Made by a program: the position numbers and the translations under genes. A stretch of DNA of 40,458 nt, taken from the NCBI GenBank assembly GCA_949285935.1, contig CASEAH010000085.1, positions 1 through 40,458 of the forward strand, in the 5' to 3' direction. Positions 1 through 40,458 of this stretch are shown piece after piece (position 1 is the stretch's first letter; every line of letters starts with the position of its first letter). Source of the stretch: an uncultured Oscillospiraceae bacterium. GTDB taxonomy: Bacteria; Bacillota; Clostridia; Oscillospirales; Ruminococcaceae. Below the pieces are notes generated by a model, which was not told where the DNA came from, searched no databases, and was given only the letters and a program-made list of their open reading frames with translations.

Positions 1-96
1 GTATCCGCCCACGGTGCTGCCGCTCCATCTGCCCTGATTCTCGTAGAACCAGCAATCGCACCACTGGCCTACCGTATAGCTATTTCCTTTCTGCAT
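1..96 (-). CDS. Tyrosine recombinase / phage-type integrase, N-terminal fragment (runs off the window)
   Basis: Thirty-two codons are visible, starting at an ATG (94-96 on the minus strand) with a good AAGGAGG site just upstream (104-110). The peptide begins MQKGNSYTVGQWCDCWF and continues with R-W-S-G-S-T-V-G-G-Y. This matches the start of the SAM-like core-binding domain of element-encoded tyrosine integrases, where a TVG-x-W-x-x-x-W segment precedes an S-T-x-x-x-Y segment. The catalytic domain is outside the window, so activity cannot be judged. Its position beside a tRNA-Pro attachment site supports the call. The family is likely; the type of element is unknown. Confidence 0.6.
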   Translation of the reverse strand, partial: MQKGNSYTVGQWCDCWFYENQGRWSGSTVGGY

Positions 97-242
97 GTCG
101 TCGCCTCCTTTTGGCAAACGAACAATACCACAGAAAGAGAGAAATAGCTACTACTTTATCACCCTATGTCAGCCTCTTTTGTCTTCCATACAGCAGCATG
201 AGAAAATGGCTCAGGTTGCTTGCAGGAAGGGTTTTATTCTTT

Positions 243-518
243 GTTTATGCGGCGCATTTTCTGCGCCGCTCCTCCATGACAACCTGGCCTGTCATTGCCC
301 CTCAAACCGGGCGGAACATCTTTTAATACACAGAATCCGATCCCATATAAATCCCAAAAGACGAAAGGTTTTCTTGAAACAAACAGGTCAAAAGAGTGTC
401 AAAGAGGAACTGCCGGAGCGGCGGAAAGGGTCAAAGAGGGCTGTGAAGGGCTCCCGGAAGGTTCAGACACACGTTTGGGACCACATTCCCAGACATTCGA
501 GTCCCACACGCCGGACCA
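243..518 (+). repeat. Repeat copy A: decayed attachment-type repeat ending in a tRNA-Pro-like 3' half
   Basis: This is the first of three related copies (A here, B at 2247-2521, C at 12841-13078). A and B share the opening GTTTATGCGGCG, the block GGAACATCTTTTAATACACA followed by GAATCC, and AAATCCCAAAAGACGAAAG. In both, the start of GGAACATC lies exactly 161 bases before TTTGGGA. The last 45 bases (474-518) have the same length as the tRNA-Pro 3' half in copy B and end in GGACCA, but the T-stem no longer pairs, so it is a decayed copy. The 97-846 stretch around it holds no credible gene. Confidence 0.6.
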
Positions 519-801
519 AACACTACCAAACAGGGCTAAAGAGCATCCAAAAGTAGTAAAAAGCATCGGTTTTTCTCTGCCGTTCTTCTCCATCTTTTGT
601 AATCCCAAATGCGAAAATATCTCAAATACGCTCAATCTGGTATTCTATTTATTTTGTTTGGATTCATCACAGAGAGTTTTATTGGACATTAGAACTGATA
701 TTGTTACATTGTAGGTAGAAGTATTGGTACTCAAACAATTCAGCAGTAATAATTAAAGCTTAGTGCTACGATTCGTTGTTCCAGTAACATCTCTAATCTG
801 A

Positions 802-830
802 TTGACGAAATCACAAAGTAGAGCTACAAT
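802..830 (+). promoter_or_regulatory. Promoter of the toxin-antitoxin pair
   Basis: TTGACG (802-807) and TACAAT (825-830) are separated by 17 bases, close to the sigma-A consensus. The first start codon follows 17 bases after the -10 box, so the leader is very short. No clear operator palindrome was seen. Confidence 0.6.
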
Positions 831-846
831 AATATTGGGGTAGTAT

Positions 847-1479
847 ATGATGAGAAGTGTTTTTGATGAACTGAAAGAATTAATAGATTATATTCAATTA
901 GTATATTCTATGGTTACAGATGAATGGCTACAAAACGCAAGGGAAAAGATCAATCTGAGGAAAACTCAGGTTTCTGATATTGATGCGGACGGAACCATTT
1001 ACCAGAACATTATGGAATATGTTCAGCTGCTAAATGAAAGAAGTGCAGATATTACACTGAGCCTCTCTTCTGTGTGCTCTTGTCAAGTTACCGCTCGAGT
1101 AAAGGCTCAGAATTCCATTGAATATAAGATTCAAAACTATAAGACTGATCGGCACGAATTCGGAAAGGTTTCGATCAATAAATGTGTCAACGATTTATTT
1201 GGCGTTAGAATTATATTGGATACTCCGTTGAGTTACGAAGAAGTGCTTACATTTGTTGAGGAAGTCTACCACGGAAAGTATAGATGTATCGACTCATCAA
1301 AGCTTGATTACAAAGCCACCCATCTCTATTTCAGAGAGAATAATCAGTCATTCCCTTGGGAACTACAAATTTGGAACAGATGTGATGTTGAAAGCAATTT
1401 TGCATCTCACAAAAAATATAAACAAGAATATACTACTTGGGAGAAAGAAAGCAAGGAAGGAGGAATCATCAATGGCTAA
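847..1479 (+). CDS. RelA/SpoT-domain protein, probable toxic small alarmone synthetase (toxSAS-type toxin)
   Basis: The 210-residue protein has a single RelA/SpoT nucleotidyltransferase core and no hydrolase, TGS or ACT domain. Visible core motifs are R-V-K-A-Q-N-S-I-E-Y-K (about 84-94), N-D-L-F-G-V-R-I-I (about 115-123), D-Y-K-A-T-H-L in place of the usual G-Y-R-S-x-H, and W-E-L-Q-I-W for the E-x-Q metal-binding strand. Known toxSAS enzymes modify the 3' CCA end of tRNA or make toxic alarmones; which applies here cannot be read from sequence. The next gene starts inside its last codons and encodes a Panacea-domain protein, a recognised neutraliser of toxSAS toxins. The segment is visibly more AT-rich than the chromosome to its right, as expected for transferred cargo. 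ATG at 847 or 850 is possible. Confidence 0.8.
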   Translation: MMRSVFDELKELIDYIQLVYSMVTDEWLQNAREKINLRKTQVSDIDADGTIYQNIMEYVQLLNERSADITLSLSSVCSCQVTARVKAQNSIEYKIQNYKTDRHEFGKVSINKCVNDLFGVRIILDTPLSYEEVLTFVEEVYHGKYRCIDSSKLDYKATHLYFRENNQSFPWELQIWNRCDVESNFASHKKYKQEYTTWEKESKEGGIING

Positions 1480-2227
1480 GCACTACATTATCATGAGCAG
1501 CTCATACACTGACGGCACTCGTGTTGCACTGGATATCACAGAGGATCGATTACTCAACAGCGAAGCGATAGCAAAAATCATCCAGGGAATTAAGCAAAGC
1601 TGCGGTAAGGATGTTCCTCTGTCAACGCATCTTATTGAAACCGAGTCTGAAGCCTGGACATCTGTTGCTGAGTATGATCCATTCTTTGAGGAAGTCGTGT
1701 GCAGCAAATCTGTACAAGAGTTTTCCGAGAAGATCAAAACTGGACGCGTATTAAAAGGTCTGGATGTAGCTACCTATATTCTTTCTAAAATTAAATGCAC
1801 CCATCTATCCTTGGAGAAACTGGTCTATTTTTCTTATGCTGATTATTTGTGCAAGTACTCTGAGCGCCTATTTGAAGATCAGATCTATGCATTTACGCAT
1901 GGTCCAGTTGTTGATAGTGTTTATGAGACCTATAAGCGAAGCGGCACACAATACGTTACACCATTGGAATTTGGCATCGATAGCGATGCGCAAACCGGGG
2001 TCAAAGAATTGCCTGCAAGAAGTCGCATCTTGTTTGCAAAAGATGGTGCTGAGAAACTTTGCTCGATTGATGAGACAATTCAAAGATATGGGAAGTATTC
2101 GGCCGGAGCACTCGTTGAACTTACACATCGTCCGGGTTCTCCTTGGGCACATGTAGACAGTTCTAAACCATATCAAGTCATTTCGGATGAACTAATATCA
2201 GCGCATCATCATGTCGAGTGCGTGTAA
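1472..2227 (+). CDS. Panacea-domain (DUF4065) antitoxin
   Basis: This 251-residue protein starts at ATG 1472, 8 bases inside the toxin gene, behind a GGAAGGAGG site (1455-1463). The C-terminal part, from G-L-D-V-A-T-Y-I-L (about 95) onward, is a Panacea/SocA-like domain with the typical L-x-L-x-K-L-V-Y-F-S-x-A-D, a-F-x-H-G-P-V and Y-x-x-Y segments. Panacea domains are known antitoxins that pair with many unrelated toxins, including toxSAS enzymes, by direct binding. The first 90 or so residues are an extension I do not recognise; in this family such parts may set toxin specificity. Translational overlap with the toxin supports a co-expressed pair. Confidence 0.8.
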   Translation: MAKHYIIMSSSYTDGTRVALDITEDRLLNSEAIAKIIQGIKQSCGKDVPLSTHLIETESEAWTSVAEYDPFFEEVVCSKSVQEFSEKIKTGRVLKGLDVATYILSKIKCTHLSLEKLVYFSYADYLCKYSERLFEDQIYAFTHGPVVDSVYETYKRSGTQYVTPLEFGIDSDAQTGVKELPARSRILFAKDGAEKLCSIDETIQRYGKYSAGALVELTHRPGSPWAHVDSSKPYQVISDELISAHHHVECV

Positions 2228-2246
2228 TATAAACGACTCATTCATT

Positions 2247-2521
2247 GTTTATGCGGCGTAATTTTTGAGGTGCTCTCTGCAACAGTATCACCTGCCACCA
2301 AGGGCAAATCCGGACGGAACATCTTTTAATACACAGAATCCCATCCCACATAAATCCCAAAAGACGAAAGAATTCCTTGAAACAAGCAGGGCAGAAGAGT
2401 TCTAAAGAGGAACTGGTGGAGCATAGGAAAGCGTTGAACAGGATACAAAAGCGCTATTTGAAAATACGGACACATTTTTGGGAGCATGATGCCGTGGGTT
2501 CGAATCCCGCCACTCCGACCA
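2247..2521 (+). repeat. Repeat copy B: attachment-type repeat ending in an intact tRNA-Pro 3' half
   Basis: This is the best preserved copy of the three-member repeat. It starts with GTTTATGCGGCG, carries GGAACATCTTTTAATACACA at 2316, and ends with the tRNA-Pro 3' half and CCA at 2521. The bases before the tRNA part do not complete an anticodon stem, so they come from the integrated element rather than from a tRNA gene. The recombination end of the element is therefore here. Copies A and B lie about 2.0 kb apart, with only the toxin-antitoxin pair between them. Confidence 0.65.
2477..2521 (+). other. Attachment site (attR type): 3' half of tRNA-Pro(UGG)
   Basis: The 45 bases run as anticodon loop TTTGGGA (anticodon TGG), 3' anticodon strand GCATG, five-base variable region ATGCC, T-stem GTGGG / CCCGC around T-loop TTCGAAT, acceptor strand CACTCCG, discriminator A and CCA. 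The 5' half of the tRNA is missing. This is the expected product of an integrase that recombines at the anticodon loop of tRNA-Pro. The complete tRNA gene should lie left of the window at the far end of the island. Confidence 0.8.
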
Positions 2522-2533
2522 GCTTTTACAGAG

Positions 2534-2557
2534 AAACCGCCTAAACAGGCGGTTTTT
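2534..2557 (+). terminator. Intrinsic terminator of the original tRNA-Pro gene
   Basis: An 8-bp stem AAACCGCC / GGCGGTTT with a six-base loop is followed by a run of T. It starts 12 bases after the tRNA CCA end, as a native tRNA terminator would. This suggests that sequence to the right is the original chromosome. Confidence 0.75.
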
Positions 2558-3071
2558 CTGTGTTTCAAGTTCGCTTTTTGCAGCTTTGCTAATTGCTTTT
2601 CACCGGTGATTCAAGGCGCAGTGAAACGGCAGGCGCCTGAGCGAAAGTAGCGGCTGACCCTGCCAAATCCCTAATCCATCCCTAACCAGCATGACTGCCC
2701 CATTTTTTATTTCAGACATGACAAATTCTTGAGTTTTTGTCCATGCCCATATAACAACTTTAAACAGAACAGGCATATCCTGAGTTCAGGAAATCAGGCT
2801 TGAAAGGATCTGTTCTCTTTTACTTATTACCGTTTCTCCTTACGTCAATACAGGTTGACTTGTTTGAGGATCAGAGGTAGAATCAGTTTCCCAAAATTAG
2901 AAATGTAAAAACGAAATATGGTCAGCAGCTTTCTGGTAGAATATAATTAGGACACAACATTCTGAAAAAAGAAGGCAAGCCGTGTTTGAGAAGGCTTGTA
3001 GCTAAACAAGGAAGCTGTTTTTGACTGTCAAGCAGCATGTCGTGCATCATTGATATGCATTTTTATGTATC
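2558..3071. other. Intergenic stretch without a recognisable gene
   Basis: I see no credible coding sequence, repeat or TPP aptamer here. Composition is AT-rich compared with the thi operon that follows. It separates the island end from the thi promoter. Confidence 0.5.
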
Positions 3072-3101
3072 TTGACATGATTGTCGGCCCTATGATATAA
3101 T
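3072..3101 (+). promoter_or_regulatory. Promoter of the thiSFGHE operon
   Basis: Perfect TTGACA (3072-3077) and TATAAT (3096-3101) boxes are separated by 18 bases. Transcription would start near 3108, giving a leader of about 90 bases that contains the hairpin at 3124-3171. Confidence 0.75.
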
Positions 3102-3123
3102 CGCGAAAGAGTGTAAGGCAATT

Positions 3124-3178
3124 GCCGCACGAAGGGGTACACCACCGCGGGTGTAGTTCCTTTCGTGCGGCTTTTTTT
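3124..3178 (+). promoter_or_regulatory. Leader hairpin with T-tract (transcription attenuator) ahead of thiS
   Basis: The outer stem is ten perfect pairs, GCCGCACGAA (3124-3133) with TTCGTGCGGC (3162-3171). The inner part pairs TACACC with GGTGTA through a GGGG / TTCC step, and seven T follow (3172-3178). It has the form of an intrinsic terminator placed between the promoter and the thiS ribosome site (AAAGGAGGG, 3185-3193), so read-through is probably regulated. The loop contains ACCGCGGG, which recalls a T-box core, but the rest of a T-box is absent. The CUGAGA and ACCUGAU signatures of the TPP riboswitch are also absent. What controls it is unknown. Confidence 0.65.
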
Positions 3179-3199
3179 GCTGTTAAAGGAGGGAAATAA

Positions 3200-3394
3200 T
3201 TGGTTAAGATCAATGGCGAGGAGCAAAATCTGGAGGGCTGCACCATTTCGGAAGTCCTGTCCCATGTGGGATTTCACCCAGGCCGCGTGGCGGTGGAGCG
3301 CAATGGCGCGATCGTTCCCAAACGGCTTTACGATGAAACGATCCTGGCGGACGGAGACAGCGTGGAAATCGTTGGATTTGTGGGAGGTGGCTGA
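3200..3394 (+). CDS. thiS: Sulfur carrier protein ThiS
   Basis: This 64-residue beta-grasp protein ends in G-G-G, so the C-terminal Gly-Gly needed for adenylation by ThiF and conversion to a thiocarboxylate is present. It supplies sulfur for the thiazole ring made by ThiG. The start is TTG at 3200, seven bases after AAAGGAGGG; no ATG upstream is usable. The order thiS-thiF-thiG-thiH-thiE and one-base spacing to thiF identify it securely. Length is normal for ThiS. Confidence 0.93.
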   Translation: MVKINGEEQNLEGCTISEVLSHVGFHPGRVAVERNGAIVPKRLYDETILADGDSVEIVGFVGGG

Positions 3395-3395
3395 C

Positions 3396-4031
3396 ATGAT
3401 CCCCACATGCGAGGAGATGCACCGCGCCCTGGTGGAACGCCACGGCGCAGCGCTTCAGGCCCGGTTTGACGCCGGACGAGTGGCCATCTGCGGCCTGGGG
3501 GGCCTGGGCTCCAATGTGGCCATCGCCTTGGCCCGGGCCGGGGTAGGACATCTCCATCTCATAGACTTTGACCTGGTGGACCTGTCCAACCTGAACCGGC
3601 AGCAATACATGGCGGACCAGCTGGGCCTTCCCAAAACCCAGGCACTGACGGACACTCTCCGGCGCATCGCTCCTTACTGCGCCGTGGAGACGGACACAGT
3701 CCGGGTGACAGCAGAAAACTTGCAGGAGCTTCTGGCAAAAGATGACATCATTTGTGAAGCCTTCGACGATGCCGAGGCCAAGGCCATGCTGGTGTCCGGC
3801 GTTCTGGAGCACTTTCCCCACAAGCCCCTGGTGGCCGCCTCCGGCATGGCGGGCCTGGACAGCGCCAACGCCATCGTCACCCGGCAGCCCCTGGCCCGGC
3901 TGTACCTGTGCGGCGACGGCACGTCGGATGTATCCGAAGGACTGGGCCTCGTATCCGCCCGGGTGGCCCTGTGCGCCGCCCACCAGGCCCATATGATCCT
4001 CCGGCTGCTGGCCGGAGAGACCGAACCGTAA
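3396..4031 (+). CDS. thiF: ThiS adenylyltransferase ThiF (short form)
   Basis: The 211-residue E1-like enzyme activates the ThiS C-terminus with ATP. The nucleotide-binding loop G-L-G-G-L-G-S-N is at about 33-40, D-F-D at 57-59, and L-N-R-Q (66-69) supplies the conserved Arg of the ThiF/MoeB/E1 family. It is shorter than the E. coli enzyme and I see no C-x-x-C zinc pairs, which fits the short clostridial ThiF group. ATG 3396 lies one base after the thiS stop, with GGGAGG inside the thiS end, so the two are translationally coupled. Confidence 0.92.
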
Positions 4032-4072
4032 ATCGGCTGAAAAAAACCAAACAGAAAGAAGAGAAAGTATCC

Positions 4073-4858
4073 ATGCAGACAGAACAACTGAGAAACGATC
4101 CGCTGGTCATCGGCGGCCACACCTTTACGTCCCGTTTTATCCTCGGTTCCGGCAAATACTCCCTGCAGCTCATTGAAGCGGCTGTGCGGGACGCCGGCGC
4201 AGAGCTCATCACCCTGGCAGTCCGCCGCGCCAATACCCGCGACCACGAAAATATTTTGGACTACATTCCCAAGGATGTTACCCTGCTGCCCAACACCTCC
4301 GGCGCACGAAACGCCGATGAGGCGGTGCGCATTGCCCGGCTGGCCCGGGAGCTGGGCTGCGGCGACTTTGTAAAAGTTGAGATCATGCGGGATTCCAAGT
4401 ACCTGTTGCCCGACAACCAGGAGACCATCCGTGCCACGGAAATCCTTGCAAAGGAGGGCTTTGTGGTAATGCCCTATATGTACCCGGATCTGTATGCGGC
4501 CCGTGATCTGGTCAACGCGGGTGCGGCAGCCGTGATGCCTCTGGCTTCTCCCATCGGCTCCAACAAGGGTCTGGCCACCCGGGAGTTCATCCAGATCCTC
4601 ATCGACGAAATCGATCTGCCCATCATCGTCGACGCGGGAATCGGCCGTCCCTCCCAGGCCTGTGAGGCCATGGAAATGGGCGCGGCGGCTATCATGGCCA
4701 ATACGGCTCTGGCCACCGCCGGTGACCTGCCCCTGATGGCCTCTGCCTTCCGCAAGGCTATTGAGGCGGGCCGTCAGGCCTATCTGTCAGGCCTGGGCCG
4801 GGTGCTGCTCCGGGGCGCTTCTGCCTCCGACCCCCTCACCGGTTTTCTTCGGGACTAA
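4073..4858 (+). CDS. thiG: Thiazole synthase ThiG
   Basis: This 261-residue TIM-barrel enzyme condenses deoxyxylulose 5-phosphate, dehydroglycine and ThiS thiocarboxylate into the thiazole phosphate. It shows [10 protein letters not shown] near the start, L-A-V-R-R (48-52), L-P-N-T-S-G and the Schiff-base Lys101 in F-V-K-V-E-I. The phosphate-binding region includes P-I-G-S-N-K-G and D-A-G-I-G-R-P-S. Length is normal. Start ATG 4073 has only a weak GAGAAAG ribosome site, but the sequence before it is not conserved ThiG. Confidence 0.94.
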
Positions 4859-4872
4859 GGGGAGGGAACGGC

Positions 4873-6126
4873 ATGGAAAATCAGTTTTTCGTGGACTCAG
4901 AATATCTCAGTCCCGCTGCCCTGGAGAAAAAGCACCGGCTGGAGACAGATCCTGCCAGCCGCACGGACCATATGGCCTATCTGCCCGGTATGGAGCGTAT
5001 CCAGTCCGACGTCATGGAGAAGGTGCTGTCCCAGATGGATGCCTACGATCCCACCCGTTACACGGCCCGGGAGGTGGAGGCAGCCCTGGATCATGAAACA
5101 TGTTCCATTGAGGATTTCAAGGCCCTGTTGTCTCCGGCAGCCGAGCCCTATCTGGAGCGAATGGCCCAAAAGGCCCGGATGGAGACCCGGAATCACTTCG
5201 GCAACACGGTCTATCTCTTCACGCCCCTGTACATCGCCAATTACTGTGAAAACTACTGCATCTACTGCGGTTTCAACTGCTACAACCACATCCGCCGCAT
5301 GAAGCTGAATGCGGAGCAGATCGAGCATGAAATGCAGATCATCGCCGCCTCCGGAATGGAGGAGATCCTGCTGCTCACCGGCGAGAGCCGGACCATGAGC
5401 GGCGTGGAGTACATCGGCGAAGCCTGCAAGCTGGCCCGGAAGTATTTCCGCATGGTGGGGCTGGAGATCTACCCGGTCAACAGCGACGAGTACCGTTACC
5501 TGCGGGAGTGCGGCGCCGATTACGTCACCGTGTTTCAGGAAACCTACGACGCGGCAAAATATGAAACGCTCCATCTCATGGGCCACAAGCGGGTGTGGCC
5601 CTACCGGTTCGAGGCTCAGGAGCGGGCTCTGATGGGCGGCATGCGCGGCGTGGGCTTTTCCGCTCTGCTGGGGCTGGCCGACTTCCGCAAGGACGCTCTG
5701 GCCACCGCCCTCCATGTCTACTACCTGCAGCGGAAGTACCCCCATGCGGAGATGTCCCTGTCCTGTCCCCGGCTGCGTCCCATCATCAACAACGAAAAAA
5801 TCAACCCCCAGGACGTCCATGAACGGCAGCTGTGCCAGGTGCTGTGCGCCTACCGGATCTTCCTGCCCTTTGCGGGCATCACCGTCTCTTCTCGGGAGAG
5901 TGCGGAGTTCCGCAACGGCATCGTAAAGATTGCTGCCACCAAGGTCTCCGCTGGCGTCTCCACCGGTATCGGTGACCATGAGAGCAAGTACACGGGGCAG
6001 GAAAGCGACGAGGCCCAGGGTGACGAGCAGTTTGAGATCTGCGATGACCGCAGCTTTGACGCCATGTATGAAGATCTTTTTGAGGAAGGGCTTCAGCCGG
6101 TGCTGAATGATTATCTGTATGTCTGA
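4873..6126 (+). CDS. thiH: 2-iminoacetate synthase ThiH (radical SAM tyrosine lyase)
   Basis: The 417-residue enzyme cleaves tyrosine with S-adenosylmethionine to give dehydroglycine and p-cresol, feeding ThiG without oxygen. The radical SAM cluster motif C-x-x-x-C-x-x-C is at Cys125, Cys129 and Cys132, and the BATS-type C-terminal region is present. The presence of ThiH rather than the oxidase ThiO indicates an anaerobe. ATG 4873 follows GGGGAGGG at good spacing, 14 bases after thiG. Its last codons overlap the thiE start. Confidence 0.95.
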   Translation: MENQFFVDSEYLSPAALEKKHRLETDPASRTDHMAYLPGMERIQSDVMEKVLSQMDAYDPTRYTAREVEAALDHETCSIEDFKALLSPAAEPYLERMAQKARMETRNHFGNTVYLFTPLYIANYCENYCIYCGFNCYNHIRRMKLNAEQIEHEMQIIAASGMEEILLLTGESRTMSGVEYIGEACKLARKYFRMVGLEIYPVNSDEYRYLRECGADYVTVFQETYDAAKYETLHLMGHKRVWPYRFEAQERALMGGMRGVGFSALLGLADFRKDALATALHVYYLQRKYPHAEMSLSCPRLRPIINNEKINPQDVHERQLCQVLCAYRIFLPFAGITVSSRESAEFRNGIVKIAATKVSAGVSTGIGDHESKYTGQESDEAQGDEQFEICDDRSFDAMYEDLFEEGLQPVLNDYLYV

Positions 6127-6721
6127 GATCCTGTGTGTCACCAATCGCCGCCTTTGCCGGGAGGATTTTCTCACCCGGATGGAGGCCGTCGCCGCTGCCG
6201 GCCCCGCCGGGGTGATCCTGCGGGAAAAGGACTTGCCTCCCGACGACTATCGCGCTTTGGCGCAGCAAGTTTTAACCATCTGCCGCTTCCACGCCACGCC
6301 CTGCATTCTTCACAGCTTCCCGGACATCGCCCGGGAGCTGGGGGCCGACGGGCTGCATTTGCCGCTGCCGCTGCTGCGCACCCTCTCACCGGCACAGCGC
6401 ACAAAGTTCCCAATGCTGGGGACGTCCTGCCACAGTGTGGAGGACGCTCAGGAGGCAGAGCGGCTGGGATGCACCTATATCACGGCGGGTCATATCTTCG
6501 CCACCGACTGCAAAAAAGGCCTGCCTCCCAGAGGTCTGGCATTTCTGTGGGAAGTGTGCGTCGCCGTGCAGATCCCGGTGTGGGCCATCGGTGGAATTGA
6601 ACCGGGAAATTTCCCATTGGTGATAGCAGCCGGCGCCCAAGGCGGATGTGTGATGAGCGGCTTTATGGCATGCTCCGATCCCAAGGTACTGCTGCAAGAG
6701 TTTCATGCTGCCTCGGCGTGA
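6119..6721 (+). CDS. thiE: Thiamine phosphate synthase (ThiE/TenI family)
   Basis: The protein is about 200 residues, starting M-S-E-I-L-C-V-T-N-R-R-L-C, with a TIM-barrel ThiE/TenI fold. Recognisable parts are the V-I-L-R-E-K-D-L segment that binds the pyrophosphate substrate, G-A-D-G-L-H-L, G-T-S-C-H-S, Y-I-T-A-G-H-I-F-x-T-D-C-K-K-G and A-I-G-G-I. It would join thiazole phosphate to the pyrimidine. The T-D-C-K-K-G segment resembles ThiE and TenI alike, so the isomerase TenI remains possible. ATG 6119 overlaps the thiH stop; ATG 6107 is an alternative start. The hairpin at 6917-6961 is the first clear terminator downstream. Confidence 0.85.
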   Translation: MSEILCVTNRRLCREDFLTRMEAVAAAGPAGVILREKDLPPDDYRALAQQVLTICRFHATPCILHSFPDIARELGADGLHLPLPLLRTLSPAQRTKFPMLGTSCHSVEDAQEAERLGCTYITAGHIFATDCKKGLPPRGLAFLWEVCVAVQIPVWAIGGIEPGNFPLVIAAGAQGGCVMSGFMACSDPKVLLQEFHAASA

Positions 6722-6826
6722 ATCTGCTTTCTTCACAAGGCCGTTCCTCTGCAAGGGCCCGTTGTAAAACAGGTCCGTAAGTCAAAGCCTCCGGCTATGA
6801 TTAAACCCTATAAGGGCCATACTACG

Positions 6827-6893
6827 GCAAGGGGCTGCGACCTCGCTGTGCCTGCAATTTTCAGGGAAACACCTGGCCGCATAGCCCCTTTGC
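6827..6893 (+). ncRNA. Candidate structured RNA downstream of thiE
   Basis: GCAAGGGGCT (6827-6836) pairs with AGCCCCTTTGC (6883-6893) with one bulged T. GCG then pairs with CGC across an AT bulge, and an inner hairpin CCTG / CAGG sits at 6851-6865. A strong terminator follows within 25 bases, and there is no gene downstream on this strand. It could be the processed 3' end of the thi transcript or a small RNA; I do not recognise the class and see no dedicated promoter. Confidence 0.3.
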
Positions 6894-6916
6894 TTCTATC
6901 TAACCACAAAATGATG

Positions 6917-6961
6917 ATGTCCAAGGAACGCTATTCCGTTCCTTGGACATTCTTTATTTTT
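6917..6961 (+). terminator. Strong intrinsic terminator ending the thi transcription unit
   Basis: Fourteen perfect base pairs, ATGTCCAAGGAACG (6917-6930) with its complement (6937-6950), close a six-base loop and are followed by TCTTTATTTTT. It is the first clear stop after thiE. Confidence 0.8.
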
Positions 6962-6982
6962 ACCCTGCTCTCTCGAACAGTA

Positions 6983-7357
6983 TCACTTTACCTTTTCCCT
7001 CCTCTGTCGGCTCAGGCCGGCAGCTGTTTTGCCAAGGGCCAGCCGGGGATCCCAAAGCGTAAGAAGCTGCACCGCCCGCTGGTCAACGCTCAGCGCGGCA
7101 AAGTCAGCTTCCCCAGTTGTGTTCTGGATGAGGGTTGCAATCTGGTTGGCGAGGCCAATCTGTATGGAGATGTCTCCACCGTTGTCTGCCACCTTCTCCA
7201 GGCCCCTTTGCACCACATCCGCCAGGTACTGTGCCAGCACCTGGGAGGCCTCCGCTTTGCCAATGGGCGCAACCGATTTGGGGACCTCAGGAATTTCCCA
7301 AAGCCCGCGTTTCAGGGCAATATTAATGACTTGTTCTTAGAGACCGGGAGGCAGCAT
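6983..7357 (-). pseudogene. N-terminal remnant of a DEAD/DEAH-box helicase-like protein (DUF3427 type)
   Basis: Reading leftward from ATG 7357 (GGAAGAG ahead of it) gives M-L-P-P-G-L, then a TAA stop, then E-Q-V-I-N-I-A-L and a continuous frame to a stop at 6983. The sequence resembles the N-terminal region of large helicase / phospholipase-D-like proteins, which begin M-L-P-P-G-L-Y-E-x-x-I-N and contain V-L-A-Q-Y-L-A-x-V-V-x-R-G-L. The stop replaces the usual Tyr by one base, and the protein ends after about 125 codons instead of around 1,000. Both changes mark it as broken. The family assignment is from memory of the pattern and is moderate. Confidence 0.5.
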
Positions 7358-7455
7358 GATAGTTGACTCTTCCTATCTTCTCTTTGAAGATGTATATTAT
7401 ATTTAGTATAATTGGAATTCCAAAATCCGACAGGGACTTATTGGCAAATATCAAC

Positions 7456-7595
7456 AAAGCTGACCAACCTTGATATGTCCCATTTCCCATCATTGAGAAC
7501 TCAGTTTGACATCATATTTGTCCAAAAAGCTGACCAACCTTGATATGTCCCATTTCCCATCATTGAGAACTCAGTTTGACATCATATTTGTCCAA
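7456..7595. repeat. Perfect 70-bp tandem duplication
   Basis: The unit starting AAAGCTGACCAACCTTGATA occurs twice in direct tandem, 7456-7525 and 7526-7595, without a mismatch. It lies between the helicase remnant and the DUF3089 lipoprotein start. No inverted repeat or coding frame is evident in the unit. Identity of the copies suggests a recent event or active maintenance. The rest of 7358-7646 shows nothing else. Confidence 0.95.
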
Positions 7596-7646
7596 TAAGC
7601 AGGACCATTCTGTATGGCACCTTACAACCAAAAGGAGTATTCGCCC

Positions 7647-8636
7647 ATGAAACAAAAAATTTCAGCACTGTTTTTATCTCTTATGCTGGCGTTCACACTG
7701 GTGGGATGCGCAGCAGTTAAAGAACCCCTCTCGGTCTATGCCCAGGCGGAAAACTGGGCTTATCTGGAGACGGACAGGACCGCAGATGCGGATGTATTTT
7801 TCATCTGTCCCACAGTCTATGGCGGCAAAGAGGACAGCTTCAACATGCGGATGGATGATGAAGCGGCAAAGGGTGACTTTCTGGGCGCTACCAATATGGA
7901 AAAAGGCATCTACGACCAGAACGCCCGGTTCTTTGCCCCTTACTACCGTCAGGCGGGGCTGAATGTCTACCAACTGCCTCCAGAAGAACGGACAGAATAT
8001 CTCTCCATCGCCTATGAGGATGTAAAGGATGCCTTTACCTATTACCTGGAGCATTATAACAATGGGCAGCCTATCATCCTGGCAGGATTCTCCCAGGGCG
8101 GCGATATGAGTATCCGTCTTCTGAAAGACTGCTTTGCCAAGGAAGAAGTCAACGACCTGCTGGTAGCCTGCTATGCCATCGGCTGGAGCATCAGCGAGGA
8201 GGAGTTGGACGAGTATCCTCATCTTCGCTTTGCTTCCGGCGAGGACGATACCGGCGTGATCATCTCCTTTAACAGTGAAGCTGAAACCGTTACCGATTCC
8301 CTGATGATTCCCGCCGGGACCCGCACACTGGCCATCAATCCTCTGAACTGGAAGACCGATGGCACTCCCGCCGGGAAAGAAGAAAACCTGGGTGCCTGCT
8401 TTACCGATTACAGCGGCAATATCGTCACAGAGATCCCCCAGCTCACCGGAGCGTATATCGACCCTCAGCGGGGTGCTCTGAAAGTACCGGATGTGACCCC
8501 GGAGGATTATCCGCCGGTACTGCCTATTTTTTCCGATGGCATATACCATTTATACGACTACCAGTTCTTTTACCGCAATTTGCAGGAAAATGTGGAGGTG
8601 CGGCTGGATGCCTACCTGGAAAATCAGGCATCCTGA
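7647..8636 (+). CDS. DUF3089 alpha/beta-hydrolase-like lipoprotein
   Basis: The 329-residue protein starts at ATG 7647, ten bases after AAAGGAG; an ATG at 7614 lies before that ribosome site and would spoil the signal peptide. A lipoprotein signal ends in L-V-G-C with Cys21 as the lipidated residue, so it is anchored outside the membrane. The mature part matches DUF3089: V-F-F-I-C-P-T-V-Y near 50 and the nucleophile elbow G-F-S-Q-G with Ser149. Family members are predicted serine hydrolases of unknown substrate. It precedes the RyR/TIR gene pair, but that pair has its own promoter, so a shared role is only suggested by position. Confidence 0.8.
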   Translation: MKQKISALFLSLMLAFTLVGCAAVKEPLSVYAQAENWAYLETDRTADADVFFICPTVYGGKEDSFNMRMDDEAAKGDFLGATNMEKGIYDQNARFFAPYYRQAGLNVYQLPPEERTEYLSIAYEDVKDAFTYYLEHYNNGQPIILAGFSQGGDMSIRLLKDCFAKEEVNDLLVACYAIGWSISEEELDEYPHLRFASGEDDTGVIISFNSEAETVTDSLMIPAGTRTLAINPLNWKTDGTPAGKEENLGACFTDYSGNIVTEIPQLTGAYIDPQRGALKVPDVTPEDYPPVLPIFSDGIYHLYDYQFFYRNLQENVEVRLDAYLENQAS

Positions 8637-8740
8637 CAGCACTGTATTCTTTCCATAATAAACATTATCCAGGATTTTTCATTCATGCTTTAAGCAGCAC
8701 AGGGCGTTGACATCGCTGCAGGATTTCAGGCCCATACGGA

Positions 8741-8769
8741 TTGTCACTATTTGTCGTTTGATGTAAAAT
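8741..8769 (+). promoter_or_regulatory. Promoter of the RyR-domain / TIR-NLR pair
   Basis: TTGTCA (8741-8746) and TAAAAT (8764-8769) are 17 bases apart. Transcription would start about 40 bases before the GTG start at 8817. No operator palindrome was noted. Confidence 0.6.
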
Positions 8770-8816
8770 GAAAAAAGAGAGCGGGCTGGGTAATACAGGG
8801 GAAAGGGTTGTGTCCT

Positions 8817-10250
8817 GTGAAGAAATTGGCTGTTGTGGGCAAGAAACTGATTTTCTTTTTTCCGCTGGTTTGCGGTATGATTGGCCTTGTGGGACAAGCA
8901 GGAGGGGACTTCCTGGATGCCCTCTACCAGTGTGTGGGGATGTATCTGATGAACTATGGTGATACACCGCCCAACCTGTGGGTGGAGGTCGCCCGCTGGA
9001 CTGCTCCGCTGATCACCGCCAGCGGCGTCATACTGGCCATCGGCGCCCTTCGTCGGATGTTGGGCAACTGGCTGCGGTATCTCCGGGAGGACAGTGTGGC
9101 TGTATACGGCACAGGGCCAGTCAAATCTGTTCTGCTGGAGCAGTTGGACTGTCGCGGTGTGGACGGGGGCCAGGATCTGGTTCCCGCCCACCGGTACATT
9201 CTCGCAGACTCAGAAGAGAAAAATTTTGCTTTCTATCAGGAGCACCGGCAGGAACTGACCGGACGGAAGGTGTATCTGCAGTGCCGGTCCCTGTCCGCCC
9301 AGTCCAACACTGACCCGATGCTGCGGTTTTTCTGCCCGGAGGAGAACGCCGCCCGGCTGTTCTGGCGGCAGCGGGGAATGTACGAACTGTCCCGCCGGCA
9401 GAAATACCGCCTGCAGATCGTCTTTCTTGGGTTCGGCAAACTGGGGGAGGAACTCTTGCTGCGGGGATTGCAAAATAACCTGTTCTCGCCGGACCAGCTG
9501 ATCGAGTACCATATCTTCGGTACAGCCGACCGTTTTGCAGCGGTTCATCGGGGTATTGCACAGATTGGCGATGCTGTCATTTTCCATCAAGAGTCCTGGT
9601 ATACCCAGCTTCCGCTGCTGGAGCAAGTCCATCTGCTGCTGGTTCTGGAACAGGAAGAACAGGCGGAGCTGCTGGAGGATCTGCTGCTGGCCACCACACG
9701 GCCGGAAATTGATGTCTTTGCCGGCAGCGCTCTGAGGAACAGCCCCTTGGCAAAGCAGCAGCGGCTGCGGCTGTTTGCCTGGGAACAGGCGGCCCTTGAC
9801 CTGAAGATCGTCATGGACGACCTTCTTCTCACCAGGGCCAAAGCCATCAATCTTCGTTACAGCCATCTGTACAACGGCCTGGAAGAAACAGCGGAAAATC
9901 GGGAGGCCCAGTGGGCAAAACTGGATGCCTTCACCCGGGAGTCCAACATCAGTGCCGCGGACTACCACATGGTACGGCTGGACATGCTGGCATCCATGGG
10001 GCTGCCGGCATCGGCAGAACAACTGCCCACGGAAGCCTTGGAATTACTGGCGGAACTGGAACACATCCGCTGGTGCCGGTATCACAGTCTGAACAACTGG
10101 ACTTTCGGTCGGCCGGAGAACGGGAAACGCAAGGATCCTGTCCGGCGGATTCACACGGATCTGCTGCCTTATGGGGATCTTACCGAAGCGGAACGTGAAA
10201 AGGACCGGGAGAATATCCGCATTCTCCTGTCGGTAAAGGAAAGCGATTGA
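8817..10250 (+). CDS. Membrane-anchored double-Rossmann (TrkA-N-like) protein with C-terminal RyR domain
   Basis: GTG 8817 follows GGGGAAAGGG at good spacing and gives 477 residues; TTG 8808 is too close to that site. Residues 9-28 and about 58-80 are membrane helices flanking a segment with N-Y-G-D (46-49), which sits where a potassium-channel filter would be but is degenerate. Two Rossmann-type stretches follow: V-A-V-Y-G-T-G (94-100) and I-V-F-L-G-F-G-K-L-G (201-210), as in TrkA-N/RCK nucleotide-binding domains. Residues 412-466 match the ryanodine-receptor (RyR) repeat: E-H-I-R-W, N-N-W-T-F-G, L-L-P-Y-x-x-L and E-x-E-K-D-R. It would sit at the membrane with a cytosolic nucleotide sensor. 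The TIR-NLR gene follows after 102 bases. Function is not established; I infer a signalling or effector role with that neighbour. Confidence 0.7.
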   Translation: MKKLAVVGKKLIFFFPLVCGMIGLVGQAGGDFLDALYQCVGMYLMNYGDTPPNLWVEVARWTAPLITASGVILAIGALRRMLGNWLRYLREDSVAVYGTGPVKSVLLEQLDCRGVDGGQDLVPAHRYILADSEEKNFAFYQEHRQELTGRKVYLQCRSLSAQSNTDPMLRFFCPEENAARLFWRQRGMYELSRRQKYRLQIVFLGFGKLGEELLLRGLQNNLFSPDQLIEYHIFGTADRFAAVHRGIAQIGDAVIFHQESWYTQLPLLEQVHLLLVLEQEEQAELLEDLLLATTRPEIDVFAGSALRNSPLAKQQRLRLFAWEQAALDLKIVMDDLLLTRAKAINLRYSHLYNGLEETAENREAQWAKLDAFTRESNISAADYHMVRLDMLASMGLPASAEQLPTEALELLAELEHIRWCRYHSLNNWTFGRPENGKRKDPVRRIHTDLLPYGDLTEAEREKDRENIRILLSVKESD

Positions 10251-10352
10251 CCAATATGGGGACTTTGTCCGGAACTTCCGGCAGAGGACAGCGCATTTTG
10301 GAAAAACAGCGGCAAAGGGAAGTCTGATTACGGTTTTGTTGGGAGGCGTCCT

Positions 10353-12671
10353 ATGAAACATATCGTCTTTATCAGTTATCACCACGACTCCTCTGTGGAG
10401 CTGGTGGAACACATTGTCCGGGCACTGGAGAATAACGGCATCAAATGCTGGTATGCCCCCCGGGATGTAACATCCAAATATGCCGGAGACATTGTGCGGG
10501 CCATTGAAGAGTGCAAAATTTTCCTGCTCATCATGAACCAGTACTCCTCCCGTTCTGAGCATGTACTCAATGAGATCGACTGCGCCTTCAACCGTCTCCA
10601 TCACAAGGAAAATATCCGCCTCCTTCCGCTGCGCACCGATAAGGAGAACATGTCGGACGATGTAAAATATTATCTGGGACGCATTCACAGCCTGGATGCC
10701 TCCGATCCGCCTGAAGAGGAGCGGATCTCCACCCTGGTTTCCCGCATCGCCTACTGGCTTCAGGAAGAGGAGGACGGCTCTGCTCAGGAAGAAAGCGGCA
10801 TCCCCACGCAGACAGGAGGGATCCGCAGCACCTCCCTGATTTACAACACCAACTTTGTGGGCCGTGAAGCGGAGCTTGAGGAAATGCACCAGCTGCTCCG
10901 GGGAGAGAACAACAAGCTTTTCCTCTTCGGAACCGGCGGAATGGGAAAAAGCGAACTGGCCCGGCAGTATCTGCGCAAATTTCAGGGCGAATATACCACC
11001 ATGGTATGGCTGACCTGCAACACCAATATTCAGGACATGATGATCTCCGATCAGTTCCTTCGCATCCGCGGCCTGGAGAGTGAGAAGCAGGATCTGACCA
11101 CTCCACAGGCAAGAGAAGTCTATTATGAGAAAAAGCTGGACTATCTCAAAGAGCACTGTGACCGAGACACCCTGTTGGTGGTGGATAATCTGGATATCCA
11201 GGATCCCCGGCTCACCCAGCTGCTGGAGGGGAGATATTCCATGATTATCACCTCCCGCATCAGTCGTGAAAAAGACGGGTATCAGGAACTGACGGTCCGT
11301 CCCCTGGACCGGTGGGAGGATCAGCTGGCTCTGTTCCGGAAGTTTTATAAGCGTCCCATAGGGGCACAGGAGGAGCCGGCGCTGTCGGAGGTGTTCCGCC
11401 GCATCGGATTCCATACCTATGGCATCCAGCTGCTGGCCAAGCAGATGCAGGCATCCCATCTTTCCCCTGCCGCCATGCTGGATTATCTCCGCGGCACAGG
11501 CGGAACTGTCCAGCGCCGCTCCCAGATGGTCATGGACCATGTGATGGAGGTTATGCAGCAGATCTTTGATCTGAGCGGCCTTACTTCGGAGAAGATCTCG
11601 GTTCTGAAGAATATGGCCCTTCTCCCGGTGGAGGGGGTAGAGACGGAACTGTTCTTTGATCTGACGCAGCTGGAAGATTTTATCCTGCTGGACGAACTGA
11701 TCGACAGCAGCTTTATCCAGTACAACTCCATCACCGATGTGATCTCCCTCCATCCGCTGATGGCCGATACCATCGTGCGGAAAAATCCCGGTTTTGCACA
11801 GGACTGCCAAGTCTATGTGGACAACCTTGCCCAGCGGCTGAGCCAGTTTACCCACTGCAAATACCAGGAAAAACAGGCGCTGATCTCCCTGGGGGAAAAC
11901 TATTACCGCAAGTGGTGCGACCCCTCCCTGCCCTTCAATGTGAACTTTATGGAACGGCTGGCAGAAGCCTATGCGGAATACTTCATGCGGGACAAAAGCA
12001 TTGCGATTTTTGAAAAGCTGATCACCCTCCATCCGGACCCCATCCGGGAAAGCTGGTATCACTACTACATGGCCAATCAGCGGCGGTGTCTGGAACAGTA
12101 TGACCTGCTTTCCCAGGAAGCCGCCCGGTCTCTGGAGATTATCCAGGCAGTCCCCCAGTCCCCGGAGCGAGACCGGCAGCTATCCCTGTCCTGTTCCATG
12201 ATGGGATGGGCCAAGTACCATGAGAACCGGCTGGAAGAAGCTGAGCATTATTTCCAGCAGGTACTCCAGCTCCGTCTGCAGATCCTCTCGGATGAAGACC
12301 CCCTGATCCCCTGGGCCTACTACAACAGGGCCCAAGTGCTGAAAAAAATGGGACGGATGAAAGAGGCCATCCAGGGATACGAGGAGGCCATCCGCCGGTT
12401 TGAGGCCATTGACGAAATCGGGATCTGCGTACCGGCCTACCTCAGTGCGGCAGAAGCGTACCTGGAACTGGACAATCTGCCGGAGGCAAACCGGGCGCTC
12501 TCCCAAGCTTTTGCCTATGAGTATGCCTATTATGGCGAAGAAAACTGCCGCAACTATTGGCTCTATGAAGTAAAAGCCAAGCTGCTGGACCGTCAGGGCC
12601 AGAAGGAGGAAGCGGAGGAATACCGGCAAATGGCTCAGTCTGCGCACCAGGAATATCTGGAAGGGAAATAA
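10353..12671 (+). CDS. TIR - NB-ARC-like NTPase - TPR protein (bacterial NLR-like immune receptor)
   Basis: The 772-residue protein starts at ATG 10353 after GGGAGG. Residues 1-135 are a TIR domain: V-F-I-S-Y-H (5-10), C-W-Y-A-P-R-D (32-38), and Glu74 in L-N-E-I-D, at the usual position of the NAD-cleaving glutamate. A STAND NTPase follows with Walker A G-T-G-G-M-G-K-S (193-200), Walker B L-L-V-V-D-N-L-D (274-281), T-S-R (300-302), and L-H-P-L-M (466-470) resembling the MHD motif. The C-terminal third (about 560-770) has tetratricopeptide repeats such as G-W-A-K-Y-H-x-x-R-L-E-E-A-E-x-Y. Such proteins sense phage or stress and then deplete NAD or make a nucleotide signal; the trigger here is unknown. 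The upstream RyR/TrkA-N gene is the likely partner. Confidence 0.85.
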   Translation: MKHIVFISYHHDSSVELVEHIVRALENNGIKCWYAPRDVTSKYAGDIVRAIEECKIFLLIMNQYSSRSEHVLNEIDCAFNRLHHKENIRLLPLRTDKENMSDDVKYYLGRIHSLDASDPPEEERISTLVSRIAYWLQEEEDGSAQEESGIPTQTGGIRSTSLIYNTNFVGREAELEEMHQLLRGENNKLFLFGTGGMGKSELARQYLRKFQGEYTTMVWLTCNTNIQDMMISDQFLRIRGLESEKQDLTTPQAREVYYEKKLDYLKEHCDRDTLLVVDNLDIQDPRLTQLLEGRYSMIITSRISREKDGYQELTVRPLDRWEDQLALFRKFYKRPIGAQEEPALSEVFRRIGFHTYGIQLLAKQMQASHLSPAAMLDYLRGTGGTVQRRSQMVMDHVMEVMQQIFDLSGLTSEKISVLKNMALLPVEGVETELFFDLTQLEDFILLDELIDSSFIQYNSITDVISLHPLMADTIVRKNPGFAQDCQVYVDNLAQRLSQFTHCKYQEKQALISLGENYYRKWCDPSLPFNVNFMERLAEAYAEYFMRDKSIAIFEKLITLHPDPIRESWYHYYMANQRRCLEQYDLLSQEAARSLEIIQAVPQSPERDRQLSLSCSMMGWAKYHENRLEEAEHYFQQVLQLRLQILSDEDPLIPWAYYNRAQVLKKMGRMKEAIQGYEEAIRRFEAIDEIGICVPAYLSAAEAYLELDNLPEANRALSQAFAYEYAYYGEENCRNYWLYEVKAKLLDRQGQKEEAEEYRQMAQSAHQEYLEGK

Positions 12672-12735
12672 ATTTCGTCCGGAAAAGACTGCCGCAGGAT
12701 CTCCGACCATCCGTGCCCAGTAAAAAAATAAATCG

Positions 12736-12799
12736 GGGCTTTTTCAAGCAAAGCCCTACACAGAAAAGGCCGCTGCTGTTTTCAGCAGCGGCCTTGTTT
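12736..12799 (+). terminator. Two consecutive terminator hairpins after the TIR-NLR gene
   Basis: The first pairs GGGCTTT (12736-12742) with AAAGCCC (12750-12756). The second is a 13-bp stem, AAGGCCGCTGCTG (12766-12778) with its complement (12783-12795), followed by GTTTG. The second is the stronger stop. Confidence 0.75.
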
Positions 12800-12840
12800 G
12801 CTCCCCGGTTCTGCAAAACCGTGATGGAGACCCACCCTTA

Positions 12841-13078
12841 TTTATGCGGTGCAGTTTCCGGAGGCTTTTCGGGGTGGATTTTCTTTTTCACACCACCTGG
12901 ACCAGATGGAACATTTTTTAATACATAATACGCAGAATCCCAGCCCATACAAATCCCAAAAGGCAAAACTCTCCATTGAAATGGCCAGAGCTAAAGAAGG
13001 CTAAATAGGAAGGGGAGTCCGGGAGTTCAAACACATGTTGGAAGGAAGGTGCCGGGGGTGTTCGTCCTGCTCCGACCA
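12841..13078 (+). repeat. Repeat copy C: degraded attachment-type repeat
   Basis: It shares TTTATGCGG, GGAACATTTTTTAATACA, CAGAATCCCA, AAATCCCAAAAGGC and a terminal CTCCGACCA with copies A and B, in the same order and orientation. The spacing between blocks is about 32 bases shorter, and the tRNA-like end (13037-13078) has lost most pairing. No tRNA terminator follows, unlike copy B. It lies between the TIR-NLR terminators and the restriction-modification genes. The following 13079-13295 shows nothing else. Confidence 0.55.
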
Positions 13079-13295
13079 CCCATCCAGAGCTGTGACGCGC
13101 TTCCGTTCTTTTCTTCATGTCGGATCCACCAGGTTCAGTGATCTAAAATGTTCAGGCAGTTCATCTAACAATAAATCCAAACTACACTACCCATCGTGGA
13201 TAATGTGTTCGGATTTATCATTTCTATTAAGAACGGCTTATCGGATAAACAAAACCAGCAAGGCAGGAATCTTCCTGTCTTTACCTTTTTACTGT

Positions 13296-14369
13296 TCATT
13301 TTTCATGGATTACTTTCGCCCTTACAATATTCACAGTACACTTTAATCGTTTTTCGGCTAATTCCGTGTATTGTTTGCTTAAATCAATTCCAATTCCCCT
13401 TCTGCCCAGTTTAACAGCAGCATCAACGGTGCTTCCCGTTCCAGAAAATGGATCGAGCACCACTCCGCCGATTGGGCAGGTGGATAATATGGGAACTCTC
13501 AATAATTCTTCAGGAAAAACCGCGCAGTGTGCATCACGCCTCCAAGAATCTTCAGGAACGATTCTCCAGATGTTAGAAGGCAAGAATCCCCTTTTTTTCA
13601 TTTTGATAAAGTAAAATCCTTTTTCCTCAAGCTCTTTTGCACGGCCACTGATTCTTGTGCTTTCACTGTGATATGCCCTTTGCTCCCCACGGACAGTCAT
13701 GCGAAAATCAACAATTGCGCCTTTTCGCATTTCTTCCAAAGTAGTATTTAACGCATCTATCGCGTTTTGTTTTTCTTCCGGCGAGAGGACTGTTGAATTA
13801 TGGATCTGGGCAAAATACTTCTTTCCTGTTACACCCGTTGCAGACGTAATTTCGCCCTCTTTCTCGTAGGCACATTTTTCAGGAACGATACGCACAGCGT
13901 CTGCATCAAAGTAGTATTTTTGAGTCTTTACAAACTGAAAGACATGTTCATATATATCTCTAAAGCGGTCTTTACAGCTCTGAGTGCCTTTCATTTGATC
14001 CCAAACGATATCACTGCGCAAAATCCAACCTTCATCTTGCATCGATAGTGCAACGCGCCACGGCATACCCATAAGACATTTCCTGTAAAATTTATCTCCG
14101 ATATTAAGCCAAAATGTTCCTGTGGGTTTCAGGATCCGTTTGATCTCTCTGATGATAGACATCAGATTTTCAACATATTCTTCCGGTGTTGCTTCTGAGC
14201 CTATGACGTTGGTCAATTCACCATCATAATCTTCATATATCCGCTGCTGCCAATAAGGCGGTGATGTGATTACGCAGTCAATGCTCTCATCCGGCAACTG
14301 TTTAAGTGCTGTCCCAGAATCTGCAGTGATAAAACAATATTTTTTCTTATTTGCCAATACGTCGTGCAT
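13296..14369 (-). CDS. Type II DNA methyltransferase, beta class (N4-cytosine or N6-adenine)
   Basis: From ATG 14369 the protein has 357 residues. The catalytic motif S-P-P-Y is at 36-39 near the N-terminus, and the S-adenosylmethionine motif D-P-F-S-G-T-G-S lies near the C-terminus, the circular order of beta-class enzymes. S-P-P-Y is most often found in N4-cytosine methyltransferases, but adenine specificity is possible. The region between holds the target-recognition part. The start overlaps the endonuclease stop by one base (GTG at 14372 is an alternative), so the two are co-translated. It protects the host against the neighbouring endonuclease. The gene is clearly lower in GC than flanking chromosome. 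Confidence 0.87.
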
Positions 14370-15223
14370 CACTCTAGTACTCCGTCTTCTCGTCCTTTTT
14401 TTATTGCGTTGTTCAGAAATTGTCTCTCGGTTAAATACAGATCAGAATGGGCTCCTGCCAAAATCTTATTGATACCATTCAGATCCGTGCTGAACCATTT
14501 GGATGCTTCAAGTCTGAAACGGCTCAGTTCATCATCCCATTCCATTTTATATGTCATAAAATGGATGGTATCATTCATGTCTTGCCGTAAATCAGATGTA
14601 TCCACGGCATCCTCCAGATATGCCATGGCAACATCCTGGATAACAAAAACTATTTTCTTGCCCCATGCGTTGACAACTTGCCCCTTTTTATATACCTGCT
14701 GCATCATGGTCTTCATAAACTCATTTGCCCAGTTCAGACCAAAGGTATAACTTTTATCATATTTTCCGCAGTTAAGTAAATCTTTTACATAAGGATAAGG
14801 CGAACCTGTTGTCCCATTTGCCTGAAACTCAACACAGAAAAAATCGGATACCTGTTTGCATTCTGCGTCTGTTTTTACTGCAACAAAATCAACGTTACCG
14901 CTGACCCCCATATTGACTTCTTTGATCCAGTGATAATTCTCCCATTCAGGGAAAAAGCGATCATGTATGGACTTAAACACAATGTCTTCCAAAAAGCGAA
15001 AAGGACAAACGATTACAGGCTCAAACTCTTCGAGAAATGACCCTTTGTAACCGAGAGAACAAATACCAACTTTTATGTGCGGTTCACTTTTTCTGGGCTT
15101 TGTACATTCTCTTCCGAGGAAAGGGCAAAACTGGGTTTGACGTGCATTTATGGCAGCTTGGCAACGATCAGTATATGTATAGCCAAACACTTCAATTGGA
15201 TATCGTCCGATTTGAGGCTTCAT
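14369..15223 (-). CDS. NotI-family type II restriction endonuclease
   Basis: The 284-residue protein begins [15 protein letters not shown]. Cys33, Cys40, Cys55 and Cys73 ([16 protein letters not shown]) form a four-cysteine set like the structural iron site of NotI. A PD-(D/E)xK-type core is suggested by V-D-F-V-A-V (about 111-116) followed by F-C-V-E-F-Q, like the D...E-x-Q arrangement of NotI. The family cuts GC-rich sites; the target here cannot be read from sequence. A GGAG site lies about 11 bases upstream. It sits between the controller and the methyltransferase. Confidence 0.8.
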
Positions 15224-15256
15224 TTTTGTAATTTCTCCTTTATATTACCTCTATTG

Positions 15257-15481
15257 TTACTTATGGTCAACATTTTTATCAAAATCAAAAAAATCAGAAA
15301 GCGAAATGTCCAATGCCGATACAACCTTTTCCAAACTGGTTATCGTTGCATTCCGCTTTCCAGATTCTATTCCGGCAAGGTATGTGCGATCAATACCAGC
15401 TTTCAGCGCCAACTTCTCCTGCGAAAGACCAAGGCTGTTTCTGAGTGATTTGATCCGGCTGCCAACCTTTTGTGTTATCAT
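15257..15481 (-). CDS. XRE-family controller (C) protein of the restriction system
   Basis: The 74-residue single-domain HTH protein contains L-R-N-S-L-G-L-S-Q-E-K-L-A and G-I-D-R-T-Y-L-A-G-I-E-S-G-K-R-N, the classical Cro/C1 helix-turn-helix. Size and position, first in the operon and 33 bases ahead of the endonuclease, match C proteins that delay endonuclease expression until DNA is methylated. AAGGAG lies ten bases upstream of ATG 15481. Its own promoter carries a palindrome, so autoregulation is likely. Confidence 0.8.
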   Translation of the reverse strand: MITQKVGSRIKSLRNSLGLSQEKLALKAGIDRTYLAGIESGKRNATITSLEKVVSALDISLSDFFDFDKNVDHK

Positions 15482-15516
15482 GACCGCTGCGCTCCTTACA
15501 CATAAATTCGACTTTT

Positions 15517-15546
15517 ATTTTACATAAAATGTAGACTATCGTTCAA
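15517..15546 (-). promoter_or_regulatory. Promoter and operator of the restriction operon
   Basis: On the minus strand TTGAAC (15546-15541) and TAAAAT (15522-15517) are 18 bases apart. The palindrome TACATAAAATGTA (15521-15533) overlaps the -10 end and the spacer. It is a plausible binding site for the controller protein. Confidence 0.55.
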
Positions 15547-16003
15547 CGGATTATAAGTAACATCTTTGCCGGACGATTATGCCAACAAGGGCGGGAGCAT
15601 CTCAACGATACTTCCACCCTGTTCTCTTTTTCCTTTACGTTATTTTGTCTGCTTCGTTTTTCGCTTCCCAAGCTTTCCTTCTTCGCCTTCAACGTCTTGC
15701 TCCAGAGGCAGAACACGAACCAGAACCCCACCTCATGACAGGGTATCCCTATTCCGCAGTCGCTGGCTTTCTTTTTTGTCATGGGATCGGCTCCCTGTCT
15801 TGGAGTTAGCCTTCGTTGAACAGACAGCACTGGAACACGGCTCTATCTTCTATAATAAAGCTCCCCTGCATCTCCAGGTATCTGTTTGGCGGCGCAGATG
15901 TGGTTCGGGAGGATGGGCGCGGGCACGGCATTCGCCCCGCCCCATGCCCGGGAATCCGGATCACGCTCCCACTGGCCGGAGGCGATGGGGTACGTCTTGG
16001 CAT
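15547..16003. other. Intergenic stretch without a recognisable gene
   Basis: It separates the restriction cassette from the GNAT gene. Composition shifts from AT-rich to strongly GC-rich near 15880, which may mark the right border of the acquired cassette. Open frames exist on both strands, but none looks like a known family or has a ribosome site. Confidence 0.4.
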
Positions 16004-16627
16004 TCAGAACAACTGCCCGGGCAGTTTCAACTTCTCTTTGGGCGGGAAGTGCCTGTCAAAAGCCTCCGCTGCCGTCTCGTCCACATAGTAGCCTTTGGGA
16101 GTGTGATAGACCCCGGTGACACCATTCAGAAAGCCCGGCCGGAGTTCCTTGAGCAAAAAATACGGAACCAGCTCCTGATCCGGTTCTCCATGGTAGCGGA
16201 TGCCACGGGTGCCTGCTACAACAAAGCCCGATTTTCCATAGAAATCCAGGTTGCCTTCTATGCACAGGGCGCCTGCGCCTAAAGCCTCAGCCCGCTCCAT
16301 GGAATAATCCAAAAGATATTTGCCCAGTCCCTGCCGCTGCAGATCCGGATGGATGCTGATGGGTCCAAAGGTCATGACCGGGATCTCCCGGCCGCCGTCG
16401 GCGGTGATGGCCGCGCGCATATACATTACATGGCCGATAAGCTGTCCATCCCGCTCCATGACCAGATCCAGCTCGGGCACAAAGGCAGGGTCACTGCGCA
16501 GTACATGGACTACATAGTGCTCCATACAGCCGGGGCGGTATACATTCCAAAACGCCTCTCTGGTCAGTTGTTCCACTGCGGCGTGGTCCGCCGGGGTTTC
16601 CCTGCGGATGATGATGTCTTGTTTCAC
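16004..16627 (-). CDS. GNAT-family N-acetyltransferase
   Basis: The 207-residue protein starts at GTG 16627 behind AGGAGG. It has the GNAT fold: I-I-I-R-R-E-T-P-A-D at the N-terminus, L-I-G-H-V-M-Y (motif D region), and the acetyl-CoA loop H-P-D-L-Q-R-Q-G-L-G-K-Y-L (about 93-105), i.e. Q-R-Q-G-L-G. G-N-L-D-F-Y-G-K-S-G-F is the typical end of the domain. The C-terminal tail, with K-G-Y-Y-V-D-E-T, is a feature of one clostridial subgroup. The substrate is unknown. It is a single-gene unit. Confidence 0.85.
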   Translation of the reverse strand: MKQDIIIRRETPADHAAVEQLTREAFWNVYRPGCMEHYVVHVLRSDPAFVPELDLVMERDGQLIGHVMYMRAAITADGGREIPVMTFGPISIHPDLQRQGLGKYLLDYSMERAEALGAGALCIEGNLDFYGKSGFVVAGTRGIRYHGEPDQELVPYFLLKELRPGFLNGVTGVYHTPKGYYVDETAAEAFDRHFPPKEKLKLPGQLF

Positions 16628-17169
16628 GCTTGTTTCCTCCTGAATTTTATTTTGCGTTCCGGAAGGAGCAGGGATATTCTCCCGATGAGAATATAGGCTC
16701 CGGAGCGTTGCCGGGCTTCGAACAGCGATTCTTCTTTAAAAACATTCCGGCAGTTCCTGCATCTGGATGATACCATGGCATCCAGCGGGAAACAAGAGCA
16801 GACAGGAATTTACTTGCACAGCCCCATCCAGGACGCTACAATGGAATCACGGGGAAAAGCCCAATCACCTTTCAAGCCGGAAATCCGGTTTGCCCAGCTG
16901 CCGGAGCAGTATCCATTGGGCTGGGACGGATCAAAAGCATCGCAAACCGTATCCATAGTATTTCCACTGCAACAGCTCCCCAGTCTTACAGATAAAAACC
17001 GGGGAGGCAAATTTCAGTTTTACGGCAAGGACCCCCTTTCTCTGGGAAAGGCCCCTTTGGCCAGCGGGGGACCGGTTTGCCTCTGGGCGTGGAAATGGGA
17101 TTTGCCGCGCCGCATGTCACCCCAGCGGCAGACCTGAGCTGCGGCCACTGAACAAGATAAGGAGAATTC
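16628..17169. other. Intergenic stretch without a recognisable gene
   Basis: This lies between the divergent GNAT gene and the deformylase operon and should contain both promoters, but I could not pick a convincing -35/-10 pair. No repeat, riboswitch or coding sequence stands out. An AAGGAG site at its right end belongs to the next gene. Confidence 0.4.
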
Positions 17170-17583
17170 ATGATGATTCGAGACATCTGCAAGGATGAGG
17201 CCTTTCTGGCCCAAAAGGCAGAGCCTGCCACCCAGGACGATATCCAGATCGCTGTCGACCTGCTGGAAACCCTGGAACACCACAAGGACGGCTGCGTAGG
17301 GATGGCAGCCAACATGATCGGCGTGAACAAACGCATCATCGCCTTTGACAACCAGGGCGTATATATGGTCATGTTCAACCCGGAGATTCTCAAAAAGGCC
17401 GGACCCTACGATGCGGAAGAGGGCTGTCTCTCCCTCACCGGTACCCGCCCGGCCAAGCGGTGGGAATCCATTAAGGTGCGCTGGCAGAACGAAAAGTTCC
17501 AGGAGCGGCTGAAAACCTTTACCGGCTGGACAGCCCAGATCATTCAGCACGAAATCGACCACTGCGAGGGCGTTATCATATGA
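17170..17583 (+). CDS. Peptide deformylase-like protein (short, altered motif 1)
   Basis: This 137-residue protein has the three deformylase motifs: G-M-A-A-N-M-I-G (44-51), E-G-C-L-S-L (84-89) and H-E-I-D-H (127-131), including metal ligands Cys86, His127 and His131. In motif 1 the catalytic glutamine of the usual G-x-A-A-x-Q-x-G is Met49. True deformylases need that glutamine, so formyl-peptide deformylation may be lost or changed. It lacks the C-terminal helix of long enzymes. AAGGAG precedes ATG 17170. It opens an operon of redox and acyl-transfer genes rather than sitting with fmt, which also argues for a special role. Confidence 0.8.
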   Translation: MMIRDICKDEAFLAQKAEPATQDDIQIAVDLLETLEHHKDGCVGMAANMIGVNKRIIAFDNQGVYMVMFNPEILKKAGPYDAEEGCLSLTGTRPAKRWESIKVRWQNEKFQERLKTFTGWTAQIIQHEIDHCEGVII

Positions 17584-17894
17584 AAAAGTGTAAAATCACG
17601 GTTATGCGCATCACCCGGTACCAGGACCTGATGGTCCAATATGAGAACCCCATCTCCCACGCCTGCGACATGGCGGTGGGACAGGTGTTTATCGCCAACG
17701 GCTGGGCCAAGCCGGCAGGCTTTTGCCAGAGCGCCTGGGACACCATCTCCCCCTTTGTGCTGGCACTGAGCCACGGCGGAGAGAATTTTTATGACGGCTG
17801 GATGAAAAACCCCAAGTCCGCCATGCTCTCCTGCAACGATGGGTTCCGTCCGGTGAGTTTTCTGGTGGAGGCCCTGGATGAGGATGCAGACTGA
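17580..17894 (+). CDS. TIGR04076 family protein
   Basis: This 104-residue protein begins K-K-C-K-I-T-V and ends with S-C-N-D-G-F-R-P-V-S-F, both hallmarks of the TIGR04076 family. Cysteines at the start, in the middle (A-G-F-C-Q-S-A-W) and in S-C-N-D-G are conserved in that family and may be functional. No activity is established. It overlaps the deformylase-like gene by four bases (ATGA), so the two are translated together. Confidence 0.8.
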   Translation: MKKCKITVMRITRYQDLMVQYENPISHACDMAVGQVFIANGWAKPAGFCQSAWDTISPFVLALSHGGENFYDGWMKNPKSAMLSCNDGFRPVSFLVEALDEDAD

Positions 17895-17905
17895 GGAGGG
17901 AAAAC

Positions 17906-18622
17906 ATGTTTGAAAACAAAGTTGCTGTGGTCACCGGCGGCGCCAAAGGCATCGGCAAGGCGATCACCGATGAATTCCGCAAGGCGGGGGCCAGGGTCTG
18001 TGTCATCGACCTGCTGCCCAACGACTATTTTGTGGGCGACCTGGCAGACCAGAAGGTCCTGGAAGATTTTGCCCGCAAGGTTATTGCCGACTATGGCCAT
18101 GTGGATTATCTCATCAATAACGCTTTGCCCCTGATGAAGGGCATCAGCCAATGCAGCTATGAAGAGTTCAACTATGCCCTGCGGGTGGGGGTCACCGCGC
18201 CCTTTTATCTCACCAAGCTGTTCCTGCCTCACTTTGCCCCCGGCGGATCCATTGTGAATATCTCCTCCTCCCGGGATCGGATGAGCCAACCACAGACCGA
18301 AAGCTATACCGCCGCCAAAGGCGGCATTTCCGCTCTCACCCACGCCCTGGCGGTGAGCCTTGGCGGCAAGGTGCGGGTGAACTCCATTTCTCCCGGCTGG
18401 ATCGACACCAGCTGCACTGTCTATGAGGGCCCGGATGCAGTCCAGCACCCCGCCGGCCGGGTCGGCAATCCCATGGACATCGCCAATATGGTGCTCTACC
18501 TCTGCTCGGACAAGGCGGGCTTCATCACCGGGGAGGACATCTGCATCGACGGCGGTATGACCCGCCAGATGATCTACCACAACGACTTCGGGTGGACCCT
18601 GCAGGGAGGAAGCCATTTATGA
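17906..18622 (+). CDS. Short-chain dehydrogenase/reductase (SDR)
   Basis: The 238-residue classical SDR has the dinucleotide-binding T-G-G-A-K-G-I-G (10-17), N-N-A region, catalytic Ser in N-I-S-S-S and Y-T-A-A-K (Tyr and Lys). D-L after the second strand suggests a preference for NAD. The C-terminal D-G-G-M-T is typical. AGGAGGG precedes ATG 17906, 11 bases after the previous stop, and the stop overlaps the next start. The substrate cannot be told. Confidence 0.88.
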   Translation: MFENKVAVVTGGAKGIGKAITDEFRKAGARVCVIDLLPNDYFVGDLADQKVLEDFARKVIADYGHVDYLINNALPLMKGISQCSYEEFNYALRVGVTAPFYLTKLFLPHFAPGGSIVNISSSRDRMSQPQTESYTAAKGGISALTHALAVSLGGKVRVNSISPGWIDTSCTVYEGPDAVQHPAGRVGNPMDIANMVLYLCSDKAGFITGEDICIDGGMTRQMIYHNDFGWTLQGGSHL

Positions 18623-19077
18623 AAACCGCCATCTGCTATTACTCCCGCCACCATGGGAACACCCTGAAAGTGCTGGAAGCCATGGCCCGGGAGGGACAGG
18701 TCGACCTTATCGATGTGACCACCCGCCAGACCGTCCGGCTGGAGGGATATGACTGCGTCGGCTTTGCCTCGGGAATCTATTTCGGGAAGTTCCACGACAG
18801 CGTCCCGGCTTTTGCCCGGCAGTATCTGCCCCAGAGGAAGCCGGTATTCTTTGTCTGCACCTATGGCGGAGGCAAAGGCGCCGGCACGGAGGCCCTCCGG
18901 GAAATCGCCAAAGAGAAAGGGTGCCCGGTGCTGGGCGAATTTGGCTGTAAAGGCTACGACACCTTCGGCCCCTTCAAGCTGGTGGGCGGCATCGCCAAGG
19001 GCCACCCGGACGAAGAGGATCTGAAAAACGCCCGTAAGTTTTACCGCGAAATTCTGGAGCGGAATGCCCAGGTATAA
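18619..19077 (+). CDS. Flavodoxin-like protein
   Basis: The 152-residue protein begins M-K-T-A-I-C-Y-Y-S-R-H-H-G-N-T, the FMN phosphate loop of flavodoxins, followed by the middle loop near F-V-C-T-Y-G-G-G-K-G. It is probably an electron carrier or small flavin oxidoreductase working with the neighbouring SDR. ATG 18619 overlaps the SDR stop (ATGA); GGGAGG lies seven bases upstream. Length is normal for a flavodoxin. Confidence 0.85.
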   Translation: MKTAICYYSRHHGNTLKVLEAMAREGQVDLIDVTTRQTVRLEGYDCVGFASGIYFGKFHDSVPAFARQYLPQRKPVFFVCTYGGGKGAGTEALREIAKEKGCPVLGEFGCKGYDTFGPFKLVGGIAKGHPDEEDLKNARKFYREILERNAQV

Positions 19078-19089
19078 GGAGGCTGCTTG

Positions 19090-19728
19090 ATGTTTGGACC
19101 CAACCCGGACGCTGTCCACCCCAACGAGAATATCCCCAGCGTCTGCTATATCAGGAATGTTATTACCCGTCCCAATATTGAGGTGGGAGAATATACCTAC
19201 TACGACGACGCTGCCACCGGTGGTGAGGACTTTGAGGCTCATGTGACCCACCATTACGAATTTATAGGGGACAAACTGATTATCGGGAAATTCTGCGCCA
19301 TCGGCAAGGGCGTGGAATTTGTCATGAACGGGGCCAACCACCGCATGGCCTCGGCCACCACCTATCCCTTCAACATCTTTGCCCACGGCTGGGAGAAGTG
19401 CACGCCCACGCTGGACCAGCTGCCCCTCAAGGGGGATACTGTGGTGGGCAACGATGTGTGGATCGGCCAGAATGTCACTGTCCTGCCCGGCGTTCACATC
19501 GGTGACGGCGCCATTATTGGAGCCAATTCCGTGGTGGCCAGCCACATCCCGCCCTATACCATCGCAGCGGGGAACCCCTGCCGTATAATTCGCCCCCGTT
19601 TTGATGAGGAACTGACAGACTACCTGTTAAGACTCCGGTGGTGGGACTGGGAGCCGGAAAAGATTTTCCGCAACCTGGAGGCTCTGTGCAGCGGTGATCT
19701 GGAAAGGATCCGCTGTATCAAACTGTGA
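19090..19728 (+). CDS. Vat-like hexapeptide-repeat acetyltransferase (xenobiotic acetyltransferase family)
   Basis: The 212-residue protein shows left-handed beta-helix repeats: I-G-K-F-C-A-I-G, V-G-N-D-V-W-I-G-Q-N-V-T-V-L-P-G-V-H-I-G-D-G-A-I-I-G-A-N-S-V-V, and the active-site H-R-M segment (G-A-N-H-R-M-A) with the catalytic His. The R-P-R-F-D-E-E-L and L-x-W-W-D-W tail is typical of Vat/CatB-type enzymes that acetylate streptogramin A or chloramphenicol. Related genes in gut clostridia are not all resistance genes. ATG 19090 follows AAGGAGG. A paralogue lies at 24633-25295. Confidence 0.85.
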   Translation: MFGPNPDAVHPNENIPSVCYIRNVITRPNIEVGEYTYYDDAATGGEDFEAHVTHHYEFIGDKLIIGKFCAIGKGVEFVMNGANHRMASATTYPFNIFAHGWEKCTPTLDQLPLKGDTVVGNDVWIGQNVTVLPGVHIGDGAIIGANSVVASHIPPYTIAAGNPCRIIRPRFDEELTDYLLRLRWWDWEPEKIFRNLEALCSGDLERIRCIKL

Positions 19729-19742
19729 TGGGGGGGAACCAC

Positions 19743-20201
19743 ATGAAACTTGCCATTCTCTCCGATACCCATGGCCTGCTGCGGCCGGAGGTAGCCGAGC
19801 ATCTGAAAAACGCCGATGCCATTCTCCACGGCGGGGACATCAACAAACAGAGTATCATAGACCAGCTGCGGCAGTATGCCCCCCTCTATATCGTCCGGGG
19901 CAACAACGATAAAGATTGGGCGGAGGGTATCCCTCACCACCTTACCGTCACCCTGGAAGGTTTGACCGTTTATATGGTCCATAACAAAAAAGAAGTGCCG
20001 GCAGATCTTTCCGGCGTGGATGTGGTGGTGTTCGGTCACTCCCACAAGTTTGTGCAAGAGGAAAAAGGCGGCATTCTGTGGCTTAACCCTGGCTCCTGCG
20101 GGCCCCGACGGTTCCACCAGGAAATCACCATGATGATGGCCGAACTGGAGGACGGCAAGATCCAGGTGGAAAAGATTACGATTCCCCACGAGGTGAAGTG
20201 A
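19743..20201 (+). CDS. YfcE-type metallophosphodiesterase
   Basis: The 152-residue enzyme has all two-metal motifs: S-D-T-H-G, H-G-G-D, G-N-N-D, the His in V-H-N and G-H-S-H. Family members hydrolyse phosphodiesters and have no agreed natural substrate. ATG 19743 was preferred over ATG 19725 because a G-rich site (19730-19736) sits seven bases upstream and family proteins start at M-K-L-A-I-L-S-D-T-H. Its stop overlaps the next start. Confidence 0.87.
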   Translation: MKLAILSDTHGLLRPEVAEHLKNADAILHGGDINKQSIIDQLRQYAPLYIVRGNNDKDWAEGIPHHLTVTLEGLTVYMVHNKKEVPADLSGVDVVVFGHSHKFVQEEKGGILWLNPGSCGPRRFHQEITMMMAELEDGKIQVEKITIPHEVK

Positions 20202-20710
20202 TGGAACTGGGACTGACCTTTCCCCTTCAGCGATTCCTGAAAGTAAAAACACCGGCTTATGGTGCAGAGCCGGACCGGCGTTTCTGCTGGGATCTTCATG
20301 TCATCGGACTGCGGGGGCGGAAGTGCCTGCTGGCCGTCCACTGCCACAGCCGGTACGCCTTTGTCCGCTATGATGTGGCGCCCATTCAGTGGGCGGACCT
20401 CTCCGGACTGTTTCGTGCAGGCCTGACCGAGAGCCTCATTTCCTCGGGGTTTTCTCAAAAGCAGGTGGAAGAGTACCTGCGGCAGGCGGACGGCGCCGTC
20501 ATTACCCGCACCCACGGGCGGCGTGAGGTAGCTTTCCTCAACCGTGCCTGGGAGGACGTGCTGGCACAGGAACTGTGCCTGGATATTTCCTGTCAGGTGC
20601 AGCCGCTGCTGGACCATGCTGTGAATACCCGGCCCAGCCGGTGTGTGGGCTTTGAGGGGCTTGGGACAGGGCTGGAGCGGATCAAGACAAGCCTTTCAGC
20701 CGCCTTTTAG
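20201..20710 (+). CDS. DUF6933-like protein of unknown function
   Basis: This 169-residue protein has W-D-L-H-V-I-G-L-R-G-R-K-C-L-L-A-V-H, like the core of DUF6933-type proteins, where a W-H-x-x-x-x-x-x-R-R-K-C-L-L strand is conserved. The rest, including F-S-Q-K-Q-V-E-E-Y-L and a C-terminal G-F-E-G-L-G segment, gives no further clue. ATG 20201 shares one base with the previous stop, with GAGGTGAAG before it, so it is the last gene of the operon. Function unknown. Confidence 0.6.
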   Translation: MELGLTFPLQRFLKVKTPAYGAEPDRRFCWDLHVIGLRGRKCLLAVHCHSRYAFVRYDVAPIQWADLSGLFRAGLTESLISSGFSQKQVEEYLRQADGAVITRTHGRREVAFLNRAWEDVLAQELCLDISCQVQPLLDHAVNTRPSRCVGFEGLGTGLERIKTSLSAAF

Positions 20711-20848
20711 GGGTGCAGCTCGCCTGTTCCTCCCCGCTTCCCTCCTTTCTGCCGGTAATCCGGCTGATGCACGAACCCAAAAGAAGTACCCGCTTTCCTG
20801 CGGCAGCCGGTTCCCCTCATGGATGCCGGCTGATCTCCCACTGGCCTA

Positions 20849-20899
20849 TTGACATTTTGCTTCCGGGTGCATATACTGTTTATATCAAAAAATATTGAT
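20849..20899 (+). promoter_or_regulatory. arsR promoter with ArsR operator
   Basis: TTGACA (20849-20854) and TATACT (20872-20877) are 17 bases apart. Directly downstream is the 16-base inverted repeat ATCAAAAAATATTGAT (20884-20899). The same arrangement ATCAA-N6-TTGAT recurs at 21265-21280. This is the likely ArsR binding site, placed to block the start of transcription. Confidence 0.75.
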
Positions 20900-20912
20900 G
20901 TGAGGTGGCAGC

Positions 20913-21224
20913 ATGAAAGCGTCCTTCCAGGAGCAGGCAAAGGTATTCAAAGCTCTCTGCGACCCCAAGCGTCTGGCTATTCTGGAGCAGCTGCGCAGCG
21001 GCGAGAAGTGCGCCTGTGTACTGCTGGAGGCGCTGGATCTGACCCAATCCGGTCTTTCCTATCACATGAAGATCCTGTGTGAATCCGGGATCGTGGCCAG
21101 CCGCCCGGAAGGAAAGTGGACCCACTACCGCCTGGATCCCGCCGGCCGGGACACAGCCATCCGGCTCCTGGAAGAGCTGACCACCCCCGACGGGAAACCG
21201 GAGAACGGCTGCCGCCAAAGATAA
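20913..21224 (+). CDS. arsR: ArsR-family arsenic-responsive repressor
   Basis: The 103-residue winged-helix protein has V-F-K-A-L-C-D-P-K-R-L-A-I-L and the recognition helix Q-S-G-L-S-Y-H-M-K-I-L. Cys33 and Cys35 in K-C-A-C form the C-x-C trivalent-arsenic site in the DNA-binding region, as in classical ArsR. Binding of arsenite releases it from DNA. It is followed by a terminator and then a second operator in front of arsP. ATG 20913 has GAGGTGG upstream. Confidence 0.88.
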   Translation: MKASFQEQAKVFKALCDPKRLAILEQLRSGEKCACVLLEALDLTQSGLSYHMKILCESGIVASRPEGKWTHYRLDPAGRDTAIRLLEELTTPDGKPENGCRQR

Positions 21225-21252
21225 ACGCCATCCTGGTGCGATGGCGTTTTAT
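21223..21252 (+). terminator. Intrinsic terminator between arsR and arsP
   Basis: A ten-base stem AAACGCCATC (21223-21232) pairs with GATGGCGTTT (21240-21249) around seven bases and runs into TTTATT. It overlaps the arsR stop, so most arsR transcripts end here and the permease operon needs its own start. Confidence 0.75.
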
Positions 21253-21264
21253 TCCGCCAAACAC

Positions 21265-21280
21265 ATCAAATTTTTTTGAT
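21265..21280 (+). promoter_or_regulatory. Second ArsR operator, ahead of arsP
   Basis: ATCAAATTTTTTTGAT is an inverted repeat of the same length and half-sites as the one before arsR. GATATAT immediately after could be part of a weak promoter. It suggests that arsP-trx-arsC is repressed by ArsR independently of the arsR gene. Confidence 0.7.
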
Positions 21281-21305
21281 ATATCACGCAAAGTGAGGTT
21301 TTTCC

Positions 21306-22307
21306 ATGGGTGTCTGGGATTTTATTCAGGACCAGGTGCTGGGCATGCAGTGGCTCAATGAAGGGATCGGTGTGTGCCTTTCCGCTTTGGGGCTGGACAT
21401 CAGCGGACGTATCGGAGGCAGCATTCAGTTTTTCCTCTATGATGTTTTAAAGATCACGGCGCTGCTCTGTATCCTGATCTTTACCATCTCCTATATCCAA
21501 AGCTATTTCCCACCGGAGCGCAGCAAACGCATCCTGGGGCGGTTTCACGGGATAGGGGCCAACCTGATCTCCGCTTTGCTGGGTACGGTAACCCCCTTTT
21601 GCTCCTGTTCGTCCATTCCGCTGTTTATCGGTTTTACCAGTGCAGGATTGCCCCTGGGCGTGACCTTTTCCTTCCTCATTTCTTCCCCTATGGTGGATCT
21701 GGGAAGCCTGGTGCTGCTCATGAGTATTTTTGGCGTGCGGGTAGCTGTCATTTATGTGATCCTGGGCCTGGTGGTCGCCATAGCGGGCGGAACGATGATC
21801 GACAAACTCCACATGGAACGATATGTGGAAAGCTTTGTCCTTACAGCGGGGAAGGTAGACATTGAATCTCCCGACCTGACCCCCCGGGACCGTCTGCGTT
21901 ACGCCAGGGAACAGATGCTGGGCACCTTTCAAAAGGTGTTCCCGTACATCCTCATAGGCGTGGGCATCGGCGCGGTGATTCACAACTGGATTCCGGAGCA
22001 GTGGATCCAGCTGGTACTGGGCAGCAACAATCCCCTGGGCGTTGTGCTGGCTGTCCTGGTGGGCATCCCCATGTACGCGGATATTTTCGGCACCATTCCC
22101 GTGGCGGAGGCGCTTCTGGGGAAAGGGGCTCAGCTGGGCACGGTGCTGGCCTTTATGATGGCGGTCACCACCCTTTCACTGCCATCCCTTGTGATGCTGC
22201 GCAAGGCCGTGAAGCCCCGGCTGCTGGCTCTGTTCATTGGCATCTGCACGGTGGGCATCATCCTGGTGGGGTATCTCTTCAACGGGCTGCAATCTATCTT
22301 GATTTAA
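21306..22307 (+). CDS. arsP: ArsP/UPF0718-family permease (organoarsenical efflux)
   Basis: This 333-residue membrane protein has about eight helices and the family signature T-P-F-C-S-C-S-S-I-P-L-F-I-G-F (96-110), with Cys99 and Cys101 able to bind trivalent arsenic. A second related signature, G-I-P-M-Y-A-D-I-F-G-T-I-P, occurs in the C-terminal half. ArsP exports trivalent organoarsenicals such as methylarsenite or reduced roxarsone; some relatives of this family lie in inorganic arsenic operons. It is controlled by the operator just upstream and followed by a thioredoxin-like gene and arsC. No ArsB or Acr3 is present. Confidence 0.85.
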   Translation: MGVWDFIQDQVLGMQWLNEGIGVCLSALGLDISGRIGGSIQFFLYDVLKITALLCILIFTISYIQSYFPPERSKRILGRFHGIGANLISALLGTVTPFCSCSSIPLFIGFTSAGLPLGVTFSFLISSPMVDLGSLVLLMSIFGVRVAVIYVILGLVVAIAGGTMIDKLHMERYVESFVLTAGKVDIESPDLTPRDRLRYAREQMLGTFQKVFPYILIGVGIGAVIHNWIPEQWIQLVLGSNNPLGVVLAVLVGIPMYADIFGTIPVAEALLGKGAQLGTVLAFMMAVTTLSLPSLVMLRKAVKPRLLALFIGICTVGIILVGYLFNGLQSILI

Positions 22308-22327
22308 TTTCACAGGAGGTTTTTGTC

Positions 22328-22678
22328 ATGGGATTGTTTCACAGAAAAAAGGAAGAAAAAGCGGCGTGCTGCTGCAGTGGCAGCTGCACGCCCCAGCAGA
22401 TGGCTCAGGCTGAGTCCATGAAGACCGCTGCGGGCGTCAGGGTGCTGGGCTCGGGCTGTGCCAAGTGCAACGCTCTGGAGGAAGCCGTCCGGGCAGCTCT
22501 GGCGGAGTTGGGTATGGACACCGCCATCGATCATGTCACCGACTTTGCCCAAATTGCCGCCTATGGCGTCATGACCACCCCGGCCCTGGTGGTGGATGGC
22601 AAAGTGGTGTCCTACGGCAAGGTCCTGACCAGGGACGAGGCTGTGTCGCTGATCCGGAAAGCCAGAGGTCTGGCATGA
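22328..22678 (+). CDS. Thioredoxin-like redox protein of the ars operon
   Basis: The 116-residue protein has a small thioredoxin-type fold with active site G-C-A-K-C (Cys44, Cys47), cis-Pro in T-T-P-A-L-V-V-D-G, and the ending seen in the redox-active disulfide protein 2 family. A cysteine-rich N-terminal tail (Cys14-16, Cys20) may bind arsenic or act as a shuttle. It probably supplies electrons to the arsenate reductase or loads metal to the permease. AGGAGG precedes ATG 22328. Its stop overlaps the arsC start. Confidence 0.82.
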   Translation: MGLFHRKKEEKAACCCSGSCTPQQMAQAESMKTAAGVRVLGSGCAKCNALEEAVRAALAELGMDTAIDHVTDFAQIAAYGVMTTPALVVDGKVVSYGKVLTRDEAVSLIRKARGLA

Positions 22679-23088
22679 ACCCCAGGGTGAAAGTGGCCTT
22701 TCTCTGTGTCCACAACTCCTGCCGCAGCCAGATGGCAGAGGCCTTGGGCAAACATCTGGCCGGCGACGTGTTTGAAAGTTTTTCCGCCGGCACCGAACCC
22801 GGCGCCAGAATCAACCCTGACGCTGTGCGCCTGATGAAGCAGGTTTACGGCATCGACATGGAGCAGACCCAGCACAGCAAGGCCCTGGATCATCTGCCGG
22901 CGGTGGATATTGCGGTCACCATGGGCTGCAATGTCCACTGCCCCACCCTGCCCTGTTCCCACCGGGAGGACTGGGGGCTGGATGATCCCAGCGGCAAGGA
23001 GGATGCCGCCTTTCTGGCCGTTATGAAGCGGATCGAAGAAAAAGTGCTTGATCTGAAGCGCCGCATCCAGACAGGCAGGCTGGAATGA
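22675..23088 (+). CDS. arsC: Arsenate reductase ArsC (low-molecular-weight phosphatase type)
   Basis: The 137-residue protein has the C-x5-R loop at Cys11-Arg17 (C-V-H-N-S-C-R) and the redox pair region G-C-N-V-H-C-P-T-L-P-C typical of the thioredoxin-coupled ArsC group. D-D-P-S-G-K holds the general acid Asp. It reduces arsenate to arsenite. ATG 22675 overlaps the previous stop by four bases, so it is coupled to the thioredoxin-like gene, its likely electron donor. It closes the operon. Confidence 0.9.
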   Translation: MNPRVKVAFLCVHNSCRSQMAEALGKHLAGDVFESFSAGTEPGARINPDAVRLMKQVYGIDMEQTQHSKALDHLPAVDIAVTMGCNVHCPTLPCSHREDWGLDDPSGKEDAAFLAVMKRIEEKVLDLKRRIQTGRLE

Positions 23089-23101
23089 TTTGGGAATAAA
23101 G

Positions 23102-23144
23102 AAAGTCCGGGATTTCTGTAAGTTCAGAAGTCCCGGACTTTTTA
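23102..23144 (+). terminator. Intrinsic terminator of the ars operon
   Basis: AAAGTCCGGGA pairs with TCCCGGACTTT, and the stem continues inward through TTCTG / CAGAA to a six-base loop, followed by TTTTT. It starts 13 bases after arsC. The following 280 bases to the XRE gene hold no recognisable feature. Confidence 0.85.
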
Positions 23145-23427
23145 CGGTTATCCCGGCATCTGGCCCAGCTTTTTCCCGTTGAGGGAGACTGCAATGGCAA
23201 AAGCCCGGATGCGTCGCTTGGCCGGAGTGATCTGAGATTTGCCGTGAGCGGCCCCTTGATTTTTTCTCTTTGCGGCCCAGCCCCATACGATCTGGTTTTC
23301 CCCGGCATAGCAAGCCACCGGGGGAAAATGTCAGGAAACCGGGCGAAAATGACGGCTTCCCCTGGTAGATTTTTTGTTGTCCGGACGGTATACTAAGCGC
23401 AGGAATTGCAGACGAGGAGGAAACGCC

Positions 23428-23877
23428 ATGAGTTTGGGAAGCAGTTTGTATCACGCCCGGAAAAAGAGCGGGCTTTCCCAGGAAAATGTAGCGGAGAAGC
23501 TGGGAGTCAGCCGCCAGACCATCTCAAAATGGGAGACAAACGAAACCCTGCCTGACATCCGCCAATCCAAAAGGCTGGCCATGCTCTACCACATGACTCT
23601 GGACCAGTTGATCGAGTATGATTTTGACGAACAGCAGGCCCAGCAAATGATCGAAAGTGTCAGCGACGAGGCCCAGGCCCGGATCGACTGGAACAAGGTA
23701 TGGAGCAAAAAATATCCGGTACTGGCCACCTACCATCAAACCGTGCGCATCGGCGACTATGCCCCCGCGCTGCGGGAGATGCTCACCCAGCTTCGGGTGG
23801 ATTACGGCTACAATAACACCGACGCGTTGCTGGTGCTCAAAGACATTCTGGCCCGGGTATGGAAGGGTCAGATGTAA
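23428..23877 (+). CDS. XRE-family transcriptional regulator
   Basis: The 149-residue protein has an N-terminal Cro/C1 HTH, L-Y-H-A-R-K-K-S-G-L-S-Q-E-N-V-A-E-K-L-G-V-S-R-Q-T and S-K-W-E-T-N-E-T-L-P-D (2-45). A C-terminal region of about 100 residues (W-S-K-K-Y-P-V-L, then a helical stretch) is not assigned to a family. AGGAGGAAA precedes ATG 23428. It converges on the VWA gene with only nine bases between the stops; its targets are not evident. Confidence 0.82.
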   Translation: MSLGSSLYHARKKSGLSQENVAEKLGVSRQTISKWETNETLPDIRQSKRLAMLYHMTLDQLIEYDFDEQQAQQMIESVSDEAQARIDWNKVWSKKYPVLATYHQTVRIGDYAPALREMLTQLRVDYGYNNTDALLVLKDILARVWKGQM

Positions 23878-23886
23878 CGGCGCAGA

Positions 23887-24543
23887 TCAGCGTTGGCCGC
23901 TTTTGCGGCTGCGGAAATCTTTCTCAATGGCATCCTTCCAATGTGCGTCCAGCGGGGCGCTGCACCGGACTGCGGCCACGGCCCGGCTCACTGCTTCGTA
24001 GTTGAGGCGGGTGCCGGCGCTGTCGCAGTGATAGTTTGCTGCCCGGTCGGGCGCAATACCGAGAGCTCCCGCCGTTTCTACCGCATCAATATTGGCTCCC
24101 AGAAAAAGAAATTCCCAGCCGTATTTCTCTTTCTGCCGCTGGATCATCTCCCTGACCCGCTGGGCGCAGTAGCGGCGGCTGGCGTTTTCCATGCCGTCGG
24201 TGGTGATGACGAAAAGGGTGTGCTCGGGCACATCCGACTGCCGGGCATATTTATGGATATTCCCAATGTGGTGGATGGCTCCTCCTATGGCGTCCAGCAG
24301 TGCGGTGCAGCCCCGGACGCAGTACTCCCTGTGGGTGATGGGCCTGACTTTCTCTATCTCTATCCGGTCATGAAGCACCTCGATCCGGTCGTCAAAGAGG
24401 ATGGTGGAGACAAAGGCCTCGCCGGGCTCCTTTTTCTGTTTTTCCAGCATGGAATTAAAGCCGCCGATGGTGTCCTCTTCCAGCCCCTGCATGGAGCCGC
24501 TGCGGTCCAGGATGAATACCAGTTCGGTCAAATTCTTTTTCAT
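23887..24543 (-). CDS. von Willebrand factor A (VWA) domain protein
   Basis: The 218-residue protein consists of one VWA domain with the MIDAS motif D-R-S-G-S-M (D-x-S-x-S) at about 13-18, a conserved Thr region (C-T-A-L-L-D-A-I) and T-T-D-G-M-E-N. Such domains bind proteins through a metal ion. There is no signal peptide, so it should be cytosolic. ATG 24543 is preferred over TTG 24549 because of spacing to GGGGGA. It lies at the 3' end of a minus-strand cluster. Confidence 0.83.
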   Translation of the reverse strand: MKKNLTELVFILDRSGSMQGLEEDTIGGFNSMLEKQKKEPGEAFVSTILFDDRIEVLHDRIEIEKVRPITHREYCVRGCTALLDAIGGAIHHIGNIHKYARQSDVPEHTLFVITTDGMENASRRYCAQRVREMIQRQKEKYGWEFLFLGANIDAVETAGALGIAPDRAANYHCDSAGTRLNYEAVSRAVAAVRCSAPLDAHWKDAIEKDFRSRKSGQR

Positions 24544-24632
24544 AATCAAATCCCCCTGTTCTGTGTTGTTTGGCTTACAAGCACAGTATAGGGGGATTTT
24601 GGTCTGTTATGGTCGCCCGGCAGGCGACAAAT

Positions 24633-25295
24633 CTACCGGGCCGCCGGGATCCTTGCCCGGATCTCCCGCTTCACCTTTTCCAGATCCGGGTCGCACAGCA
24701 AAGGCAGGACCTTCACCAGCTCCTCCGGCTCCAAATCCCACCAGGCAAATTGCAGCAGCAGGCCGGTCAGCTCTTGGTCGAAGCGGTGTTTGATCAGCTT
24801 CGCCGGGTTGCCCCCAAATACCGTGTAGGGAGGGACGTCCCTGACCACCACGGAGCAGGCGGCCACGATAGCGCCGTCGCCGATCTTGACGCCCGGCATA
24901 ATAACGCACTCCCGCCCGATCCACACATCGTTCCCGATGACGATATCGCCTTTTCGGGGGAGCTGGTCCAGATGGGGCGGCGTGTTCTCCTGCCATGCCC
25001 CGCCAAACACATGAAAGGGATAGGTGGTGACACTGCTGATACGATGATTGGCCGGTCCCATGATAAACTTTGTACCGGAGGCGATGGCGCAGAATTTTCC
25101 GATGATAAGGCGGTCGCCAAACTCCGGGTAATTGAACAGCACATTGTTCCTTTCAAAGCCGGTGGGGTCCGACGCATCGTCGTAATAGGTGTAGTCCCCA
25201 ATGGAGATATTGGGAGCCTTGACCACATTTTTGATAAAGCAGGAGGTTTTATATTCGTTGGGAAAGACCTGATTGGGGTCTGGTATCTGATGCAT
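24633..25295 (-). CDS. Vat-like hexapeptide-repeat acetyltransferase, second copy
   Basis: About 220 residues with the same layout as the protein at 19090-19728: Y-T-Y-Y-D-D-A, I-G-K-F-C-A-I-A, the active-site N-H-R-I-S-S segment, I-G-N-D-V-W-I-G and V-K-I-G-D-G-A-I-V. The C-terminal F-A-W-W-D-L-E-P-E part is shared too. The family O-acetylates drugs such as streptogramin A or chloramphenicol, but substrate is not predictable. ATG 25295 fits the ribosome site AAAGGA and the start of the paralogue; ATG 25304 is possible. The sequences have diverged well, so the duplication is old. Confidence 0.83.
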   Translation of the reverse strand: MHQIPDPNQVFPNEYKTSCFIKNVVKAPNISIGDYTYYDDASDPTGFERNNVLFNYPEFGDRLIIGKFCAIASGTKFIMGPANHRISSVTTYPFHVFGGAWQENTPPHLDQLPRKGDIVIGNDVWIGRECVIMPGVKIGDGAIVAACSVVVRDVPPYTVFGGNPAKLIKHRFDQELTGLLLQFAWWDLEPEELVKVLPLLCDPDLEKVKREIRARIPAAR

Positions 25296-25427
25296 GTCTG
25301 TCATCCTTTCTCTGTTTTATATCACTTCCTTTCTCCGGCATCCTCTGGCGGCAACCGCCCGTTTTTTCCTGATTTCTTTCATGGCAGCACTCTCCTGTAA
25401 CGATGGGTCAGCAAAACCATCCGGTCA

Positions 25428-25778
25428 TTATTTTCTCAATATCTGCTCCATGGATTTGCCCTTGGCCAACTCGTCCACCAGCTTGTCCAGATACCGGATC
25501 TCCCGCATCAGGGGGTCCTGGATCTCCTCCACCCGGATACCGCACACCTTGCCGGTAATGAGGACCCGGTGGGGATTCATGGCGGGAGCGCTGCGGAAAA
25601 AGTCTCCATAGCTGATGTCGGACCGTTCCATCCGGGCAATATCCTGGGCAGTATAGCCGGTGAGCCAGGCCGTCACCTGGTCCACCTCTTCCCGGGTGCG
25701 GCCCTTTTTCCCGGCCTTGGCCACCAGCAGGGGGTACAGTTTGGCAAAAGACATTTGGGTTACATCGGTTCGGGGCAC
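25428..25778 (-). CDS. DUF2200 family protein
   Basis: This 116-residue protein matches DUF2200: M-S-F-A-K-L-Y-P-L-L-V-A-K-A, K-K-G-R-T-R-E-E-V-D, W-L-T-G-Y, A-P-x-M-N-P, V-C-G-I-R-V-E-E-I and D-P-L-M-R-E-I-R-Y-L-D-K-L-V-D-E-L-A-K-G-K. The start is GTG 25778, seven bases from GGAGG at the end of the macrodomain gene; starting at the internal Met would lose the usual short N-terminal arm. Four bases separate it from that gene. Function is unknown, but pairing with a macrodomain gene is noteworthy. Confidence 0.85.
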   Translation of the reverse strand: MPRTDVTQMSFAKLYPLLVAKAGKKGRTREEVDQVTAWLTGYTAQDIARMERSDISYGDFFRSAPAMNPHRVLITGKVCGIRVEEIQDPLMREIRYLDKLVDELAKGKSMEQILRK

Positions 25779-25782
25779 AGCG

Positions 25783-26790
25783 TCAACCTCCCAGCAGGCT
25801 CTGGTCAAAAGCGAACAGAGCTTCGTTGATCTCAAGGATATTGTAGTTGTGATGCGCGATGAAATACTCCACAATAATGTCAAACCTGCTGGCGTGGGAG
25901 AAGGCAAAGCCCGCTTTCCCCAGCATTTCCCGCGCTTCCTCCAGGGGCAGCTCCAAAGCCACGGCAAAGGCCATGGCGGTGGGCTTGGAGGGCTTATAGT
26001 GAATGTCCGAGCGGATCTTGGAAAAAAGCTTCCGGTCGATATTGGCCCTTTTGTAACACTGGGCGTCGGTCATGCCCCGCTCGTCGATCTTCCGCAGCAG
26101 CATCTGGGAAAAGCTCTCGTCCAACTGTCCCAGGGCTTCGGCCAGGCTTCCGGCAGCCGCCCTGCAGGGGGCGGGGGGCCGGAATTTCTCCATGGAGGCC
26201 GCAGCCGGAGCTTCAAAGGCCATGGCCCGGCGGTACTGCACTTCCTCTGGATCGGTATGCTCTGCCACATAGCGGTCATCGATATAGGAAGCAATATCGG
26301 CAAAGAGCTTTTCCCCGATGGCACAGGCGGCCCGGTCGAAGATGACCAGGGAGACGGTCATCTCGTGAGCAAGCAGAAAATCGCCGATGGTATCCACCGC
26401 TACCTTAAAGGCCTGATCCCGGGGATAACCGTAGGCCCCGGAGGAAATCAGAGGGAAAGCCACCGTCTCGCAGTTGTTGGCCAGGGCCAGTTCCAGGGAG
26501 GAACGATAGGCGCAGGCCAGCAGGTCCCTCTCCCCGTGACCGCCTCCCCGCCAGACGGGGCCTACGGTATGGATCACAAATTTCGCGGGCAGGCGGTAGG
26601 CTTTGGTGATTTTGGCCTCGCCCGTTTTGCAGCCGCCCAGAGTACGGCACTCCTTCAGCAGCTCAGGCCCGGCGGCACGGTGGATGGCCCCGTCCACGCC
26701 TCCCCCGCCCAGCAGGCTCTCGTTGGCGGCATTGACGATCGCGTCCACTTTCATGGCAGTGATGTCGTTTCGTATGATATGCAGGGGCAT
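25783..26790 (-). CDS. Macrodomain protein with C-terminal helical/HTH-like domain
   Basis: The 335-residue protein has a complete macrodomain at 1-170: [31 protein letters not shown] and [12 protein letters not shown]. This resembles O-acetyl-ADP-ribose deacetylases and MacroD-type ADP-ribosyl hydrolases. After a proline/alanine linker (about 200-225) a helical domain follows with [12 protein letters not shown] and [12 protein letters not shown], which looks like an XRE-like HTH. It could reverse ADP-ribosylation or sense ADP-ribose. GGGAGG precedes ATG 26790. A P-loop kinase gene lies 27 bases upstream and DUF2200 four bases downstream. Confidence 0.85.
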
Positions 26791-26817
26791 GGGAATACCT
26801 CCCTTGGTTTTGTCAAA

Positions 26818-27327
26818 TCAAAGATCCACGCAGTAGGTACCATCGATCAGGATGTACGGGGCATCATATTTCCGGCAGGATTCCAATGTTTGGGCATTGT
26901 CCTGCAGCAGCATCTCCAGCGTGCAGTCCGAATCGTCCATCCTGTGTTCCACAACATTGGCGTATCCTTTGATATCCCGGTAGTGGCTTCGGATATAGGC
27001 CTCGCTCATGACCAGACAGCGGTATTGGATCTGGGCTCGGTATTCTTCCGTAAAATCCTTTGCCCAGTCAAAGGGAATGTAGCAGCCTTCCACAATAAGA
27101 TCCTGCCCATTTTCAATGGCGGTCTTGATCATCTCCCGCACCACCGGCCACAGGTAATCCGTCAGGTCCCGGTCGCTGCTCATGGGCGTGAGAGGTGTGT
27201 AGCCGCTCCGGATCAGGCCCATTTTCAAATGGTCGATAGACAGATACGGGTATCCGTATTTTTCCAAAAGCTTCTGGGCCAGGGCGGTCTTCCCTGTGTG
27301 GGACGCCCCTGCAATCAGAAAAACCAT
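26818..27327 (-). CDS. P-loop kinase-like protein (adenylate kinase / zeta-toxin-like fold)
   Basis: The 169-residue protein starts M-V-F-L-I-A-G-A-S-H-T-G-K-T, with a Walker A loop G-A-S-H-T-G-K-T at 7-14. L-S-I-D-H-L-K-M-G and V-E-G-C-Y-I-P are nucleotide-kinase-like segments. The small-molecule substrate is unknown. AGGAAAGG precedes ATG 27327. It heads the minus-strand group kinase - macrodomain - DUF2200, 27 bases from the next start, suggesting linked expression in nucleotide or ADP-ribose metabolism. Confidence 0.75.
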   Translation of the reverse strand: MVFLIAGASHTGKTALAQKLLEKYGYPYLSIDHLKMGLIRSGYTPLTPMSSDRDLTDYLWPVVREMIKTAIENGQDLIVEGCYIPFDWAKDFTEEYRAQIQYRCLVMSEAYIRSHYRDIKGYANVVEHRMDDSDCTLEMLLQDNAQTLESCRKYDAPYILIDGTYCVDL

Positions 27328-27476
27328 ATCCTTTCCTCCCGGCTGTATGGATGTTGGTTCAGCGGATCTCCATGGGCGGCATGGATTGCGCCTTTGTGCA
27401 TACAGTCTTATCATAACATGACCAGCTCCGTCTGACAATGAGAGGAAACAGGTTAACCAATAAACGGCGAAGCATA

Positions 27477-27511
27477 AAACCAGCCGCAGGCAGTCCACCC
27501 GCGGCTGGTTT
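27477..27511 (-). terminator. Intrinsic terminator after the DUF6132 gene
   Basis: AAACCAGCCGC (27477-27487) pairs over 11 bp with GCGGCTGGTTT (27501-27511) around a 13-base loop. Read on the minus strand it ends the trxA-trxB-DUF6132 unit, 11 bases after the last stop. Confidence 0.75.
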
Positions 27512-27521
27512 GTATTGACGT

Positions 27522-27734
27522 TTATCTGCGGCAGCTCCCTTTACAGTCTGCTCCAAGGATACCGGAAAGCAGCCACCCCATGAAGCCCATATACACCATG
27601 GAATTAAGGGGACTGGAGGTAATGGCGCATGACCCGGAAGGGCAGCCCGCCAGAGCGTAGTAGCCAAGGCCTGCCAGTGCGCCGCCCAAGGTAAAGAGGG
27701 CCGGACGCAGCCACTTTTTTATATGTCTCTTCAT
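27522..27734 (-). CDS. DUF6132-like small membrane protein
   Basis: This 70-residue protein has two hydrophobic helices (about 9-28 and 45-62) and the family pattern L-A-G-C-P-S-G-S-C-A-I-T-S-S-P-L-N-S between them, with two cysteines close together. A C-x-S-x-x-C pair next to a thioredoxin system suggests a thiol role, possibly passing electrons across the membrane; this is inference. It starts two bases after the trxB stop on the same strand. Confidence 0.75.
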   Translation of the reverse strand: MKRHIKKWLRPALFTLGGALAGLGYYALAGCPSGSCAITSSPLNSMVYMGFMGWLLSGILGADCKGSCRR

Positions 27735-27736
27735 AG

Positions 27737-28666
27737 TCAGTTGCCCCCTGCCAAATATTCCTCCGCCATGTGGACTGCCGTGGCTCCGTCAGCCACCGCG
27801 GTCACCACCTGGCGCACAGGTTTGCTCCGCACATCCCCCACGGCGTAAACACCGGGGAGGTTGGTCCGGGTGGTCTCATCCGCTGCTATGTAGCCGCCGC
27901 GGTCCAGCTCCAGCTGATCCTGAACCAACTGGGTAGCAGGTTTTCTCCCCACGCTGATAAATACACCGTCGCAGGGAAGAAGCGTTTCTTCTCCGGTGTT
28001 CACATTTTTCAGCTTTACGCCGGTCAGCTTGTCCTCCCCAAGCAGCTCCGTGACAATACTGTCCCAGCGGAATTCGATATTCTCCGCCTGCATCAGCGGC
28101 TGATGATAGATTTTGGCAGCCCGCAGAGTATCCCGGCGGTGGACCAGGATCACCTTTTGGGCCACACGGCTCAGGAGCATGGCGTCCGCAGCGGCAGAGT
28201 TGCCGCCTCCTACCACCACCACTGTCTTTCCTTTATAGCGCATCCCGTCGCAGGCTGCACAGTAGGCCACTCCCCGTCCGGTAAGAGCGGCTTCGTTTGC
28301 AAGGCCCAGCTCCCTGGGGTTGGCTCCTGTGGCCAGCACCACGGTCCTGGCATAAAAGAGTCCCCCGCTGGTCTCCAGTATCTTGGGGGAGGCGGTCAGA
28401 TCCATCCGCTCCACCTGAGCGTATTCGCTCCTGGCGCCAAAGCGTTCCGCCTGCTGCTGCATCTTCTCCGCCAGGGTGAAGCCGTCGATCCCATCCTCAA
28501 AACCCGGATAATTGTCGATCTCCTCGGTCAGGGCCATCTGCCCGCCGGCTGAAAGCTTCTCCAGCACCAGGGTACTGAGCCCCGCCCGGGCAGCATACAG
28601 AGCCGCCGTATAGCCGCCGGGGCCGCCGCCCACCACGATCATATCATAGACCTGGGTCTCACTCAT
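27737..28666 (-). CDS. trxB: Thioredoxin reductase TrxB
   Basis: The 309-residue flavoenzyme has the FAD loop G-G-G-P-G-G-Y (11-17), the redox-active C-A-A-C-D-G (C-x-x-C), the pyridine-nucleotide loop V-G-G-G-N-S-A-A and the C-terminal A-V-G-D-V-R-S. Length is normal for low-molecular-weight TrxB. It reduces the thioredoxin encoded 13 bases upstream. AAGGAGG precedes ATG 28666. The electron donor (NADPH or ferredoxin) cannot be told securely; the H-R-R-D after the second strand favours NADPH. Confidence 0.93.
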   Translation of the reverse strand: MSETQVYDMIVVGGGPGGYTAALYAARAGLSTLVLEKLSAGGQMALTEEIDNYPGFEDGIDGFTLAEKMQQQAERFGARSEYAQVERMDLTASPKILETSGGLFYARTVVLATGANPRELGLANEAALTGRGVAYCAACDGMRYKGKTVVVVGGGNSAAADAMLLSRVAQKVILVHRRDTLRAAKIYHQPLMQAENIEFRWDSIVTELLGEDKLTGVKLKNVNTGEETLLPCDGVFISVGRKPATQLVQDQLELDRGGYIAADETTRTNLPGVYAVGDVRSKPVRQVVTAVADGATAVHMAEEYLAGGN

Positions 28667-28679
28667 GGATATTGCCTCC

Positions 28680-29003
28680 TTACTTTTCCAGGGCCTCCCG
28701 GATGAATTGGTCGATGGCTGCCTTGGATCCGGGGTTTACCACGGAATCTGCTGCCTTTCCGTTTTTATACAGGATCAGGGTGGGGATGACTTCCACTCCC
28801 TCCGCTTCGGCGAACTGTGCTTCCTCGTCGATGTTGATCTTGGCCACCACAAGCCGGTCGCCATATTCTTCGGCGATTTTCTCATAGGCGGGGCCGATCC
28901 GGCGGCAGTAACCGCACCACGGAGCCCAGAAATCCACCAGAACCGGCTTGTCCCCTTTCATCATCTGCTCAAGTTGTTCCCTATTCATATTGACAGCTGC
29001 CAT
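28680..29003 (-). CDS. trxA: Thioredoxin TrxA (variant active site WCGYC)
   Basis: The 107-residue thioredoxin has F-W-A-P-W-C-G-Y-C-R-R-I-G-P with C-G-Y-C instead of the usual C-G-P-C, and the cis-Pro in V-I-P-T-L. C-G-Y-C changes redox potential and is seen in anaerobes. The start is ATG 29003, nine bases after AAGGAG; a longer upstream frame lacks homology. It pairs with TrxB downstream. Confidence 0.92.
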   Translation of the reverse strand: MAAVNMNREQLEQMMKGDKPVLVDFWAPWCGYCRRIGPAYEKIAEEYGDRLVVAKINIDEEAQFAEAEGVEVIPTLILYKNGKAADSVVNPGSKAAIDQFIREALEK

Positions 29004-29147
29004 ATCGGTCAGCTCCTTTCCTTTGTTTGGTCTTAGTATACCCAAAAACCTGTCTCATTTCTGTGATAAGGTCACGCAAAATGACCCATATTGTCGACTC
29101 GGGCTGGGATTTGTCCCAGCCTGAAAAATGGGGCCGCAAAAAAGTCC

Positions 29148-29188
29148 TTGACAAAAAAGCCCGGAGCATTATAATGAACATTGTTCAT
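29148..29188 (+). promoter_or_regulatory. tetR promoter overlapped by its operator
   Basis: TTGACA (29148-29153) and TATAAT (29170-29175) are 16 bases apart. The inverted repeat ATGAAC-ATT-GTTCAT (29174-29188) overlaps the end of the -10 box. A near-identical site occurs at 29800-29812. An upstream hairpin GGCTGGGA / TCCCAGCC (29102-29120) may end transcription from elsewhere. Confidence 0.75.
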
Positions 29189-29202
29189 ATTGAGGTGATG
29201 GA

Positions 29203-29760
29203 ATGAATACCGTTGTCACATCAAAGGAGGAAATCCTCAAGGCCAGCCGGGAGCTGATCCGGCGGGAGGGCTGGTCCGCGGTCAGTATCCGCTCGGTAGC
29301 GTCAGCCTGCGGGGTATCCATCGGTTCCATTTATAACTACTTTGATTCCAAGGCTGCCCTGCTGGGCGCTACGGTGGAAAGCGTCTGGTGTGAGATCTTC
29401 CACCGGCCGGAGGATGGGGCTGTATTTCAGGACACCCAGGCCTGTATTACCTGGATGTACCGACGGATGGAGTACGGCTGCAGGCAGTATCCCGGATTTT
29501 TTACCCTCCACTCCCTGGGCTTTATGGGAGAAGACAAAGCGGACGGAAAACAGCGGATGCAGCAGACCTGGCAGCATATTCTGGACGGACTGTGCTCCGT
29601 CCTGCAGCGGGATGTCAAAATCCGGCCGGACGCTTTTACGGACCAGTTTACAGCAGAGAAATTTGCGGATCTTCTCTTCTCCCTGATGCTGTCCGCTTTG
29701 CTGCGGCAGGACTATGACCCTGAGGCTGTGCTGGAAATCATCCGCAGGACCCTCTATTAA
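29203..29760 (+). CDS. TetR-family repressor
   Basis: The 185-residue protein has an N-terminal TetR HTH (about 5-50): S-K-E-E-I-L-K-A-S-R-E-L, G-W-S-A-V-S-I-R-S-V-A, G-V-S-I-G-S-I-Y-N-Y-F. The C-terminal ligand domain is not assigned. GAGGTGATGG precedes ATG 29203. An operator in its own promoter and one ahead of the next gene imply that it represses itself and the three membrane-protein genes downstream. Confidence 0.87.
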   Translation: MNTVVTSKEEILKASRELIRREGWSAVSIRSVASACGVSIGSIYNYFDSKAALLGATVESVWCEIFHRPEDGAVFQDTQACITWMYRRMEYGCRQYPGFFTLHSLGFMGEDKADGKQRMQQTWQHILDGLCSVLQRDVKIRPDAFTDQFTAEKFADLLFSLMLSALLRQDYDPEAVLEIIRRTLY

Positions 29761-29788
29761 AATTCCCACGCAGTGGTGGGAATTTTAT
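29761..29788 (+). terminator. Intrinsic terminator after tetR
   Basis: AATTCCCAC (29761-29769) pairs with GTGGGAATT (29776-29784) around GCAGTG and runs into TTTAT. It starts right at the tetR stop and separates tetR from the membrane-protein operon. Confidence 0.75.
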
Positions 29789-29799
29789 ATCCCGGAAAC

Positions 29800-29812
29800 T
29801 GAACATCGTTCA
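29800..29812 (+). promoter_or_regulatory. Second TetR operator
   Basis: TGAAC-ATC-GTTCA has the same half-sites and spacing as the operator at 29174-29188. It lies just before the ribosome site of the first membrane-protein gene, so bound repressor would block this operon. Confidence 0.65.
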
Positions 29813-29828
29813 TTAAAGGAGGAAGATG

Positions 29829-30278
29829 ATGAAAGTAAAACGGGACACTCTGCTGCTTCTGGCCTGCCTGGTATGGAGTGCGGCGGGGTTTAATATCCTT
29901 CGCATCGGCCTGATGGCCTATCCAGCCTATCTGACGGTGGTGAACTGCCTGCTGTCCGGGCTGGTTTTTGCCGTGTTTCAGCGGTTTGTTTTCCGTAAGC
30001 TGGTGAAAAAGCATACCGACAGGATTAACTCCTATTGGGAGGAGCGGCACTTTTTCCTGAAATTCTTTGACAGAAAGGCCTTTGCCATCATGGCAGTGAT
30101 GATGACCGGCGGCATCAGCCTGCGGGTGAGCGGACTTGCGCCGGAGCGGTTTATCGCCGTTTTCTATACCGGTCTGGGAGCCTTTCTTCTGCTGGCGGGG
30201 CTGCTGTTTGGCTGCAGCTATGGCAAAGCGGTGCTTGCCGCAGCCGCCCAAAACAAAACGAAACAAAAAGGAGCGTAA
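29829..30278 (+). CDS. Small integral membrane protein of unknown function
   Basis: The 149-residue protein has about four hydrophobic helices (near 6-23, 30-50, 85-105 and 112-132) separated by a charged loop (F-R-K-L-V-K-K-H). I do not recognise the family. AAAGGAGG fits ATG 29829 (ATG 29826 is possible). It is the first gene after the second TetR operator and is followed after three bases by another membrane-protein gene, so it belongs to a three-gene operon. Confidence 0.7.
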   Translation: MKVKRDTLLLLACLVWSAAGFNILRIGLMAYPAYLTVVNCLLSGLVFAVFQRFVFRKLVKKHTDRINSYWEERHFFLKFFDRKAFAIMAVMMTGGISLRVSGLAPERFIAVFYTGLGAFLLLAGLLFGCSYGKAVLAAAAQNKTKQKGA

Positions 30279-30281
30279 AGC

Positions 30282-30947
30282 ATGCAGGCAATTATGGAAA
30301 CTCTGTTCGATACCGTTTATCTGATCTCGGTCATTACCCTGGGGATCCTGATGATCCGCGGCAGCAAGGGAAACCGCCAGTTCCGGTTGTTCGGTTTTAT
30401 GGCGGTGCTGTTGGGCGCGGGCGACGCATTCCACCTGATCCCCCGGGCGGTTGCCCTGTGTACTACAGGCCTTGAGGATTACACCGTTGCCCTGGGGCTT
30501 GGGAAGTGGATCACCTCTGTCACCATGACCGTTTTTTACGTGCTTCTCTACTACGTGTGGCGGCAGCGGTACCGTATCAGGGGGCAGGCCGGCCTGACTG
30601 CCGCCGTGTATGTGCTGGCCGGTTTGCGGATCCTTCTGTGTATGTTGCCTCAGAATCAGTGGCTCAGTGCCGATGCGCCCCTCTCCTGGAGCATCTACCG
30701 CAACATTCCCTTTACCCTGCTGGGCCTTCTGGTGATCGTGCTATTTTACCGCAGCGCCCGGCAGTACAGGGACCGGGCATTCCGCTGGATGTGGCTGACC
30801 ATTGTACTCAGCTTTGGCTTTTACATTCCGGTGGTGCTGTGGGCGGACACCATTCCCCTGATTGGGATGCTGATGATCCCCAAAACCTGTGCCTATGTCT
30901 GGACGGTGCTCATTGGTTACTCTGCTATGAAGCAGGAATGTATTTAA
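30282..30947 (+). CDS. Polytopic membrane protein of unknown function
   Basis: The 221-residue protein has about six to seven helices. A short polar stretch near 45-55 (G-A-G-D-A-F-H-L-I-P) contains acidic and His residues in a membrane context and could be functional. AAAAGGAG is upstream of ATG 30282. I do not recognise the family; similar proteins occur next to TetR and DUF2871 genes in other clostridia as far as I recall. It is co-transcribed with its neighbours. Confidence 0.7.
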   Translation: MQAIMETLFDTVYLISVITLGILMIRGSKGNRQFRLFGFMAVLLGAGDAFHLIPRAVALCTTGLEDYTVALGLGKWITSVTMTVFYVLLYYVWRQRYRIRGQAGLTAAVYVLAGLRILLCMLPQNQWLSADAPLSWSIYRNIPFTLLGLLVIVLFYRSARQYRDRAFRWMWLTIVLSFGFYIPVVLWADTIPLIGMLMIPKTCAYVWTVLIGYSAMKQECI

Positions 30948-30960
30948 AGGAGAAAATCAT

Positions 30961-31380
30961 ATGAAACGTTATATCAATACCGCACTGCTGTACGCCATTC
31001 TTGCTATGGTTGGCGGCGTATTTTATCGGGAGTTTACCAAATTCAACAACTTTACCGCCAAAACCACTCTGGGGGTGGTTCATACCCACTACTTCCTGCT
31101 GGGCATGGTGTTTTTCCTGCTGCTGCTTCTGCTGGAGAAGAATTTTTCCTTCACTGGCGCAAAGACCGGACGGATACTGGCTGTCTATCATATTGGCCTG
31201 AACCTGACTGCCGTTATGTTTGGGGTACGGGGCATAACCCAGGTGCTGGGGACCGCGCTTTCCTCCGGTATGAGTGCAGCAATCTCCGGTGTTGCCGGAA
31301 TTGGCCACATCCTGCTGGGAGTCAGCCTGGTTCTGCTGCTTCTGCAAATCAAGCGCAGTGTATCTGTCTCGGAAAACTGA
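30961..31380 (+). CDS. DUF2871 family membrane protein
   Basis: The 139-residue protein has four helices and the DUF2871 pattern: Y-A-I-L-A-M-V-G-G-V-F-Y-R-E-F-T-K, L-G-V-V-H-T-H-Y-F-L-L-G-M and Y-H-I-G-L-N-L-T. The conserved His residues (H-T-H, Y-H) in helices suggest a heme or metal site, but this is inference. AAAGGAG precedes ATG 30961. It is the last gene of the TetR-controlled operon. Confidence 0.85.
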   Translation: MKRYINTALLYAILAMVGGVFYREFTKFNNFTAKTTLGVVHTHYFLLGMVFFLLLLLLEKNFSFTGAKTGRILAVYHIGLNLTAVMFGVRGITQVLGTALSSGMSAAISGVAGIGHILLGVSLVLLLLQIKRSVSVSEN

Positions 31381-31477
31381 CGGACCAAAGCCATATTTGA
31401 AATAGCCCTGCACACAGGGGAAATAAATTCGCATAAAATAGACCGTTGCAAATGGCCTCACCCAAAATGACAAATAA

Positions 31478-31524
31478 AAACCGGCCCTCAAAGAAGCTGA
31501 ACCGCTTCATTTCAGGGCCGGTTT
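31478..31524. terminator. Hairpin terminator, probably bidirectional
   Basis: AAACCGGCCCT (31478-31488) pairs over 11 bp with AGGGCCGGTTT (31514-31524), with an inner GAAGC / GCTTC hairpin. It lies about 100 bases after the DUF2871 gene. The T-run is stronger on the minus strand, so it may also stop leftward transcripts from the DegV pair. Confidence 0.65.
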
Positions 31525-31984
31525 CCATATATTTGTTTCTGATTCTGTGGCCAGATGGCTATTGCATTTTGATTTTGCAGCAGCCCTTTCCACTTTTCGC
31601 CAAAAACAGTCATCGGTTCCACCTTTACAAAACCGGGGGCTGCGGCTCACAGCGGTCGGCGGGAAAATCTCTGCTGCAAAAATCCTTTCAAAGCTGTGAA
31701 GGCTTTTAAGGTTTTTGCAGGCTGGCTGCATTCTGTTTTTTCCTGCAAACCTTGCCAAAGCCGGTGGGCAGGCGCATCGCCTTTAGGCATCAGGTGCCCG
31801 GAAGATATTCGGGGGATCAGGCGACGTAACCGCCAGTTCGCTGCCAGCGGGGAAATTTCCCCTCGTCAGGGGCTCCCCGCCATCTGTCTGCCGCCTGCTT
31901 TGATTTCAGACGTACAGGACACACCCTTCCGGACGACCCAAAGCCGGACTGCGGGGCATCCGGCTGCGGCAGAACGGGGTTGTA
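31525..31984. other. Intergenic stretch with one hairpin
   Basis: No credible gene. The only structure is a hairpin at 31674-31720: CTGCAAAAA pairs with TTTTTGCAG, then CCTT with AAGG and AAAGC with GCTTT inside. No T-run follows, so it is not an obvious terminator. Confidence 0.45.
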
Positions 31985-32854
31985 TCAGATCTCTTTTTTT
32001 ACGATTCCGGTTCCGGCAGCGTTTATTCCCACATGGCAGGCAATGCTGCAGGGCAGCTGCACATAGGAGACGGGGATGGTGGGGAATTCCGCCTGTACCA
32101 ACTGGCGCCATCTTTCCGCCTGCTCTTTGTCCTCAAAGGTACCCGCGGTTTCCACCCGAAGGCAGGAATCGGGGATATGGGCAAAGCGTGTCAGGCGATC
32201 CTGTTTGAGCGACGCTATCATCTTTTGTTCCGCCTGCCTCATTCCCCGCACTTTGGCGTGGACATCCAACTTGTCCCCCTGGATGGTCAGAACAGGCTTC
32301 AGATTCAGCACAGTGGCAAACGCGGCGGCAGCAGGCGTGATCCGCCCTCCCTTTTTCAGGTATTCCATGGAATCCACTGTAATATAGATGCTGGCTTCAT
32401 AAGCACTTTTTTCCAGGCATTCTTTGATCTCCCGGGCGCTGCAGCCCTGCTGGGCCAGCTTCCAGGCACTCATGACAGAGGTTTCCTGCGTCACCGAGAT
32501 CCTATGGTTATCCACTACGTGAACCTTTCCATTGTATTCCCCGGAAAACTGGATGGCGTTGCTGCAGGAATTGCTCAATCCGCTGGACATGGGGATATAG
32601 ACAATTTCATCATACCCATCCTTCAAAATGCCATCCCAGAATTCCATCAGCTGTCCCAGAGACGGCTGGGAAGACGAAATATCCTTGTGCAGTTTCATGG
32701 CCTCAAAAAGCTGAGCGGCGGTGATGTCAATTCCTTCCAGATACATTTTGTTGTCCACAATCACAGGCATCGGCAGGATGTAGATGTTTTGCCCGCTTGT
32801 CTGCTGCCGCATCATACCGCTGTTTGTATCCGTTGCGATTGCTACTTTCATCAT
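31985..32854 (-). CDS. DegV family fatty-acid-binding protein, copy 1
   Basis: The 289-residue protein has the DegV layout: V-A-I-A-T-D-T-N-S-G at the start, S-S-Q-P-S (T-S-x-P/Q-S-type lipid loop) at about 77-81, M-S-S-G-L-S-N-S around 105 and M-E-Y-L-K-K-G-G-R-I-T-P near 185. DegV proteins bind fatty acids; those acting as FakB feed exogenous fatty acids to the kinase FakA. FakA is not in the window. ATG 32854 has AGAAAGG upstream. It follows a DegV paralogue by 20 bases. Confidence 0.87.
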   Translation of the reverse strand: MMKVAIATDTNSGMMRQQTSGQNIYILPMPVIVDNKMYLEGIDITAAQLFEAMKLHKDISSSQPSLGQLMEFWDGILKDGYDEIVYIPMSSGLSNSCSNAIQFSGEYNGKVHVVDNHRISVTQETSVMSAWKLAQQGCSAREIKECLEKSAYEASIYITVDSMEYLKKGGRITPAAAAFATVLNLKPVLTIQGDKLDVHAKVRGMRQAEQKMIASLKQDRLTRFAHIPDSCLRVETAGTFEDKEQAERWRQLVQAEFPTIPVSYVQLPCSIACHVGINAAGTGIVKKEI

Positions 32855-32874
32855 CTTTAACTGCCTTTCTCTGT

Positions 32875-33762
32875 TTAATGATTGCGCTGGTTCCCCCAAA
32901 AGAAAAGCGCCACTGTCCCGGGCCCGGTATGGCTTCCAATGGTAGTGCCAATGGGAAAAATCTCCACCTTTCCCTTGAGAGCCGGGAATCGCTCCTCCAC
33001 CATGGCGGCCACCGTCTCCGCGTCTTGCCGGCACACCGAATGGCAGATATAGCATCGACCATTGTAGGATGTCCCGCCCTGGGCGCAGGATTCCATTTTT
33101 TCTACGATCCGCTTCATAACATTGCTTTTTCCGCGGACTTTTTCTCTGGGCTCCAGATGCCCCTGCCGGTCCATATCCAAAAGCGGACAGATATGCAGTA
33201 CGTTTCCTGCCATTCCCGCCGCCCTGGAAATTCTTCCGCCCCGGATATAAAAGGATAAATCGGTGGAAAAGAACCAATGATGCAGCTGAAGCTTATTGTT
33301 CTCAATCCAGGCATAAAGTTCATCTATGGTTTTCCCTGCACCCCGCAGATCGGCCAGGGTTTCCATCATCATGCCGTAGCCGCTGGAAGCGCCAAGGGAA
33401 TCCACAATATAGATCTTTTGCTGGGGATACTGTTCCGCCAGTTCCTCCCGCGCAATGCAGGCGGAATTATAAGTACCTGTAAGCCCACTGGACAAAGTAA
33501 CATGGAGGATGTCTTTTCCTTGCTTGAGCAGAGGTTCAAAGTGACGGATATATTCCTCAACGCTGATCTGTGAGGTTTTGGTTTGCGCACCGCTGCACAT
33601 ACGGTCAAACAGTTCCTGAGAAGACATGGTCTGCCCCATATCATCCAGGTATTCCCTGCCATCCAGCGTATATTTGAAGCATACATACGCAAGCTCCCGC
33701 TGTTTCATGCGTTCCGGCGTCAGGTCCACCGCGGGGCAGCAGCTCAGACAATAATCAGCCAT
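32875..33762 (-). CDS. DegV family fatty-acid-binding protein, copy 2
   Basis: The 295-residue protein has L-S-C-C-P-A-V-D-L-T-P near the start, T-S-Q-I-S (62-66) as lipid-head loop, T-L-S-S-G-L-T-G-T-Y-N-S-A (88-100) and Y-I-R-G-G-R-I-S near 175. It is a DegV/FakB relative with several N-terminal cysteines not seen in copy 1. Fatty-acid binding is known for the family. GGGGAGG precedes ATG 33762. It is first in a two-gene unit with copy 1 and divergent from a TetR-type regulator. Confidence 0.87.
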   Translation of the reverse strand: MADYCLSCCPAVDLTPERMKQRELAYVCFKYTLDGREYLDDMGQTMSSQELFDRMCSGAQTKTSQISVEEYIRHFEPLLKQGKDILHVTLSSGLTGTYNSACIAREELAEQYPQQKIYIVDSLGASSGYGMMMETLADLRGAGKTIDELYAWIENNKLQLHHWFFSTDLSFYIRGGRISRAAGMAGNVLHICPLLDMDRQGHLEPREKVRGKSNVMKRIVEKMESCAQGGTSYNGRCYICHSVCRQDAETVAAMVEERFPALKGKVEIFPIGTTIGSHTGPGTVALFFWGNQRNH

Positions 33763-33775
33763 GATAACCTCCCCG

Positions 33776-33803
33776 TTGACAGTTCAGAAAATCATGTTAA
33801 AAT
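33776..33803 (+). promoter_or_regulatory. Promoter of the second TetR-type gene
   Basis: TTGACA (33776-33781) and TAAAAT (33798-33803) are 16 bases apart. Transcription proceeds away from the DegV pair. Confidence 0.6.
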
Positions 33804-33850
33804 ACGAGACAAGTGTATCATATAACAGGTGTTACATCAATTCCCACGAC

Positions 33851-33877
33851 TGAGACAATTTTTGCTTTTATGTCTCA
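33851..33877 (+). promoter_or_regulatory. Inverted repeat in the leader of the second TetR-type gene
   Basis: TGAGACA (33851-33857) and TGTCTCA (33871-33877) are perfect 7-base half-sites 13 bases apart. An additional GAGACA occurs near 33806. It may be an operator for the regulator or a leader hairpin. Confidence 0.5.
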
Positions 33878-33903
33878 TATCGGCATGGAAAGGAACCACT
33901 GGC

Positions 33904-34452
33904 ATGGATAAGCGGAAAATGGCAAACCTCCGGGTAAAAGGGAATATTATCAATGCGCTTTTTGCCCTGATGCAGAAAAAGCGGCTGTCAGAAATTACCA
34001 TTACTGAGCTTGTGGATGCAGCCGACGTGGCGCGGGCCTCTTTTTATCGCAATTACTGCTCCAAAGAAGATGTTCTGGTCACTCTGATCCGGGACGTCCT
34101 GGAGGATTTCCGCAGCAGGATCGCTCCGGGCCAGGACAGTTTCTATACATATAAAAATATCCTGTTGAGTTTCCAGTATTTTGATGCCTTCCGCAGTTAC
34201 ATTCTGGACCTGTACCATTCCGGATTTACCTCCGTCTTCCTGGAAGAGCTGAACCGATTCCACGAAAGTATCGAGGGCACCATGCCCTCTTCTTCCATCA
34301 GGAAATACCAGCTGTACATGTACATTGGGGCGCTGTTCAACACCGCCATGGAATGGCTGCTGGAAAACGACCGTATCAGCCCGGAGGAGATGGCCCGGTT
34401 CTTTTTTCCGGCGGCACTGAAGATGCTGCAAGAAGAACCCCTGTCCGAATGA
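33904..34452 (+). CDS. TetR/AcrR-type regulator
   Basis: The 182-residue protein starts M-D-K-R-K at ATG 33904 and has a TetR HTH: I-I-N-A-L-F-A-L-M-Q-K, I-T-I-T-E-L-V-D-A-A-D-V-A-R-A-S-F-Y-R-N-Y. The C-terminal region, with W-L-L-E-N-D-R-I-S-P-E-E-M-A, resembles the TetR C-terminal domain found near dihydroxyacetone kinase and DegV genes. Its divergent position suggests control of the DegV pair. An upstream in-frame start near 33829 is unlikely. Confidence 0.85.
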   Translation: MDKRKMANLRVKGNIINALFALMQKKRLSEITITELVDAADVARASFYRNYCSKEDVLVTLIRDVLEDFRSRIAPGQDSFYTYKNILLSFQYFDAFRSYILDLYHSGFTSVFLEELNRFHESIEGTMPSSSIRKYQLYMYIGALFNTAMEWLLENDRISPEEMARFFFPAALKMLQEEPLSE

Positions 34453-35298
34453 CCTCCCTGCTCTTGCCATAGGTTCCCCGGGCAGGCGCCAGGCCCGGCT
34501 GCGGCGCCGCCCGGGCCTCCCGCCATGACGTGGGGAATCTGGGCCTGGTTTTTCAAAATTTGGGGACCGGTCAAGAGGAAATTTCCATCGCCACTCTCCG
34601 GAGGGGAATGGAGCGCTGCATGGTTTCAGCGCCGGCAAATGCGCTCCGCTTTTCAGGCAGAAGCTCTTAATAATATGCCCCCCACCGTGCCGGTGTTTCC
34701 TGACCCCGTCATAGCCACCTGCTCAGCCGGTGCTTGAGTTGGCCCTTTAAAGGCCCGTTTCCGGCACAAGGTCTCCAAGACGCACTGAATCTATTTCACC
34801 CGCATCACTTGCCCGGCAGCCTGTAAACAGGCAGCCGCTGCTCTGACAAAAGCCTTTCATTGCAGGTAGCTGGGTGCCAGCAGCCCGCTTCGCTCGTTCC
34901 TTGAAGCTGAAGCTTTTGGGCTGGAAGTCTCCGCCGGAGGAACCTGTGGTTCCCTGCCCAATAAAAAAGCCGCCTGAGGCGGCTTTAAAAATATATTCTG
35001 AACCAAGCCCGGCACCAAAATTTGCAAAAGGATAAAACGCCGCGAGGGTCCTGTGAAAGGAGCGTATCTTTTCCCGCGCCGGCGGAGGACTCTCCCGCGC
35101 CATTTTATGTGATGGGAAAAGCGGCAGGGGGCGGCGGATGATCCCCCACAAGAGAGGAGACCCATCATCCCCGGGATGGAGGAGCAGCAGGAAAATAGAT
35201 TTTCGATGAAACTCTCTCCCACCGACTACCGCCGTTCCGGCGTTTTCCCACCCATAAGCGCCTTGTCATTTGTCCAGCACAACCTTTTGCGGATCCCT
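34453..35298. other. Long intergenic stretch, no credible gene
   Basis: This is 846 bases, GC-rich. The only clear structure is the terminator at 34966-34990. Open frames on both strands lack family resemblance and good start sites. It may contain decayed sequence; I see no recognisable remnant. Confidence 0.45.
34966..34990 (-). terminator. Intrinsic terminator, T-run on the minus strand
   Basis: AAAGCCGCC (34966-34974) and GGCGGCTTT (34978-34986) form a nine-base stem with a three-base loop. Read leftward it is followed by a run of T, so it probably ends the LysR transcript or an unrecognised minus-strand RNA. Confidence 0.6.
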
Positions 35299-36186
35299 TT
35301 ATTCTTTAAATCCCGCCAAATTTTCTTTCAGGCGTTCCAGAAACAGCTCCGCTCCCCTGGAAAACACCCTGGATTTTTTCCAGGCCAGATACATCCCCAG
35401 TTCCAGTTTAGGCTCCAGGGGCCGGAAACAAAGGCTGCTCCCCGTGGTGTTGACCAGCTTGTCCAGGGCAAAGGCATAGCCCATTCCCTCGTCCACCATC
35501 AGGGATGCGTTGTAGATAAGGTTGTAGGTAGCGACGGTATGCAGTTCTGCCGGGTCTTTGCCCAGCCAGCGGTACAGGCTGCTTTTGTTGTCCGCCTGCC
35601 GGGAAAGGATCAGCGGCTGATCCCAAAGGTCACCGGGGGATACCGCTTCCTTTCCCGCCAGGGGGCTGCTCCTCCGCATCAGGATCCCCCAGGTATCCTT
35701 CATGGGCAGCTCCATATATCCATATTTCGTCTGATCCATATCCCCCAGCAAAACCCCAAAGTCCAGCAGCCCCTTGTCCAGGCCCTCGCAGACATCCCCG
35801 GCGTCCCCGCTGATAATATGGAACCGGAGGCGGGGATAATCCTGCTGAAGCCGGTTGGCCGTCCGGGCTATTTGACGCATTCCATCGGTCTCCCCGGTCC
35901 CGATATAAAGATCCCCGCTGATGGTTTCTTCCGATTCCACGATTTCTTTTTCCGTGCGGCCCACCAGTTCCAGAATCTCTTCCGCCCGCTTGCGCAGAAG
36001 CATCCCCTCTTCGGTCAAAGTGATTTTTCTGCCGCCCCGGATCATCAGCTGCCTGCCCAGCTCCTCCTCCAGCTCCCTGAGCTGCCGGGAGAGGGTGGGC
36101 TGGGTAAGATGCAGGGACTGCGCCGCCGCAGAAATGTTTTGTTCTCTGGCCACCGCAAGAAAGTATTGCAGCACTCTCAGTTCCAT
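35299..36186 (-). CDS. LysR-family transcriptional regulator
   Basis: From ATG 36186 the protein has 295 residues. It starts M-E-L-R-V-L-Q-Y-F-L-A-V-A-R-E-Q-N-I-S-A-A-A with the LysR HTH L-H-L-T-Q-P-T-L-S-R-Q-L, then the linker helix and a periplasmic-binding-like effector domain. GGGGGGAG lies upstream; an earlier in-frame Met would add a non-family extension. It diverges from the FMN reductase - hydrolase - lipoprotein genes and probably regulates them. Confidence 0.9.
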   Translation of the reverse strand: MELRVLQYFLAVAREQNISAAAQSLHLTQPTLSRQLRELEEELGRQLMIRGGRKITLTEEGMLLRKRAEEILELVGRTEKEIVESEETISGDLYIGTGETDGMRQIARTANRLQQDYPRLRFHIISGDAGDVCEGLDKGLLDFGVLLGDMDQTKYGYMELPMKDTWGILMRRSSPLAGKEAVSPGDLWDQPLILSRQADNKSSLYRWLGKDPAELHTVATYNLIYNASLMVDEGMGYAFALDKLVNTTGSSLCFRPLEPKLELGMYLAWKKSRVFSRGAELFLERLKENLAGFKE

Positions 36187-36471
36187 CAAATCTCCCCCCA
36201 TGCTTGCATTATAACCGGGTAAAGTATAGGTTTCAAGCATAGTTATGTATATTTTATAGGCATTTGTTATCGGGCATGGCAGGTGCTACAATTAAAATGT
36301 AAATATAGTCCATCCAAAACGGGGAATGAAATGAAAAGCACCGGTGGTTTTCCGGGCGGGCTCCGCCCGGAAGCGGCGCCGGCGCCAGGGTGCCAAACCA
36401 CGATCCCGGCATCCGCCGTTTGGACTGCATTTCCCGTGAAATTTTGAAATGATCTGTAAGGAGGAGTCATG
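36187..36471. other. Divergent promoter region of LysR gene and FMN reductase gene
   Basis: It contains AT-rich promoter-like sequence near 36210-36300. LysR-type T-N11-A sites are expected here, but I could not choose one with confidence. The GC-rich 36340-36410 shows short inverted repeats without a T-run. Confidence 0.4.
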
Positions 36472-37014
36472 ATGAGCAAAAAGGTTTTAGTTCTTTCCAC
36501 CAGTCCCCGAAAGGGCGGAAACTCGGATCGGTTGGCAGATGAATTTGCCCGGGGAGCCCGGGAGGCCGGAAATATCGTGGAAAAAATCTGTCTCTCCGAC
36601 AAGACCATTGGCTTCTGCAAGGGCTGCCTGGCCTGCCAGCGCACCCAGTCCTGCGTCCTCCGTGACGACGCGGCGGCCATCGTGCAAAGCATGCTGACTG
36701 CCGATGTGATTGCCTTTGCCACTCCCGTTTATTACTACGGCATGTGCGGGCAGATGAAAACCATGCTGGACCGCAGCAATCCGTTATACTCTGCCGACTA
36801 CCGGTTTGGCGACATTTATCTGTTGGCTGCCGCCGCCGAAAAGGAAGAAAGCACCGTAGACGGAACTGTCAACGGTTTGCAGGGATGGGTCGCGTGCTTT
36901 GAAAAGGCCCGCCTTGCAGGAACCGTTTTTGCCGGGGGCGTCACCTCTGTGGGCGAGATCCAGGGCCATCCCGCGCTGCAAAAAGCCTTTGAAATGGGCA
37001 GGAGCATCGGGTAA
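36472..37014 (+). CDS. NAD(P)H-dependent FMN reductase / flavodoxin-fold oxidoreductase
   Basis: The 180-residue protein starts M-S-K-K-V-L-V-L-S-T-S-P-R-K-G-G-N-S, the FMN phosphate loop of the family. It also has F-C-K-G-C-L-A-C-Q with three close cysteines and a fourth in S-C-V, a pattern shared with iron-sulfur flavoproteins and small FMN reductases, and T-P-V-Y-Y-Y-G-M. It would pass electrons to an unknown substrate. ATG 36472 is well spaced to AAGGAGG (36469 is possible). Confidence 0.87.
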   Translation: MSKKVLVLSTSPRKGGNSDRLADEFARGAREAGNIVEKICLSDKTIGFCKGCLACQRTQSCVLRDDAAAIVQSMLTADVIAFATPVYYYGMCGQMKTMLDRSNPLYSADYRFGDIYLLAAAAEKEESTVDGTVNGLQGWVACFEKARLAGTVFAGGVTSVGEIQGHPALQKAFEMGRSIG

Positions 37015-37029
37015 AGGAGGCTTTAAAGC

Positions 37030-38019
37030 ATGAGCGAAGTTTTAACCTTGACTCAGGAGTGGGATAAAACCTTTCCTCTGAGCCCCAAAGTCGATCACCA
37101 AAAAATAACCTTTCACAACCGCTATGGAATCACTTTGGCCGCGGACCTGTATCTGCCCAAAAATTCCGGAGAAAAGCTGCCCGCCCTTGCGGTGGCCGGT
37201 CCCTTTGGGGCGGTAAAGGAACAGGCCTCCGGTCTGTACGCCCAGGCCATGGCAGAACGCGGCTTCCTGACCATTGCTTTCGACCCCTCGTTTACCGGTG
37301 AAAGCGGCGGTTCACCCCGGTATGTGGCATCTCCGGACATCAATACCGAAGATTTCCAGGCCGCGGTGGACTTCCTGTCCGTGCAGGATCGTGTGGATCC
37401 CGAAAAAATCGGCATTATCGGCATCTGCGGGTGGGGTGGAATGGCTTTGAATGCCGCCGCCCTGGACACCCGCATCAAAGCCACCGTGGCTTCCACCATG
37501 TATGACATGACCCGGGTCACCGCAAAGGGATATTTTGATGCCGAGGACAGCGAAGAATCCCGGTACCAAAAGCGCAGGACCATGAGCGCTCAGCGGACCG
37601 CCGATTATAAAAACAGAGTCTTTGCCAGAGCTGGCGGCGTTGCGGACCCGCTTCCGGAGGATGCTCCCTTCTTTGTACGGGATTATTACGACTACTATAA
37701 GACAAGCCGTGGGTATCATGCCCGGTCCCTGAACTCCAATGACGGCTGGAATATCACATCCTCCCTGTCCTTCCTCAATATGCCTATTTTGCAGTACAGC
37801 CATGAGATCCGCAGCACCGTCCTGCTGATCCACGGAGAAAAGGCGCACTCCTGCTACTTCAGCAGAGACGCCTTTGCCGATATGATAAAAAATAACCCCC
37901 AGCCTCAAAACAAGGAATTGCTTCTTATTCCCGGTGCGGTCCACACCGACCTTTATGACCGGAAGGATATCATTCCCTTCGATAAAATGGAGCAGTTCTT
38001 TCACCAATATTTGCGGTAA
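37030..38019 (+). CDS. Alpha/beta hydrolase with cysteine nucleophile motif (DLH-like)
   Basis: The 329-residue protein has an alpha/beta-hydrolase core: V-A-G-P-F-G-A-V-K-E-Q near the oxyanion site, F-D-P-S-F-T-G-E-S-G, and G-I-C-G-W-G-G (about 133-139), where the nucleophile elbow has Cys instead of Ser, as in dienelactone hydrolases. L-L-I-H-G-E-K-A-H and G-A-V-H-T-D-L-Y provide the acidic and His region. AAAGGAGG precedes ATG 37030, 15 bases after the FMN reductase. The substrate is unknown; divergence from a LysR gene suggests an aromatic or other small-molecule breakdown task. Confidence 0.83.
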   Translation: MSEVLTLTQEWDKTFPLSPKVDHQKITFHNRYGITLAADLYLPKNSGEKLPALAVAGPFGAVKEQASGLYAQAMAERGFLTIAFDPSFTGESGGSPRYVASPDINTEDFQAAVDFLSVQDRVDPEKIGIIGICGWGGMALNAAALDTRIKATVASTMYDMTRVTAKGYFDAEDSEESRYQKRRTMSAQRTADYKNRVFARAGGVADPLPEDAPFFVRDYYDYYKTSRGYHARSLNSNDGWNITSSLSFLNMPILQYSHEIRSTVLLIHGEKAHSCYFSRDAFADMIKNNPQPQNKELLLIPGAVHTDLYDRKDIIPFDKMEQFFHQYLR

Positions 38020-38043
38020 ACCGCACCGCAGCAGAGGAAAACT

Positions 38044-38691
38044 ATGATGATAAGATTATTGTGCGTGTTTTTCTTTCTTCTCAGCCTCTGCGCCTGCGCA
38101 TCCGGAGAGCTTTCCGCGGCCGGAGCGGCGTCATCCCCGGCTGATGCAGAGGGGCAAGGCTCTTCTTCCATCAGTGTACTGCCGCAAGACTTGCCGTCCG
38201 GCAGTTCTTCTCAAGCGCAGCAAATCCAGGAGGATGATCCATCTGCCTCCGCCCCTGCCGATGCAGGAGGTTCTTTGTGGGAGACCGCCTCTGAAGCCGA
38301 AGCGGCGGCAGCCACCAGTCCTCTTCAGGAGGGATCCGCCCTGAAAATTACAGCCGGCCAATATGAATTCCGGGCCACATTTGAAGAGAACAGTTCGGCA
38401 GAAGAGTTCCGCGACTTACTGGCCCAGGGTCCTGTCACGATTGTGATGGAGGATTACGGAGGCTTTGAAAAGGTGGGGCCGCTGGGTACGGAACTGTCCC
38501 GCAACGACATGCAGATCACCACCCAGCCGGGAGATGTGATCCTTTACCAGGGCGATCAAATCACCCTTTACTACGGCACAAATTCCTGGACATTCACCCG
38601 CCTTGCCAGAATAGACAACCCCTCCGGCCTGCGGGAAAAGCTGGGGGATGGAACGGTGGAGGTCACCTTCTCTCTGGAATCCTTGCAATAA
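38044..38691 (+). CDS. Lipoprotein with cyclophilin-like domain
   Basis: The 215-residue protein has a lipoprotein signal ending L-C-A-C (Cys18 as the lipidated residue), then a Ser/Ala-rich linker to about residue 90, and a C-terminal cyclophilin-like domain (about 98-215): V-T-I-V-M-E-D-Y-G-G-F-E-K-V-G, L-G-T-E-L-S-R-N-D, Q-P-G-D-V-I-L-Y-Q-G and Y-Y-G-T-N-S-W-T. This small domain is often found beside flavin reductases and hydrolases. It is outside the membrane. It lies 24 bases after the hydrolase, so it is likely in the same operon. Confidence 0.85.
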   Translation: MMIRLLCVFFFLLSLCACASGELSAAGAASSPADAEGQGSSSISVLPQDLPSGSSSQAQQIQEDDPSASAPADAGGSLWETASEAEAAAATSPLQEGSALKITAGQYEFRATFEENSSAEEFRDLLAQGPVTIVMEDYGGFEKVGPLGTELSRNDMQITTQPGDVILYQGDQITLYYGTNSWTFTRLARIDNPSGLREKLGDGTVEVTFSLESLQ

Positions 38692-38999
38692 GCGCAGCCA
38701 GGGAGCCTGCAGCCTCCCGGCGGTTCCATAAACTATTTTTCAAGGCCGGACAAAACGGCGGTTTGGGAAGCCAGCGGCAGCAGGCTTATTTTCTCCGTTC
38801 CCATCTTTGGGGCAGGTCCGGGCAGGCGCAGGGGAACCGCGAGGCAAGCGAAAATGTTTTTATCCGCGCGGCGCCGCTGCAAAGCTGCCGCTGCGCTTCC
38901 TGTTACCCCGCCCATAACGCAGAACAGACCCCCGGTTTCCTTTTTTAAAAGCCGGGGGTTTAACCACTGAACATGCAGAAAAGAGGCGTCACATTCATT
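38692..38999. other. Intergenic stretch before the CMD-cupin gene
   Basis: It holds one hairpin (38928-38960) and otherwise GC-rich sequence with no recognisable gene. A promoter for the next gene was not identified. Confidence 0.4.
38928..38960. terminator. Hairpin with ACCCCCGG / CCGGGGGT stem
   Basis: Eight pairs (38928-38935 with 38952-38959) close a T/A-rich loop that can pair further. It may terminate the preceding operon, though its T-run is short on the plus strand. Confidence 0.45.
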
Positions 39000-39755
39000 A
39001 TGACAGTGAAACAAACAGCAGGCAGAGACGCTTTGGGCGACTTTGCGCCCAAGTTTGCCCAGCTCAACGACGATGTCCTGTTCGGCCAGGTTTGGAGCCG
39101 GGAGGAAATGCTTTCCCTCCGGGACCGGTCTCTGGTTACTGTGGTAGCTCTCATGGCTCAAGGCCTTGTGGACAGCTCCTTCCGGTACCATCTGGTTACC
39201 GCCCGGCAGAACGGCATTACCCGGCAGGAAATTGCGGAGGTCCTGACGCACAGTGCCTTCTATGCCGGCTGGCCCAAGGCATGGGCAGCCTTCCGCATGG
39301 CCAAAGAGGTCTGGGAGGAGGATGCTCCAGCGGGTGAGGCCAAAGCCCGCCACCAGAGGGAGATGCTCTTTCCCATAGGAGAACCCAACGACCGCTTTGC
39401 CCCGTATTTTACCGGGAAAAGCTATCTGTACCCCCTTTCCACCAGTCAGGTTGGAGTCTATAACGTCACCTTTGAGCCGGGCTGCCGCAATAACTGGCAC
39501 ATCCATCACGCGGAGCAGGGCGGCGGCCAGATCCTCATCTGTGTGGCCGGGCGCGGTTATTACCAGGAATGGGAAAAAGAAGCCAGAGAACTTCATCCGG
39601 GGGATGTGGTGAACAGTCCCTCGGGCGTCAAGCATTGGCACGGAGCCGCTCCGGACAGCTGGTTTTCCCATCTTGCTTTGGAGGTTCCGGGACAAGGCTG
39701 CTCCAACCAGTGGCTGGAGGCTGTGGACGAAACGATATACGGCAAGCTGGGGTGA
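39000..39755 (+). CDS. Carboxymuconolactone decarboxylase - cupin fusion protein
   Basis: The 251-residue protein has an N-terminal CMD/AhpD-like domain (1-110): F-A-P-K-F-A-Q-L-N-D-D-V-L-F-G, S-L-R-D-R-S-L-V-T-V, and I-A-E-V-L-T-H-S-A-F-Y-A-G-W-P in place of the peroxidase C-x-x-C. The C-terminal cupin (about 140-245) has W-H-I-H-H and H-P-G-D-V with metal-binding His residues, and G-V-K-H-W-H-G. Such fusions are common in anaerobes and are of uncertain activity. ATG 39000 matches the family start; an ATG at 38973 lacks support. Confidence 0.87.
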   Translation: MTVKQTAGRDALGDFAPKFAQLNDDVLFGQVWSREEMLSLRDRSLVTVVALMAQGLVDSSFRYHLVTARQNGITRQEIAEVLTHSAFYAGWPKAWAAFRMAKEVWEEDAPAGEAKARHQREMLFPIGEPNDRFAPYFTGKSYLYPLSTSQVGVYNVTFEPGCRNNWHIHHAEQGGGQILICVAGRGYYQEWEKEARELHPGDVVNSPSGVKHWHGAAPDSWFSHLALEVPGQGCSNQWLEAVDETIYGKLG

Positions 39756-40138
39756 GACATGTCGGTAAAACGTCCGCTCTTTGCCCCTTTGCCGTGAACT
39801 CCGGGAAAGGCCCCTGCTGCCGGATCTTATTCTCAAACGGATTCTCAGACGAAATTTTTTTAAATTTGGCGGACACTTTCGCCCGTCCGCATGGGGATCT
39901 GCGTGTGCCGGGAGTTTTCTCAGCAGTAAGCTCTGCGGCAGCAACCGTGTCACCTTCCTGCCGCTCCGTGTTTTTCTTCTGGGGATCTTATGCTCTGCCC
40001 CTGCTTCCGGCGCCCCCCGCCCCAGCACATATCTGATGGGCAATTTCCCAGTATCCTCCTGTTTTTTCAGCTTACCTGTCAAAACCGGGCCTTCCGCTTC
40101 TCTTTTCCTCCATTATCAGAAAGGATCTTCCTGCGCTA
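39756..40138. other. Intergenic stretch without a recognisable gene
   Basis: No credible coding sequence, repeat or terminator was identified. A long open frame antisense to this area and to the CMD-cupin gene is a GC-rich shadow. Confidence 0.4.
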
Positions 40139-40166
40139 TTGCTTTCTTTTCCAAAGGGAGTATAAT
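40139..40166 (+). promoter_or_regulatory. Promoter of the last lipoprotein gene
   Basis: TTGCTT (40139-40144) and TATAAT (40161-40166) are 16 bases apart. A small hairpin CCGCTT / AAGCGG (40181-40197) lies in the leader before AGGAGG. Confidence 0.6.
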
Positions 40167-40221
40167 AAGAAACGTTAAAACCGCTTATGAAAAGCGGATC
40201 ATTGTATCAGGAGGATTTTTT

Positions 40222-40458
40222 ATGAAACGTATCGTGCTCTGCCTCTGCGCACTGGCGATGGTGCTGTCCTTGGCCGCCTGCGGCGCGGAATCCGCTCCGT
40301 CCTCGTCCAGCTCTTCTCAGGAGCAGTCTGCATCCAGCTCTCAGCCCGCTTCCGAGCCTCAGTCAGAGTCTGCCACTGCGGCGGATTATGAAAAATACAC
40401 CTTTACCTTCGAAGTTCCTGAAGGATTTACTGAGGTGGACGGAGCCGATGCCGGCGTC
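40222..40458 (+). CDS. Lipoprotein, N-terminal part (runs off the window)
   Basis: Seventy-nine codons are present from ATG 40222, which follows AGGAGG. The signal peptide M-K-R-I-V-L-C-L-C-A-L-A-M-V-L-S-L-A-A-C ends in a lipobox L-A-A-C (Cys20). A Ser/Gln/Glu-rich linker of about 40 residues follows, and then a beta-rich start Y-T-F-T-F-E-V-P-E-G-F-T-E-V. The rest lies outside, so the family is unknown. The linker resembles that of the lipoprotein at 38044. Confidence 0.85.
   Translation, partial: MKRIVLCLCALAMVLSLAACGAESAPSSSSSSQEQSASSSQPASEPQSESATAADYEKYTFTFEVPEGFTEVDGADAGV

Follow-up and report, generated by a model that had tools for sequence, protein, structure and literature searches.

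What might a channel-like membrane protein that ends in a RyR domain be doing beside a TIR-STAND-TPR protein? The two genes lie on the forward strand of the window, the whole stretch of DNA analyzed here (40,458 nucleotides from an uncultured Oscillospiraceae bacterium). In gut bacteria, the unit of a TIR protein and an RyR channel-like protein points, on sequence grounds, to a channel that would open in response to a signal made by the TIR in cells under attack. If so, a ligand-gated ion channel would join the effectors of TIR signaling, the RyR domains of cellular bacterial proteins would gain a role, an origin for phage RyR-domain decoys would be suggested, and the reading of cADPR-type molecules by RyR Repeat12 would become testable in a small bacterial protein.

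The channel-like RyR protein

The first gene (8808..10250, + strand) encodes 480 amino acids from a TTG and was characterized by its ORF, Pfam, an AlphaFold2 model and dN/dS; the GTG at 8817 is the likelier start, given its RBS and the alignment to a second copy. The initial annotation had described a two-TM protein with two Rossmann segments and a C-terminal RyR domain, and this is borne out by the model (pLDDT 93.7, pTM 0.87) and by an RyR match in Pfam (PF02026, residues 409-473, 30.4 bits against a curated cut-off of 27.4). In the model, two TM helices, TM1 (residues 4-31, 8817..8900, +) and TM2 (residues 57-91, 8976..9080, +), stand either side of a pore-helix-like helix (residues 35-48, 8910..8951, +) that is followed by a degenerate filter region. 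Conserved positions in these helices are P19 (80/80 aligned rows) and G23 (75/80) in TM1, Y46 (81/81) in the pore-like helix and R63 (80/81) in TM2. Two Rossmann domains of RCK/TrkA-N-like type (residues 96-336, 9093..9815, +), with fold matches to CASTOR, KtrA, GsuK and TrkA, then lead to the RyR (Repeat12-type) domain (residues 408-478, 10029..10241, +). Pfam reports RyR only, and neither PADLOC nor NCBIfam gives a match; the TrkA-N label proposed earlier applies to a homologue (L101, 3.9e-15 in Pfam), whereas the window protein has no TrkA_N match in Pfam at E <= 1.

In the model only, the protein follows the plan of RCK-gated two-TM channels, with TM1, pore helix and TM2 followed by Rossmann gating domains; against such channels the whole-channel rmsd is large and the best Foldseek E value is 7e-3. 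It shares a two-TM pore with GsuK and MthK, and Rossmann gating domains with these and with CASTOR/DMI1, but differs from all of them in lacking a canonical selectivity filter and in its added RyR domain. The window protein has MNYGD in place of a TVGYG-type K+ selectivity filter, and among 16 rows collected with a profile or from Pfam only L094, L095 and L096 have TVGYGD. Because the window protein and most of its family are without this filter, pore function is putative only, and the label of K+ channel was ruled out for the window protein. Animal ryanodine receptors have the same RyR (Repeat12) domain but another pore and another size.

The pocket ligand residues of RyDEP and RyR3, by which phage RyDEP binds 2'/3'cADPR, are present in the window RyR domain by alignment: H419, W422, H449 and D466 are equivalent to H75, W78, H100 and D117 of RyDEP. 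The first three occur in 80/80 aligned rows and D466 in 76/79, although the collection was scanned with peptide patterns of the channel, one of which, ELEHIRWC, covers H419 and W422, which biases the invariance seen there; neither H449 nor D466 falls within it. Among the 16 profile- or Pfam-gathered rows, two of them from this genome, the counts are 16, 15, 14 and 13, respectively. Alignment A1 contains 77 of the 81 rows of the residue-conservation alignment, leaving out L020, L031, L035 and L041. The residues do not fix activity, since six of eight phage homologues bound the signals and none cut them (PMC13232231).

The TIR-STAND-TPR protein

The second gene (10353..12671, +) encodes 772 amino acids, as judged from the ORF, Pfam and homologue alignment. 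Its TIR domain (10353..10772, +; Pfam TIR_2 match at residues 5-128, 2.1e-16) includes Glu74 (codon 10572-10574), and its STAND NTPase domain (10845..11792, +; Walker A at 10929-10955) matches AAA_16 (34.7 bits, cut-off 32.6) and NB-ARC (24.5 bits, cut-off 23.5) in Pfam. The TPR array (11799..12668, +), identified by Pfam and fold search, is the presumed sensor end. Walker A and B are intact, and across ten aligned homologues Glu74 never varies and the Walker A residues vary little or not at all, in agreement with the architecture and intact motifs first read from the sequence. The catalytic Glu is found in 50 of 64 TIR rows of channel partners; 12 of the 14 rows without it are tandem-TIR proteins, in which an alignment shift and a true loss are both possible. 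PADLOC gave weak matches to its SAVED-TIR (2.3e-6) and ThsB (1.1e-4) models, and NCBIfam matches were far below curated cut-offs. TPR matches filled the fold search, which is therefore uninformative on TIR or STAND.

Flanking sites and selection

A promoter-like site, TTGTCA-17-TAAAAT (8741..8769, +; 10/12 matches), is among the two best sigma-70-like sites in the region, yet the single promoter proposed for the pair is not above chance, because the scan gives five sites against 3.2 expected from shuffles. An inverted repeat 3' of the second gene (12766..12795) is terminator-like on both strands, with 13 pairs on the minus and nine on the plus strand. The channel-TIR pair occurs a second time in this genome. 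The two window genes, compared with this copy, have dN/dS of 0.15 and 0.11 and near-equal dS (0.47 and 0.45); both are therefore real coding genes that diverged together, and both are under purifying selection.

Conservation of the neighborhood

Is the pairing conserved? A channel relative was encoded in 101 stretches, the best of which gave 79 loci, with TIR calls by a purpose-made HMM; in a Pfam check of 18 TIR partners, 17 scored above the TIR_2 cut-off, the exception being L048 (26.5 against 28). A TIR or DUF4062 gene lies within 3 kb of the channel in 55/79 relatives, in many architectures, and in 5/79 a DUF4062 gene takes the place of the TIR gene (L013, scored as TIR in the locus count through a weak fragment, is taken as DUF4062 here). 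The co-occurrence that the initial annotation proposed to look for was thus found in most relatives but not in 18/79, one of which, L033, has a TIR gene at 3.4 kb, nor in the four species seen of one genus. In that genus the channel occupies a single housekeeping-like place, and the genomes carry TIR genes elsewhere. By eye, the neighbors of solo relatives look housekeeping. Among 14 loci added later, eight lack a TIR or DUF4062 gene within 3 kb; the resulting count of 93 loci enters two contigs twice, L083 and L091 being apparently identical to L050 and L049. Whole-genome samples gave a lower share than the collection, with TIR near five of 14 channel genes and absent near nine.

In a Pfam sample of the phylum, 10/11 RyR genes from other genomes have a TIR or DUF4062 domain no more than 5 kb away, versus 0/89 TrkA_N matches outside RyR proteins. 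These 11 genes (14 RyR places, minus two from this genome and one below cut-off) come from nine genomes and eight genera and are not all independent, because two pairs share one cluster each. Chance adjacency is ruled out by the distance profile, the whole-genome expectation and the TrkA_N control, with chance expectations computed from rounded genome sizes. Inheritance of the association once, as a block, is not favored: given the starred branches of a quick channel tree (without seven loci, with L013 and L050 relabelled by hand and three long branches flagged), the TIR label must have changed at least 17 times, and the partners are not alike in architecture, in the side on which they lie or in strand. 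TIR presence comes and goes frequently along this tree, and its clustering is hardly above that of shuffled labels. No channel relative was present in the viral contigs, plasmids or phage records searched, and carriage by mobile elements was set aside. The conserved unit is broader than the proposed pair of RyR channel and TIR-NLR: a channel-like RyR protein with any TIR or DUF4062 protein. Other RyR proteins adjoining TIR genes look soluble; L097 and L098 are short and stand-alone, and L102 and L103 are a 578-aa RyR fusion, HD-like by eye.

A proposed mechanism and its rivals

On balance we lean towards viewing the pair as an abortive-infection system of two components, akin to Thoeris, in which RyR would read a signal made by the TIR and so open the channel. 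The anatomy, the intact motifs and the conservation of neighborhood and pocket residues are shown by the data above, whereas each functional step is what we infer. In the TIR-STAND protein, the TPR end would detect a phage or other cue, and ATP-dependent STAND oligomerization would bring the TIR domains together to turn NAD+ into a signal of the ADP-ribose type, with 2'cADPR and 3'cADPR the likeliest candidates. Binding of the signal by the membrane protein's RyR domain, at its C terminus, would move the RCK-like gating domains and open the TM1-P-TM2 pore, which would leak ions and stop growth. The conserved neighborhood, the cADPR-pocket residues and the RCK-channel-like fold favor the earlier suggestion of a membrane protein that reads a nucleotide made by the TIR, but this suggestion has to accommodate the broader unit as well as the 18/79 relatives, and the four species of one genus, without TIR nearby. 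A more tentative reading is that of a modular immune ion channel, derived from RCK K+ channels through loss of the selectivity filter and gated directly through RyR by TIR-made cyclic ADP-ribose, one receptor-channel family serving many TIR and DUF4062 sensors; such a cADPR-RyR-channel axis in bacterial immunity would be older than, or run parallel to, the control of animal ryanodine receptors that has been proposed for cADPR.

Could the RyR domain instead be an eraser or sponge, hydrolyzing or sequestering the TIR product and so restraining TIR, with the membrane part a regulator and not a killer? Retention of the RyDEP catalytic pair (H75 and D117) as H419 and D466 speaks for this, as do the soluble-looking RyR proteins beside TIR genes, but highly conserved phage RyR proteins can bind without cutting, and the RCK-channel-like part conserved on the same chain would be left unexplained; we regard it as unlikely. 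Roles might also be reversed, the channel-like protein sensing membrane or NAD state and triggering the TIR-STAND protein, whose NADase would kill. NAD+ depletion is the killing mode of some bacterial TIRs (PMC12847820), and GsuK, one of the fold matches, has structures with ADP and with NAD according to their titles. This arrangement seems rather improbable to us, as the sensor-like repeats (TPR, MORN, WD40-like) are on the TIR proteins and vary, whereas the channel is constant.

An NAD/ADP-ribose-responsive module for ion homeostasis, with no part in immunity, would suit the solo channels of one genus, which keep a fixed position on the chromosome, and the solo relatives with housekeeping-like neighbors. 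It sits poorly with the patchy spread of channel relatives (8/391 and 8/394 genomes, this one included), with the DNA methylase genes that adjoin both copies in this genome and the NotI-like endonuclease at the window copy only, and with the PADLOC defense candidate PDC-S26 in the L054 cassette, and we consider it very improbable.

Relation to known systems

The preferred reading, a TIR-made signal opening the channel, is reminiscent of Thoeris types I, II and IV, in which a TIR gene shares one operon with the gene of an effector that binds the NAD-derived signal of the TIR, much as the TIR gene here adjoins that of a putative signal-reading effector; the type II effector is also transmembrane (PMC12847820). 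Here, by contrast, the putative effector is an RyR protein of TM1-P-TM2, RCK-like build, which PADLOC and Pfam do not place in the known effector classes (SIR2, TM-macro or caspase-like), and its TIR partner has STAND and TPR parts. The contrast is with these three types; the effector of type VI, or of a further type, may overlap with it. A literature search gave no paper on an RyR channel with TIR among the matches listed. RyR domains may be discussed in a survey of nucleotide-centric conflict systems that appeared in NAR in 2015. The sections covered of PMC7159879, PMC7016017 and PMC10022894 hold nothing on an RyR channel-TIR pair. Phage RyDEP shares the RyR/Repeat12 domain and its four ligand residues with the protein described here but serves the phage in evasion, whereas here the domain is part of a cell's own membrane protein encoded next to a TIR gene, and the Repeat12-cADPR link in animals is a proposal for study (PMC13232231). 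A further likeness is to the Swarozyc/DUF4062 TIR-like NADases (PMC13174449, in whose main text a term search found neither "RyR" nor "channel"), since DUF4062 genes are the ones adjoining those five channel relatives.

Results

Both open reading frames of the pair are present as the initial annotation described them, a channel-like gene (8808-10250, +) followed by a TIR-STAND-TPR gene (10353-12671, +). RyR is the sole Pfam family in the first protein, at residues 409-473 and above cut-off, and the AlphaFold2 model (pLDDT 93.7, pTM 0.87, 77 aligned rows) bears out the two transmembrane helices, two Rossmann segments and RyR domain read from the sequence: TM1 (residues 4-31), a short helix at the position of the K+ channel pore helix (residues 35-48) and a long TM2 (residues 57-91), followed by a pair of Rossmann folds and then the helices of the RyR domain. 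The TIR, STAND NTPase and TPR order proposed for the second protein is also what Pfam gives (TIR_2, AAA_16/NB-ARC and TPR), and its model is less certain (pLDDT 82.1, pTM 0.50, 10 rows). The entire pair is duplicated in its own genome, on contig C75 (L002/L082). Against this second copy, dN/dS is low (channel 0.15, TIR gene 0.11) and dS is similar (0.47 and 0.45); therefore, both genes have been constrained and have diverged together.

TIR genes cluster at the channel gene. When contigs of bacterial and archaeal genomes were scanned once, the channel protein and neither TIR nor neighbours being the query, the best of 101 stretches encoding a relative gave 79 distinct loci; neighbours within 3 kb were called with a purpose-built TIR HMM and a DUF4062 HMM (L013 was reassigned by hand from TIR to DUF4062, a TIR-like domain). 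A TIR gene is found at 50 of these loci and a DUF4062 gene at five, six are cut by a contig end, and 18 have neither; among the 18, L033 has a TIR 3.4 kb away, and the short L050 contig starts within a gene like that for the window's TIR-STAND protein. Across 93 loci, the set plus later additions, 42 TIR genes have their near end within 500 bp of the channel, 12 at 0.5-1.5 kb, five at 1.5-3 kb, one at 3-5 kb and none at 5-8 kb. The partner may lie upstream or downstream, on the same or the opposite strand.

In whole-genome samples, profile searches found the channel in 8/391 genomes of the class and 8/394 of the order, own genome included, and a TIR domain lay within 5 kb of 5 of the 14 non-own channel genes (0.10 expected); three of those five genomes (G429, G686 and G722) contain no other TIR_2 match. 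The co-occurrence that the initial annotation proposed to look for, widened from TIR-STAND to any TIR gene, is seen at most collected loci (50/79), but not at the 18 without TIR or DUF4062, and the share is smaller in whole genomes (5/14). Is it the RyR domain or the TrkA_N domain that marks the association? A Pfam search found RyR in 10/398 genomes of the phylum, own included; TIR lay within 5 kb of 8 of the 11 non-own RyR genes above cut-off (0.07 expected), two further genes were near DUF4062, one at 4.6 kb, and the exception is in genome G026. The same 23 genomes hold 91 TrkA_N matches, sometimes two to one protein, of which only 2 were within 5 kb of TIR or DUF4062, both in RyR proteins. 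With 0/89 outside RyR proteins against 10/11 for RyR, the association is marked by RyR and not by TrkA_N.

The channel stays constant, while TIR partners are swapped, acquired or lost. Pfam searches of 18 TIR partners and the window protein show TIR with NB-ARC/AAA and TPR in the window and at L010 (there with the AAA match below cut-off); in the other partners searched, TIR is joined to MORN repeats (L051, L060), WD40-like repeats (L044), TPR or Sel1 (L003, L007, L092), DUF6273 (L063), RHS-type repeats (L052, L094) or a PDZ match below cut-off (L035), or is the sole detected domain. The L006 partner combines DUF4062 with a NACHT-like NTPase, and several partners have tandem TIRs. A quick tree built from 90 channel proteins requires at least 23 changes of TIR label, starred branches forcing 17, and the label is only slightly more clustered than in shuffles (mean 27.5; 17/500 as low). 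Judged by its nearest channel proteins alone, the window derives from a Gemmiger-like Oscillospiraceae bacterium.

Channels without a TIR neighbour are genuine. Four species of one genus (L086-L089) keep the channel in one conserved neighbourhood without TIR, no TIR is present at the L084, L085 and L093 channel loci, and the sister channels of L036 and L037 have similar surroundings, a TIR adjoining one and not the other. TIR genes lie elsewhere in genomes G026, G181, G223, G384 and G126, and Pfam detected none in G099 and G500. Solo channels might act as receptors supplied in trans; alternatively, they could be remnants or do a different job. At L086-L089, the neighbors of the channel include a gene for a conserved membrane protein and another that is YebC-like (by eye). 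Two sister loci that lack TIR have a NUDIX gene immediately 3' of the channel, L012 (9430-9999, Pfam) and L017 (9413-10051, by eye).

Discussion

What might the RyR domain bind? A 2026 preprint (PMC13232231) describes phage RyR proteins that bind 2'cADPR and 3'cADPR, one of which cuts them, and ligand residues H75, W78, H100 and D117 of RyDEP, a phage RyR-domain protein, that are kept in animal Repeat12. These correspond to H419, W422, H449 and D466 in the window by alignment with a Bacteroides RyR structure and by spacing (3 between the first two residues, 17 between the last two). In an 81-row alignment, every one of the 80 filled rows has H419, W422 and H449, and 76/79 have D466; among the 16 rows that came from profile or Pfam searches, including two from the own genome, the four residues are present in 16, 15, 14 and 13 rows, respectively. 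Judged from sequence, the pocket points to a cADPR isomer as the putative ligand.

The likeliest explanation, which we favor with modest confidence, is that a TIR-made nucleotide signal would be read by the RyR domain and open the channel-like protein. We consider it unlikely that the RyR domain erases the TIR signal; an exchange of roles between the channel and the TIR protein is a little more doubtful again. A non-immune module is the least probable, and the neighboring genes lean towards a defense role: downstream of the window pair is a NotI-like endonuclease with an N4/N6 methylase (13296-15223, -), after the second copy come two genes of methylase type and one for a 156-aa protein whose weak match is CARF-nuclease-like, and the L054 PDDEXK_4 protein matches the PADLOC candidate PDC-S26. 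With signal reading and channel opening, the pair would work like Thoeris; however, the channel falls outside the Thoeris effector classes compared, and so the pair is not assigned to a known type. Type VI Thoeris or another type may already cover it.

Other arrangements recur around the relatives. A four-gene cassette of RyR-domain protein, TIR, PDDEXK_4 and channel is present at L054 (2695-9314), L055, L056, L057, L064 and L068; its first protein, about 660-770 aa, has a C-terminal RyR-like domain and is HD-like by eye, and this type of protein has no Pfam family in L054 or L006. L094 and L095 encode RyR-type channels with a canonical TVGYGD filter whose gene overlaps the TIR gene, and L095 has a second channel-like gene (630 aa, RyR-like end by eye) immediately upstream. 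At L099 and L101, the gene after the RyR channel-like one encodes a protein whose DUF4231 match is below cut-off and that is SLOG-like by eye; TrkA_N is called in the L101 channel-like gene, and the L101 genome has a TIR domain in a 967-aa frame about where the DUF4231-match protein sits. One gene cluster lies within three genes of the channel at eight loci (L014, L018, L060, L061, L066, L067, L071 and L077), its L014 member being of the DHH family. In the window, a Radical-SAM/BATS protein, probably ThiH (4873-6126), is overlapped by a ThiE-like ORF (6107-6721, by eye), and thiamine synthesis is likely for both.
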